A stretch of 35,741 bases of DNA from a virus. Within the stretch, counting starts at the first letter, position 1, and every line of letters begins with the position of its first letter. Made by a program: the position numbers and the translations under genes. The DNA is taken from positions 1 through 35,741 of the IMG/VR virus record IMGVR_UViG_3300031841_002721; one strand, written 5' to 3'. Of this stretch, positions 1 through 35,741 are shown one piece after another. The notes beneath the pieces are model-generated. The model made no database searches and was not told where the DNA came from. It worked only from the letters and a program-made list of their open reading frames with translations.

Positions 1-542
1 GTGAAAAGCCTAAACTCTCTAAATGCTGGTGATGTGATGATTGTGTCCGCAAATCTTTCTGTGAACCCTGCCGGAGGAGTCCAAGATGGGGTTCCTCCAC
101 CAGTATTGGCGGCGTGATGCCTCCAATAAACAATACATGAGTTGGCCGGCGCGTTAATTGTGAAAGATGGTGAGTTGTCTACGTTGTAGGTGGTGCCGTC
201 ACTTGAATCGTGGGGGGTTGTTTGATCTACGCCACTAATCGTTAGCGCATATCCTGAGTTATCCGTTAATGCTGAACTGAATGTGCAGCTTAAAGTGTTT
301 GAGCTGGTAGATGGGTTAACAACATCAGAAAGGCTTCCAACTGGATCGCCGCCACCAGTCAAATCAATTGTAACATCAGAGCGCTCTGTTAAAGTTGTGC
401 CGCCATAATCTTGAGTCGAAGTTGTAGTGGTTCCATTCCTATAACCCGTAACTGTCCAGCTAAGAAGGGTGTCAGTACCGCTAGCTGCTGAATAGCTATC
501 GCCATTAGAGGCGGCTGCACCGCTAACAAACGTTGCTGCCAT
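1..542 (-). CDS. Beta-rich phage structural protein, 3' part cut by window edge
   Basis: An open frame starts at the ATG at 542 and runs off the window, leaving about 180 N-terminal residues. The start overlaps the stop of the o-spanin-like gene (TAATG). The protein is rich in Thr, Ser, Gly and Asn, with alternating strands and no charged helices; it begins MAATFVSGAAASNGDSY. It has no signal peptide or membrane segment. This composition is typical of phage tail, fibre or decoration proteins built of beta-sandwich domains. Its place after the lysis genes and, on a circular map, upstream of the terminase side suggests a virion or tail accessory protein. I do not recognise the family; the function is inferred from composition and place only. 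Confidence 0.6.
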   Translation of the reverse strand, partial: MAATFVSGAAASNGDSYSAASGTDTLLSWTVTGYRNGTTTTSTQDYGGTTLTERSDVTIDLTGGGDPVGSLSDVVNPSTSSNTLSCTFSSALTDNSGYALTISGVDQTTPHDSSDGTTYNVDNSPSFTINAPANSCIVYWRHHAANTGGGTPSWTPPAGFTERFADTIITSPAFREFRLF

Positions 543-823
543 TAGTTGCCGCCGTGTAATTGATTATGTTTTTTGATTGCTTCGCATTGAGTATTCATGC
601 GTTCTTGGTAGCTGATTATATGAATCTCTACCTTGTTAAACACTTCGTCAGACATTGAGTTTAATTCTTCATCACTCATTCTATCAGCAAGTGATTTCTC
701 AGGATAGAGCACGCAATTCAGGTCGCTATGTGCAATTTCTAAGGTGCTACAACCGGCTAGCGCGATCACGCCTGCTAGCGAACTGGCTATTTTTAACCTT
801 TTGATTAATTCGTTTCTGTTCAT
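542..823 (-). CDS. o-spanin-like (Rz1-type) outer-membrane lipoprotein
   Basis: A 93-residue protein with a short basic N-terminus, a hydrophobic signal segment and a lipobox (VIALAGC, Cys at about residue 25). It should therefore be exported, lipidated and held in the outer membrane facing the periplasm. Its first 77 bases overlap the end of the upstream i-spanin-like gene in another frame, the usual embedded or overlapping Rz/Rz1 layout. Known Rz1 proteins join an inner-membrane partner to fuse the two membranes in the last step of lysis. It is longer and less proline-rich than lambda Rz1. The call rests on the lipobox and the overlap rather than on sequence similarity. Confidence 0.72.
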   Translation of the reverse strand: MNRNELIKRLKIASSLAGVIALAGCSTLEIAHSDLNCVLYPEKSLADRMSDEELNSMSDEVFNKVEIHIISYQERMNTQCEAIKKHNQLHGGN

Positions 824-992
824 CTTTTCTCAATTCCTGCTCGAATAATTCCTGTTCAGCGTCGATTTCTTCGATAGTGTCTTTGATTTTCACTTCATGC
901 TGAGCCTTTTGCTTTGCTTTTCTCTCTGACTTGGCCCAAATAAATAAGATGCCGCTAAGAGCTGCAAAAAATGCTGTTATTTTAGCCCACAT
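747..992 (-). CDS. i-spanin-like (Rz-type) inner-membrane protein
   Basis: An 81-residue protein with one N-terminal membrane segment (about residues 5-20) followed by a long, highly charged coiled-coil region rich in Lys, Glu and Gln. That is the classic i-spanin design: anchored in the inner membrane with a periplasmic coiled coil that meets the lipoprotein partner. Its start overlaps the stop of the holin-like gene (TAATG), and its 3' end overlaps the lipoprotein gene out of frame. The membrane helix is close to the N-terminus and the coil contains few prolines. The family is identified by architecture and gene order. Confidence 0.7.
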   Translation of the reverse strand: MWAKITAFFAALSGILFIWAKSERKAKQKAQHEVKIKDTIEEIDAEQELFEQELRKDEQKRINQKVKNSQFASRRDRASRL

Positions 993-1192
993 TATTTATC
1001 ATCCAGGCTTGAATTGGTTAGCTCTCTTGTTTTCCAAGCTAAAGCGGCGAAAAATAAGAATACCCATTGGTAATACTGATCTAACACTTCTTTGAGATTA
1101 GCTTCATACATTACCATGAAAGCTAAAACGCTTGGAGCGATAGCAGTCAACCAGATAGTTTTTGATTTGAGCCTTTTTTTTAACCAACTCAT
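992..1192 (-). CDS. Holin-like small membrane protein
   Basis: A 66-residue protein (MSWLKKRLKSK...) with a basic N-terminus and two hydrophobic segments (about 14-30 and 42-55) separated by a short polar loop, then a charged tail. It sits between the endolysin and the spanins, where phage holins are usual. A holin would permeabilise the inner membrane at a timed moment and release the endolysin. I chose the ATG at 1192 over one two codons upstream because it overlaps the stop of the preceding 25-residue frame (TAATG). Size and topology fit a class II-like holin. No specific family is recognised. Confidence 0.65.
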   Translation of the reverse strand: MSWLKKRLKSKTIWLTAIAPSVLAFMVMYEANLKEVLDQYYQWVFLFFAALAWKTRELTNSSLDDK

Positions 1193-1269
1193 TAGCAATC
1201 GCCTCCAGCCTCAACGCCTTCTCCGCCGCCTTCTATAATGTCAACACCTTCATTTGTTTCTGTATTCAT
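1192..1269 (-). CDS. Tiny Gly/Glu-rich protein (25 aa) between endolysin and holin
   Basis: A short frame (MNTETNEGVDIIEGGGEG...GGDC) starts one base after the endolysin stop and ends in a TAATG overlap with the holin-like gene. Coupling at both ends and the GGTGG stretch before the ATG suggest it is translated. It is acidic, glycine-rich and ends in Cys, with no membrane segment. Its function is unknown. It may mainly serve to couple translation of the holin to that of the endolysin. Confidence 0.5.
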   Translation of the reverse strand: MNTETNEGVDIIEGGGEGVEAGGDC

Positions 1270-1270
1270 G

Positions 1271-1627
1271 CTACCACCGCGCCTTTTTAGTTCGAGTATC
1301 TATATGTGTAAAAGTATTGTAACCACCCATACCATACAACTTTGGATACCATTGATTGAATTTGCTTTGAACCTCGCTTGGTTCTACGTCTTTTATAGTA
1401 ATGTCGGCCGCTATACCTTCCATATGCCTTGATTGCGATGCGCCACCGATTGATTTATTGTAAATCTTACACCGGCAACCTGAATTGATTTTAATAGGTT
1501 TATTGAAGTACTCTCTAAATCTTTCTAGTATCTCAACCAGCTCTACATCTACAGTAGCAAAACCGCAACCGCATTTACACTCAAACTCTGATCGCTGGAA
1601 GTTTTCACTTATGTAATTAGCTTTCAA
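1271..1627 (-). CDS. Peptidoglycan peptidase, M15 family (endolysin)
   Basis: A 118-residue single-domain peptidase_M15-type enzyme. The zinc-site signature is visible: SRHMEGIAADI (His68, Asp75) and THID (His108). The N-terminal FxCKCGCG segment is common in phage and prophage members. These enzymes cut D-Ala-containing or L-Ala-D-Glu peptide bonds in the cell wall. No signal peptide or wall-binding domain is present, so release through the holin is expected. The start is an uncommon TTG overlapping the upstream stop (TTGA), with a weak ribosome site, so expression may depend on translational coupling. Position in the lysis cassette supports the role. Confidence 0.88.
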   Translation of the reverse strand: MKANYISENFQRSEFECKCGCGFATVDVELVEILERFREYFNKPIKINSGCRCKIYNKSIGGASQSRHMEGIAADITIKDVEPSEVQSKFNQWYPKLYGMGGYNTFTHIDTRTKKARW

Positions 1628-1881
1628 GGGTGCTTAGTCTCTAGTCGCTTAACTCGTTTATCTACATCTTTTTGAATGTATTCTAACCGTATATCGTTTT
1701 CTTTTAGCTCTTGCATTGTTTTATTGGTTTCTTTTAGTTCGCCGACAACATCAATTAACGACTTGTTGAAAACTTGCATTTCGGTTGTTAAGGTTCCATA
1801 AAGTACGCCAACCGCTAAAATGTGAACTACTGTAACTAGAGCCATAGGCCAGTATGTGGCGAATCTGCTTTGACTAGGCAT
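1624..1881 (-). CDS. Membrane-anchored coiled-coil protein, lysis region
   Basis: An 85-residue protein with one membrane segment (about residues 12-31) followed by a charged coiled coil rich in Lys and Glu (about 38-82). It overlaps its upstream neighbour by 8 bases and the endolysin start by 4. The layout resembles an i-spanin, but a better spanin pair lies downstream (747-992 with 542-823). This one could act as an accessory holin or antiholin, or as a membrane scaffold. No family is recognised. Confidence 0.55.
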   Translation of the reverse strand: MPSQSRFATYWPMALVTVVHILAVGVLYGTLTTEMQVFNKSLIDVVGELKETNKTMQELKENDIRLEYIQKDVDKRVKRLETKHP

Positions 1882-2059
1882 TTGATGTAAGCTCCAAAAG
1901 TACTTTTTTAGCCTCTTTCGCGGATTTCTCCATGACTTGAATCATGTCTTTTGCGACTTCTGGGTTTTCTTCAAGATCGTTTATGACCAATAAGGCCGAC
2001 TCTATCGCTGCTAACAACTCCTTAGCACATATAATAATCTTACATTCTATCGCGCTCAC
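1874..2059 (-). CDS. Small helical protein, lysis region
   Basis: A 61-residue, mostly helical protein with a GTG start overlapping the upstream gene by 20 bases. It has no membrane segment of full length, though residues 8-28 are fairly hydrophobic (IIICAKELLAAIESALLVI). The second half is an amphipathic helix with Lys and Glu. It belongs to the same tightly coupled lysis cluster. Its function is unknown. An alternative reading is a cytoplasmic regulator of the neighbouring membrane proteins. Confidence 0.45.
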   Translation of the reverse strand: MSAIECKIIICAKELLAAIESALLVINDLEENPEVAKDMIQVMEKSAKEAKKVLLELTSNA

Positions 2060-2336
2060 TGCCTTTCACCTCTAGTTTATCTGGGTCTGTTGGACCTGTT
2101 GTTGAATCGCCTGCCTTTTTAATGCCTTCTCTGATTAATATGGCATTTTGATCTTGTATGTGCATTTGAAGTATTCTTACTTCCGTCTTGGTTTCTTTAA
2201 TAGTATCTCTTAGTGAGATTGCGCTTAGCATGCTCCACATTACTAACCCAATTAAGATGATTAGCAGTATAATGACCGTTAGGCCCTTAGTGTCTGCGCT
2301 CACGTTAATCAATGTGTTGCTGTTCCCTTCGCTCAC
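2040..2336 (-). CDS. Single-pass membrane protein with coiled coil, lysis region
   Basis: A 98-residue protein with a GTG start. A strong membrane segment lies at about residues 19-41 (LTVIILLIILIGLVMWSML), then an amphipathic helix and a polar, Pro- and Gly-containing tail. It starts 2 bases downstream of the 53-residue gene. Small membrane proteins upstream of a phage endolysin are often holins or antiholins, and this may be a second holin-type gene. The polar tail could be periplasmic or cytoplasmic; the sequence does not settle which. Confidence 0.5.
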   Translation of the reverse strand: MSEGNSNTLINVSADTKGLTVIILLIILIGLVMWSMLSAISLRDTIKETKTEVRILQMHIQDQNAILIREGIKKAGDSTTGPTDPDKLEVKGSERDRM

Positions 2337-2338
2337 TA

Positions 2339-2500
2339 TTACGCCACCTTCAAGTAATCAATCTGCTTTAACTCTGACAATACAAACCCGTAACGCTTAG
2401 CAATTGCTATCGCTTGTGAGGTAGATCCAATCCCAGACAATACAGTCTTGTTGTTTTCTGAGATTCGCCACCGCTTATTGAATACGGATAGCTTGAACAT
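2339..2500 (-). CDS. Small basic protein (53 aa)
   Basis: A frame starting MFKLSVFNKRWRISENNK and ending KQIDYLKVA, 53 residues, basic. The middle part (SGIGSTSQAIAIAKRYG) looks like a helical repeat-type segment that could bind nucleic acid. It is the first frame after the promoter near 2542 and ends 2 bases before the next gene. The ribosome site is weak. A shorter frame in another phase starts 12 bases upstream after AAGGTG, so the true start region is uncertain. Not recognised. Confidence 0.4.
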   Translation of the reverse strand: MFKLSVFNKRWRISENNKTVLSGIGSTSQAIAIAKRYGFVLSELKQIDYLKVA

Positions 2501-2541
2501 ATTATTGTCATTATTCTTACACCTTGATTAAAAGATAGGTA

Positions 2542-2550
2542 ATTATAGCA
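2542..2550 (-). promoter_or_regulatory. Extended -10 promoter for the lysis operon
   Basis: On the minus strand TGCTATAAT gives a perfect -10 hexamer with the TGn extension, just after the terminator at 2556-2590. A weak -35 (TTGGCG, 18-base spacing) falls inside the terminator stem. The position fits a promoter that restarts transcription for the lysis genes below. Confidence 0.5.
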
Positions 2551-2552
2551 CG

Positions 2553-2590
2553 GCATAAAAAAACCGCCAATCTGTTAGGAGAGGCGGCTT
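2553..2590 (-). terminator. Rho-independent terminator
   Basis: On the minus strand the stem AAGCCGCC / GGCGGTTT (one G-U pair, 14-base loop) is followed by a run of eight T. It is the clearest intrinsic terminator in the window. It ends the short unit starting near 2683 and insulates the lysis operon. Confidence 0.85.
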
Positions 2591-2624
2591 ATAATAGCCT
2601 TGGTATCAATATGAGCAGGGTCAT
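2589..2624 (-). CDS. Possible 11-residue leader peptide
   Basis: An ATG with a good ribosome site (AGGA, four-base gap) encodes MTLLILIPRLL. The stop overlaps the first bases of the terminator stem at 2590. A ribosome on this frame would sit on the terminator hairpin, so translation could control whether transcription passes into the lysis genes. The peptide is very hydrophobic. Coding is inferred only from the ribosome site and position. Confidence 0.35.
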   Translation of the reverse strand: MTLLILIPRLL

Positions 2625-2689
2625 TACGTCCTACTTAGACTATTAGTATTGTGGAGTTATCAAAGAGATAACACCGGTGTGCAGTGTTT

Positions 2690-2718
2690 ATTTTAACAGC
2701 TATTGGCTAGAGTCGCAA
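2690..2718 (-). promoter_or_regulatory. sigma70-like promoter with start-site palindrome
   Basis: Minus-strand TTGCGA, 17 bases, TAAAAT. The predicted start lies near 2683, directly next to the perfect palindrome ACACCGGTGT at 2671-2680. A six-pair hairpin (GTTATC / GATAAC, 2656-2672) follows. The only thing downstream before the terminator is the 11-codon frame, so the transcript would be about 125 nt. Confidence 0.5.
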
Positions 2719-2746
2719 TTTAGGGTTGTTTATTCCTTATTGCCAG

Positions 2747-2989
2747 TTAGATCTTACTTGCAAGAAAAGAAACAATTGCGAAATCGGGTAGAGATAAATG
2801 ATTTTCATCAAAATCTTCTGGATCACCATTCCATTTATGGTAGGCTTCAACAAAATTAACCTTTTCTTTATGAGTCCAGTCATTAGGAAATTCCCAGTCA
2901 TTACAGGCTCTATTCCCTAAAATATCACTATAATTCTGCAAGAATGCTTTAACCATTGTTTTTTCATATTCACTTAAAGTACCCATCAT
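2747..2989 (-). CDS. Small acidic protein (80 aa), unknown
   Basis: An 80-residue acidic protein (MMGTLSEYEKTMVKAFLQNYSD...) with many aromatic residues and a DWEFPNDW / HKWNGDPEDF pattern. The ribosome site AGGGAG is well placed. It stands alone between the ninG terminator (3011-3083) and the promoter at 2690-2718, so it needs read-through or a promoter I cannot see. No membrane or catalytic motif is visible. The family is not recognised. Confidence 0.55.
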   Translation of the reverse strand: MMGTLSEYEKTMVKAFLQNYSDILGNRACNDWEFPNDWTHKEKVNFVEAYHKWNGDPEDFDENHLSLPDFAIVSFLASKI

Positions 2990-3006
2990 CTACTCCCTGT
3001 TATTAG

Positions 3007-3083
3007 TTAATAAAAAAGCGCCTAACCTAAAGTGAGAGTTGGGATATTCGGCCAAAACCCACAGAAAAGAAGTGCTAGACGCT
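3007..3083 (-). terminator. Terminator after ninG
   Basis: Minus-strand AGCGTCTA pairs with TAGGCGCT (one G-U) and is followed by TTTTTT. The 51-base loop holds an inner TGGG/CCCA helix. It lies directly after the ninG stop at 3085, so it probably ends the recombination operon. Confidence 0.6.
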
Positions 3084-3084
3084 G

Positions 3085-3708
3085 TTAAGCTTCTAAATCT
3101 CTAATTTGCTTGTTAAATTCTTTTCTCATTTCAAACAGCTCTTGACCAGTCCACTTTCTTACTTGATCAATCTCACAGTATTCTATTATCTCTTTGGCTT
3201 TATCAGCGCCAAACCTCTCAGCCAGCCCAACTTTATAACCTCGAGTGTTTTTATTGCCTTCAATATTCCCGCTTAGGCCTTTGTTACAGTATCGATTACA
3301 TTGCAGCCAACTGTTCATTGGGTCGAACCTTAAGCCACCTTGCGAGCCTACCGTTTTAAAATGACCGTTACACCAATCCATATTCTTTTTGCCGCAGCTA
3401 ATACATTCAGGCTCCAAGCCTCTTTGCTTGAACCACTCAAGTTCTTGCAATCGCCTAAGCTTATTAAATACAAGCTGCGTTAGCTGTAACTGCTTCTTGA
3501 CATCGTTAATATTAAAAAGCTTTTTTTCCAGGTTGTCTTTTTTCTTTTTTGTTGCTATTTGCTTCTTAACCGCCTTCTTACCCTTATTAGTCGCGTACTC
3601 AACAATGCAATTCTGAGAGCAGAAATTACCAACCGGAAGCTTGATCATGGTCTCCGATGGAAATCTATTTGGCTTGCAATTACAGCATTGAAGTTTAGCG
3701 TTTGGCAT
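3085..3708 (-). CDS. ninG: NinG-like recombination protein (Rap family)
   Basis: A 207-residue protein with the NinG layout. An N-terminal Cys cluster (CCNCKPNRFP...FCSQNC) is followed by a Lys-rich coiled coil (about 45-75). The C-terminal zinc-ribbon/HNH-like part shows CISCGKKN, WCNGHF, and LQCNRYCNKGLSGN. Lambda NinG (Rap) is a structure-specific nuclease that resolves recombination intermediates made by the annealing protein. I take the ATG at 3708 (MPNAKLQ), preceded by GGAAAGG, rather than one nine codons upstream. It overlaps the metallopeptidase gene by 14 bases. It fits with the ERF and SSB genes upstream in the same operon. Confidence 0.9.
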   Translation of the reverse strand: MPNAKLQCCNCKPNRFPSETMIKLPVGNFCSQNCIVEYATNKGKKAVKKQIATKKKKDNLEKKLFNINDVKKQLQLTQLVFNKLRRLQELEWFKQRGLEPECISCGKKNMDWCNGHFKTVGSQGGLRFDPMNSWLQCNRYCNKGLSGNIEGNKNTRGYKVGLAERFGADKAKEIIEYCEIDQVRKWTGQELFEMRKEFNKQIRDLEA

Positions 3709-4066
3709 TAAAAACCCTTTCCGCGATAGGTTCAATTAATGAGTAAATCTGACAAGCTAGATATGCTTCGACCTCTGTATTGTCAATTGATATAGGTATG
3801 CCAGCGTGATCCATTATGCAATGGGATAGATGAATAGATTCGTGCATTAAGGTCATTTTGCTGTCTATGCCAATATGAACAATAAACCACGTTTCACCCT
3901 CATGCAGGCCATACCAATAGCATCCGTTTGATTCTGGCGTAAAAATATAGCTTGCACCGTCGTTCAATTTCAAAAAATCGTCTTTTTCTTTATCTCCACA
4001 CAAAACAAGTATTTCAACCCCGTAAGGTTCAATCATTATTAGCTGATTTTTTCTTTTAATTATCAC
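3695..4066 (-). CDS. Small HExxH metallopeptidase-like phage protein
   Basis: A 123-residue protein with the zincin motif HESIH (His75, Glu76, His79) followed by TEVEAYL (about 97-103), where a Glu is a likely third ligand. The fold order suggests a short beta sheet and then the catalytic helix. There is no signal peptide, so it acts in the cytoplasm. It starts with GTG, well spaced from GAGGTG, and overlaps the upstream stop. Small proteins of this design occur in the recombination regions of several phages. The substrate is unknown, and it might process a host or phage protein. Confidence 0.6.
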   Translation of the reverse strand: MIIKRKNQLIMIEPYGVEILVLCGDKEKDDFLKLNDGASYIFTPESNGCYWYGLHEGETWFIVHIGIDSKMTLMHESIHLSHCIMDHAGIPISIDNTEVEAYLACQIYSLIEPIAERVFNAKR

Positions 4067-4239
4067 TTTAATATCACCTCAACAGTTACCGACTTAATAG
4101 AGCCTTTTTTGTGCATCTTCATGCTTTGAATTTTATAGTATTGCCTGTGAAGCTTCCCTTTATTTAAAAAATCTTCAATAGCTATCCACAAATCTTGCTC
4201 TGAAAGGCTCAGAGTGCTGTTACCCTTTTCACATATCAT
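4063..4239 (-). CDS. Small basic protein (58 aa), unknown
   Basis: Starts at the ATG at 4239 (MICEKGNSTLSLSEQDLW), which overlaps the stop of the upstream gene (TAATG) and has GGAGAG before it. The N-terminal half is an amphipathic helix; the C-terminal half is strand-rich and basic (MKMHKKGSIKSVTVEVILK). It is coupled on both sides inside the recombination operon. It could be a small nucleic-acid-binding or regulatory protein; the family is not recognised. Confidence 0.5.
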   Translation of the reverse strand: MICEKGNSTLSLSEQDLWIAIEDFLNKGKLHRQYYKIQSMKMHKKGSIKSVTVEVILK

Positions 4240-4664
4240 TACTCTCTCCATTGTTTTCTTGGTAGCTCACAGTGGTCAAAATGAGCTATTAGTTGTTTAA
4301 TATAATCTGAACACTCGTGAACACCCATTAAACTTGTTACGGCGGTTATTTCCATAGCTGCAAGCCTTTCTTGCTCCGTTAGTGGAAGCATCATTTTACG
4401 CCATAATTCAGCCTGTTCTGGCTGGTCTACTAGCAGTATAGGCATGCCGTGATAATACTTGCAGTGATTAACCAGCGTTTGCCTTGGTTGCCCTGTTTGA
4501 CCTGATACCATATTGTAAAACTGTTGAATCCATCGGTTTTGTATTTGCAACCTAGTTGCTTTAACTATCTTAGCTATCAAGTATTTTTCTTTTATAAATT
4601 CTTCTTGTATAAACTCTTGAAAGCTTTCAACAGCCTGTTTTGAGTTTATTGTGAAAGAGGTCAT
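4239..4664 (-). CDS. NinB-like phage recombination-associated protein
   Basis: A 141-residue protein with the pattern QNRW...F...HCKYYHGMPILLVDQPE...MMLPLTEQERLAAM...VTSLM...CSDYIKQLI.HF...ELP. I associate this pattern with a phage family found next to annealing proteins and NinG, often labelled NinB-like. Members of the wider NinB group are thought to bind single-stranded DNA and help annealing. The start overlaps the upstream stop (TAATG). The general context is secure; the exact family is a tentative reading. Confidence 0.5.
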   Translation of the reverse strand: MTSFTINSKQAVESFQEFIQEEFIKEKYLIAKIVKATRLQIQNRWIQQFYNMVSGQTGQPRQTLVNHCKYYHGMPILLVDQPEQAELWRKMMLPLTEQERLAAMEITAVTSLMGVHECSDYIKQLIAHFDHCELPRKQWRE

Positions 4665-4939
4665 TATTTAGCTTTCTCTTGTAATTGCTTTTTGGTTGTT
4701 TGAGAAATTATTCGCCCAGCTTCCCAGTCTTTTAGTAAATCGCAAGCTATTTTCCGGCAATTTTCTGTTTCAGCCAATTGCTTTTCGAGTTCTTGGATTC
4801 TAGAGTTTTTAATATCGATCATTTCCTGCATTGAGTCTTTATAATTTACGCATTCTTTAATATGACCAACTGAGCCACACATGAAGTGCTTGCATCCAGC
4901 CTCACATTCACTCACTTGCTCTTGTGTTAGGTTATTCAT
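4664..4939 (-). CDS. Cys-rich / coiled-coil small protein
   Basis: A 91-residue protein. An N-terminal Cys/His cluster (CEAGCKHFMCGSVGHIKEC, about 12-30) could bind a metal ion. A coiled coil follows (about 38-60, IKNSRIQELEKQLAETEN), then a basic end. It overlaps both neighbours by a few bases. The zinc-knuckle-like cluster plus coiled coil suggests a small DNA- or protein-binding accessory factor, but this is an inference. Not recognised. Confidence 0.5.
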   Translation of the reverse strand: MNNLTQEQVSECEAGCKHFMCGSVGHIKECVNYKDSMQEMIDIKNSRIQELEKQLAETENCRKIACDLLKDWEAGRIISQTTKKQLQEKAK

Positions 4940-5154
4940 TTCTCGTTACCTTCTTTATGGTTGTTGGGGAGCTTTAACTCCACACAACGAAAAACAAATC
5001 TGTCCCTATGACTACCCTTCCCGTAAATCTCTTTCGCATTACGGTACTTTGCATAGGCTTCGCATACTTCTTTATGTCGAAATGTGTTATCGGTGGGAAT
5101 TGTTTCACCCTTAGAAGAAAACACCAGCAAGATTATAATTATTTCTTTCATCAT
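4936..5154 (-). CDS. Small protein with hydrophobic N-terminus, possibly exported
   Basis: A 72-residue protein starting MMKEIIIILLVFSSKG, a short hydrophobic segment that could act as a signal or anchor. A conserved-looking domain with two Cys follows (CEAYAKYRNA...VFRCVELK). The two Cys could form a disulphide if the protein is exported, and residues such as KGSHRDRF suggest a surface. It has ribosome site AAGGAA and follows the SSB-like gene. Function unknown. Confidence 0.45.
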   Translation of the reverse strand: MMKEIIIILLVFSSKGETIPTDNTFRHKEVCEAYAKYRNAKEIYGKGSHRDRFVFRCVELKLPNNHKEGNEK

Positions 5155-5167
5155 CTATTCCTTATGG

Positions 5168-5509
5168 TTAAAAGGGTGGAAGGTCATCATCAAACCCCGT
5201 GTCGAAAGCGTCATTATCGTATTCAGCTGTAGTGTGATTGAAGGGTTTTCTTTGTTGCGACTTGGCTTGATTGTTATCGCTCTCTCCTTTCCAGAACACC
5301 GTAGCATTACCTAGTATTTGTCCTTTTACGCCATTTTGACGCTCTTCTTTCGTTATTTGCTGCACTACCATTCCGTTATCGCCGAACTCGCCTGCGTTAT
5401 CAACATCGATAAACACTTGAGCATCCAGGTAGGCGCCTTTAGCTCCTTTGAACAATCTACCTTTTTCAATCTTTGAAACATTTATTTTAAGATTTACACC
5501 GTATTTCAT
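5168..5509 (-). CDS. Single-stranded DNA-binding protein with SSB-type acidic tail
   Basis: A 113-residue protein. Residues 1-80 are strand-rich (KYGVNLKINVSKI...YLDAQVFIDVD...GQILGNATVFW), as in an OB fold. A linker then leads to an acidic tail ending GFDDDLPPF, which imitates the tail of bacterial SSB that recruits repair and replication proteins. It lies directly after the ERF annealing gene, a common pairing in phage recombination systems. It should coat single-stranded DNA during replication and recombination. It does not look like a standard host SSB, so the OB-fold call rests on the tail, size and context. Confidence 0.75.
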   Translation of the reverse strand: MKYGVNLKINVSKIEKGRLFKGAKGAYLDAQVFIDVDNAGEFGDNGMVVQQITKEERQNGVKGQILGNATVFWKGESDNNQAKSQQRKPFNHTTAEYDNDAFDTGFDDDLPPF

Positions 5510-5524
5510 TTAATTACCCTTTTG

Positions 5525-6184
5525 TTATCCGTTGAATCCGTAGTTTTTACACAGTTGATCATGCTCTTTCGCTGTTAAGTAATCCGCTTTTTGGACTTCG
5601 CACCGATTAGCTGCATTTTCTTTCACATATTTAGTGATAGCTGTTCGCTCGCTCGATGAAAACTCAAGCATTACCGCTCTTTGCTGCTCAATCATTTCAA
5701 AACTTGCTAACACCTCTCTAACCGCTTGCAAATCTCCGGCATCGTAATGCTCACGCGCTTGCTGGTAAATTTTTTTAAGCATGCTTGGTAGCTGCGGTTT
5801 TTGTGCCGCGTTACCATCATCATCAGCCGAGGGTATTCCCGCAATAGCTTGCAATCCGTACCTCCTGCAATATGTAATTGCTGACCCAGCACCTTGCGCA
5901 TCCTGTTTTGTTAATTGAACAGTGAATTTATTGCTCATCCACTCGCCCGACTCGTGCATTAAAATCGTCTCTACGCCAATTCTGCCACCGTCCTCTATGG
6001 GAAACTGAACATAGCTCAACCCGTTAATAGCAAACGGCTCTTTTACAGCCTCAACTACCGCGCCCAAGTCTGCATATTTGCTTTTGAAAAATGGGTTGTT
6101 AGCGCCTTTATGGGCGCCACCCATGCGCTCTTGAGCCTTACACATAGCTATCGCAAGCTCTTTTATTGATTCTGATTTATCCAT
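5525..6184 (-). CDS. erf: ERF-family single-strand annealing protein
   Basis: A 219-residue protein whose N-terminal ERF domain shows NPFFKSKYADLGAVVEAVK, LHSGEW-type (MHESGEWMSN), GSAITYCRRYGLQAIAGI and DDDGNAA in order. ERF proteins (P22 Erf type) form rings that anneal complementary single strands, used to circularise or recombine phage DNA. The C-terminal third (about 140-219) is helical and variable, as usual. It overlaps the upstream gene by 8 bases and is followed by the SSB-like gene, with NinB-like and NinG proteins further on. This is a complete annealing-type recombination set. Confidence 0.92.
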   Translation of the reverse strand: MDKSESIKELAIAMCKAQERMGGAHKGANNPFFKSKYADLGAVVEAVKEPFAINGLSYVQFPIEDGGRIGVETILMHESGEWMSNKFTVQLTKQDAQGAGSAITYCRRYGLQAIAGIPSADDDGNAAQKPQLPSMLKKIYQQAREHYDAGDLQAVREVLASFEMIEQQRAVMLEFSSSERTAITKYVKENAANRCEVQKADYLTAKEHDQLCKNYGFNG

Positions 6185-6350
6185 TACTTAAACTCTCCGT
6201 TTCGTGATAAAGTCTTGAATATTCATTAACTACGTTTTCAAAGTTTATACCTTGAAACTCTGCTGATATCTGGGCTTGCTCTTGAGTATAGACGCCTTCG
6301 AACCATGTGAGAGCTAAATTTCTCTCCGCTTCTTGTGTTTCTGTTTTCAT
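6177..6350 (-). CDS. Small acidic helical protein (57 aa)
   Basis: Starts at the ATG at 6350 (MKTETQEAERNLALTWFEG), overlapping the upstream stop (ATGA), and overlaps erf by 8 bases. It is acidic and mostly helical, with aromatic residues but no membrane segment. Phage proteins of this size next to erf often modulate host nucleases, but no motif supports that here. Not recognised. Confidence 0.5.
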   Translation of the reverse strand: MKTETQEAERNLALTWFEGVYTQEQAQISAEFQGINFENVVNEYSRLYHETESLSNG

Positions 6351-6463
6351 AATCCCCACCCTAATAAGATATTATCTACAATATCTGGAGCTGATGCGCC
6401 AACCATAAGAATAACTAGAATACCTAGAGTCTTGTATGTTTTTTCTTTGGTTGATAGTTTCAT
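6347..6463 (-). CDS. Single-pass membrane microprotein (38 aa)
   Basis: A short frame with a strong ribosome site (GGGGGA) encodes MKLSTKEKTYKTLGILVILM and then a short polar end. The basic N-terminus followed by one membrane segment (about residues 12-24) is a typical inner-membrane microprotein. It overlaps the stop of the upstream gene and the start of the next one by ATGA on both sides, which strongly suggests it is translated. Function unknown. Confidence 0.6.
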   Translation of the reverse strand: MKLSTKEKTYKTLGILVILMVGASAPDIVDNILLGWGL

Positions 6464-6837
6464 TGCACCATCCCCCTTGCTTGCTTAGCTTCATAAGAGC
6501 CGTCACGCTCTGGATTCGCGCTCTTGTATGCGATTTCTTCTTGAACTTCATCAATGTAAGCTTTGAACTCGACTATCATCAAGCGCTCTAACTCCATTAC
6601 AAATTTCATAGGGTTTCTATTAGTGATAGCGTCAGTCAGCTCGTCAAGGTCGCACTCTTTACCCTCTGGAGGCTCATAGCTTGCGTTTACTTGGTCGATT
6701 ATCTCTTGATACTCATCAGGATGATTGACTTGCATAAAGCCTAGATTTGACAATGCTTGCTCGTCTGAGATGTACGTTACATCTTCAAGGCCGAATACTG
6801 ATTCTACATACTGTTCGAAAAATGTTAACTGGCTCAT
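6460..6837 (-). CDS. Acidic protein of unknown function (125 aa), first gene of operon
   Basis: A 125-residue acidic, helical protein (MSQLTFFEQYVESVFGLEDV...), rich in Glu and Asp, with no membrane segment or catalytic motif. It is the first minus-strand gene after the divergent promoter region at 6850-6898 and leads into the recombination operon. A strongly acidic early protein could act as a DNA mimic or inhibitor of a host factor; that is only a suggestion from composition and place. Confidence 0.55.
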   Translation of the reverse strand: MSQLTFFEQYVESVFGLEDVTYISDEQALSNLGFMQVNHPDEYQEIIDQVNASYEPPEGKECDLDELTDAITNRNPMKFVMELERLMIVEFKAYIDEVQEEIAYKSANPERDGSYEAKQARGMVQ

Positions 6838-6849
6838 TTAATTTATTCC

Positions 6850-6883
6850 TTAACTTTATCTGATGAATCTAGTATACTTCATC
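6850..6883 (+). promoter_or_regulatory. Plus-strand promoter and operator-like repeat for the RHH gene
   Basis: Plus-strand TTAACT, 17 bases, TATACT (6873-6878). An inverted repeat GATGAA (6862-6867) / TTCATC (6878-6883) with a 10-base gap spans the -10 region. A dimeric repressor bound here would block both this promoter and the divergent one. Confidence 0.5.
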
Positions 6884-6898
6884 TTACTAATTATGCAA
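6871..6898 (-). promoter_or_regulatory. Minus-strand promoter for recombination operon
   Basis: Minus-strand TTGCAT, 16 bases, TATACT. Its -10 overlaps that of the plus-strand promoter around the palindrome GTATAC (6872-6877), so the two promoters cannot be filled at once. The first gene starts at 6837. Confidence 0.45.
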
Positions 6899-6926
6899 CT
6901 ACTTTTTTGACTACTTAGGTAAATAC

Positions 6927-7097
6927 ATGAAAACAATTAAAATCTCAGACTTAGCTAACGAAAACTTAAGCACCCTGTCAGCCATTAGAAAAAACAGGGA
7001 TGCTATTATTAAAACAAAGCAAGACATTATTGCTCAGCTGATAGAGGAAGAGCTTGAAAAAGAGAATAACTCTACCTTTATAGATTTAGGTGAATGA
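6927..7097 (+). CDS. Small ribbon-helix-helix-like DNA-binding protein, only plus-strand gene
   Basis: A 56-residue protein, MKTIKISDLANENLSTLSAI...TKQDIIAQLIEEELEKE. A short strand (residues 2-6) followed by two helices fits the ribbon-helix-helix (CopG/Arc) fold, which binds operators as a dimer through the paired strands. It is the only gene read on the plus strand, transcribed away from the recombination operon. It ends by overlapping the methyltransferase gene tail-to-tail by 12 bases. AGG lies 7 bases before the ATG. The likely role is repression of its own promoter and of the divergent operon promoter. Confidence 0.6.
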   Translation: MKTIKISDLANENLSTLSAIRKNRDAIIKTKQDIIAQLIEEELEKENNSTFIDLGE

Positions 7098-8060
7098 TTT
7101 AAAAATATGCGCTATTACGTCAACCGTCCAGCCATTGCCGAGCATTTTATAACGTTGAGTGTTGCTTACATGGTTAGTGTAATTATCTGGAACGGTTTGC
7201 AGCCTCTCGCATTCAGTGATTGAGTACCGTCTGCAAACGTTCGGTTCGATAACTAAAATATCCATATCAGAATGATTGCCGCCTGAATTTGCGCCACCAG
7301 TTAAACACCCTGATTTAGATTGATTAAACTTAATATTTAAGCGTTTATCGGTTTTAATGTAAGGCACAACAGAATCTTTGTAAACTGTCGTCATACAGTT
7401 TGCTTTATTATCGGTTCTCAGCTCTAAACATTGAATGATAGGAATATTCATATTGTAATCCTCACGTTTTCCTAAGTCGTTTAATCTTCTACCAACAATG
7501 CGCCCGCCAATACCGCAAGAGGGTAAGTTAGGCTCAAGAATATCGGATAGAGCGACTCCTTCATCTTCTGGCTGCTCAATCTTGCCGATATTGGTCCAGT
7601 AATAACGCTGTCTATTTTGTGCGCTAACCAACCCGCTGTTAATAAAAACAGGTTCGACACCTAACAGCCTTGTTATTTCGTTTAAATATTCTTTTTTCAT
7701 TTTTACATTTTCTAGTAAAAACTTAACCTGTGGATTTAGTGATCTAATATGACAAAGAATATCTAGCCAAGTAAAAAACAATTTTGATCTCGGATCGTCA
7801 AACGCCAACTGTTTACCCGCAAAACTGAACCCTTGACAAGGGCTACCACCAATTAATAAGTCTATGCTTGACCAGTCAATATCCCACTCTCGCCAGTTTT
7901 CAATATCGCCTAGCTGAATAGTTTCTGGATAATTAGCTTGGGTCACTTTTATAGCCCATTTATCCACCTCACTAGCGTAATATTTACTTGGTTTTAACCC
8001 GATTCTATTTAGTGCGATTTGGCCGCAACTCATACCATCAAAACAACTTAACACATTCAT
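7086..8060 (-). CDS. DNA (cytosine-5) methyltransferase
   Basis: A 324-residue C5-cytosine methyltransferase with all main motifs in order: I FDGMSCGQIAL (7-17, cofactor site), IV GGSPCQGFSFAG (71-82, catalytic Cys75), VI LLENV (115-119), VIII QNRQRYYW (148-155). Motifs IX RRYSITECERLQ and X GNGWTVDVIAHI lie near the end. The target-recognition region between VIII and IX is about 110 residues, enough for one specificity. No restriction enzyme is adjacent, so it is an orphan enzyme. It probably protects phage DNA from host restriction or marks it for a later step. Its start overlaps the 56-residue gene (ATGA); its 3' end overlaps the convergent RHH gene by 12 bases. Confidence 0.93.
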   Translation of the reverse strand: MNVLSCFDGMSCGQIALNRIGLKPSKYYASEVDKWAIKVTQANYPETIQLGDIENWREWDIDWSSIDLLIGGSPCQGFSFAGKQLAFDDPRSKLFFTWLDILCHIRSLNPQVKFLLENVKMKKEYLNEITRLLGVEPVFINSGLVSAQNRQRYYWTNIGKIEQPEDEGVALSDILEPNLPSCGIGGRIVGRRLNDLGKREDYNMNIPIIQCLELRTDNKANCMTTVYKDSVVPYIKTDKRLNIKFNQSKSGCLTGGANSGGNHSDMDILVIEPNVCRRYSITECERLQTVPDNYTNHVSNTQRYKMLGNGWTVDVIAHIFKSFT

Positions 8061-8227
8061 AATTCACCCCCTTTATTAACATATCTAACCCTTCTATCAA
8101 ATAACTCAGCCGCCTCTCTGCCTTGCTCGCGTAGTATGGTGGTCCTCCAATTCTGTTGATGCTGCCAAGTTATACCTTTAACTAGATAACTCCATCGTTG
8201 GGCTTCTTTGGCTTGTTCTGGGGTCAC
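8057..8227 (-). CDS. Small protein (56 aa) upstream of the methyltransferase
   Basis: A GTG frame with a good ribosome site (GAGAGG) encodes MTPEQAKEAQRWSYLVKGIT...EQGREAAELFDRRVRYVNKGGEL. It is helical and Arg-rich, and overlaps the methyltransferase start by ATGA. Its start codon and ribosome site lie inside the second copy of the 37-bp repeat at 8224-8260. The sequence is short and basic and may bind DNA or the methyltransferase. Not recognised. Confidence 0.6.
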   Translation of the reverse strand: MTPEQAKEAQRWSYLVKGITWQHQQNWRTTILREQGREAAELFDRRVRYVNKGGEL

Positions 8228-8260
8228 AATTCTAACCTCTCTTTAATTTAGCTATGCGCT
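8224..8260 (-). repeat. 37-bp direct repeat, copy 2
   Basis: Identical at 36 of 37 positions to 9120-9156. This copy is non-coding for most of its length. It repeats the last codons of the replication-like gene as an untranslated remnant and supplies the ribosome site and GTG start of the 56-residue gene. Confidence 0.9.
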
Positions 8261-8262
8261 AT

Positions 8263-9123
8263 TTATATTGGTTCGCACGATTCCTCACACCCGTCATTAG
8301 AATCGTAACCAAGCAAATCCAATTGGTACTCAGGCTTATAATCAACAAACTCGTGAAAGCTTTCCGTCTGACCTCTATGCACTATCTCTCTTATTGATAT
8401 TTTATCTGTATTAAATCTAGCTCCAGAATTGAACTGTCTTTCCCCGCCAGAACCAGCGTTGCAATATTTTCTTTCTAAATAATCAAAGTCGGCAAACATT
8501 TCTGGCGCATGTTTGGCTATTGTTAACTGCTTTCTTGCTGACTTTTTCCAGCATGTTACACAATTGCCGAGATGGCTGGGAATACCTAAAGTAAAATCCT
8601 GCTTATCCCAAAAATCTCTAACTTCAGGATTAAATGTGGGGAACATTGAGATCATGGGGTAAATGATATTTCTTTTTTTTGCGTCTACAGACATTCTATC
8701 GATTTCATCAACGCGATAACCTATTGCGTACTTATTTTTAACCACCCCTTCAGCCCTTTTGAATGACTTTATAACGTTGATCTTTAACTCTCTATTGCAG
8801 TGTGGATAGGCCGCGTTTGGAATGCCGTATTTTGCACACATAGACTCAAAAATATCCTTACCCCGATGGGCGCTTTTAAAGTCCACTATCTTATGCGTTG
8901 CACCCACTCTACCCTTGTGAAAAACGGCCTCTAGCCATACAACACTTAAGTTAAAGGCCTTATCACATCTGTCAACAAACTTTAAGGTTTCCTCGTGCTC
9001 CTTGCCTGTGTTTGCAAAAATGCATAAGAAGTCATATTTATGACTATACTCTCTTATCAGTTTAATAGTCATAAATGCCGAGCTAAGACCCCCACTAAAC
9101 CCTATAGTAACCAACTCTTTCAC
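8263..9123 (-). CDS. PAPS-reductase-like PP-loop protein
   Basis: A 286-residue protein of the adenine-nucleotide alpha-hydrolase (PP-loop) superfamily, PAPS-reductase-like branch. The pyrophosphate loop SGGLSSAFM is at residues 10-18, followed by the nucleotide-fold strands (FLCIFANTGKEHEETLKFV). A Cys segment PHCNRELK lies near residue 108, and NCVTCWKKS near residue 193. Known relatives activate sulphate or transfer sulphur (CysH, DndC) or act in nucleic-acid modification. The two Cys regions could hold an iron-sulphur cluster or metal. GTG start within the repeat at 9120-9156. It sits beside a DNA methyltransferase without other sulphur-pathway genes, so a DNA-modification or anti-defence role seems likelier than sulphur assimilation. 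Confidence 0.85.
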   Translation of the reverse strand: MKELVTIGFSGGLSSAFMTIKLIREYSHKYDFLCIFANTGKEHEETLKFVDRCDKAFNLSVVWLEAVFHKGRVGATHKIVDFKSAHRGKDIFESMCAKYGIPNAAYPHCNRELKINVIKSFKRAEGVVKNKYAIGYRVDEIDRMSVDAKKRNIIYPMISMFPTFNPEVRDFWDKQDFTLGIPSHLGNCVTCWKKSARKQLTIAKHAPEMFADFDYLERKYCNAGSGGERQFNSGARFNTDKISIREIVHRGQTESFHEFVDYKPEYQLDLLGYDSNDGCEESCEPI

Positions 9124-9156
9124 AATCCTAACCTCTCTTTAATTTAGCTATGCGCT
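9120..9156 (-). repeat. 37-bp direct repeat, copy 1
   Basis: Encodes the last residues (ERIAKLKRG, stop) of the replication-like gene plus the ribosome site GAGAGG and the GTG start of the PP-loop gene. With the copy at 8224-8260 it brackets that gene in an 896-bp unit. Confidence 0.9.
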
Positions 9157-9640
9157 CTAACGGGTCAACCGTTGTTTTAGGTCTCTCTGGCGCTCTGTAT
9201 GGCTTAAATGATGCGCTTCCTACTGCTGGCTGTGGCGAGAATTTCTGATAGTCTTTGTTCTCAATAATTTCATCGAGCCATGCTTCTTTTCTGATATAGA
9301 CTTCTGCGTTTTTTCTTGATGGAAATCGAGTATCTTTATAGGTTGATTTAACGTACTTGGGTAGATGTTCAAATATTAGCTTCTTTTTCTTGTTGCTTAG
9401 CTTATTCCATCTAGCTCGGGTAGTTTTGAGATTTCCCTTCTTTTCATACATCGTCCAGAACTTTTGAAACTCTGCTTCTTTTTCACCATCAGTTTGAATG
9501 CCTTCGTATTCCTGGAGGCGTTCGTTAAGGTAGTGAATCTCATTGTCTTGAAATTCGACAACTTTTTTATGCTCCTCTTCGCGCTTATTCCAAGCCTCGA
9601 TGAACTCTGATCGTTTAGTAAAAGTGGATAGGTCTATCAT
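9128..9640 (-). CDS. Phage replication-protein-like (C-terminal domain type)
   Basis: A 170-residue protein. I take the ATG at 9640 (MIDLSTFTKRSEF), which has AGAGGA before it, over an upstream alternative. Residues 12-50 form a charged coiled coil. The rest carries the pattern FQKFWTMYEKKGNLKTTRARWNKL...YVKSTYKDTRFPSRKNAEVYIRKEAWLDE, which I know from the C-terminal part of many phage replication-initiation and helicase-loading proteins. The usual N-terminal winged-helix origin-binding domain is missing. It may be a stand-alone helicase-recruiting factor. The basic end is repeated at 8224-8260. Confidence 0.6.
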   Translation of the reverse strand: MIDLSTFTKRSEFIEAWNKREEEHKKVVEFQDNEIHYLNERLQEYEGIQTDGEKEAEFQKFWTMYEKKGNLKTTRARWNKLSNKKKKLIFEHLPKYVKSTYKDTRFPSRKNAEVYIRKEAWLDEIIENKDYQKFSPQPAVGSASFKPYRAPERPKTTVDPLERIAKLKRG

Positions 9641-9642
9641 AG

Positions 9643-9861
9643 CTATTCCTCTTTGTTTGAGGTTAAAGCCTTCAAATCCTGCATTGACCAAGGTTCGCAT
9701 TCATCAGCTATCAGCTTTAGAAACCCCTTATATTCTGCATTCTCTTTTTGTAGTTGCTCCACAGCATCAATTAAGGCTATTGAATTTCTTGCTTGCGGCC
9801 TCTCAAAAACTCTAATTTCTTCTTTGCATTCGGCAACTAGATTTTCATATTCATCACTCAT
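9643..9861 (-). CDS. Small coiled-coil protein (72 aa)
   Basis: A 72-residue acidic, helical protein with a coiled-coil middle (ALIDAVEQLQKENAEYKGFLKL). The end (ADECEPWSMQDLKALTSNKEE) is polar. It ends just before the replication-like gene, whose ribosome site overlaps its last codons. It could be a partner of that protein. Not recognised. Confidence 0.5.
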   Translation of the reverse strand: MSDEYENLVAECKEEIRVFERPQARNSIALIDAVEQLQKENAEYKGFLKLIADECEPWSMQDLKALTSNKEE

Positions 9862-9866
9862 TGTTA

Positions 9867-10118
9867 TTACTCTCCTTTGTTGAAGTCTTTTCGGTAGGAT
9901 TTTATAATTTCAGGAACGTCAATCAATCTTAAATCCTCACCAGAATCAAGCTTTGTACAAGCGTAAGAGTAAGCCCACCCTAAAACCTCCATTCTTATTG
10001 ACTCACAAAGAATCTCTAACTCTCCGTAAGCTGTTGATGTTGGGTAAATTCCGCAATCATCACGGCTGTCTAACATTTTTGACATTATTTGGACTATCGC
10101 TTTTCTATCTGATTTCAT
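9867..10118 (-). CDS. Unknown small protein (83 aa)
   Basis: An 83-residue protein (MKSDRKAIVQIMSKMLDSRDDCGIYPTSTAYGELE...) that looks mostly helical, with Cys and aromatic residues in the middle (WAYSYACTKLD). It begins 19 bases after the upstream gene. No membrane segment or catalytic motif is visible. It belongs to the run of small early genes that are common in phages and often act on host proteins; no specific role can be given. Confidence 0.5.
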   Translation of the reverse strand: MKSDRKAIVQIMSKMLDSRDDCGIYPTSTAYGELEILCESIRMEVLGWAYSYACTKLDSGEDLRLIDVPEIIKSYRKDFNKGE

Positions 10119-10137
10119 TCTCTTATCTCCTATTTAG

Positions 10138-10395
10138 TTAAAATTCCTTTTTAATATCTCTTTCTACTAATGTTGCGTATCCAGCTATATCATGCCAATT
10201 GTCAACATAATCAGGATCGCCATTCATAATCCTAGCTATTTTAGTTAATATCATCTCCATTCCAGCTTTGTGAACACAATTAAGGCATGAAGCCTCCAAG
10301 TCAACCGCATTTTTCAATGCTTCCAACTGCAAAGCGTAACCATCAAAACTACCGTATCGCTCACCTCGCTCTTTCAGCGTTTCTTCTACTTTCAT
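10138..10395 (-). CDS. DUF6378-type phage protein (MazG-like fold suspected)
   Basis: An 85-residue protein with the pattern LKERGERYGSF...MEMILTKIARIMNGDPDYVDNWHDIAGYATLVERDI. This matches a widespread phage family that I recall as DUF6378. The helical pattern with paired acidic residues (EMILTKIARI...DNWHDIAGY) resembles all-alpha NTP pyrophosphatases of the MazG type. Activity on nucleotides is only suggested by that resemblance. The pattern is complete, so the gene looks intact. Confidence 0.7.
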   Translation of the reverse strand: MKVEETLKERGERYGSFDGYALQLEALKNAVDLEASCLNCVHKAGMEMILTKIARIMNGDPDYVDNWHDIAGYATLVERDIKKEF

Positions 10396-10423
10396 ATTGT
10401 TTTCCTTTAGTTAATAGGGGTTA

Positions 10424-10651
10424 TTAGAAGCGTGCATTAGTCATGTAATAAGCGAACGAATCACACGAGTCTACAGTATTCGAGACCTCACTTTCTACCG
10501 CCGATTGAACGCCGTTATTTTGCTTTGACGCCGCGTTCATGCACTCTTTAAAAATTGATAATCTAAACTCTGTTTTTTCCTTTTTTAGCTCTTTTGAGTC
10601 TGGGCTGCATCCCGACAAAATAAAGGCCACAATTAATAATACTGCTCTCAT
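10424..10651 (-). CDS. Small lipoprotein
   Basis: A 75-residue protein with a signal sequence and lipobox MRAVLLIVAFILSGCSPDSKEL (Cys15), so it should be exported and lipidated. The mature part (about 60 residues) is helical with two further Cys residues (KECMNAA, VDSCDSF). Early phage lipoproteins often block superinfection by altering receptors or DNA entry; that role is an inference from the gene type and position. Confidence 0.65.
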   Translation of the reverse strand: MRAVLLIVAFILSGCSPDSKELKKEKTEFRLSIFKECMNAASKQNNGVQSAVESEVSNTVDSCDSFAYYMTNARF

Positions 10652-10672
10652 ATCTATTCTCCAGTTATTAAG

Positions 10673-10867
10673 TTATAGGCTGTCTAAATTAAGTAGTTTT
10701 TTTACTTCCTCGATAGACTCTTTAATGTTGTACACACTACCACCCATCATAGATATTGATGTGCTACCACCATAAAAACCTTCGGCTACAACACTGCTAA
10801 TTTGTCTTTTTTTGATAAAAAGTTCTGATTCTGGGTTTAAGGTTGTTAGTTTTATGTATTCGCTCAT
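10673..10867 (-). CDS. Small FlbD-like beta-rich protein (64 aa)
   Basis: A 64-residue protein, IKLTTLNPESELFIKKRQISSV...STSISMMGGSVYNIKESIEEVKKLL. The order of strands and the closing helix (VKESxEEV-type) resemble the short FlbD-like family found in many phages and in flagellar operons. The fold is probably a small beta barrel plus helix. Its function in phages is not known. No membrane segment or metal site is visible. Confidence 0.55.
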   Translation of the reverse strand: MSEYIKLTTLNPESELFIKKRQISSVVAEGFYGGSTSISMMGGSVYNIKESIEEVKKLLNLDSL

Positions 10868-10890
10868 CTTACTCTCTCCAGCTGGTTTAT

Positions 10891-11175
10891 TTAAAAAGTT
10901 TTGATCGCCTGCACCGCTTTTAATGTTTCTATTTTAAACTCTTCAATACCGGTTAAAATATCACATATAGACTCTCGCTCTTTTAAAGACTCATTTAATG
11001 CCGCATTTAAGGCATGCTCCAACTTTCCATAAAAAGTGGTTGATTTATGCTGTTTAACTTCTTGAGTTTTTTTGTTAATTGATTCTGTATACCTATGAAG
11101 CTTCCACTGGTGAGGTCTGCCCTCAACACTAAAACTGTTGTTTATTTTAATTTCTGCGTTTATTTCTCTGCTCAT
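10891..11175 (-). CDS. Unknown phage protein (94 aa), basic
   Basis: A 94-residue protein that starts with strands (INAEIKINNSFSVEGRPHQWKLHRYTE), then has a lysine-rich middle (NKKTQEVKQHKSTTFYGKLEHALNAAL) and a helical end. Proteins with the layout HQWxL...K...YxxxLEHALxAxL are common in phage early regions and are annotated only as domains of unknown function. It could bind nucleic acid given the charge. Start is ATG with a fair ribosome site. Confidence 0.5.
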   Translation of the reverse strand: MSREINAEIKINNSFSVEGRPHQWKLHRYTESINKKTQEVKQHKSTTFYGKLEHALNAALNESLKERESICDILTGIEEFKIETLKAVQAIKTF

Positions 11176-11208
11176 TCTTTCTTACCCCTGTTTTTAGTTA
11201 ATGGGGGT

Positions 11209-11784
11209 CTAACCCATCTTTTGTGATTGTTTAATTAATTCTAGATCGTGCTCATTTAATGATCTTTCTCGTTTCTCATCTTGACTTCTAAACGTCTTTA
11301 CTAGATCAAAGCAGTCCATAGAGAACCATTCGCCGCGAACTTTGTATTTTTTACATCTTCTGTGTAGCTTTTTCTCTAGGTTTCTAGCCGTCTGAACGCA
11401 TTTGCCAGTGTAGTAACTCCAAATCATTTTTAAATCTTTCGGGTTTGACGTTTGAAGTTCTTTTATTCTACTTTTTGGGTTGTAACTCATACCAAGCTTA
11501 ATCATCTCTCCATCGGATATCCCATACAAATATTGCTTCTTATCTGTATTTTTTGACTCTCTAACCGCCTTATGTCTTCTAATAATAACATCCGCATAAT
11601 CCCATTGAGATGGCGACAATCCATGCCTACGCAAATACCAAGTTATTAGAGAGGACGCGATCGACCTATCTTTCTCATCAATTGTTTTTGATTTAACTAT
11701 TCTATGCAAGTTCGCCATCAACTTTTGTTTCTCTGTTAAACCTCTTTTTGCTGATTCACTCTTCCACTTTTTCTTTTTAGCCAT
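11209..11784 (-). CDS. T5orf172 / GIY-YIG-type endonuclease-like protein
   Basis: A 191-residue protein. I take the ATG at 11784 (MAKKKKWKSES), because GGGGGA lies before it; an ATG six codons upstream is less likely. Residues 1-90 are very basic. The second half (about 96-170) shows YLYGISDGEMIKLGMSYNPKSRIKELQTSNPKDLKMIWSYYTG...NLEKKLHRRCKKYKVRGEWFSM, which fits the T5orf172 branch of the GIY-YIG nuclease superfamily. The key YLYGI, KLGMS-NP-SR, E and GEWF positions are present. It is next to the tRNA and structured-RNA region and may be a mobile or defence-type nuclease. Activity is not certain. Confidence 0.72.
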   Translation of the reverse strand: MAKKKKWKSESAKRGLTEKQKLMANLHRIVKSKTIDEKDRSIASSLITWYLRRHGLSPSQWDYADVIIRRHKAVRESKNTDKKQYLYGISDGEMIKLGMSYNPKSRIKELQTSNPKDLKMIWSYYTGKCVQTARNLEKKLHRRCKKYKVRGEWFSMDCFDLVKTFRSQDEKRERSLNEHDLELIKQSQKMG

Positions 11785-11794
11785 ATCTTCCCCC

Positions 11795-11872
11795 TTTCCC
11801 ATAGGCTGGTAAGTTATCTAAACTCACTAAACCTTGGTACTCGTTACCCTTTTATATTTCCCATAGACTGGT
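11795..11872. repeat. 16-bp direct repeat pair (11795-11810 and 11857-11872)
   Basis: TTTCCCATAG(G/A)CTGGT occurs twice, 62 bp apart, with one mismatch. One copy lies at the upstream edge of the GIY-YIG-type gene, the other inside the small frame at 11827-11973. It may mark a past small duplication or exchange here. Confidence 0.6.
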
Positions 11873-11973
11873 CCCATTAAACGACCTAGATACAAGTAGT
11901 CAGCATTGCTAGGATTTATAAAGCCGTATTTAATGTCTTGCTTTCCTGACTCATTTTCATTTTTGCTGAACAA
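11827..11973 (-). CDS. Possible small gene or gene remnant (48 aa)
   Basis: An open frame from TTG at 11973 encodes MFSKNENESGKQDIKYGFIN and then a basic, Tyr- and Gly-rich end (LYLGRLMGPVYGKYKRV). The frame is open upstream to a stop just before, and no good ribosome site or ATG is present, so it may be the tail of a degraded gene. The residue pattern looks protein-like rather than random. It fills most of the 200 bases between the GIY-YIG-type gene and the first tRNA. Confidence 0.3.
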   Translation of the reverse strand: MFSKNENESGKQDIKYGFINPSNADYLYLGRLMGPVYGKYKRVTSTKV

Positions 11974-12015
11974 GAATCTAAATTCTTAAGGACTTGTTAA
12001 TTAGCATAAATGATA

Positions 12016-12092
12016 TGGACCCCTCGGTAGGATTCGAACCTACAATCTTGACGTTCGTAGCGCCTTGCCTTAGTCCGTTTGGCCACGAGGGG
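12016..12092 (-). tRNA. tRNA-Arg (anticodon ACG)
   Basis: A 77-nt cloverleaf with encoded CCA. The acceptor CCCCTCG pairs with CGAGGGG, discriminator U, D stem GCC/GGC and T arm GTAGG TTCGAAT CCTAC. The anticodon loop CTACGAA gives anticodon ACG at 12056-12058; one stem pair (A-A at 27-43) is open. The UACGA loop is what host TadA deaminates to inosine, which would widen decoding to CGU, CGC and CGA. Confidence 0.92.
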
Positions 12093-12098
12093 TTTATT

Positions 12099-12175
12099 TG
12101 GTCCGGCTAGAAGGATTCGAACCCTCAACCTGCGCGGTAGAAACACGCTGCTCTAGTCCGTTGAGCTATAACCGG
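12099..12175 (-). tRNA. tRNA-Arg (anticodon TCT)
   Basis: A 77-nt cloverleaf with encoded CCA. The acceptor is CCGGTTA/TAGCCGG, the D stem GCTC/GAGC, the anticodon stem GCGTG/CGCGC with loop TTTCTAC, and the T arm GAGGG TTCGAAT CCTTC. The anticodon TCT reads AGA, a rare codon in many gammaproteobacteria but frequent in this AT-rich phage. Six bases separate it from the next tRNA. Confidence 0.93.
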
Positions 12176-12201
12176 AATTTATATCATCTATTTACTGAGG
12201 A

Positions 12202-12295
12202 AGTGTTTATATGAAGGGGAGCTGCCAACCACTTTAAGGCTAGCTGCCAAGGTTTCAAAAACCCGATTGCCGCAACTCCACCACATATAAACACT
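12202..12295 (-). other. RNA hairpin domain with 12-bp perfect terminal helix
   Basis: AGTGTTTATATG (12202-12213) is the exact inverse of CATATAAACACT (12284-12295). Inside, the minus strand pairs GGAGTTG with CAGCTCC (one G-U) and forms GGTTT-TTG-AAACC. TTGGCAGCT occurs twice inside the domain. It resembles no tRNA I can fold. Confidence 0.7.
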
Positions 12296-12312
12296 ATTTA
12301 GACTGCTTAAGG

Positions 12313-12485
12313 GAGCGGGTTACACTGGAATCGAACCAGCTGCTACAGGGTGAGTATCAAAGCGTTAATTAAGGTTAATTGCTGGCACTACCCAACGTTA
12401 TCTTATTCTTAATAATACTTTTCGTTCTCAGGGTTAGTAGCCCTTACAGCCCCAAACTCTACCTATTTGAGTTAATAACCCGCTC
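12313..12485 (-). other. tRNA-like domain with a ~100-nt insertion
   Basis: GAGCGGGTTAT (minus strand, from 12485) pairs with GTAACCCGCTC (to 12313) over 11 pairs. Next to the 5' strand is a D arm (ACTC AAATAGGTA GAGT, 12456-12472) with the GG of D loops. Before the 3' strand is a T arm (GCTGG TTCGATT CCAGT, 12324-12340). Between them TGGGG CTGTAA is followed by about 100 nt and then CCCTG, which would close a normal anticodon arm (Tyr GTA if the insertion were removed). Inserted sequence has its own helix GCTAC/GTAGC and a direct repeat CAGGGTNAGT (12346-12355, 12429-12438). No CCA is encoded, unlike the two tRNAs below. Confidence 0.6.
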
Positions 12486-12521
12486 TATTAAACAGTCTAT
12501 TGCTTTTCTGATAGGCGAAAA

Positions 12522-12666
12522 AAAAGCCTTACAGAGAAACCCTCAGTCGTACCCCAAAGTGCCAGTTCACGGTTTTTTAACTAAGGGCTAAGGATTTCTC
12601 TATAAAGCCTTCAAATCAAATTGTAATACGTGAACTAGTCTTTCTTTCTATAACTTCGCTGTACGA
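12522..12666 (-). other. 25-pair helix crossed by two helices (pseudoknot)
   Basis: 12588-12612 pairs with 12522-12546 over 25 uninterrupted positions, six of them G-U on the minus strand. The 41-base loop contains the partners of two upstream segments: 12564-12571 with 12629-12636 (8 perfect pairs, 10 with a G-U) and 12547-12552 with 12661-12666 (6 pairs). The long helix ends in TTTTTTTT, so it could also act as a terminator. Confidence 0.65.
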
Positions 12667-12677
12667 TCAGCCTTTTA

Positions 12678-12705
12678 ATTATACCTCATTCTTGGCTATT
12701 GTCTA
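12678..12705 (-). promoter_or_regulatory. Strong sigma70-like promoter for the ncRNA/tRNA unit
   Basis: Minus-strand TAGACA, 16 bases, TATAAT. The -35 lies in the last codons of the gene ending at 12696, and the predicted start is near 12671. This is one of the two best promoters in the window. Confidence 0.7.
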
Positions 12706-12938
12706 GCCTTCCTAAAAAAATTCTCATACTCAGCGCATCCGCTCACCATATCAATATGAGCACTATCAAATGGGTCGAAATTAATGCTATTAACTTTTTC
12801 AAAACGCCTAATAACCCTTAAACCATCAGTCTTAGATTCTGTTACACCGCCATACCAGCCGCATCTTCTGGCCTCATCAATAGCCTTAAGCATGGCCTTA
12901 ACATACCTTTCCCGTGATGACATAAACACGTTTACCAC
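12696..12938 (-). CDS. Unknown small protein (80 aa)
   Basis: An 80-residue protein, GTG start (MVNVFMSSRERYVKAMLKAIDEARRCGW...), with AAGGAG upstream. An N-terminal helix rich in Arg is followed by strands and FDPFDSAHIDMVSGCAEYENFFRKARQ. It is the last gene before the RNA region and its 3' end carries the -35 of that promoter. No motif recognised. Confidence 0.5.
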   Translation of the reverse strand: MVNVFMSSRERYVKAMLKAIDEARRCGWYGGVTESKTDGLRVIRRFEKVNSINFDPFDSAHIDMVSGCAEYENFFRKARQ

Positions 12939-12941
12939 CCT

Positions 12942-13256
12942 CTATTTCTCCTTATTGTCTAGCGCTTCTTCAAAACAAACCCTTGTCGCGTAGTGGGAAG
13001 CTAAAAAAATATCGCCTATTGATGTATAATATTTATACTTTTCTTCGGTTGACATGTTGGCAATCTCTGTAGCTGTCGAGTCGAATTCAACAGAAATAGG
13101 CTTGTAATAGATAACCTTAACATCCTCCCCATCGTAAAACGTTGCCGCCCCGTTAGAAAATTCCATACGCGTACACTCTACTTTATGCTCTTTCATAAAC
13201 CTAAAAGACACTTGCTCATTTGTTACCACTTTATAGCAGACTCTTTTATCACTCAC
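12942..13256 (-). CDS. Unknown protein (104 aa)
   Basis: A 104-residue protein with a GTG start. The first two thirds are strand-rich (VCYKVVTNEQVSFRFMKEHKVECTRMEFSNGAATFYDGEDVKVIYYKPISVEFD), and the last third is helical (STEEKYKYYTSIGDIFLASHYATRVCFEEAL). There is no membrane segment. It is packed between neighbours with 3-base gaps, so it is clearly part of this operon. Function unknown. Confidence 0.5.
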   Translation of the reverse strand: MSDKRVCYKVVTNEQVSFRFMKEHKVECTRMEFSNGAATFYDGEDVKVIYYKPISVEFDSTATEIANMSTEEKYKYYTSIGDIFLASHYATRVCFEEALDNKEK

Positions 13257-13259
13257 ACT

Positions 13260-13535
13260 CTATTCCTCCTTAGTTATTAGTTTTTGTAGGTCGTCAATTG
13301 AGAACACCTCTGTATTTGGACAGCAAGATGAGCGGTCAATAGAGTTAATCAACTCCTTTATACCCTCCACTAGAGACTCTCTGTCTTCGTTAAAGTGCTT
13401 GGCTATGGCTATGGCGTCTTGCTTTTTCATCCTAGCTGGGATGCTGTGCGTATTGACCCGTAAGGTTCCGTTACTATCTCCGACATCCCTAACGCCCAAA
13501 TCCTTATCAGTGAATTCATAATTATTTATATTCAT
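13260..13535 (-). CDS. Unknown protein (91 aa)
   Basis: A 91-residue acidic protein (MNINNYEFTDKDLGVRDVGDSNGTLRVNTHSIPARMKKQDAIAIA...), with an N-terminal strand-rich part and a helical C-terminal half including DRSSCCPNTE. It overlaps the membrane-protein gene upstream by 4 bases. No motif is recognised; the conserved-looking RVNTHSIPARMKKQDAIAIAKHF stretch could be the functional core. Confidence 0.5.
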   Translation of the reverse strand: MNINNYEFTDKDLGVRDVGDSNGTLRVNTHSIPARMKKQDAIAIAKHFNEDRESLVEGIKELINSIDRSSCCPNTEVFSIDDLQKLITKEE

Positions 13536-13789
13536 TGTTTAGGCGCTCCTATAAGCTTAATCAACACACTAAACATGTAGGCTATCAGCATTAAACCTAA
13601 AGGCATGATAACCAAACCCACAAGAAAACCAAAAAGCACCCTAGCATCACTTATTGAAACCTCAATAATGGCGCCAATAATCATAATAAATACACACATA
13701 AACATCGGCGAGTAAGCTTGGCTATTAGCGCTAACCTCTATAACTGCCTTTTTAATATCGCTAGATAAAATTTCTTTTAGCTGACTCAT
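13532..13789 (-). CDS. Two-pass membrane protein (85 aa)
   Basis: An 85-residue protein with two strong membrane segments (about 28-44 and 50-77) joined by a short acidic turn, preceded by a polar N-terminus (MSQLKEILSSDIKKAVIEVS). It probably sits in the inner membrane with both ends in the cytoplasm. It starts directly after the upstream stop. Early phage membrane proteins can interfere with superinfection; no specific family is recognised. Confidence 0.6.
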   Translation of the reverse strand: MSQLKEILSSDIKKAVIEVSANSQAYSPMFMCVFIMIIGAIIEVSISDARVLFGFLVGLVIMPLGLMLIAYMFSVLIKLIGAPKQ

Positions 13790-14005
13790 CTACTTATCCT
13801 CACATTCAATTACTATTCGATTGGGCCGCTTTCCCTTGTGTGGGATATCCTGGCCATGCTCGATACTGGTTGATTTAACTTGCTGGCTGAATTCGCTTTG
13901 GCATGTTGACTGTTTAGGCTCATCCCGAATCAATATACTAAGCAGGGCACCGAGATTAAGAATGCAAAAAACAACAATAAAAATAAGTAAATAATCTTTC
14001 ATCAC
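13790..14005 (-). CDS. Single-pass membrane or exported protein (71 aa)
   Basis: A 71-residue protein with an N-terminal hydrophobic segment (MMKDYLLIFIVVFCILNLGALLSILI) and a polar, basic tail (KGKRPNRIVIECEDK). The segment may be an uncleaved anchor. It overlaps the upstream gene by 4 bases and is followed directly by the two-pass membrane protein, so they may act together. Function unknown. Confidence 0.55.
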   Translation of the reverse strand: MMKDYLLIFIVVFCILNLGALLSILIRDEPKQSTCQSEFSQQVKSTSIEHGQDIPHKGKRPNRIVIECEDK

Positions 14006-14292
14006 TCACTCCAAGAAAGCTTAGAGGCTAATATCTTGCCGTTAATATCATTAGCTTTTGCTGAGCCGCTAAATATCGTGTTAGTTGTTTCAATATTCAT
14101 TATTGTAGGCTCTTCGCCCGTTGCGCTAACGTGGGCTTTATTCATTGTTGCAAGCTTATCCATTGCTTTATCGATACTAGTACGCTCTTCTTCCATATCG
14201 GCTATTAGACTGTCCATCATGCCCTCTACACGTGTTAACCCTGTACCTAGTAGGTTGACCCGTATTTCCTTTAATCGTTGAATGTGGCTCAT
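14002..14292 (-). CDS. Unknown helical protein (96 aa)
   Basis: A 96-residue protein with a long N-terminal helical region (about 1-50, including GLTRVEGMMDSLIADMEEERTSIDKAMDKLATMNKAH) that looks like a coiled coil, then a polar part. It overlaps both neighbours by 4 bases. No membrane segment. Function unknown. Confidence 0.5.
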   Translation of the reverse strand: MSHIQRLKEIRVNLLGTGLTRVEGMMDSLIADMEEERTSIDKAMDKLATMNKAHVSATGEEPTIMNIETTNTIFSGSAKANDINGKILASKLSWSE

Positions 14293-14714
14293 TTTGATAA
14301 CTCCTTATTGTGTTTAATTAAATCACTTAAAGTCCACTGGTGGCATGTACGGCTTTTAATGCCTAACATAGAAGGCTTAGGGATAACCCCAGATTTAAAA
14401 TAATTGTGGATCGTGCCATCACTTTTAACTTTAAGGATTCTTGCTAAGTCTTTAGCGGATAAAGTGTGGTCGGCTGGCATTCCTTTATACTCGTCTAGAT
14501 TTATATGCCTTTTCGACATCTTCCGTCTAACTCGCTTGCATTTTTCAATGTCATTGACGAAGTTGGCCTCTGCTACGCCTACAACCTTGATTTTTCCACC
14601 GTTTTTCAGGAATTCGTCAACATCTTTTTGAAGTTGGGCGCTTTCTTCAATTTTTGGTGCGGCGATCGGAACTCTGTTTTTGCAATGTTGTATTCTGCTT
14701 TGAATTGTTCTCAT
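14289..14714 (-). CDS. Helix-turn-helix DNA-binding protein (MerR/AlpA-like)
   Basis: A 141-residue protein. I start at the ATG at 14714 (MRTIQSRIQHCKN), because it overlaps the stop of the 37-residue membrane gene; a frame 21 codons longer would run through that gene. The C-terminal part (about 85-140) reads LSAKDLARILKVKSDGTIHNYFKSGVIPKPSMLGIKSRTCHQWTLSDLIKHNKEL. That matches the winged-helix pattern used by MerR- and AlpA/excisionase-like proteins to read DNA. The first 80 residues are basic and may bind DNA or a partner. It probably controls phage genes, with the RHH-like gene just upstream. Confidence 0.6.
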   Translation of the reverse strand: MRTIQSRIQHCKNRVPIAAPKIEESAQLQKDVDEFLKNGGKIKVVGVAEANFVNDIEKCKRVRRKMSKRHINLDEYKGMPADHTLSAKDLARILKVKSDGTIHNYFKSGVIPKPSMLGIKSRTCHQWTLSDLIKHNKELSK

Positions 14715-14824
14715 GATGCTAACCACCCTATAAAAAATGCAATTAACCAAAATGCCAGCACAATTAATCCTAACCATAATAGGCTAACTTGGCCCTCTGT
14801 TGCGTTGTCTTGTTCGTTATTCAC
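14711..14824 (-). CDS. Membrane microprotein (37 aa)
   Basis: A GTG frame encoding MNNEQDNATEGQVSLLWLGL and then a continuous hydrophobic run to WLAS. One membrane segment (about residues 14-35) preceded by an acidic N-terminus. It follows the RHH-like gene by three bases and overlaps the next start (ATGA). The reading is supported by coupling on both sides. Role unknown. Confidence 0.6.
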   Translation of the reverse strand: MNNEQDNATEGQVSLLWLGLIVLAFWLIAFFIGWLAS

Positions 14825-14827
14825 AAT

Positions 14828-15007
14828 CTACCCCTTACTGTCATAATCTTGCTTGATTCGATGATTCTCTACTAGCCTATCAACAACCCTTCCAGCTGCC
14901 TCAGGTTGAGATTCTAGCCACTCTGATGTAGCTGGTGATACAACCATTTGGAATCGCTTTCTGCGCTCATCCTCGGTTAATCGTTTTGGCCCTCTTTTCT
15001 TTATCAT
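14828..15007 (-). CDS. Ribbon-helix-helix-like small regulator (59 aa)
   Basis: A 59-residue basic protein: MIKKRGPKRLTEDERRKRFQ, then MVVSPATSEWLESQPEAAGRVVDRLVENHRIKQ. A strand (RFQMVVSP), helix (ATSEWLES) and second helix (AGRVVDRLVENH) fit the ribbon-helix-helix fold, with a basic N-terminal arm. It is the first gene after the promoter at 15037-15065, whose start overlaps a perfect palindrome. It probably represses its own operon, which runs down to 12696. It has ribosome site AAGGA. Confidence 0.6.
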   Translation of the reverse strand: MIKKRGPKRLTEDERRKRFQMVVSPATSEWLESQPEAAGRVVDRLVENHRIKQDYDSKG

Positions 15008-15022
15008 TCTGATTCCTTATTA

Positions 15023-15036
15023 ATTACTGTAGTAAT
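15023..15036. promoter_or_regulatory. Operator-like palindrome ATTACT-GT-AGTAAT
   Basis: A perfect 14-base inverted repeat directly next to the -10 box at 15037-15042, covering the predicted start site and 16 bases before the RHH-like start codon. A bound dimer would block this promoter. Confidence 0.6.
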
Positions 15037-15065
15037 ATAATAGACAAAATAATGCCTGGTGTCAA
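15037..15065 (-). promoter_or_regulatory. Strong sigma70-like promoter for the regulator operon
   Basis: Minus-strand TTGACA (perfect), 17 bases, TATTAT. It lies between the tailspike stop and the RHH-like gene, with the operator palindrome attached. Confidence 0.8.
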
Positions 15066-15088
15066 ATTTAATTTAGATAGGGTTTTAT

Positions 15089-17578
15089 TTATGCGTTGAT
15101 TGCGCCCCAAAGTTTGAAAGTTGCATTTGTATAAGTAATGGCTAAACCTGAACCAGCTGCGACCGTCACATCAGAAACAATAGCTGTGCCATTGATTGAC
15201 TCTACACGTATAGCTGTGGAGTTTATTGTTAAGTAATCACCTTTTCTTATTACGTCTGAGGCCGAATTGAGAGTAATTGATGTAGTGCCATCAGTGGTTG
15301 CTGTTCTTCCCTCTGAGTAGGTGCCTTGAGTTCCGCTTGCGGTGCAAACCGACCCCATTTTGCCTGCTGCTGCTGGCGCGCTTTCTTTGATTTCATCTCC
15401 AATGTTGTACGTACCATATGAAGGTGTACCAGCGCCTGTGTAGTATTTTACAGGTAGTTGATCGTTTACATAGCCCGATATAATGTAAGGTATATACTGC
15501 TGTCCACCCCTTATATTGCTTGTTACCGTTTCTGCTTGCGTGTTGCCATTAAATAGCTCGCAAATACCAAAAGAGGTTGATGACCCAAAAACAAAATTAG
15601 TTCCGCCAGAAGCTTCAACATGATTGTTGATCACTTTCATGTTCCTGGGAGGGGCAGCACTTAAACAATTGACATTAAAAGTGACGCCAGAGCTATTAAA
15701 GCGACAATTATCAATAACAATGTTGCTGATAAACGATCCAAAGTTCATGTCGTAACCTGTCCCACCAGCTGTATTACTGGAGTCAAACCTTACCCTTGAA
15801 TAAGTAAGGTTCGCACAATCTGTAGAGTTATCAGCATCAACTCCGCTTTTATAGCAATTGGTAAATTTAGAATCCTCAATAGTTATATCAACCGCCTCCG
15901 AGTTTAAAAATTCACCATTGTAAAACAAGTCAAAAACACTATTTCTAACAGTTACATTCTTAACGGAGCCTAGCTCAAGCCCCCTTGAGTCCGTCACAGT
16001 TGTGCCGTTTGATTGCATATTAACATTGTCTAAGGTGATTGTGGACGGCCATATTATCAAGTCTTCCAAAGTATCCCGCATCTGTATGACAACACCTTTT
16101 TTTCCAATGCCTTGTATATTTTCCAATTTAAGTACGGTTCCAAAATCCTCAGAGAAATTATCGTTTGCGTACTTGAATCCGTGATCGCCGGCAAATACCT
16201 GAATAACTCCGTCACCCGTGAACGCCTCCATTTCAATATTTTCAAAAGTGAAATTTCTAACCGCACTAAGAAAAACCGCCCCCGCACCACCATAAGTTTG
16301 CGCGCCGATCGTCACGTTTCTAAAAGTTACATTGTTCGGATGCCCGGTTCCTTGCGTTTCATCACCACCAGGCTCAACACTCCAATGACCACCAATAGGC
16401 TCACCAAGCGCCGCGCCAGCTTCTATAGTGATATTTTCACAAAGTATATTATCACAAGCTCCAAAAACAAAAAGCGCATTACCTTCTGGGCTAGTGCTGG
16501 ATAAAGTGACATTCTGAACAATTACGTCTTTAACAAAGTCAGTTAGTGAATTAGAAAAGCCAATACAGATAGGCTGCTGATATTCCGCCCCTCTAACAGC
16601 CACATCAGCTGTAACGCTTCTTACTGTGCCGTTTTTTACTGTGCAGCCATTGTTTGTGATTAGATATCTCACAACCCCAGATTCATTGAATTTAAGCTCA
16701 GCGCCACACAAGTCAAGGGTTTGATTTTCTGCCATTTCCAATTGAGACTCCGATAAATAAGAGTCATCTAGGTGTCCGAGAATTACTCTTGCCTTAGAGT
16801 CGAAAGCTGCTTGAATAGCTCCATTGTCATCAGCAACGCCATCACCGGCAGAACCAAAAGACCTAACCTGCACCTCGCTTTCGATTCTCAACACAAAACA
16901 CTTAGTCGCATCAACGGTTGATACGATAATATTAAATCCGTTTGGCAGGTCTACGTTTGGAGTGGTTCCGACTGTCACGGTGTCGAATATGCCGTTAGCT
17001 CTGTCTGATAAAATGTAGACTGTTGTGCCAACTACTGCTGTTGTGTCGTTTTCCATTACTGATTTAGTGGTAAACTTAGCGTCGCCGTCAACTACTGAAA
17101 CAGACTTGTATTCAATATCACCTGTTGAATCAAAGCCATAGCTTTTACCCGCTCTAACCGCTGGCGCCGCAAGCTCAGTATTGGTTGAGTTTAAAATAGA
17201 ATCTGTCTGACTGGCTCTAATTGCTCTAGTTACGTCTGACTCGTTTTGCTGAACACCCATCCATAAGCGATCAAAGTCTGCATCGACTTCCGATTCTAAA
17301 AACGCCGCATTAGCTTGATAGTTGGTTACTCTCGATAATGCCATTGACCGGTAAATAGTAATTACATCGCCTGATGTTGCGCCAGTCACAAAAGTGATAT
17401 TTCCGCCTGTATCACTACCTACGCCTGATACCGTGTAGTGAGTTGTTTTTGACAGTGTGGTCGAGTTTTGAACGACCGTTATATCATCCTCATCAAGTAT
17501 TTCGAAAGGGTACGGAAACACTGTTTGTGATGCGGTAGCGGTATATTGAATTCGTGTTCCATTATCTTGCACAGCCAT
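15089..17578 (-). CDS. Tailspike with T7-fibre-like N-terminus and beta-helix
   Basis: An 829-residue protein. Residues 1-125 match the T7 tail-fibre N-terminal domain that attaches to the tail (IQYTATASQTVFPYPFEILDEDDITV...TVSGVGSDTGGNITF...YRSMALSRVTNYQ...LESEVDADFDRLWMGVQQ). From about 235 (VRSFGSAGDGVADDNGAIQAAFDSKARVILG) a pectate-lyase-like right-handed beta-helix begins, with repeated N-V-T-x-x-N rungs through about 650. A variable C-terminal domain closes the protein. Such spikes bind and often degrade capsular or O-polysaccharide, which fixes host range. Catalytic residues cannot be named from the sequence alone. Confidence 0.87.
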   Translation of the reverse strand: MAVQDNGTRIQYTATASQTVFPYPFEILDEDDITVVQNSTTLSKTTHYTVSGVGSDTGGNITFVTGATSGDVITIYRSMALSRVTNYQANAAFLESEVDADFDRLWMGVQQNESDVTRAIRASQTDSILNSTNTELAAPAVRAGKSYGFDSTGDIEYKSVSVVDGDAKFTTKSVMENDTTAVVGTTVYILSDRANGIFDTVTVGTTPNVDLPNGFNIIVSTVDATKCFVLRIESEVQVRSFGSAGDGVADDNGAIQAAFDSKARVILGHLDDSYLSESQLEMAENQTLDLCGAELKFNESGVVRYLITNNGCTVKNGTVRSVTADVAVRGAEYQQPICIGFSNSLTDFVKDVIVQNVTLSSTSPEGNALFVFGACDNILCENITIEAGAALGEPIGGHWSVEPGGDETQGTGHPNNVTFRNVTIGAQTYGGAGAVFLSAVRNFTFENIEMEAFTGDGVIQVFAGDHGFKYANDNFSEDFGTVLKLENIQGIGKKGVVIQMRDTLEDLIIWPSTITLDNVNMQSNGTTVTDSRGLELGSVKNVTVRNSVFDLFYNGEFLNSEAVDITIEDSKFTNCYKSGVDADNSTDCANLTYSRVRFDSSNTAGGTGYDMNFGSFISNIVIDNCRFNSSGVTFNVNCLSAAPPRNMKVINNHVEASGGTNFVFGSSTSFGICELFNGNTQAETVTSNIRGGQQYIPYIISGYVNDQLPVKYYTGAGTPSYGTYNIGDEIKESAPAAAGKMGSVCTASGTQGTYSEGRTATTDGTTSITLNSASDVIRKGDYLTINSTAIRVESINGTAIVSDVTVAAGSGLAITYTNATFKLWGAINA

Positions 17579-17579
17579 G

Positions 17580-20500
17580 TTATTTACCTTCTAATTTGTC
17601 AAAAGCTTGACGTAGTATCATTAAATTTTGATAAGGGATTAACCTTCTCATTGCTCGAGTGTCTGACTCTTTCCATTCGTTATCATCAGTTCCCGCACCA
17701 GCTACTTTGAGTGTAGTTGTTAGAAATGATCCAAATGTAGGCCCAAGCAAGGCCTCCTCTTTGTTTCTTGATGCAAACCGGCTAGATGGTTGACTAGCTC
17801 CAACTAACGGCCTTAGGCCGTAATTGTTATTACTAACCTTTTCTAGCGTGTTATTCATTTCCATCAATATACCTAGCATACCGCTTCTGTCGATACCTTC
17901 TGTAATAAATACTTTAGGGTCGTCAGAGATAGGCCTTCCTGCATCCCACTGTTTAAAAGTGTAAGCCATAGCGCCCATGGTTGTTAGCATTAAAGCACCA
18001 CCAAAGTAATTAGCATCTTGACCTTGAATACCAGCTATTAGCATTCTCTGCGTTGCTGACATCATAAAACTTCTGAATTGAAAAAATGTCTTGCCTAGCT
18101 CGCTAGACATAAATAACGGCTTTTCTTGTCCAGGCATTACAATTACTCGGTCAGATTCTTTTCTTAGTGCTGCACCCCATATTTTTTCTAAGTCTGGGCT
18201 GTCCCAATTTTTAGCGCCCGACGTCCAAACGCCGTCAATTTTTTGACCGTGCTTTTTAACCTGTTCGGCAATATTTTTAGCATCTGCCTCATCAATCCCT
18301 AACCTACCTAGCCGCTTGTCATACTTACCTTTCATCAAATCATTAATAACAGATGTTTGCATGGTAACGGCGTGTAGCTGCTTCATTCCTGCTGTCCATC
18401 TATCCATGAGATTTATTTTACCAAATTTTTCCGCGCCACCCCTAACTAATCGTTCAAAAGCTGTGCCGCCTTGAGTGTAATCAGCCACATCAGCCATAAC
18501 CTCCGCTCTGCCGCCCATCAACACATCAACACCAACACCGTACCTTTTAGCTTCTGCCGCTGCTACTTTAAACTGCTTGATATTGGTCATTAACGGTTTA
18601 ATTCCATTGCCTAACGTTTTAACAAAACCTTCCGCTGCAAAGGTTCTGGCTACATCAGGAATACTCGAAGCTACAACGCCGCCCATGAATCGCAAATAGT
18701 TCAAATCTCTAATAACTCGGCCAGCTCTTACCCACGGGTTATTTGCATCAACTTGACCATAAGTTCCACGCATTCGATCGCGCATTGCTGCCAAATCTTT
18801 AATCTCTTGATCTAACTGTTTCTGCATTTTGATTGATTTTTTGGGGTTCTTTTCCTTTTGGATTTTATCACCCCACCACTTAGTGATGTCAGATTCGGCA
18901 TTAGTCATACCTAAATCACCATCAAACGCCCTAGATAGCTCTATATCGGGCGCCGTTTGCTTTAAATACCTTGCACCCAACCTTTCTATATCATTTTCCA
19001 AAAACCCCTCTACGAGCTTATCTGGGATGTTAAACGTTCTTTTCTTTAGCGGTCCTTGCAAATTAGTTCCTGCTGATTTTGACAGCGTCGAGCCTTCGCC
19101 AATCTTCCAGTCGTAAGGGAGTCTGCCATCTGGCGAGCCTGATATTCTTTGAGCTATCTGCCTAGCAATGCTTTCATAGTCTTGTTTTTCTAACTCTAAA
19201 CCTTCTTTAAATTTACCTTTTTTAACAATTGCTTCTAATTCAGCCAGTCTTGCACCGGTAGCGGTACGCATTTCATCAGCTGCAGCTTTAGCTTTTGTAA
19301 ATAATTGTAAGTCTTGCTCTTCAAGCCATTTGGAGGTTTTTGATACGAACCCATCTAAGTTAGCAGCTAGCTTCTGCTTGTTCCAAGATCGATTTAAATA
19401 GTTAACCGCGGTCGTTACATCAACATCTTCCGGTAACAACTTAAGCTCTATCATTTCTTTTTTTAATGGCTCATAAAGCTCAGTGCGCCAAGCATTAGCC
19501 GCGTTCTTAACTTCTGGATGCGCTTTAGGGTCTGGGTTTCGCATCTCCTTCGCGACCATTTCATTAAAGTCTTTTTTGGTGACTCCGCGTCTTAAAGCGG
19601 TATCGGTCAAAGATTGACCCAATCGCTTTTTAAGGTTTTTCAGCTCCCCAAGATGCCCTTCTAATGCTGTGACGTATTTACCATCATGGATTTTAATTAG
19701 CGACTCAACCGCTGTCACATTACCTTTATCCATCTCGATAGGGTTCTCAGCTAGGAAATTAGCTGTTTTTCTAGTGATCGGATTATCGCTGGTTATGGTT
19801 CTTGATAACGGGTCGAAATTAAACCCTTTGAGCATTGATTTGGCGACCTTGCCTTTCACTTCAACATCATCTAAAACTCTTGCAGCGCCGATTGAATCAT
19901 CACCGTTCTTGATTTTAGCTTCTGGGTTCATCGAGTCGTCAACTTGTTTAAAGGTGTCATCAGTTGCACCCATACCCTTTAAGCCTTCGACAGTCATACC
20001 TAGTACACCGCCAAGAAGAAAAGCTGCGCTAACATTGGTTGCAGACTCGCCGTAAGTTCTTTCTATTTGAGTGGCATGCAGCAGTGACTCTTGAATAGCT
20101 GTTGAACCAGCTGCTACGCTACCAGTGACTAGTCCAGATTTTAAGATAGAGCTACCAGTTTTATAAGTTTTTATTGCAGTGCCGCCTATCGGTATCAAGT
20201 TAACTGGATCGCCAACACCGCCAATACCAAACCCCATAGCAAAGCTCATCGCTCCGCCGCGAGACATGGTTTCTCTATCTTTACGCTCTTTAAGGGTTAG
20301 CTTTCTGACATTGTTAAGCTCTTCCATATTATCCGCTAATGCAGCGTTATCGATGAATTTCTCATCAAGCTTTTCTTCATCAGTGAAATTATCCCAAGGG
20401 TTAAAATCAGTGTCAGCCTCATCAGGCAATTTGCCGACGCTTTGACGTGATATAAGAGAGCCTATTGAGTTTTCAGTTCTAAAAGTGGCTAAGGCTAGCT

Positions 20501-20591
20501 CTTTAGTGTCAGGCTCGGCCTGCTCTAACTCTGGAAGTGCTACAAACTTTCTGGCTAATACTTGCTCTTGTTTATCTTCTACAAAAGGCAT
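17580..20591 (-). CDS. Large internal virion (ejection) protein, gp16-like
   Basis: A 1003-residue protein, the last of three long or mid-sized genes between tail tubular B and the spike. A glycine-rich, hydrophobic region (about 110-215, GGAMSFAMGFGIGGVGDPVNLIPIGG...) could insert into the host membrane, and a second short one lies near 840-865. Long helical parts fill the rest. T7 gp16 and related proteins form a channel for DNA across the envelope. This one shows no transglycosylase motif at the N-terminus, so wall opening must come from another virion protein. The family is inferred from size, order and the membrane-prone regions. Confidence 0.72.
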   Translation of the reverse strand: MPFVEDKQEQVLARKFVALPELEQAEPDTKELALATFRTENSIGSLISRQSVGKLPDEADTDFNPWDNFTDEEKLDEKFIDNAALADNMEELNNVRKLTLKERKDRETMSRGGAMSFAMGFGIGGVGDPVNLIPIGGTAIKTYKTGSSILKSGLVTGSVAAGSTAIQESLLHATQIERTYGESATNVSAAFLLGGVLGMTVEGLKGMGATDDTFKQVDDSMNPEAKIKNGDDSIGAARVLDDVEVKGKVAKSMLKGFNFDPLSRTITSDNPITRKTANFLAENPIEMDKGNVTAVESLIKIHDGKYVTALEGHLGELKNLKKRLGQSLTDTALRRGVTKKDFNEMVAKEMRNPDPKAHPEVKNAANAWRTELYEPLKKEMIELKLLPEDVDVTTAVNYLNRSWNKQKLAANLDGFVSKTSKWLEEQDLQLFTKAKAAADEMRTATGARLAELEAIVKKGKFKEGLELEKQDYESIARQIAQRISGSPDGRLPYDWKIGEGSTLSKSAGTNLQGPLKKRTFNIPDKLVEGFLENDIERLGARYLKQTAPDIELSRAFDGDLGMTNAESDITKWWGDKIQKEKNPKKSIKMQKQLDQEIKDLAAMRDRMRGTYGQVDANNPWVRAGRVIRDLNYLRFMGGVVASSIPDVARTFAAEGFVKTLGNGIKPLMTNIKQFKVAAAEAKRYGVGVDVLMGGRAEVMADVADYTQGGTAFERLVRGGAEKFGKINLMDRWTAGMKQLHAVTMQTSVINDLMKGKYDKRLGRLGIDEADAKNIAEQVKKHGQKIDGVWTSGAKNWDSPDLEKIWGAALRKESDRVIVMPGQEKPLFMSSELGKTFFQFRSFMMSATQRMLIAGIQGQDANYFGGALMLTTMGAMAYTFKQWDAGRPISDDPKVFITEGIDRSGMLGILMEMNNTLEKVSNNNYGLRPLVGASQPSSRFASRNKEEALLGPTFGSFLTTTLKVAGAGTDDNEWKESDTRAMRRLIPYQNLMILRQAFDKLEGK

Positions 20592-22699
20592 TAAAACACC
20601 CCTTGTAAATCTTCAATCGCTTTCTTTTGGCCACGCTTCTCTTTGAACTGCTCTTCGCGCTCATTAATTAGCTTGCCTCTTTCTACGCTAGCATCTGGCG
20701 ACCATCTACCTGGAATTGATTGGAATTCACCATTAGAATCAATCACCATAACTCGGTAATCAGGCGCTCCCAATGAGGCTTTGCGGGATGTTTCTTCATC
20801 AGATAGCAGGAATACATTATCGTTCTCGAACTCCATGCCAATTGATGATTTTTTAATATCTCTGATTAATTGAGGTTTGATATAGTCTGAATTGCCGTTA
20901 ACTGAATAATAATCCTCTGGTCGGTTTTTCATGAATCCGAACTGAGACTCTTTCCAGTTATTTTGCAATATTTCAACGGCTTTAGCTTCTGCGTTATCCT
21001 CGCTCATACCAGCCTTAAAGAATGACTCAAATAAAGCGGAGTATTCAGCCTCAACAGCTTGTTTGTTAATATTATCTTGTAAGAAGTCGCCACCAAAAAA
21101 ACCCTCAAAAGCATTTTCTACTTTACTTGGGTAGTCCTCTCTTAGTTTGTCGTCTTTAATTAGTTGCTCTCTAGCCTCTATTCTAGCCTTGTCTCTTGGG
21201 TCAGTTAATTCTCTTGCTAGTTTAATAGCTTGCTCAGGCTCCATGCTTTGAGATAATGTTACTACTGAATCCATAAAAGCCCGCTGGTCAGCGCTAACAG
21301 CGCTAGGCATTCCAGGTATATTGTCTATTCTGTCTACCAAATCTGAGGCTTGCTTTATTTGATCTGGATCACCGGATAACACTTGACTAGTGATTTGCGA
21401 CTTAACCTGACTCGGAATAGTGCGAGTTTGAGCAATAAAGTTAGCATTAGCCAAGCTCTGCATCTCTGGTGGAAGCTGGCTAATATCGTCTTGAACGTTT
21501 CTTTTATAGAAGAAATCAACATCTTTTTTATTCATTTCGATAGTATTATCACCATCCATTCGGGCTAATATCCGTTTATCAGCTAAAGTGATTCGGTTTA
21601 TCTCATCTTGAGCCTTCGCTACATGAGTAAATATCGACGTTCTTTCATTGCCTTTAATGCTGCCTTTTGTGTGCAATAACTCTGTTTGCTCTACCAGTGG
21701 AGCTAAATCAACATTTTCTCCATTCTTGGCACGCTCTTCAATTAGGTTAGCTTGTATTTTAATGTTAGATATTAATTTCTCAGTCTCGATATCTCGCTGC
21801 CTGGATTCGTTAGCTATTTTTCTAGCAACATCATTAACTCTAGATTCAACCACTCTAACAAGGGAGTCTTTTTGTTCGGGGCTTAAGTCTTTTAATTTTG
21901 ACTTTCTAAGCTGCTCAACAAAGTCAGAGCCTTTAGCGAATTGCTCTTCTAAAGATAAATCTTCATTAAAGACAATTTGATCTACTTCTCTAAGTGCGCT
22001 TTGCTCCTGTATTCTTTCCGCAGTATCTTCTTTAATTTTTCTAGCTTCATCGGCTGATATTTTTCCAGACTCAACCCAAGCGTCTAGCTCAGCATTGGCA
22101 TTAATGGCCAATCTTGCTTGCTCTCCTGCATCGCCTTCTCTAACAGCGTTTAATAAGTCGTCCTGCTGTGTTTCTATGCTTGCTAATGCGGTAGCTCTCT
22201 GCTGCTCTGATTCGCGCTTAAACTGGCTATTTAGCAGCTTAGCATGGCGGTTTGATATAGATGAGTCAATATCCTGCCCTACAAGCACGGCTAATTCTTC
22301 TGGCATTCCAGTAAGTGTGCCTTTTCTCATGCCTGAGGCAGCAACTTTGAATGCTTCTGGGTCTAGCTTGTGTTCTTCTTGTAGTCGGTCTAAGCTTTCT
22401 CGGCTATCCATTGATACTTGCGCTTTATGAGCTAATATCGCCGACTGATTGAAGGATTGGCCAAATATTGTGTTGTCGCTTTCTAATTCTGGGCTTAATA
22501 CTTTACCTTCTTCGTCACGCTTAACCGATTGAGCACCCGCTAAAGCGCCCTCTTTTTGTCGAGTCTTAGCAACTTGGTTAAAAGCTAACTCACCTACTTG
22601 GTCAGATAATCCAGCAAGCATGCGTAAGTTTTGACCGGCAGTTTGATCAACCCCAGTCGGTCTTAGCTTTCCAGTGAATCCTATTTTAGTCTGAGCCAT
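20591..22699 (-). CDS. Internal virion (ejection) protein, gp15-like
   Basis: A 702-residue, strongly helical, Glu- and Gln-rich protein (MAQTKIGFTGKLRPTGVDQTAGQNLRMLAGLSDQVGEL...) with coiled-coil stretches and few Cys. It lies between the gp14-like and gp16-like genes, the fixed order of podovirus ejection proteins. T7 gp15 forms the middle part of the ejection tube in the periplasm. It ends exactly where its neighbour starts. No enzyme motif is visible. The role is inferred mostly from gene order and composition. Confidence 0.7.
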   Translation of the reverse strand: MAQTKIGFTGKLRPTGVDQTAGQNLRMLAGLSDQVGELAFNQVAKTRQKEGALAGAQSVKRDEEGKVLSPELESDNTIFGQSFNQSAILAHKAQVSMDSRESLDRLQEEHKLDPEAFKVAASGMRKGTLTGMPEELAVLVGQDIDSSISNRHAKLLNSQFKRESEQQRATALASIETQQDDLLNAVREGDAGEQARLAINANAELDAWVESGKISADEARKIKEDTAERIQEQSALREVDQIVFNEDLSLEEQFAKGSDFVEQLRKSKLKDLSPEQKDSLVRVVESRVNDVARKIANESRQRDIETEKLISNIKIQANLIEERAKNGENVDLAPLVEQTELLHTKGSIKGNERTSIFTHVAKAQDEINRITLADKRILARMDGDNTIEMNKKDVDFFYKRNVQDDISQLPPEMQSLANANFIAQTRTIPSQVKSQITSQVLSGDPDQIKQASDLVDRIDNIPGMPSAVSADQRAFMDSVVTLSQSMEPEQAIKLARELTDPRDKARIEAREQLIKDDKLREDYPSKVENAFEGFFGGDFLQDNINKQAVEAEYSALFESFFKAGMSEDNAEAKAVEILQNNWKESQFGFMKNRPEDYYSVNGNSDYIKPQLIRDIKKSSIGMEFENDNVFLLSDEETSRKASLGAPDYRVMVIDSNGEFQSIPGRWSPDASVERGKLINEREEQFKEKRGQKKAIEDLQGVF

Positions 22700-23106
22700 T
22701 ATGACCCCTGATAAACTTGTGATGCGCCTTTCAATAAGGTGCTTGTTGCTTGAGTACTGCCTGCTTGCCTAACATTTGCACCCATGCGCTTTAAATGAGC
22801 CTGTCTAAGCCTATCGCTGAGAGCATTTAACCCTTCGCTAGCGGATGACTGTTTGGCGCTTTCTAGAGCTAAGCTTTGCGGTGTACCTTCTCCGGCTGTG
22901 CCGGACATCGTTTGACTTACTACGTTGGCAGATAAAATCTTGTTTAGTCGTTGTCTGCGTTCAATCTCTTGAGCTTCTGCACTGAGCTTTTCTTGATCGG
23001 CTTGACGCTCTAATTCAAACTGTTGAGATTTAGCAGCATTCTTTTGTTGTTCAGCACTGTAAACCGCTGTGCCTGCATATAGTAATAGCATTAATGGGGC
23101 GGCCAT
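22699..23106 (-). CDS. Internal virion protein, gp14-like
   Basis: A 135-residue protein with a short hydrophobic N-terminus (MAAPLMLLLYAGTAVYSAEQQKNAAKSQQFELERQ), then a Gln- and Ala-rich helical region. This layout (short hydrophobic start, AEQQ, coiled helix, Gly/Ala/Ser-rich end) is typical of gp14-type ejection proteins that pass into the outer membrane. It lies directly after tail tubular B and before the gp15-like gene. Confidence 0.72.
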   Translation of the reverse strand: MAAPLMLLLYAGTAVYSAEQQKNAAKSQQFELERQADQEKLSAEAQEIERRQRLNKILSANVVSQTMSGTAGEGTPQSLALESAKQSSASEGLNALSDRLRQAHLKRMGANVRQAGSTQATSTLLKGASQVYQGS

Positions 23107-25580
23107 TATGAGGACTCCACTTCAAATTCGATACCTAGCACCGTCATCGGTGTAGGGTCTGGACAGGTAAAAGTCGGCATGCTTTCTCTTTGCCATCCTG
23201 CTGTATCATAAACATCATCAATTATACCTGAATAATTAACCGGTGGCGCATCCAGCGTTAGTGTGCCAAAGCTTCTGGCTGGTATATCCTGACCATCAAT
23301 CTGCATACCTGTGGTATTTAATACTCGAACATTCATCCTTAGTATCCTTTTAAGGCGCATCTGGTTGGGCCCACTACCGATATTGGTTGATAATGGCATC
23401 GGTTTAAATTCTGGGATAAACTTAATACCCACTTCTACTGCTGAGTAGTTTTGAGCTATCTCGCTAGCAGTCAATGTTACTTGGCCGCCGCTTACAGCTC
23501 TTTCATCAAGAACAATGCCATCAGCAACCAAAGTAACTGTTTCACCTTCTAAAGCTTCTAAACCTGAAATAAAGCCGGTTCCGTTGCCTGTGTGAGACAT
23601 ATCCAGCTTGGAATCGAAGTTCCACTTCTCAATAAAATAGGACTCTACGCTATTAATAGTTCGCTTGTTAACCATATAGAGACTGTCATCAACTACTGAA
23701 ACATCAGTAATAAAGCCGCTAGTTGTCCATTCAGTGAAGCCGTTGATGTCTTGCGATCTAAGTGTATTAAGAATAGTCGCAGTTCCATCGTTATTGACAA
23801 TAAACACCCAGTTAGCATCATCAGATGTTGCTCCAGATAATACCGCCACATCAACTGGGGACTTTATTAATTCAGGGCTAAGAACACTTATATCCTCTGC
23901 TGAATAGGTGTCCTCGTTGAAGTTATAAACATATCGTTTGAGGCTTTTACCGTTACGACTGACAAAAATAGTAGCTCCATCAATCTCTTTAATCTCAAGG
24001 TTGGACGAGCCTCCCGATTCGGGCTGTGGAGTAATCGCTACCGATGAAGGCGTAATAGGACTTACATTAACAGTAAATTCTGAGCCATCAGTGAATATCT
24101 GTAAGTTTCTTCCTGGGTAAACGTCGATAATATCATTCAGTTTGCGGCTTGATATAGTGGTAAATATCGCATCATCATCATCACCTTCATCTATCTCGAA
24201 ATCAAATAGACTGCCGGACTTAGATAAAAACAGCGATTGCTTTTTAGCTTTCACACCACCAATAACTAATCGGCCTTCATAAAAACAAGCTGAACGCGGG
24301 TAACCTCTTGTTGCACTCCATACATCCTCTTTTCTTGGTGAGCCGCTAACCGACTTAGTAACAGCAATCGTTTTAGAAGCGGTGCCGCTAGTGGCGAACG
24401 CAGAGAATAATTCAAAATCTTTGGTTGATTCACCGCTAATAGTGATCGTGTAAGCTGCTGCACCCGTTCTAGCTACTGATACGCCTGTTTCACCTGTTAC
24501 TGGCATATCTTGTATATTCTTCTGGATATTTAACGCTGTAGCGCTTCGCTCGTCTGCTGTAGCATCTCCAGCATAAGTGATATTCTTGCTTAAAACTCCC
24601 TCAATATCTATTTGGAAAGTATCACCAGCCACAAAGCCTGTAAAAGTCATTATTTGAACTTCACTAGTCGGAGTTGGGCTTGACGCATCATCAAAATCAA
24701 ACTGCGGAATATTGAAGAATGGCGCATCATCCAACTGCCAATCCCAGTCAGTCCCAAGATTAATTAATCTTTGCGTGGCTGTATCCTCGTGAAATAACAA
24801 CATAACTGATTCAGTCTGCTGATCTCTTAGTGCGGATAGTTGAGACTCAATATAAGGCATTTTAATATCTGCCACTCTATTCTCGGTCTCTTTATCGTAA
24901 ATAGCGCAATTACCATCAGTAAACACGCACAAGTAATTCTCATCCTTAGATGCGCTAAAATCCTTTAATTTAACTGAGCTATTGTTTGCCGTTCGCTCCT
25001 GTAGGGCAAATTCTGATAGAGTAAATTTATTGGTAGTTAAATCTATACCATCCTCTTTGATTAACCGCCAGTACCTATGTGTGCCACCAAGATAGGTTCG
25101 CATATCCCTAGCAACCGTACCTACTTCTCGAATAGTTGTTCCTTGCCAAAATGAGTTGTCATCTGACCATTGAACCACTACATCATTTGTTGAGCCTGAT
25201 ACCGTTAAAAAAATACCCCTTATATCAGCAAATTCAATCGTTTTTGCCGTCCCTAAGTCGTAATGGGCGATCACATAGGGGTCAATAGTGGATATGTTGG
25301 TAGTGGTTGTAGTTGATGTTGTGTCATCGTCATCATTGATATTGGCCGCTGTTCCACCTTCTGGCATAGTTGGAGTGGTGGTTATTCGTGACGTCTTGAA
25401 TGCTGCTGTATCAATGTAATCAGTCCCTGGTCGACGCTTTAGCCCGCCTTGAGGGATTAGCACGATATTCTTACCAACCTCTAAGCCTTTGTAGTACTGT
25501 TCAATATCAGTTCGACCCTTTATTAGAGGCGATAATACACCGCTATTAAAAGATGTTTGAATAAATCTTGATTTGGCCAT
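23106..25580 (-). CDS. Tail tubular protein B (nozzle, gp12-like)
   Basis: An 824-residue protein with the typical start FIQTSFNSGVLSPLIKGRTDIEQYYKGLEVGKNIVLIPQGGLKRRPGTDYI. The middle and end are beta-rich (GRLVIGGVKAKKQSLFLSKSGSLFDFEI, FTDGSEFTVN), as in the nozzle that closes the tail. Residues about 70-195 look inserted: a low-complexity Asp/Thr stretch and then a discoidin-like (F5/8 type C) domain (IAHYDLGTAKTIEFADIRG...VVVQWSDDNSFW...HRYWRLI). Such domains often bind carbohydrate. The gene order (tubular A before, gp14-like after) is standard. Confidence 0.82.
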   Translation of the reverse strand: MAKSRFIQTSFNSGVLSPLIKGRTDIEQYYKGLEVGKNIVLIPQGGLKRRPGTDYIDTAAFKTSRITTTPTMPEGGTAANINDDDDTTSTTTTTNISTIDPYVIAHYDLGTAKTIEFADIRGIFLTVSGSTNDVVVQWSDDNSFWQGTTIREVGTVARDMRTYLGGTHRYWRLIKEDGIDLTTNKFTLSEFALQERTANNSSVKLKDFSASKDENYLCVFTDGNCAIYDKETENRVADIKMPYIESQLSALRDQQTESVMLLFHEDTATQRLINLGTDWDWQLDDAPFFNIPQFDFDDASSPTPTSEVQIMTFTGFVAGDTFQIDIEGVLSKNITYAGDATADERSATALNIQKNIQDMPVTGETGVSVARTGAAAYTITISGESTKDFELFSAFATSGTASKTIAVTKSVSGSPRKEDVWSATRGYPRSACFYEGRLVIGGVKAKKQSLFLSKSGSLFDFEIDEGDDDDAIFTTISSRKLNDIIDVYPGRNLQIFTDGSEFTVNVSPITPSSVAITPQPESGGSSNLEIKEIDGATIFVSRNGKSLKRYVYNFNEDTYSAEDISVLSPELIKSPVDVAVLSGATSDDANWVFIVNNDGTATILNTLRSQDINGFTEWTTSGFITDVSVVDDSLYMVNKRTINSVESYFIEKWNFDSKLDMSHTGNGTGFISGLEALEGETVTLVADGIVLDERAVSGGQVTLTASEIAQNYSAVEVGIKFIPEFKPMPLSTNIGSGPNQMRLKRILRMNVRVLNTTGMQIDGQDIPARSFGTLTLDAPPVNYSGIIDDVYDTAGWQRESMPTFTCPDPTPMTVLGIEFEVESS

Positions 25581-26137
25581 TAATATCTAACCGCGATAAA
25601 TGGTTGATAGGTCATAGGTGTTTGCGGGTATTGTTGGGCGTCTCTGCTCATAGCGTCTGCTGAGGCGTTAAGATACTCTTGTGACATTTCAGCTCTAGCT
25701 GCTGCGCTATCCCTAATGGATGTAGCAAAGTCTTTAGCTAGTGCGTATTGGATTAGTTTGGCGAAATACTCAGGCCATTCTGACTCAGGCGCATTATAGA
25801 TATAATCACAGTACATCGCTTGTTTTAGATTACAGTAAATCTTATCCCCCAGTATTTGGTATCTGGTTGAAGGTTCTACTTTGATTAGCAATAAGAGGTC
25901 AGTGGGTAGCTGGTAAATGCTTTTATAGTCATTGCCTAGTGGCGTTTCAGTGGTTAGTGAAAGCTGAGCCTTAGCTCTTGCAAATCCCCACCTAGTGCGG
26001 GTTAATTCGTTTTTGACAATGGTGTCATAGAGATTAGACGCGACTATTTGCGCGCGACTATTCCCCGTTAAAGTATTGATAGGTAAATCACCAATCAAAA
26101 TAAGAGCGTTACTAATAAGATCAATCTTACTCGCCAT
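25580..26137 (-). CDS. Tail tubular protein A (gatekeeper, gp11-like)
   Basis: A 185-residue helical protein with the family pattern IDLISNALILIGDLPINTL...AQIVASNLYDTIVKNELTRTRWGFARAKAQLSL...YQLPTDLLLLIKV...YCDYIYNAPESEWPEYFAKLIQYALAKDFA. It forms the ring that joins the portal to the tail nozzle. It is followed directly by tail tubular B, as in T7-like phages. Length fits the family. Confidence 0.88.
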   Translation of the reverse strand: MASKIDLISNALILIGDLPINTLTGNSRAQIVASNLYDTIVKNELTRTRWGFARAKAQLSLTTETPLGNDYKSIYQLPTDLLLLIKVEPSTRYQILGDKIYCNLKQAMYCDYIYNAPESEWPEYFAKLIQYALAKDFATSIRDSAAARAEMSQEYLNASADAMSRDAQQYPQTPMTYQPFIAVRY

Positions 26138-26161
26138 GATGATTACCTATTGTTCCGGATA

Positions 26162-26431
26162 TTAATCCGTGTCAGTTTCTGCGATCGTTGTACCATCTGA
26201 AATATCTACAACTCCAGCTGCATTGCTTAATACAATACAAATGCTTGCTGTAGGCGTTGCAGAGTCAGTAACAAAGATAATATCTCTAACCGCTAATTCT
26301 TTAGAGGCATTATTAAAATACCCCGAAGTATTAACAGTTGCGATAGCATCCGCTGATGTATAACTCCAAATAGCCGGTGCGTTGGTGTTTGGAGAACCAA
26401 GGCGCGCCAAATTGTTTCTTGTAAATGCCAT
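26162..26431 (-). CDS. Small head-associated structural protein
   Basis: An 89-residue protein, MAFTRNNLARLGSPNTNAPAIWSYTSADAIATVNTSGYFNNASKELAVRDIIFVTD. I know this compact beta-rich pattern (NLARxG...APAIWxYxSxDAIATVxxxGYFN) from phages, usually just after the capsid gene or within tail proteins. It could decorate the head or act as a connector. It is small, without a signal peptide, and lies between the capsid and tail tubular A. The exact role is uncertain. Confidence 0.65.
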   Translation of the reverse strand: MAFTRNNLARLGSPNTNAPAIWSYTSADAIATVNTSGYFNNASKELAVRDIIFVTDSATPTASICIVLSNAAGVVDISDGTTIAETDTD

Positions 26432-26440
26432 GATAGCCTC

Positions 26441-27274
26441 CTAAGCTGTTTTAGTGTATTGGACTTTCTGTTGACCGGCTGTGTCAATTACTACTGCGCC
26501 AGCTTTGAAAATTCCGTTAGTTAACCAAGACGTGTAAAGCTCTTGATACGAGACTTCGACTTTCATATCGATACCAACCGCTAGGCCAATACCCTGCTTG
26601 TCAAAGAACCATGCATCAGGCTTACTTGCAGCCTCAGTTAATCCGCCCTCTGTTCTATCTTCAAGCACAACCATATTAAAACCAACAAGGGTATTAACAT
26701 CGCCACGAATGAGAGCTTGAACAGCCATATAATCGGAGCTAGTAGCTTTCTCATCATTTAACAATCCTTTAAGACCGCCAGATTCGATAACGCCACAAAG
26801 ACCGCCATTTCCTACACCTTGACCAACTAAGTTAGCCTTAGCGTTGATGATACCTGCCATGGTTAGGTTAGCTGCACCTAAATCAATGTCTGATGCGTCG
26901 GGCGTTGAAGCGTCCAATGCGTCGATAATGATTTGATCACAACGTCTACCGATTGCGCCTGCAACACACTCAGCTAGCTCTTGCTTTTCGTCAAAGTTAA
27001 CTTCTGCTTGATCGAAAATATCAGTGAACTCTGGAGCGTTCCAGTTTGATAGGGTTGCAGTTGGTTGGCTGTGGCTGATGTTCATCGCTGTTACCATGTC
27101 AGAGGTGCCTTTTTGATTGGCTAACCCTTTACCCATGTAGCGAAATTTACACGTATCACCTACAACGTTGTTTCTTACTCGAACATGAGGCTTTAATAAA
27201 CCCTTGTTCTGATATGCCTGTTTAACCTGTGCGACAAAGTCGGTATTGGCAACAGCGCTTAATTGAATACTCAT
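26441..27274 (-). CDS. Major capsid protein (HK97-like fold)
   Basis: A 277-residue protein directly after the scaffold gene, with the order of strand and helix features of HK97-fold capsid proteins (TCKFRYMGKG, IFDQAEVNFDEKQELAECVAGAIGRRCDQIIIDAL, NTLVGFNMVVLED, a beta-rich C-terminus). No N-terminal scaffold domain is fused to it. It has the best ribosome site in the structural region (GAGG, 8 bases), which can pair with CCTCA at 27307-27311 in its own leader. Its own promoter lies at 27399-27427, consistent with high output. Confidence 0.85.
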   Translation of the reverse strand: MSIQLSAVANTDFVAQVKQAYQNKGLLKPHVRVRNNVVGDTCKFRYMGKGLANQKGTSDMVTAMNISHSQPTATLSNWNAPEFTDIFDQAEVNFDEKQELAECVAGAIGRRCDQIIIDALDASTPDASDIDLGAANLTMAGIINAKANLVGQGVGNGGLCGVIESGGLKGLLNDEKATSSDYMAVQALIRGDVNTLVGFNMVVLEDRTEGGLTEAASKPDAWFFDKQGIGLAVGIDMKVEVSYQELYTSWLTNGIFKAGAVVIDTAGQQKVQYTKTA

Positions 27275-27324
27275 TTTGAATTCCTCAAAAAAATTATTAA
27301 CATTTCTGAGGTTTTAGCTAGATT

Positions 27325-27383
27325 ATCCCACTAGATGGGTCTTGCAAAACCTGATTTTATTTCAAATCTGGTCCCAGTGGGAT
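27325..27383 (-). promoter_or_regulatory. Capsid leader hairpin
   Basis: ATCCCACT (27325-27332) is the exact inverse of AGTGGGAT (27376-27383), with GGG/CCC extending the stem after a 4-base bulge. It begins about 9 bases after the predicted start of the capsid transcript and may protect the mRNA 5' end. A second helix, CCTCA/TGAGG (27283-27311), covers the ribosome site. Confidence 0.5.
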
Positions 27384-27398
27384 TGTCCAGTTATAGTA

Positions 27399-27427
27399 AT
27401 TATATATCGGCTGATAGATTAAGGCAA
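27399..27427 (-). promoter_or_regulatory. sigma70-like promoter for the capsid gene
   Basis: Minus-strand TTGCCT, 17 bases, TATAAT (perfect). The -35 starts 4 bases after the scaffold stop. The predicted start is near 27392, about 118 bases before the capsid gene. Confidence 0.65.
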
Positions 27428-27430
27428 TAT

Positions 27431-28102
27431 CTAAGAGACTTGCGCATACATTGCTATGATCTTTTTGTCATAAGCTGGGTCAATAGATCGCAACAAATTA
27501 CCATGCTCATCCCTTTTGAAAGCGGCTTCATTAACCTCTGCTAGTGTTAAGCCTTTACCGCCAACTGGATCATCACCATTTAACTTAGGTTGAGCAGATG
27601 CAAGCATAACCTCTTCTAAAAGCTCAACACCTGTAGATGTTTGCAGTAATTCCTCGAACCTTTCGTACTTTTCCGGCAGGTTGTTTTTTAGGTAATTATC
27701 AACCTTATCTATCCGCTGTTGAGCGTTATCGCCAAGCTTAGCCAGCTCATTCTCAACAGTGACCTCCTTATCAACACCGAGAGCAGTAGACAATAACTCC
27801 CAACCCTCAGAGAAAGCTTCTTGATTCATGTTTATCTTGCTAGCGTACTCAGTAAAGGCTGAGACTAACTCATCACCTTCTTTAAACCCTTCGATAGGAG
27901 CGTAGCCATCTTTAGGTGCCCCAGTAAAGCCGCCAAACTTAGAATTCAACTCATTGTAAGACTTACCTAGATTCTCGACGTTAGGTGCACCAGTCTCACT
28001 ATCCCAAAATCGTTCTGGGATATAATCAGGGCGCTCTGCCGCTTCCACCGCCTCAGACGTTGACTCTACTGATTCTACTGATTCTACATTTTCTTCACTC
28101 AT
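27431..28102 (-). CDS. Capsid assembly scaffolding protein
   Basis: A 223-residue acidic protein. I start at the ATG at 28102 (MSEENVESVESVESTSEAVEAAE), which overlaps the upstream stop and has GGAGGG in front. After an acidic Glu/Ser-rich arm comes RPDYIPERFWDSETGAPNVENLGKSYNELNSKFG, the common scaffold signature, then helices (AFTEYASKINMNQEAFSEGWELL...) and a C-terminal helical end that usually touches the capsid protein. It should guide capsid assembly and leave before DNA packaging. It lies immediately before the capsid gene. Confidence 0.87.
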   Translation of the reverse strand: MSEENVESVESVESTSEAVEAAERPDYIPERFWDSETGAPNVENLGKSYNELNSKFGGFTGAPKDGYAPIEGFKEGDELVSAFTEYASKINMNQEAFSEGWELLSTALGVDKEVTVENELAKLGDNAQQRIDKVDNYLKNNLPEKYERFEELLQTSTGVELLEEVMLASAQPKLNGDDPVGGKGLTLAEVNEAAFKRDEHGNLLRSIDPAYDKKIIAMYAQVS

Positions 28103-28536
28103 TACACCCTCCACGCAAATTTAATGACCCTTTTTTTACTATCTATAGGCCTTGTTTTGTTAATAATTTCTACTAGTTTTCCACCGCCATTATCAGCTGA
28201 TAAGTCATTAACACTGACCCAATCAACGCACTTATTGCCAATATAGCAACGAAAAGATTTGAACTTGTCCATATACTCAAGCTTGGTAAAGTTATACTGC
28301 CTCGCTATCTTAACAAGCCATTCATCCTTAACACCCATGCTTTTTAGTTGATTGTAGCCAGCCGTATCAATCTTTACTTCTAGCTTTGGCTGTTCTGGTT
28401 CTTTCGGCTTAAACAGCTCTCTAGGCTGTTCAGGATTATCTATTGCAGCTATTTCTTTCTCAAGGTTCTCAATCTTTTTATTATGCCAATTCTTAATCTT
28501 TAAAGCTTTAGCCTTTTGTCTTATTTCGTCGCTCAT
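28102..28536 (-). CDS. Unknown head-region protein (144 aa)
   Basis: A 144-residue basic protein. The first 40 residues are helical and Lys-rich (SDEIRQKAKALKIKNWHNKKIENLEKEIAAI), similar in layout to a small SAP/HeH-type DNA-binding helix pair. A Pro/Glu-rich linker follows (EQPRELFKPKEPEQPK), then a mixed domain with KSMGVKDEWLVKIARQYNFTKLEYMDKFKSFRCYIG. It overlaps neighbours by a few bases. It lies between a Bbp19-like gene and the scaffold. Role in the head unproven. Confidence 0.55.
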   Translation of the reverse strand: MSDEIRQKAKALKIKNWHNKKIENLEKEIAAIDNPEQPRELFKPKEPEQPKLEVKIDTAGYNQLKSMGVKDEWLVKIARQYNFTKLEYMDKFKSFRCYIGNKCVDWVSVNDLSADNGGGKLVEIINKTRPIDSKKRVIKFAWRV

Positions 28537-28802
28537 TTATCACCCACCATTGCTATTTTAGTATGTATAGATTTAACTACACCTCTTTCACCATTGTGAT
28601 ACGCTGCTTCATAGTTTGGGTTTATGGCATCCAATGATGTATTGTTATTATATATAAACCTTTCGCTTAAATCGTTGAGCACCTTAACACCATCTTCTGT
28701 TGAGAATAGACGCTTATAGGCCTTAGCTAGACCGAGCGTTTTTTCTGCTTCAAGCTTTTGTTCGTGTGTTAACTCTTTGCCTTCTAAGTCTGACCAGCTC
28801 AT
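28533..28802 (-). CDS. Bbp19-like small head protein
   Basis: An 89-residue protein with the pattern KAYKRLFSTEDGVKVLNDLSERFIYNNNTS...YEAAYHNGERGVVKSIHTKI. This matches the Bbp19-like phage domain: a helix, an F-s-T-x-D-G-x-x-V-L stretch and a final G-x-R-x-V helix. Proteins of this type occur next to the portal and scaffold of many podoviruses. Its role there is unknown, and it may be a minor head component. It overlaps the portal stop by 4 bases. Confidence 0.75.
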   Translation of the reverse strand: MSWSDLEGKELTHEQKLEAEKTLGLAKAYKRLFSTEDGVKVLNDLSERFIYNNNTSLDAINPNYEAAYHNGERGVVKSIHTKIAMVGDK

Positions 28803-30370
28803 TCTACAGCCTTAAGTTGGGGTTGCTCTTGCTCAATACCTTGCTCTGCTAAAGCTTGTGCGCCCTGTATCATTTGATCTTTCTCAGCCTGATTTCTAAT
28901 CAACTCTTGAGGCATGCCGGTTTTCTCTCCAGCCCATCGGCCAATATCTTCCAGCTTAAATGCTAATTGAACAGCCTCTTCACCACCTGTAGCCAATGTA
29001 AACTCAATAGCCTGTTGAACTGTTATTAAGTCCTCTGAATCCTGAGTTTTGGCTAGTGGAGATGTAAACTTAATGACAACCTCTTCGCCGCCTATCTTAA
29101 TAGGTGTAACAAGACCCCTGCGCTTAAGTATCCAGTAAACCCTTTGCAGTATTGGTATCAGCACCTCACTTTGAATGCGACCATAAGCCGAACCCATACG
29201 TCCAGCAAGCTCTCTTGCCTCGTCAATGTATTGCGATGCACTAATAACACTATCGCTAGGCTCTCTAAGTGAATCAAAGAAAGCTTTCTTGATAGCTACT
29301 TGCAAATCAGAGATAACAAACATAGACAATTCTAAATTGTTACCTGTATCTAACCTTTGTAGTGATGGGTTTTGCGTTCCATTATTTGATACCGGAATAA
29401 CAATCCCTGGAGACACTTGAACAGTGTGAGGGTTGAATACGCCATCACTAATACCGGTCCACATACCAGATAAATCAATAGCGCTCTTTTGCAAGCTAAA
29501 CTCTTTAACCTTGTTAAGCGTTTTAACATCAGGCATAACCCTAATTGCTGGGCCTCTACCTCTAATCTCCCCTGCCGTTTTGGAATATCGACCAGTAACC
29601 CATGGGCTGGAATCTTCAAAACTTTCTACCCATGATAGAGACTCATCGTCTTTAGTCCATGCAACACCCCAATAAGTGCCAGTTTTAGGGTCAAATACCA
29701 TACCCTCTGTTACTTCTACATCGGCATCCGGTGTATCAGTGATAATTTCTCTTAGTTCTGACTTTACCTCAAAACCCCGCCATCTGCGCTCAATATTTCT
29801 CGCCTTAACTTTAAATCTACGCCAATGGGTTTCGATCTTACCGTTTGGACCTTCTTCATAAGCTAGGCTTATTTGAGGGATCGCTTGAAAGTTGATTGGT
29901 ATTTCGTCACTTTCCTCTTCGTCAATCATTAGTGAGCACGTACCTACCAATAAATCTAAACACGCCTCGTAAAACTGAGAGCTAAAGTTAGACCGATGGA
30001 TGTAATCAAACATTATCTCAGCTTGCTCTTGGAGGTTGTCGCGAATATCTTGCTCAGAAATGCCTTCATTATTCTCTAATTGGCGTAGAACTGCGTTGCT
30101 AGGCTCTAAATTAGCCCACCGCTGCCAGATTGGAGCAATGTTAGCCTGCATCTTGCTAGCGCCTGTCATAATTGATTCTGGAGCTGTTGAGTCAAACACT
30201 CTATCTTGTTTCTTTGCTCCCTTAGTGTCATGGTTGAATAGATTTCTATTGGGTAGGCAGTACTCATATACATCATTGAGCAAATCTTCCCATTGAAGCG
30301 CATCAGATACAGCTTTAGCTTCTCTGGTTTTTAGGTCTTTGAATGAGCCTAGATTGTCTGGTGTTTTCAT
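28799..30370 (-). CDS. Portal protein (head-to-tail connector)
   Basis: A 523-residue protein of the podovirus head-to-tail connecting type. The N-terminal part reads WEDLLNDVYEYCLPNRNLF...DRVFDSTAPESIMTGASKMQANIAPIWQRWANLEPS. The central parts include GRGPAIRVMPDVKTLNKVKEFSLQKSAIDLSG and SASQYIDEARELAGRMGSAYGRIQSEVLIPILQRVYWILKRRG, all characteristic. Twelve copies would form the ring for DNA entry and exit, docked by the terminase on one side and tail tubular A on the other. Length (about 520) fits the family. Confidence 0.92.
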   Translation of the reverse strand: MKTPDNLGSFKDLKTREAKAVSDALQWEDLLNDVYEYCLPNRNLFNHDTKGAKKQDRVFDSTAPESIMTGASKMQANIAPIWQRWANLEPSNAVLRQLENNEGISEQDIRDNLQEQAEIMFDYIHRSNFSSQFYEACLDLLVGTCSLMIDEEESDEIPINFQAIPQISLAYEEGPNGKIETHWRRFKVKARNIERRWRGFEVKSELREIITDTPDADVEVTEGMVFDPKTGTYWGVAWTKDDESLSWVESFEDSSPWVTGRYSKTAGEIRGRGPAIRVMPDVKTLNKVKEFSLQKSAIDLSGMWTGISDGVFNPHTVQVSPGIVIPVSNNGTQNPSLQRLDTGNNLELSMFVISDLQVAIKKAFFDSLREPSDSVISASQYIDEARELAGRMGSAYGRIQSEVLIPILQRVYWILKRRGLVTPIKIGGEEVVIKFTSPLAKTQDSEDLITVQQAIEFTLATGGEEAVQLAFKLEDIGRWAGEKTGMPQELIRNQAEKDQMIQGAQALAEQGIEQEQPQLKAVE

Positions 30371-30726
30371 TTGGTAGACCTGTTAGTGCGTATATTTGTT
30401 CTAGTTGTGTTAACTATTCCAGATGTACCGCTATTGCCGCGACCACCAAGCAAACTTCCTGCACCACCTCCACCTGATGAGCGCCTGCCTCCTACTGCCT
30501 CGCTGACATTTCTTGGTGCGCCTGAGAGTAATGAGACATTCCCAAGCTTGCCCCGGGCTAATGCAGCAAACTTTTCCTCTGACTTCTCTATCTCTTCATC
30601 AAGCAGGCGTTTGTTTCTTGTCTCTGCGGCCAGCTCTTCGGCTGTTTTCTTTTCCTTTTTTGGCTTTTTCTTTTCTTTCTCTCGGCCGACTAAGCTTATA
30701 TCTTTGTCCCACTTAAATAGACCCAT
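30367..30726 (-). CDS. Basic, low-complexity head-region protein (119 aa)
   Basis: A 119-residue protein in three parts. A basic N-terminus (REKEKKKPKKEKKT) is followed by a charged helix (LDEEIEKSEEKFAALARGKLG). The Gly/Ser/Arg-rich tail (GGRRSSGGGGAGSLLGGRGNSG...NTTRTNIRTNRSTK) is probably disordered. It overlaps the portal start by 4 bases and the upstream gene by 14. Basic disordered proteins next to the portal may bind packaged DNA, but this is an inference. Confidence 0.55.
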   Translation of the reverse strand: MGLFKWDKDISLVGREKEKKKPKKEKKTAEELAAETRNKRLLDEEIEKSEEKFAALARGKLGNVSLLSGAPRNVSEAVGGRRSSGGGGAGSLLGGRGNSGTSGIVNTTRTNIRTNRSTK

Positions 30727-31054
30727 TGTGCACCTTCTTGAATAGTTGATAAGGAGTTAAGCTCCACGACTTAACCCCAGTAATTAGCTTTGTAAAGCCT
30801 ACGCAGGTATTTAGTGATACCCATCTTTTTCGCTCTACTGCCTGAATTTTGACTATTATACCGTTTTCTATGAGAGTTGCATAATGATTGACTGAGTCTA
30901 TGCGAGTGACACCATGACCCGATTCATACTTAAGCCATTTGTCGCCGTCTGCTCTTATGACAAAGCAATGACTAAATCCATCCTTTAACCACCTCATCCA
31001 CCATAACGGGCGCTCAGCTTCTTTGAACACGATGTACATATCATCCGAAGACAT
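30713..31054 (-). CDS. Permuted NlpC/P60-like protein (possible hydrolase)
   Basis: A 113-residue protein with a His in HCFVI (FSHCFVI, His29) before a Cys in NTCVGFTKL (Cys84), followed by TPYQLFKKV. That order, His first and Cys later, fits circularly permuted papain-like folds of the NlpC/P60 and LRAT type. Such enzymes cut peptidoglycan peptides or act on lipids. It lies between the terminase and the portal region, so it may be carried in the virion to open the wall, which the gp16-like protein here appears unable to do. No family name can be fixed by eye. Confidence 0.5.
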   Translation of the reverse strand: MSSDDMYIVFKEAERPLWWMRWLKDGFSHCFVIRADGDKWLKYESGHGVTRIDSVNHYATLIENGIIVKIQAVERKRWVSLNTCVGFTKLITGVKSWSLTPYQLFKKVHNGSI

Positions 31055-32375
31055 TGAACTCTACTTTCATGCTGCCTGAGCGTGGCGGTGGCTTGTGAGT
31101 GTTTTGCTCATTCCATCCTAATGCTAGGGTTTGTAATGCGTCTGCTCCATGGCTAGCCCAATCATGTAAGGGTTGGTCTTTAAATACGCCCTTCTTATCA
31201 TCCCATTCATACTGATAGGACGCTAAACAGTTCAGTCCATGCTCAGCTCTCGTATCATCAATGTAAAGCCTTGGGAATATCTTCCTAACTGCTCCATGGC
31301 CTTCTGATTTAGCTCTAGGTCTCTGAACTGTTCTGAATGCTATACCCATTCTAGCAGCTGTTGATTTACGCGTCTTACCTGTGGATAACTCTCTAACCTC
31401 AATATCATGCGGGGCTAGATGTTGGCCATAGTGTATTTTATGCTTTGCTTTGAACTCTTGTAGGTATTGAATGTAGTGTTCCATGCCTTCGTTGTGATTC
31501 TCGTAGTAATGAATTAAACGTATTTCATTGCCTATTGTCTGGAAGAACCATATCGACATGGCGTCACTAATCCCTAAATCCCATGCGGTGTGAACTTCTA
31601 GCATTGGGTCGACCGGTATTGATAGTATTCTGTGATCATCTCTAGCAGTTGATAATTGAGTTGAATAGATAGCTCCAGGTATCTGAGCATCAAACGAGCA
31701 AAAGTATTCCTGCTGTATCTTTTCCTCGCTCATTCCTTCATCGCGTTCTTGCTGGATAATCTCTGGACCTATTACCGGCGAGCCATCATCACGCTTAGTG
31801 TCGTTAACTGTTAATAGCTCACAAAACCATTCTTTAGTCTTTCTAGCCATTGTGTATAACTGATAGCCGTGATTCTTGCCTCGAGCAGTATAGATAAATA
31901 CAGCCCATCCACCATTCTCAGCTAGCATCGGTCTAAAATAGTCCCATGCTTGAGGGTTTGATATTGAATATTCAGAGAATACGATACCTACTGGATTAGA
32001 GCCTACCATTGCATCATAGTTGTCAGAGCCGACTAATTGCCAGATAGAGCCGTTCTTAAGCTCTATTAGCATCTCTTGTTCATTGGTTCGTTTACGGATT
32101 GATAAAGGGAATGCTTGGTCTATTATCTTTCTACCTTGACCATCGATACCATTCCATATTGCTTTACGAGCCTGAGCTATCTTGGGGAGGCAATGCCAAT
32201 AGATACCTTTGCGCTTTAACATCATTGAAGCGGTAAAGTTTAGACTCATTGAGTCCTTCCCTGCTCGACGATGATACACAAGGCAAGCCCTTTTAACCCC
32301 ACTAGACATTGCTTGAAAGAATGGTAGCTGGTAGCTTCTAGGACTCCATTTGTAAGGAATGGTTATTTCAGTCAT
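31041..32375 (-). CDS. Terminase large subunit (ATPase and nuclease)
   Basis: A 444-residue protein. I start at the ATG at 32375 (MTEITIPYKWSPRSYQLPFF), overlapping the small-subunit stop by 8 bases, rather than at an upstream TTG. The ATPase part has the modified Walker A YHRRAGKD (34-41), Walker B IVFSEYS (131-137) and coupling motif YTARGKNH (162-169). The RNase H-like nuclease part has VHTAWDLGISD (Asp266 region) and HDWASHGADALQTLALG near the end. It cuts phage DNA and pumps it into the head through the portal. All motifs look intact. Confidence 0.93.
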   Translation of the reverse strand: MTEITIPYKWSPRSYQLPFFQAMSSGVKRACLVYHRRAGKDSMSLNFTASMMLKRKGIYWHCLPKIAQARKAIWNGIDGQGRKIIDQAFPLSIRKRTNEQEMLIELKNGSIWQLVGSDNYDAMVGSNPVGIVFSEYSISNPQAWDYFRPMLAENGGWAVFIYTARGKNHGYQLYTMARKTKEWFCELLTVNDTKRDDGSPVIGPEIIQQERDEGMSEEKIQQEYFCSFDAQIPGAIYSTQLSTARDDHRILSIPVDPMLEVHTAWDLGISDAMSIWFFQTIGNEIRLIHYYENHNEGMEHYIQYLQEFKAKHKIHYGQHLAPHDIEVRELSTGKTRKSTAARMGIAFRTVQRPRAKSEGHGAVRKIFPRLYIDDTRAEHGLNCLASYQYEWDDKKGVFKDQPLHDWASHGADALQTLALGWNEQNTHKPPPRSGSMKVEFNVFG

Positions 32376-32664
32376 CGTGGTCTGGAGTGTAATCAACTAG
32401 TTTAATTGTTAACTCACCCCCGCCATCATTCGCTATCTCTACGTTTTTAATATCAGGTAAGTATTTGTTCATTATTTTGAGTCTTTGCTCATTGGCAACT
32501 TTTAGCTTATTCAGTGAGTTAGTAAAGGATTCTTCTCCCTCATCCAGCTCTTCTATTTTTTGAATATTATCAACCAGATGTTGAACAGTGCACTTATTGC
32601 TTAACCACTCTCTAAGCGACTCTTGGCGTATAGCCCTATTCTCTTGCGCTCTTGTCTTGGCCAT
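32368..32664 (-). CDS. Terminase small subunit
   Basis: A 98-residue protein directly before the large subunit. The N-terminal region is basic and helical (AKTRAQENRAIRQESLREWLSNKCTVQHLVDNIQKIEEL), suited to DNA recognition. A coiled coil follows (SFTNSLNKLKVANEQRLKIMNKYLP), then a beta-strand and acidic end (ELTIKLVDYTPDHDD). It would recognise the packaging site and deliver DNA to the large subunit. The assignment uses position, size and layout; small subunits are too diverse for a pattern match by eye. Confidence 0.8.
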   Translation of the reverse strand: MAKTRAQENRAIRQESLREWLSNKCTVQHLVDNIQKIEELDEGEESFTNSLNKLKVANEQRLKIMNKYLPDIKNVEIANDGGGELTIKLVDYTPDHDD

Positions 32665-32822
32665 TAGTTATTTTCTCCACTATGATGAGCTAGTTTTTCG
32701 ACTTCTTTGAGTCGTTTAACAGCTTTAACTATATGATACTCTGTGTTTGAACAAAACCACTTATTGAGAGCTTGAGTGTATTTCATTCTTTCGGCTTCTA
32801 TATTGTTATTTGTTTTATCCAC
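32664..32822 (-). CDS. Small helical protein (52 aa) before the small terminase
   Basis: A GTG frame encoding MDKTNNNIEAERMKYTQALN and then a basic helical end (KWFCSNTEYHIVKAVKRLKEVEKLAHHSGENN). It overlaps the terminase small-subunit start (TAATG). It is helical throughout, with a weak AAAGG upstream. An internal ATG at residue 13 is an alternative start. Role unknown; possibly a helper of packaging. Confidence 0.5.
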   Translation of the reverse strand: MDKTNNNIEAERMKYTQALNKWFCSNTEYHIVKAVKRLKEVEKLAHHSGENN

Positions 32823-32848
32823 TATTTTCAACCTTTACGGGTCTTGTT

Positions 32849-33025
32849 TTAATCACTGTATTTACTCTTTAGTGTTCCCCATTTAATACGCTCAAATCCT
32901 TTTTCGTAATTCTTTTTGGTGACTTTGGTTTGCTTTCTTAAATGGTCGCCTTTACCGTTACCAAACTCGCTAGGGAAGTGTCTTGTTTGGGTTTTTCTGT
33001 CCAGCTTGTCGTAATGGCCTTTCAT
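32849..33025 (-). CDS. Small basic protein (58 aa)
   Basis: Starts at ATG 33025, overlapping the upstream stop (TAATG), and encodes MKGHYDKLDRKTQTRHFPSE and then a Lys-rich stretch ending YEKGFERIKWGTLKSKYSD. Very basic, with no membrane segment, so it may bind nucleic acid. It is one of several tiny genes around the terminase. Not recognised. Confidence 0.5.
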   Translation of the reverse strand: MKGHYDKLDRKTQTRHFPSEFGNGKGDHLRKQTKVTKKNYEKGFERIKWGTLKSKYSD

Positions 33026-33258
33026 TAGTATAACGCCGCACAGGTTGCCGTTGTAGATGTTGATAGCACTTTTGATGGTTGAACAGGCAGTACTTGACCT
33101 GTCGTAACAGGAAATACGATTTGATTGCCGCTTGAATCTTCTAGGTTTAGATTGCCATCAGTTAAAACATATAAAGCTCTCACCGACCTTAATACGGTTA
33201 CATCGCTTGGGGTTATGCTTCCCCATAATTTGCTTGTAGATACACTAGATTCGCTCAA
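33025..33258 (-). CDS. Spike base protein-like (RCAP_Rcc01079 type)
   Basis: A 77-residue beta-rich protein, WGSITPSDVTVLRSVRALYVLTDGNLNLEDSSGNQIVFPVTTGQVLPVQPSKVLSTSTTATCAALY. The pattern PSD...RALYV...GNL.LED..GN...F...GQVLPV.P..V..T.TTA...ALY matches the spike base family found in phages and gene transfer agents, where it supports the spike at the tail or head. It lies among small genes upstream of the terminase and just after a membrane-like protein. Confidence 0.72.
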   Translation of the reverse strand: MSESSVSTSKLWGSITPSDVTVLRSVRALYVLTDGNLNLEDSSGNQIVFPVTTGQVLPVQPSKVLSTSTTATCAALY

Positions 33259-33452
33259 AACCCTACCCCTATTTTGATAGATAGTTGATTGTAATAATTA
33301 GTTACAGCTGCAGCCACTCCAGCCAATATACCTGCATAATGCCTTAGTAGTGTTTGTCTGTCACCTTGATCAATAGTATTGTCAGGTAAAGGCAGTAAAT
33401 TAGTCGCTATTGCTAATACTGAATTACGCTTTACCGCAGTATCGATAGCCAT
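33255..33452 (-). CDS. Small hydrophobic protein (65 aa)
   Basis: A 65-residue protein with a moderately hydrophobic C-terminal half (LLRHYAGILAGVAAAVTNYYNQLSIKIGVGF). The first part is MAIDTAVKRNSVLAIATNLLPLPDNTIDQGDRQTL, rich in Ala and Leu. Phages often carry a protein like this next to the spike base protein. It may associate with the membrane or pack inside the virion. Not recognised to family level. Confidence 0.5.
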   Translation of the reverse strand: MAIDTAVKRNSVLAIATNLLPLPDNTIDQGDRQTLLRHYAGILAGVAAAVTNYYNQLSIKIGVGF

Positions 33453-33799
33453 TAACTATACCTATTAATTGTTTCAGTGATTGTACCTTTAACCTTTACG
33501 CCTAAGTTAGCAGCGTTTTCTATTCTACGCTCTACAATTGCTCTAAACTCTGATTTTCTAGCACCATTTACCATTAAGCTCATTTCTTCATAGCGTTCAG
33601 CGATTCTAAGATGCTCTACAGCTTGCGCTTGGTTCTTTGCTTTGTGCTTAGCCTCTTTGCTAGCCTCAACCTCTAAAGCTGCCTGCAGCTCCATATTGAG
33701 CTTTTCAGAGTGTTTAAGCTTAGCTTCTGCCGCTCTAGCCTTTTCGTTAGCAATATCTTCTTTGCTCGGTTTTGATGTGAATAAGTCGAAGAATCCCAT
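33452..33799 (-). CDS. Coiled-coil protein (115 aa)
   Basis: A 115-residue protein. The N-terminal tag MGFFDLFTSKPSKEDIANEK is followed by a long Ala/Glu/Lys-rich coiled coil (about 20-75) and a helical end. The short aromatic start could be an amphipathic anchor. It overlaps the structural gene upstream at a single base and ends where the next gene starts. It could be a minor tail or scaffold protein. Not recognised. Confidence 0.5.
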   Translation of the reverse strand: MGFFDLFTSKPSKEDIANEKARAAEAKLKHSEKLNMELQAALEVEASKEAKHKAKNQAQAVEHLRIAERYEEMSLMVNGARKSEFRAIVERRIENAANLGVKVKGTITETINRYS

Positions 33800-35741
33800 T
33801 ATACGAATTTTCCTTTAGTGAAGGTGACCGTGTCATCACTTACTGTAGATGTGCCTATTGTAGCAGAATCAGCATCATTTCTTAATAGTGTTGTGGTGGC
33901 GGTTTGGGTCATTTTGTTTCTACCTAGCGTAAATGCATAAGTAAGCATATTTTGATAGGTGGTAGTAGCTGCTGGCACGCTTGATGGTTGAGCATGAGTA
34001 TCCACTTCCATAACATCGACCATTTCAGCGTTTATCTCGCTTGCCGTAGGTAGTGCTGCGATTAGTGTTGGTATGTCATCGGATTGCAATTCGTTAGTAT
34101 CTGCTAGTATCAAGGCCACATCTCCACCTTTCACTGCTCCGTCAAGGTTTAATGTTGGCGTTCCGGTTCTGTTATCTGTTACAGCTTTGTAGACACCTCT
34201 AAGCTCGACATCTCCAGACGCCCCATTTAATGTAACAGTGCCTAACTCACCGCCTATAGTAAATGTATCGCTTCCTGTTATTCCTGACTGGGTTATTCCT
34301 CCGCTAAACCTTCTATATTCTGCTGTAGCAACCCCAGCCCCACTTCTGGTAAATGTTGGACTTCCAGAGCCGGCAACAGTTGAATAGCAATCGATGTGAG
34401 TAAAGTCTCCTGGACCTGATTGGGTTATTGTCGCGCCAAACCCGCATTGCTGAGCAATATAATCTGGGAGTGTTGCTGTAGCAAATATACAATCCTCAAA
34501 AAACACAGGGTTAGCGGTTGATGTCCCCACGCCAGAAACGCTTGAAAATCTTTCAAAAACAGTGCCGCCAATATTTTGACCTCCAAGGGCGAGTACTGAG
34601 CCATTACCTATTACATCATAACCTTCATAATCTCCGCCAAGCGTTAGGGTTGAGCCTGGAGTGACCTCGATTTTGTGCAACCCTGTTGATGCCAGTAAGG
34701 ATAGTAATGCAGCGCTTGTTGATACAGGGTTTCTTGCGGTTCCGTCTATATTTACCTCTGTATTGGTATTTGATGCGTTAGAATTGAACCATACCGCGCC
34801 GTTGTCGTACCCTTCAACTCCTTGAGAAAAGGCAACGAAAACTTGATCTATTGCCACCGTTGCACTAGTTAAGCCGCTTGCTTTAAAAAATCTAACCCTA
34901 ACTTTCCCCTCGTCAGCCCCATTGCCAACCATATCGACAAATAAATCAAATGAATAAACACTGTTGGCTGTTGAATTAGTTCCTTGAATGTTTCCTATTT
35001 GTTTCCATCCAGCAGTAACCCAATCGTAACCATAAACATCTACATCATCATTAACGCCATTAATATACCCAGTCACCTGAACGCTTGAGGCTGTGCCTCC
35101 GCCTATTGCAAATTCATAATAAAATTCTATAGCTCCAGCCGCATCAGTGTGAGTATGCCTTACCCCGTCGAGCGCTTCTGTATCGCTAAATAGGTTGGCG
35201 GATTGTGTTCCAGTGGTTAATGTGTAGCTTAGTGCTGCCTTATTCACTGCTGATCCAACATTGGTCAGCGTTGATAGTTGTGATTGCTTTGCTGGGGCGT
35301 TGTCGTCAGTGTAGCCTGTGCCATCATACATAGCTTCTAGGTTATCTGCTGCGGTAGCGTCTCCGCTTATTTGAGTCATATTTGCAATCACCAAATCCGC
35401 TGCCGGATCAAAGTAATCAGCGCTAGCTAGCGTTCTTGCGTTTAGCTCCGTATTTGTTGGCGCGTCATAATCCGTTAGGGCGGTGTCACATTCTGCGTTT
35501 ACTTCTGATGGGGATATATTATTAAAGGTTCCTGTAAGCAAGGCATCAAAAGCGGTAGCAGTCAGCACTACATAAGTATTTTTAACTGCTAATGCCCCTG
35601 CAACGTGAACATATATTTCCAATTGCCCCGCTGTGTCGGTGTCAGTGGCGTCCAAAGTGCACTGGTAAACGCCATTAGATATAACCGTTGCACCGCCAGA
35701 ATTTTTATTTGCTAACGTGGTTGCGCCATGCTTCCTAATTT
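33799..35741 (-). CDS. Large beta-rich phage structural protein, 5' part cut by window edge
   Basis: The frame is open to the right edge of the window, so the true start lies outside; about 646 residues are visible. The first residues read IRKHGATTLANKNSGGATVI and continue into SNGVYQCTLDATDTDTAGQLEIYVHVAGAL, a beta-sandwich pattern common near the N-terminus of phage appendage proteins. Later parts are Thr/Gly/Ala-rich with many short strands, including a parallel-strand-like stretch (about 360-540, GNGSVLALGGQNIGGTVFERFSS..., TLNGASGDVELRG). Tail, fibre or baseplate-like function is inferred from composition. It is not a normal T7-type fibre. Confidence 0.7.
   Translation of the reverse strand, partial: IRKHGATTLANKNSGGATVISNGVYQCTLDATDTDTAGQLEIYVHVAGALAVKNTYVVLTATAFDALLTGTFNNISPSEVNAECDTALTDYDAPTNTELNARTLASADYFDPAADLVIANMTQISGDATAADNLEAMYDGTGYTDDNAPAKQSQLSTLTNVGSAVNKAALSYTLTTGTQSANLFSDTEALDGVRHTHTDAAGAIEFYYEFAIGGGTASSVQVTGYINGVNDDVDVYGYDWVTAGWKQIGNIQGTNSTANSVYSFDLFVDMVGNGADEGKVRVRFFKASGLTSATVAIDQVFVAFSQGVEGYDNGAVWFNSNASNTNTEVNIDGTARNPVSTSAALLSLLASTGLHKIEVTPGSTLTLGGDYEGYDVIGNGSVLALGGQNIGGTVFERFSSVSGVGTSTANPVFFEDCIFATATLPDYIAQQCGFGATITQSGPGDFTHIDCYSTVAGSGSPTFTRSGAGVATAEYRRFSGGITQSGITGSDTFTIGGELGTVTLNGASGDVELRGVYKAVTDNRTGTPTLNLDGAVKGGDVALILADTNELQSDDIPTLIAALPTASEINAEMVDVMEVDTHAQPSSVPAATTTYQNMLTYAFTLGRNKMTQTATTTLLRNDADSATIGTSTVSDDTVTFTKGKFV

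Follow-up and report, generated by a model that had tools for sequence, protein, structure and literature searches.

What does a phage encode in some 470 nt that hold no convincing gene and lie between a strong promoter and two tRNA genes? We addressed this question in a podovirus record from IMG/VR, analysed over its whole stretch of 35,741 nt (hereafter the window), which encodes a T7-like head, connector and internal-virion proteins and a capsid protein nearest to that of Methylophilales phage MEP301 (44%). A preliminary description, made from the letters of the DNA, had read the region as one large structured RNA recalling the giant phage RNAs GOLLD and ROOL, either a divergent member or a new class.

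A folded region behind the promoter, and its relatives

Region 12176–12680 of the minus strand folds to −160.6 kcal/mol (z = −5.84), an energy that none of 100 shuffles equalled; the opposite strand reaches −138.0 kcal/mol, and the transcribed strand out-folds the opposite one in six of the eight copies of the locus. The dense folding domains claimed in the preliminary description are all present on the minus strand: the helix of about 25 pairs crossed by others corresponds to P3 (23–24 pairs, crossed by P1 and P2), and the tRNA-like domain, the 94-nt hairpin and the two CCA-encoding tRNA genes, both for tRNA-Arg, were recovered as well (Table 1). Its further claim that G-U pairs occur only on the minus strand held in direction, with 17 pairs versus 9 on the opposite strand, while the 'only' proved too strong. 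Consistent with the initial view that these ~470 nt contain no convincing gene, no long open reading frame (ORF) exists in 12176–12680 on the minus strand, the best one having 36 codons and not being conserved. A conserved coding frame among relatives, which had been named beforehand as evidence against an RNA, was looked for across the copies and not found: the longest start-codon ORFs, of 13–36 codons, differ between copies, and ORFs are alike only between copies that share the same module. These results support a structured non-coding RNA region that is read from the promoter at 12678–12705.

The promoter itself, described earlier as a near-perfect sigma-70 site, indeed matches 11 of the 12 consensus bases; a single match of such quality is not rare by itself, and an identical site stands ahead of the locus in seven of the eight copies, with L005 carrying a different promoter-like sequence at the equivalent place. 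The genes flanking the locus on either side lie on the minus strand, and the locus sits between the late genes and a series of early-type genes on the same strand, encoding replication-initiation-like and PAPS-reductase-like proteins, a cytosine methylase, an ERF annealing protein and NinG; the promoter therefore faces the early genes. A promoter scan of the minus strand between P3 and position 6828 found no second site with at least 10 of 12 consensus bases, suggesting that the tRNAs and the early genes need readthrough. A search for a T7-type RNA polymerase gene gave no match, and the control genomes gave none either, so this negative carries no weight. Elsewhere in the window, a second 11/12 promoter-like site (TTGACA-17-TATTAT; 15065–15037, minus strand) lies between the tail-fibre gene and the gene for a 162-residue protein (14289–14777, minus strand) with a SutA-type RNA-polymerase-binding domain (PF20661, above the cut-off) and a weak HTH. 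The stretch MRTIQSRIQHCKNRVPIAAPK of this protein is invariant among the relatives aligned, and its domain makes it a candidate phage regulator of host RNA polymerase.

Probes for relatives of the locus were short DNA patterns and four proteins: the endonuclease, a structural protein and two encoded nearby. Seven further copies (L002/L019, L003/L008, L004/L022, L005, L014, L021 and L024), all on IMG/VR contigs of the same phage group, were found, plus a fragment in L011. A similar-DNA search of 50,697 GenBank phage records revealed no copy, returning tRNA matches only and nothing significant when the tRNAs were left out, and bacterial genomes yielded none by DNA pattern or by neighbouring protein. 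In the stretches shown of MEP301 and Dunaliella viridis virus SI2, the nearest named viruses by capsid (<45% identity), no RNA gene is annotated. Promoter-pattern matches in L010, L012, L013, L015–L018, L020, L023 and L025 arose by chance in unrelated sequence, and the matches to the C1 arm in L006, L007 and L009 are chance hits inside an ORF of unrelated contigs. Two different versions of the locus (L014 and L021) occur on one 74-kb viral contig, so this contig probably joins two related phage genomes or is a misassembly. The L011 contig ends (13970) 75 nt into domain A and begins at its other end in the early region, as if the assembly had broken at the variable locus. L003 encodes a pentapeptide-repeat-like protein with ADLRSANL repeats upstream of the locus (3577–4230, plus strand), and L021 contains an int-alpA RNA (Rfam RF02996, 46 bits; 1702–1768) adjoining the start of a replication-initiation-like gene.

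Table 1. Positions of the promoter, RNA elements and neighbouring gene in the window
Feature	Position	Strand	Remarks
Sigma-70 promoter	12678–12705	−	−35 TAGACA, 16-nt spacer, −10 TATAAT
Domain A, promoter-proximal pseudoknotted RNA, ~154 nt	12518–12671	−	Start site predicted from the −10 element
P1 5′ strand, AUCGUAC	12661–12667	−	Pairs with 12547–12552
P1 3′ strand, GUACGA	12547–12552	−	Pairs with 12661–12667
P2 5′ strand, CUAGUUCACG	12629–12638	−	Pairs with 12562–12571
P2 3′ strand, CGUGAACUGG	12562–12571	−	Pairs with 12629–12638
P3 5′ strand	12588–12611	−	Inside the loop closed by P1/P2
P3 3′ strand	12524–12546	−	Helix of 23–24 pairs with 12588–12611
U8 tract directly after P3	12518–12525	−	Intrinsic-terminator-like 3′ end
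C1 left clamp arm	12483–12500	−	Same in L003 and L005
C1 right clamp arm	12296–12315	−	Pairs with the 12483–12500 arm
C1 payload, tRNA frame	12315–12481	−	7-pair acceptor, D-arm 12472–12456, T-arm 12340–12324, no CCA
Insert of 92 nt in the anticodon arm of the C1 frame	12352–12443	−	ARAGORN placement, tentative
C2, 94-nt hairpin	12202–12295	−	Clamp AGUGUUUAUA...UAUAAACACU
Spacer UUCCUCAGUAAAUAG	12188–12202	−	At module boundary also in L002, L003, L014 and L021
C3 left clamp arm, AUAGAUGAUAU	12181–12191	−	
C3 right clamp arm, AUAUCAUUUAU	12006–12016	−	
tRNA-Arg (UCU), C3 payload	12099–12175	−	With CCA
tRNA-Arg (ACG), C3 payload	12016–12092	−	With CCA
GIY-YIG-type (MUG113/T5orf172) free-standing homing-endonuclease-like gene	11209–11802	−	First gene after the array

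Domain A, a pseudoknot with a terminator-like end

The helices of the promoter-proximal unit, domain A, are kept in six divergent sequences. The order P1-P2-P3-P2′-P1′-P3′ recurs in all six, with P3 spanning 16–28 pairs across copies (in the window 23 by duplex folding and 24 in a constrained fold) around a loop of ~37–54 nt that contains the 3′ strands of P1 and P2. By the time the 3′ strand of P3 emerges, the nascent transcript already contains P1 and P2 in full, so P3 must thread into the P1/P2 loop.

Compensatory change was assessed by an alignment-free test, in which the 5′ strand of each sequence was paired with the 3′ strand of every other sequence. The set comprised six distinct sequences (the window, identical to L005; L002, identical to L014; L021; L003; L004; and L024), which are 59–81% identical overall and all come from one phage group. 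Mean duplex energies with the own partner were −6.4, −10.5 and −27.1 kcal/mol for P1, P2 and P3, versus −0.9, −1.8 and −9.5 kcal/mol with foreign partners, and for each helix the true partner assignment beat all 719 others out of 720. The strands tested for each helix were picked by eye; when P1 and P2 were retested with whole regions, the true assignment still came first, with a narrower margin. Support for P1/P2 was weaker in L004 and L024 than in the other four sequences, their whole-region energies (−16.1 and −11.3) being no better than those with some foreign partners. Within P3, both sides changed in 12 of 25 pairs between L004 and L024, in 7 of 20 between the window and L003, and in 5–11 pairs between the window and the others. 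Own-partner pairing together with these two-sided changes means that, across six sequences of one phage group, the helices are real by the usual evolutionary standard, and the covariation that the preliminary description had suggested looking for was positive for the first domain. We regard the structure and modularity of the locus as well supported; its function we infer.

A stable helix with an immediate U-rich tract is a mark of intrinsic terminators, and each of the six distinct sequences has a U run that closes or follows P3. The loop of P3, however, is not short, and ordinary terminators lack so long a paired loop as the one that encloses the 3′ strands of P1 and P2 here; a terminator scan with loops limited to 3–8 did not list P3. 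The U8 tract behind P3 probably terminates the first RNA at a length of ~154 nt. The helix, the U-tract and a loop paired as P1/P2 suggest a terminator whose efficiency depends on the pseudoknot, i.e. an attenuator.

Clamped cassettes and their payloads

Domain A is followed by as many as four cassettes, and a clamp stem of almost constant sequence closes each of them: C1 (AUAGACUGUUUAAUAG...UUAAGCAGUCUAAAU), C2, C3 (AUAGAUGAUA...AUAUCAUCUA) and C4 (UUAGCAUAUCAACG...CGUUGAUAUGCUAA). The window contains C1, C2 and C3, the last with the two tRNA-Arg genes as payload, and only a remnant of C4. Across the copies, payloads comprise hairpins, a tRNA frame interrupted by a long insert, the two tRNA-Arg genes of the window and a gene resembling tRNA-Leu; the C2 payload of L003 is a tRNA (39.9 bits) whose D-arm is of the Leu type, whose anticodon loop is widened and whose variable arm is very long. 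Comparison of the window with L005 gave 189 identical nt spanning domain A and the left arm of C1, an unrelated C1 interior, 35 identical nt across the C1/C2 border and an unrelated C2 interior. In nine local alignments of payloads, seven scores did not exceed those of shuffled sequences and two were marginal. The inner C1 clamp pairs change in step: GCGGGUUAU/GUAACCCGC in the window, UGAGUUA/UAGCUCA in L003 and AGAUCUA/UAGAUCU in L005. Whole cassettes are also missing, C1 and C2 from L014 and L021, and C1, C2 and C3 from L002, with the joins at AAUAG spacers. Taken alone, payload fold energies are modestly better than those of shuffles (z from +1.0 to −2.4). The 'dense domains' are thus individual modules, with genuine tRNAs as one type of payload. 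A further non-coding element, which starts with AATGCCTATAGCTAAAGGC and has a variable interior, occurs in L004 (10333–10600), L014 (12480–12740), L021 (440–680) and L024; it follows domain A or the array in relatives without the endonuclease, and had no Rfam match in L004, L014 or L021.

The C1 payload has the acceptor and the D-/T-arm spacing of a tRNA, and its acceptor helix is prolonged into the clamp stem. In place of an anticodon arm of normal size, 115 nt separate the D- and T-arms, and there is neither a CCA nor a free 3′ end, the GUAACCC GCUCCC end being paired into the clamp; normal tRNA maturation is therefore unlikely. In its intron mode, ARAGORN called C1 a tRNA-Tyr(GUA) once the 92-nt insert was removed, with a 7-pair acceptor, a 4-pair D-stem, a 5-pair T-stem and the anticodon loop CUGUAAA. 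None of 1000 full shuffles gave an intron-bearing tRNA, whereas 106 of 1000 (10.6%) still gave some such tRNA when the arms were kept and the middle was shuffled. The C1 frame is therefore real, and the anticodon and splice point are tentative. A tmRNA was rejected for C1, as Rfam matched only a 15-nt fragment at 8.4 bits and a tag frame was missing; at a lowered cut-off ARAGORN made one permuted-type tmRNA call in the window, which was absent in all relatives.

A homing endonuclease gene follows the array in four copies, of the GIY-YIG type in the window, L002 and L003 and of the HNH-AP2 type in L005. The GIY-YIG protein is 98% identical among the window, L002 and L003, though the preceding arrays differ. 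Directly after its cassette array and HNH-AP2 gene, L005 encodes an RNA-ligase-like protein (5356–5913, plus strand; PF17720 RLIG1, above the cut-off) with visible KRDG and EGVVF motifs, which was not found in the seven other records searched. Its sequence suggests RNA or tRNA repair.

A model of the locus, its rivals and known systems

The helices of domain A and their restoration by other bases, the modular clamps and payloads, the end resembling a terminator and the nearby homing endonuclease genes are observed features, and on balance we favour a model in which they form the leader of the early operon: a pseudoknotted terminator or attenuator would release an RNA of ~150 nt, and readthrough would give an exchangeable tRNA/tRNA-like array. 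Host RNA polymerase would read the 5′ leader from the sigma-70 promoter. P1 and P2 would form before P3, whose 5′ strand they would keep within their loop; the 3′ strand of P3 would pair into this loop as it emerges, with the U-tract directly after. Acting together as an intrinsic terminator, P3 and the U-tract would stop some transcripts and release a small RNA; the remaining transcripts would continue, in a proportion governed by the pseudoknot. These longer RNAs would contain a series of clamp-stem cassettes with tRNAs, hairpins and tRNA-like RNAs as payloads, followed by the early genes, with clamp stems and short AAUAG spacers as the fixed frame. Recombination would exchange payloads among phages, with the neighbouring homing endonuclease as a plausible driver in the manner of SegB in T-even phages. 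The payloads might provide tRNAs that are additional or altered, perhaps as a counter to host defences that cleave tRNAs. Termination and readthrough, the stability of the transcript, its processing at the clamp stems and what the payloads do are thus predictions of the model.

The reading as one giant ornate RNA of the GOLLD or ROOL type, possibly divergent and ~470 nt long, could draw on the phage setting, the tRNA neighbours and the ornate fold, and GOLLD and ROOL often lie near tRNA islands (PMC12286853). However, a phage gene beside tRNA genes is a trait common to many unrelated RNAs, and the Rfam scan suggested earlier for GOLLD, ROOL, tmRNA and group I introns gave no match to any. At gathering scores Rfam 15 found only the two tRNAs in the window, and at E up to 10 nothing relevant in 12000–12900, including no GOLLD or ROOL; at E up to 1 the six relatives yielded one tRNA and one int-alpA RNA, and no GOLLD, ROOL or group I intron. 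A group I intron was likewise rejected, the models being without a match in the window and the six relatives. Many GOLLD members exceed 800 nt and share a universally conserved 3′ region (PMC12286853), whereas the present stretch is far shorter, and relatives lack its 3′ modules or have others in their place. The U8 tract after P3 and the gain, loss and replacement of C1–C3 independently of domain A further speak against a single RNA of ~470 nt. The giant-RNA reading is thus largely refuted, and we give it hardly any chance. The proposed 'new class' may hold for domain A alone, which is probably an RNA family of its own that is not listed in Rfam; for the whole ~470 nt as one RNA it is not supported. 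Alternatively, domain A could be a free-standing trans-acting small RNA whose binding partner is a protein or RNA of the host, with the cassettes as an independent tRNA array under another promoter. A promoter, a compact pseudoknot and a terminator-like end lie within one ~150-nt unit, and domain A moves as a block, identical in the window and L005 where payloads differ; but its helix sequences are almost free to change, which misfits antisense pairing with a fixed target, and the stretch from P3 to the tRNAs lacks a good second promoter. We consider such a small RNA possible, if unlikely.

That domain A acts like the HK022 put RNA, a nascent pseudoknot binding host RNA polymerase so that downstream terminators are ignored, is suggested by its place: its start lies at the −10 of the promoter that is directed towards the early-type genes, a position equal to that of putL just past the early promoter (PMC9378689), and a terminator-like element lies between promoter and early genes. 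Yet putRNAs are ~70 nt long, form two stem-loops, have similar sequences and contain bases needed for function (PMC9378689), whereas domain A has twice that length, forms a pseudoknot and is hypervariable, few of its bases being fixed, and we rate this reading as improbable. Decay of tRNA genes in a recombination hot spot, with the folds as functionless leftovers, would agree with a C1 that keeps its tRNA frame without a CCA, with nearby homing endonucleases and with the relatives' arrays, in which default ARAGORN finds no tRNA and Rfam finds one. It leaves unexplained, however, both domain A, whose helices are kept by compensatory change, and the invariant clamp stems around unrelated payloads, and is in our judgement unlikely. 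The narrower proposal of a tRNA-Tyr(GUA) gene in C1, interrupted at the classical 37/38 site by a genuine 92-nt intron whose splicing would follow an unknown pathway, is backed by the ARAGORN arms, the CUGUAAA loop and the full shuffles. Against it stand the calls among middle-only shuffles, the absence of a group I intron match (92 nt being too short for such an intron), the missing CCA and an acceptor running into the clamp, which should hinder RNase P. Because a tenth of the shuffled controls give such calls, we keep this proposal only as a weak rival, and a very improbable one.

The RNA locus is real, previously unlisted and not one giant GOLLD/ROOL RNA. Phage tRNAs are known to counter tRNA-cleaving defences, and to our knowledge the other contents of phage tRNA regions are mostly unexplained. 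As close relatives share a constant frame and differ in payload, comparison shows directly which parts matter, and swaps can test them. With its covariation support, terminator-like end and lack of an Rfam match, the pseudoknotted leader is an easily assayed candidate for a new regulatory RNA family. Speculatively, and with considerable doubt on our side, the whole could be an RNA-diversification locus, in which payloads between fixed clamps are swapped wholesale between close relatives with folding kept, a pseudoknotted leader of a new class meters transcription, and tRNA mimics and structured decoys, in a repertoire that keeps changing, act against host tRNA- or RNA-targeting defences.

Among known systems, GOLLD and ROOL are likewise structured phage RNAs adjoining tRNA genes; the present locus differs in having no model match, a unit of ~154 nt instead of many hundreds, and exchangeable modules. 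C1 shares with tmRNA a tRNA frame interrupted by a long insert, but has a normal D-stem, shares no tag frame with relatives and matches the Rfam model over 15 nt at most. SegB, a GIY-YIG endonuclease of T-even phages, acts on their tRNA region and drives tRNA-Tyr amplification that overcomes Septu (PMC13096335). The locus also has a free-standing GIY-YIG-type endonuclease by a tRNA region, although in a much smaller, unrelated phage and with non-tRNA payloads and clamp stems, and homing is proposed here by analogy. The tRNA-Tyr of T5 overcomes retron-Eco7 (PMC11555353), and as with such anti-defence tRNAs (T5 against retron-Eco7, T6 against Septu) we see a tRNA-rich locus behind a good promoter; C1, in contrast, has a long insert and no CCA, so it cannot simply replace a lost tRNA, and any link to defence would be by analogy. 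On these analogies, payload exchange by such an endonuclease and a role against tRNA-cleaving defences are plausible. With intrinsic terminators and attenuators, domain A shares a helix followed by a U-tract, but its helix has 16–28 pairs and a loop itself paired into a pseudoknot. The nearest precedent by analogy for a structured RNA directly behind an early promoter is HK022 put: domain A, too, would be a structured nascent RNA behind an early sigma-70 promoter with a terminator ahead, yet it is larger, pseudoknotted, hypervariable and itself ends in a terminator-like helix.

Follow-up and report, generated by a model that had tools for sequence, protein, structure and literature searches.

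In the DNA of a marine phage, a long RNA hairpin that ends in a run of U is crossed by a second helix, raising the question of whether the leader RNA encoded here folds into one large pseudoknot or chooses between two exclusive folds, one of which could stop transcription before the genes downstream. The stretch of DNA analyzed (referred to here as the window) is a whole 35.7-kb IMG/VR virus record (IMGVR_UViG_3300031841_002721, positions 1 to 35,741), and coordinates refer to the window unless another contig is named. Taken together, the evidence described below points to a putative promoter-proximal conditional terminator (attenuator) located before a tRNA/RNA array and the early genes, a reading to which we give about an even chance of being correct.

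Genomic setting and predicted promoter of the leader element

Virtually all plausible genes in the window are encoded on the minus strand, in the order head-tail connector, capsid and tail genes, a large fibre-like protein, small genes, the leader region and early-type genes. The early-type genes include GIY-YIG-like and replication initiator-like genes as well as genes for PAPS reductase, Erf and SSB, some of these names being our reading of the translations. The head-tail connector shows 55% identity to that of another contig and its best annotated relative is Methylophilales phage MEP301; the phages that carry the leader form a marine podovirus-like group. Just downstream of the leader element, tRNA detection identified two tRNA-Arg genes, with anticodons UCU and ACG (12016..12175, minus strand). 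BLASTN of the leader region against annotated phages gave tRNA genes as top matches and BLASTN with the leader region of a relative gave nothing meaningful. The small protein encoded upstream of the leader, which was used as bait, returned no relatives.

The element is preceded by a predicted σ70-like promoter (TAGACA-16 nt-TATAAT; 12678..12705, minus strand) that matches the consensus at 11 of 12 positions and would place the RNA start at about 12673-12671, approximately 5-7 nt ahead of the 5’ strand of the crossing helix (helix X, described below). The initial annotation had pointed out that a start site downstream of 12666 would remove the 5’ partner strands of this helix; the start predicted here, at about 12671, lies upstream of X. 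A 40-nt block around the promoter (12674-12713) shows 90% identity in a related contig, L006, with complete divergence beyond it, and exact matches to the promoter core were found in six phage records, including that of L006. Among 84,980 genomes of bacteria and archaea, none contained the promoter pattern.

In the stretches scanned, only two sites with 11 of 12 consensus matches were found, the one described above (12705-12678) and one at 15065-15037. The latter, a second strong promoter (TTGACA-17-TATTAT, minus strand), is located just after the fibre gene, is also present in L006 (8312-8340) and is the likely promoter of the small genes that precede the element. Between the U-run that ends the element and the early genes, the promoter scan of the window did not find another promoter as good, weaker ones being possible there. 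The tRNAs and the early genes would therefore need read-through of the element in order to be transcribed from the promoter upstream of it.

Helix Y, its U-run and the crossing helix X

Helix Y is formed by a 5’ strand at 12588..12612 and a 3’ strand at 12522..12546, both of 25 nt and on the minus strand, and was defined by pairing and a shuffle test. Its 25 contiguous pairs and its 41-nt loop were found exactly as the initial annotation had described them; six of the pairs are G-U. Y is the longest minus-strand helix in the window when loops of up to 150 nt are allowed, the runner-up having 18 pairs, and in 100 dinucleotide shuffles of the whole window no helix was longer than 22 pairs. The base of Y carries the eight U that had been noted initially (12518..12525, minus strand), the first four of which pair within the base of the helix; this terminator-like end represents the predicted 3’ end of the RNA. 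A 15-nt stretch (GATTTGAAGGCTTTA) at the start of Y (12603-12617) is identical to a stretch at 9664-9678 (minus strand) inside a coding region, which may be chance.

Three colinear segments, with 6, 6 and 10 pairs, join the 3’ 25 nt of the Y loop to sequence upstream and together represent helix X (all coordinates on the minus strand). Segment 1 pairs UCGUAC (12661..12666) with GUACGA (12547..12552), which adjoins Y directly, so that linker L3 is 0 nt. Segment 2 pairs CGAAGU (12653..12658) with ACUUUG (12555..12560), and segment 3 pairs CUAGUUCACG (12629..12638) with CGUGAACUGG (12562..12571), its 10 pairs including one G-U and a perfect core of 8. Linker L1 comprises 16 nt (12613..12628) and linker L2 is CCCUUAGUUAAAAAAC (12572..12587). 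Segments 1 and 3 represent the two loop pairings proposed earlier, both of which are present; segment 2, located between them, had been missed.

The longest single run of X is unremarkable, as it was equalled in 10.6% of shuffles, and whole-duplex energies were used in place of this weak statistic to assess significance. As a three-segment duplex, X has an RNAduplex energy of -26.5 kcal/mol, compared to -14.8 +/- 2.9 kcal/mol for shuffled sequences, and none of 2000 shuffles matched it.

Versions of the element in related phages

L006 was chosen via 97% identity in a neighbouring virion protein, and a promoter-pattern search yielded five more phage records. Six distinct complete versions of the element were obtained from six IMG/VR phage contigs (i.e., the window, L006, L073, L074, L076 and L077), with the version in L075 being identical to that in L074; contig L072 ends inside the element. 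One record, IMGVR_UViG_3300032087_003094 (74,480 bases), carries two different leader copies, at 38150 and 73155, that are approximately 35.0 kb apart, and it therefore probably represents two related phage genomes joined in assembly.

All six versions have the nearly invariant promoter directly upstream and six to eight U directly downstream, at the base of Y, in the same orientation and with 134-156 nt from the -10 box to the end of Y. Y itself spans about 23-29 positions in each version and contains no more than one internal mismatch. Identity between versions, from the 5’ end to the U-run, is 0.48-0.75, compared to 0.46 for shuffled pairs. The strands of Y pair better with each other than with strands from other versions, which is clear except for L074 and L077, the two most similar versions.

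In four versions, designated type I (the window, L077, L074 together with the identical L075, and L073), X follows a common plan, with a segment 1 of 6-7 pairs, a middle block, a segment 3 of 10 pairs, an L2 of 14-22 nt and an L3 of 0-3 nt (0, 0, 1 and 3 nt). L1 measures 16, 0, 3 and 3 nt, the longest being that of the window. The energies of X in these versions are -26.5, -28.2, -31.0 and -31.3 kcal/mol, each of which beats 1000 of 1000 shuffles, and each type I 5’ segment pairs best with its own loop, above every cross-combination of versions. Moreover, compensatory changes on both sides were found at all 16 aligned pairs of X segments 1 and 3, and cross-pairing of X segments between versions amounts to 46% and 33%. 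The segments in this 16-pair count were picked for pairing, which makes their 100% own pairing a matter of construction, and the unbiased support for X comes from the shuffle test and the cross matrix. Outside X and Y, type I versions share the 5’ sequence GCUGA, and three of the four carry the L2 motif GCCYUAGUU; L2 in the three type I sequences other than the window is GCCUAGUUGU or GCCUUAGUUGU. In type II (L006 and L076), pairing of the upstream segment with the loop is not significant (p of 0.12 and 0.7), and the best alternative helix draws on the outer portion of the 5’ strand of Y itself, thereby overlapping Y.

Neither a promoter copy within 3 mismatches nor, in the stretches examined, the X/Y/U-run layout was found in 50 more distant phage records, and the element family therefore seems to be restricted to a close phage group. 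When 1.1 Mb of phage DNA was scanned with a descriptor (long helix, loop of 25-80 nt, T-run), this element was the only hit. That the layout arose by chance, or that it represents an inverted repeat at the DNA level without RNA function, is scarcely credible in view of the shuffle tests, the compensatory changes and the fixed order after the promoter in every version, with nothing to recommend it beyond the small number of sequences.

The length of Y could also suggest a role in RNA processing. RNase III classically acts on perfect duplexes longer than two turns, and in T7-like phages, RNase III sites are long hairpins between transcription units. Y, whose length stays within about 23-29 positions in each of the six versions, could be an RNase III site that parts upstream transcripts from the tRNA/RNA array, with X as a folding guide; cassettes A and B of this array (described below) also lie inside long stems. 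However, the element differs from the T7-like sites in its promoter just upstream, its U-run just downstream and its conserved crossing helix, and a processing signal would leave the constant place of the six to eight U, the close promoter of its own and the conservation of X all unexplained. We regard a processing signal as improbable.

Predicted competition between helices X and Y

The initial annotation offered two structures, an unusually large H-type pseudoknot or two mutually exclusive folds. Both crossing helices are backed by the relatives, through covariation in type I. However, A-form geometry indicates that L1 and L3 would be too short for complete X and complete Y (22-29 pairs) to coexist in an ordinary coaxial pseudoknot; these linkers would accommodate only part of X together with Y, or else helices packed side by side in an unusual way, and a partial pseudoknot of Y with the 10-pair X segment could be sterically feasible. 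In a nested energy model of nascent type I chains, X forms first, once its 3’ strand emerges. Y overtakes X at a nascent length of 148 out of 156 in the window and of 136 out of 141 in L077, and it never does so in L074 and L073. The constrained energies of the two states (Y minus X) are -7.4, -7.7, +3.6 and +0.6 kcal/mol in the type I versions. Because X and Y are similar in strength, X is complete first and the linkers are too short for coexistence, the switch is favoured over a full-size coaxial pseudoknot. In type II, the alternative helix overlaps Y, whereas X and Y of type I share no bases, so that their mutual exclusion would be steric and topological. Sequence and comparison together show the promoter, Y, the U-run and, in type I only, X, as well as the order and spacing of these parts and the fact that diverged relatives have kept them; the folding order and the near balance of X and Y come from the nested energy model.

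The promoter directly upstream and the stable hairpin followed by a U-tract in all six versions are consistent with an attenuator. As such, the element would represent the first ~155 nt of a transcript made from its own host-type promoter, leading into the array of tRNAs and structured RNAs and then into the early genes. Helix X would form as its 3’ strand emerges, closing a loop of ~40-57 nt that holds the 5’ strand of Y. The 3’ strand of Y would emerge tethered to the polymerase and could not wind fully around a strand held in the X-closed loop; since its 3’ end would still lie in the polymerase, Y would be unable to thread through this loop. With X formed, the polymerase would read through. 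If X were prevented or opened, or if the polymerase lingered at the U-run, Y could zip to the U-run and transcription would stop at about 12518; the choice between the two outcomes would presumably be regulated. The proposal made initially that one fold could stop transcription before the tRNA-like part is strengthened by the relatives as far as the terminator-like U-run is concerned, and the stop at 12518 itself is what we infer from this U-run. A more specific version of the attenuator, which seems rather unlikely to us, is that X acts as a topological antiterminator, which encloses the 5’ strand of the terminator without sharing bases with it, so that the tethered 3’ strand cannot wind up.

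The main rival of the attenuator is a stand-alone phage small RNA of ~155 nt that acts in trans, its target being, for instance, an RNA or a protein of the host or the phage, in which Y would be a very long intrinsic terminator and X and Y together a compact, possibly partly pseudoknotted body. A strong promoter of its own and a terminator-like end would suit such an RNA, as would the conservation of GCUGA (type I) and of the L2 motif (three of four type I versions) outside X and Y, the lack of sequence overlap between X and Y in type I and the feasibility of Y together with the 10-pair segment. However, the tRNAs and early genes downstream would then need another promoter, none as good having been found, and the close balance of X and Y and the near-zero linkers would be left unexplained. 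Moreover, a clear trans target was not found, the sole other match of at least 12 nt in the genome being the same-strand 15-mer mentioned above. Early ribosome-binding sites (AACUAAAGG) with which the L2 motif could pair in trans do exist, but no excess of them was shown. A small RNA of this type is possible, if doubtful.

Comparison with known RNA families

At the gathering threshold, Rfam models identified only the two tRNAs in the window and nothing for the element; at E values of up to 5, the element gave only a chance microRNA match, and GOLLD and ROOL were not matched in the region. A tmRNA was considered and rejected, as the only match (also at E values of up to 5) was a meaningless 8-bit fragment. 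In the relatives, Rfam searches identified one tRNA only, outside the element. Searches of the open-access literature found no description of the element, which is not proof of absence. GOLLD and ROOL are linked to phage tRNA regions. These RNAs, phage-associated ones included, resemble the element in being large and structured, and their structures have been described (PMC12286853); the element differs in its length of ~155 nt, its modular make-up and the lack of an Rfam match.

Attenuators and riboswitch-type leaders (trp and T-box types) share with the element a promoter-proximal leader, a hairpin with a U-tract, a competing helix (here predicted to form earlier) and a downstream operon. 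In contrast to these attenuators, the competing helix of type I has no bases in common with the terminator hairpin and would exclude it by closing a loop around that hairpin’s 5’ strand. Terminator stems are usually shorter than the about 23-29 positions found here, and the element is without a known sensor domain and evolves almost without sequence constraint. The alternative pairing of type II, which overlaps the 5’ strand of Y, corresponds to the classical overlap of terminator and antiterminator.

The put RNAs of phage HK022 are ~70 nt long with two stem-loops, show sequence similarity to each other and act on distant terminators, putL being located just downstream of PL (PMC9378689). Like put, the element is proximal to a phage early promoter and could favour read-through. 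As a structured, promoter-proximal part of the early transcript, it might bind RNA polymerase and make it resist distant terminators, for which a protein-free mechanism is conceivable. However, the element is ~155 nt long, holds a terminator and U-run of its own, has crossing helices and shows near-random identity between versions where put RNAs share sequence, and we consider a put-like function very improbable.

The downstream array of RNA cassettes

The region at 12016-12501 (minus strand), which was also found in L073, L074, L075 and L077, consists of RNA cassettes within conserved inverted-repeat arms (GACTGTTTAA/TTAAGCAGTC, AGTGTTTATA/TATAAACACT, GATGATATA/TATATCATC and GTTAGCATATCAACG/CGTTGATATGCTAAT). 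In cassette A (12294..12501, minus strand), the outer arms (GACUGUUUAA../..UUAAGCAGUC) enclose an RNA resembling tRNA-Tyr(GUA) whose anticodon loop carries a 92-nt insertion, and in cassette B (12205..12297, minus strand), the arms (AGUGUUUAUAUG../..CAUAUAAACACU) enclose a further fold. With introns allowed, ARAGORN placed the tRNA-Tyr(GUA) at 12315-12481 (minus strand) and the 92-nt insertion at position 38/39. At its start, the insertion repeats the anticodon arm almost exactly (GGGCUACUAACCC after GGGGCUGUAA), and an ordinary group I intron would be longer than this insertion; the tRNA-Tyr-like RNA with its insertion could represent an intron, a decoy or a decayed tRNA.

In L073, the arms of cassette A enclose another fold and those of cassette B enclose a tRNA-Leu-like RNA (884-998, minus strand; 39.9 bits against the tRNA model of Rfam). 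The anticodon loop of this RNA is enlarged and its variable arm is long, and ARAGORN missed it without introns. Related phages carry different cassette contents or lack some of them, as though exchange had taken place at the arms; for example, L075, with the same element as L074, has fewer cassettes. A conserved noncoding stretch that starts with ATGCCTATAGCTAAAGGCTTNAAACAGCA was found before the early genes in L006 (from about 10364), L074 (12488), L077 (471) and L076 (minus strand, 4344-4372), and only in this leader-bearing phage group.

Implications for the phage group

The array that the leader opens is a mosaic of tRNAs and other structured RNAs, exchanged between related phages. If the topological antiterminator is true, the switch would depend only on helix order, length and spacing, leaving the sequence free to diversify, and each phage version could answer only to its own trans-acting RNA, or to none. 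As the fold is kept while the sequence is almost free, sequence searches would miss such a switch. The element would also allow a clean test of whether the topology of an RNA is enough, with no bases in common between the helices, to choose between termination and read-through. If the switch reading is right, it would represent an undescribed RNA switch over the early transcription unit of a marine podovirus-like phage group.
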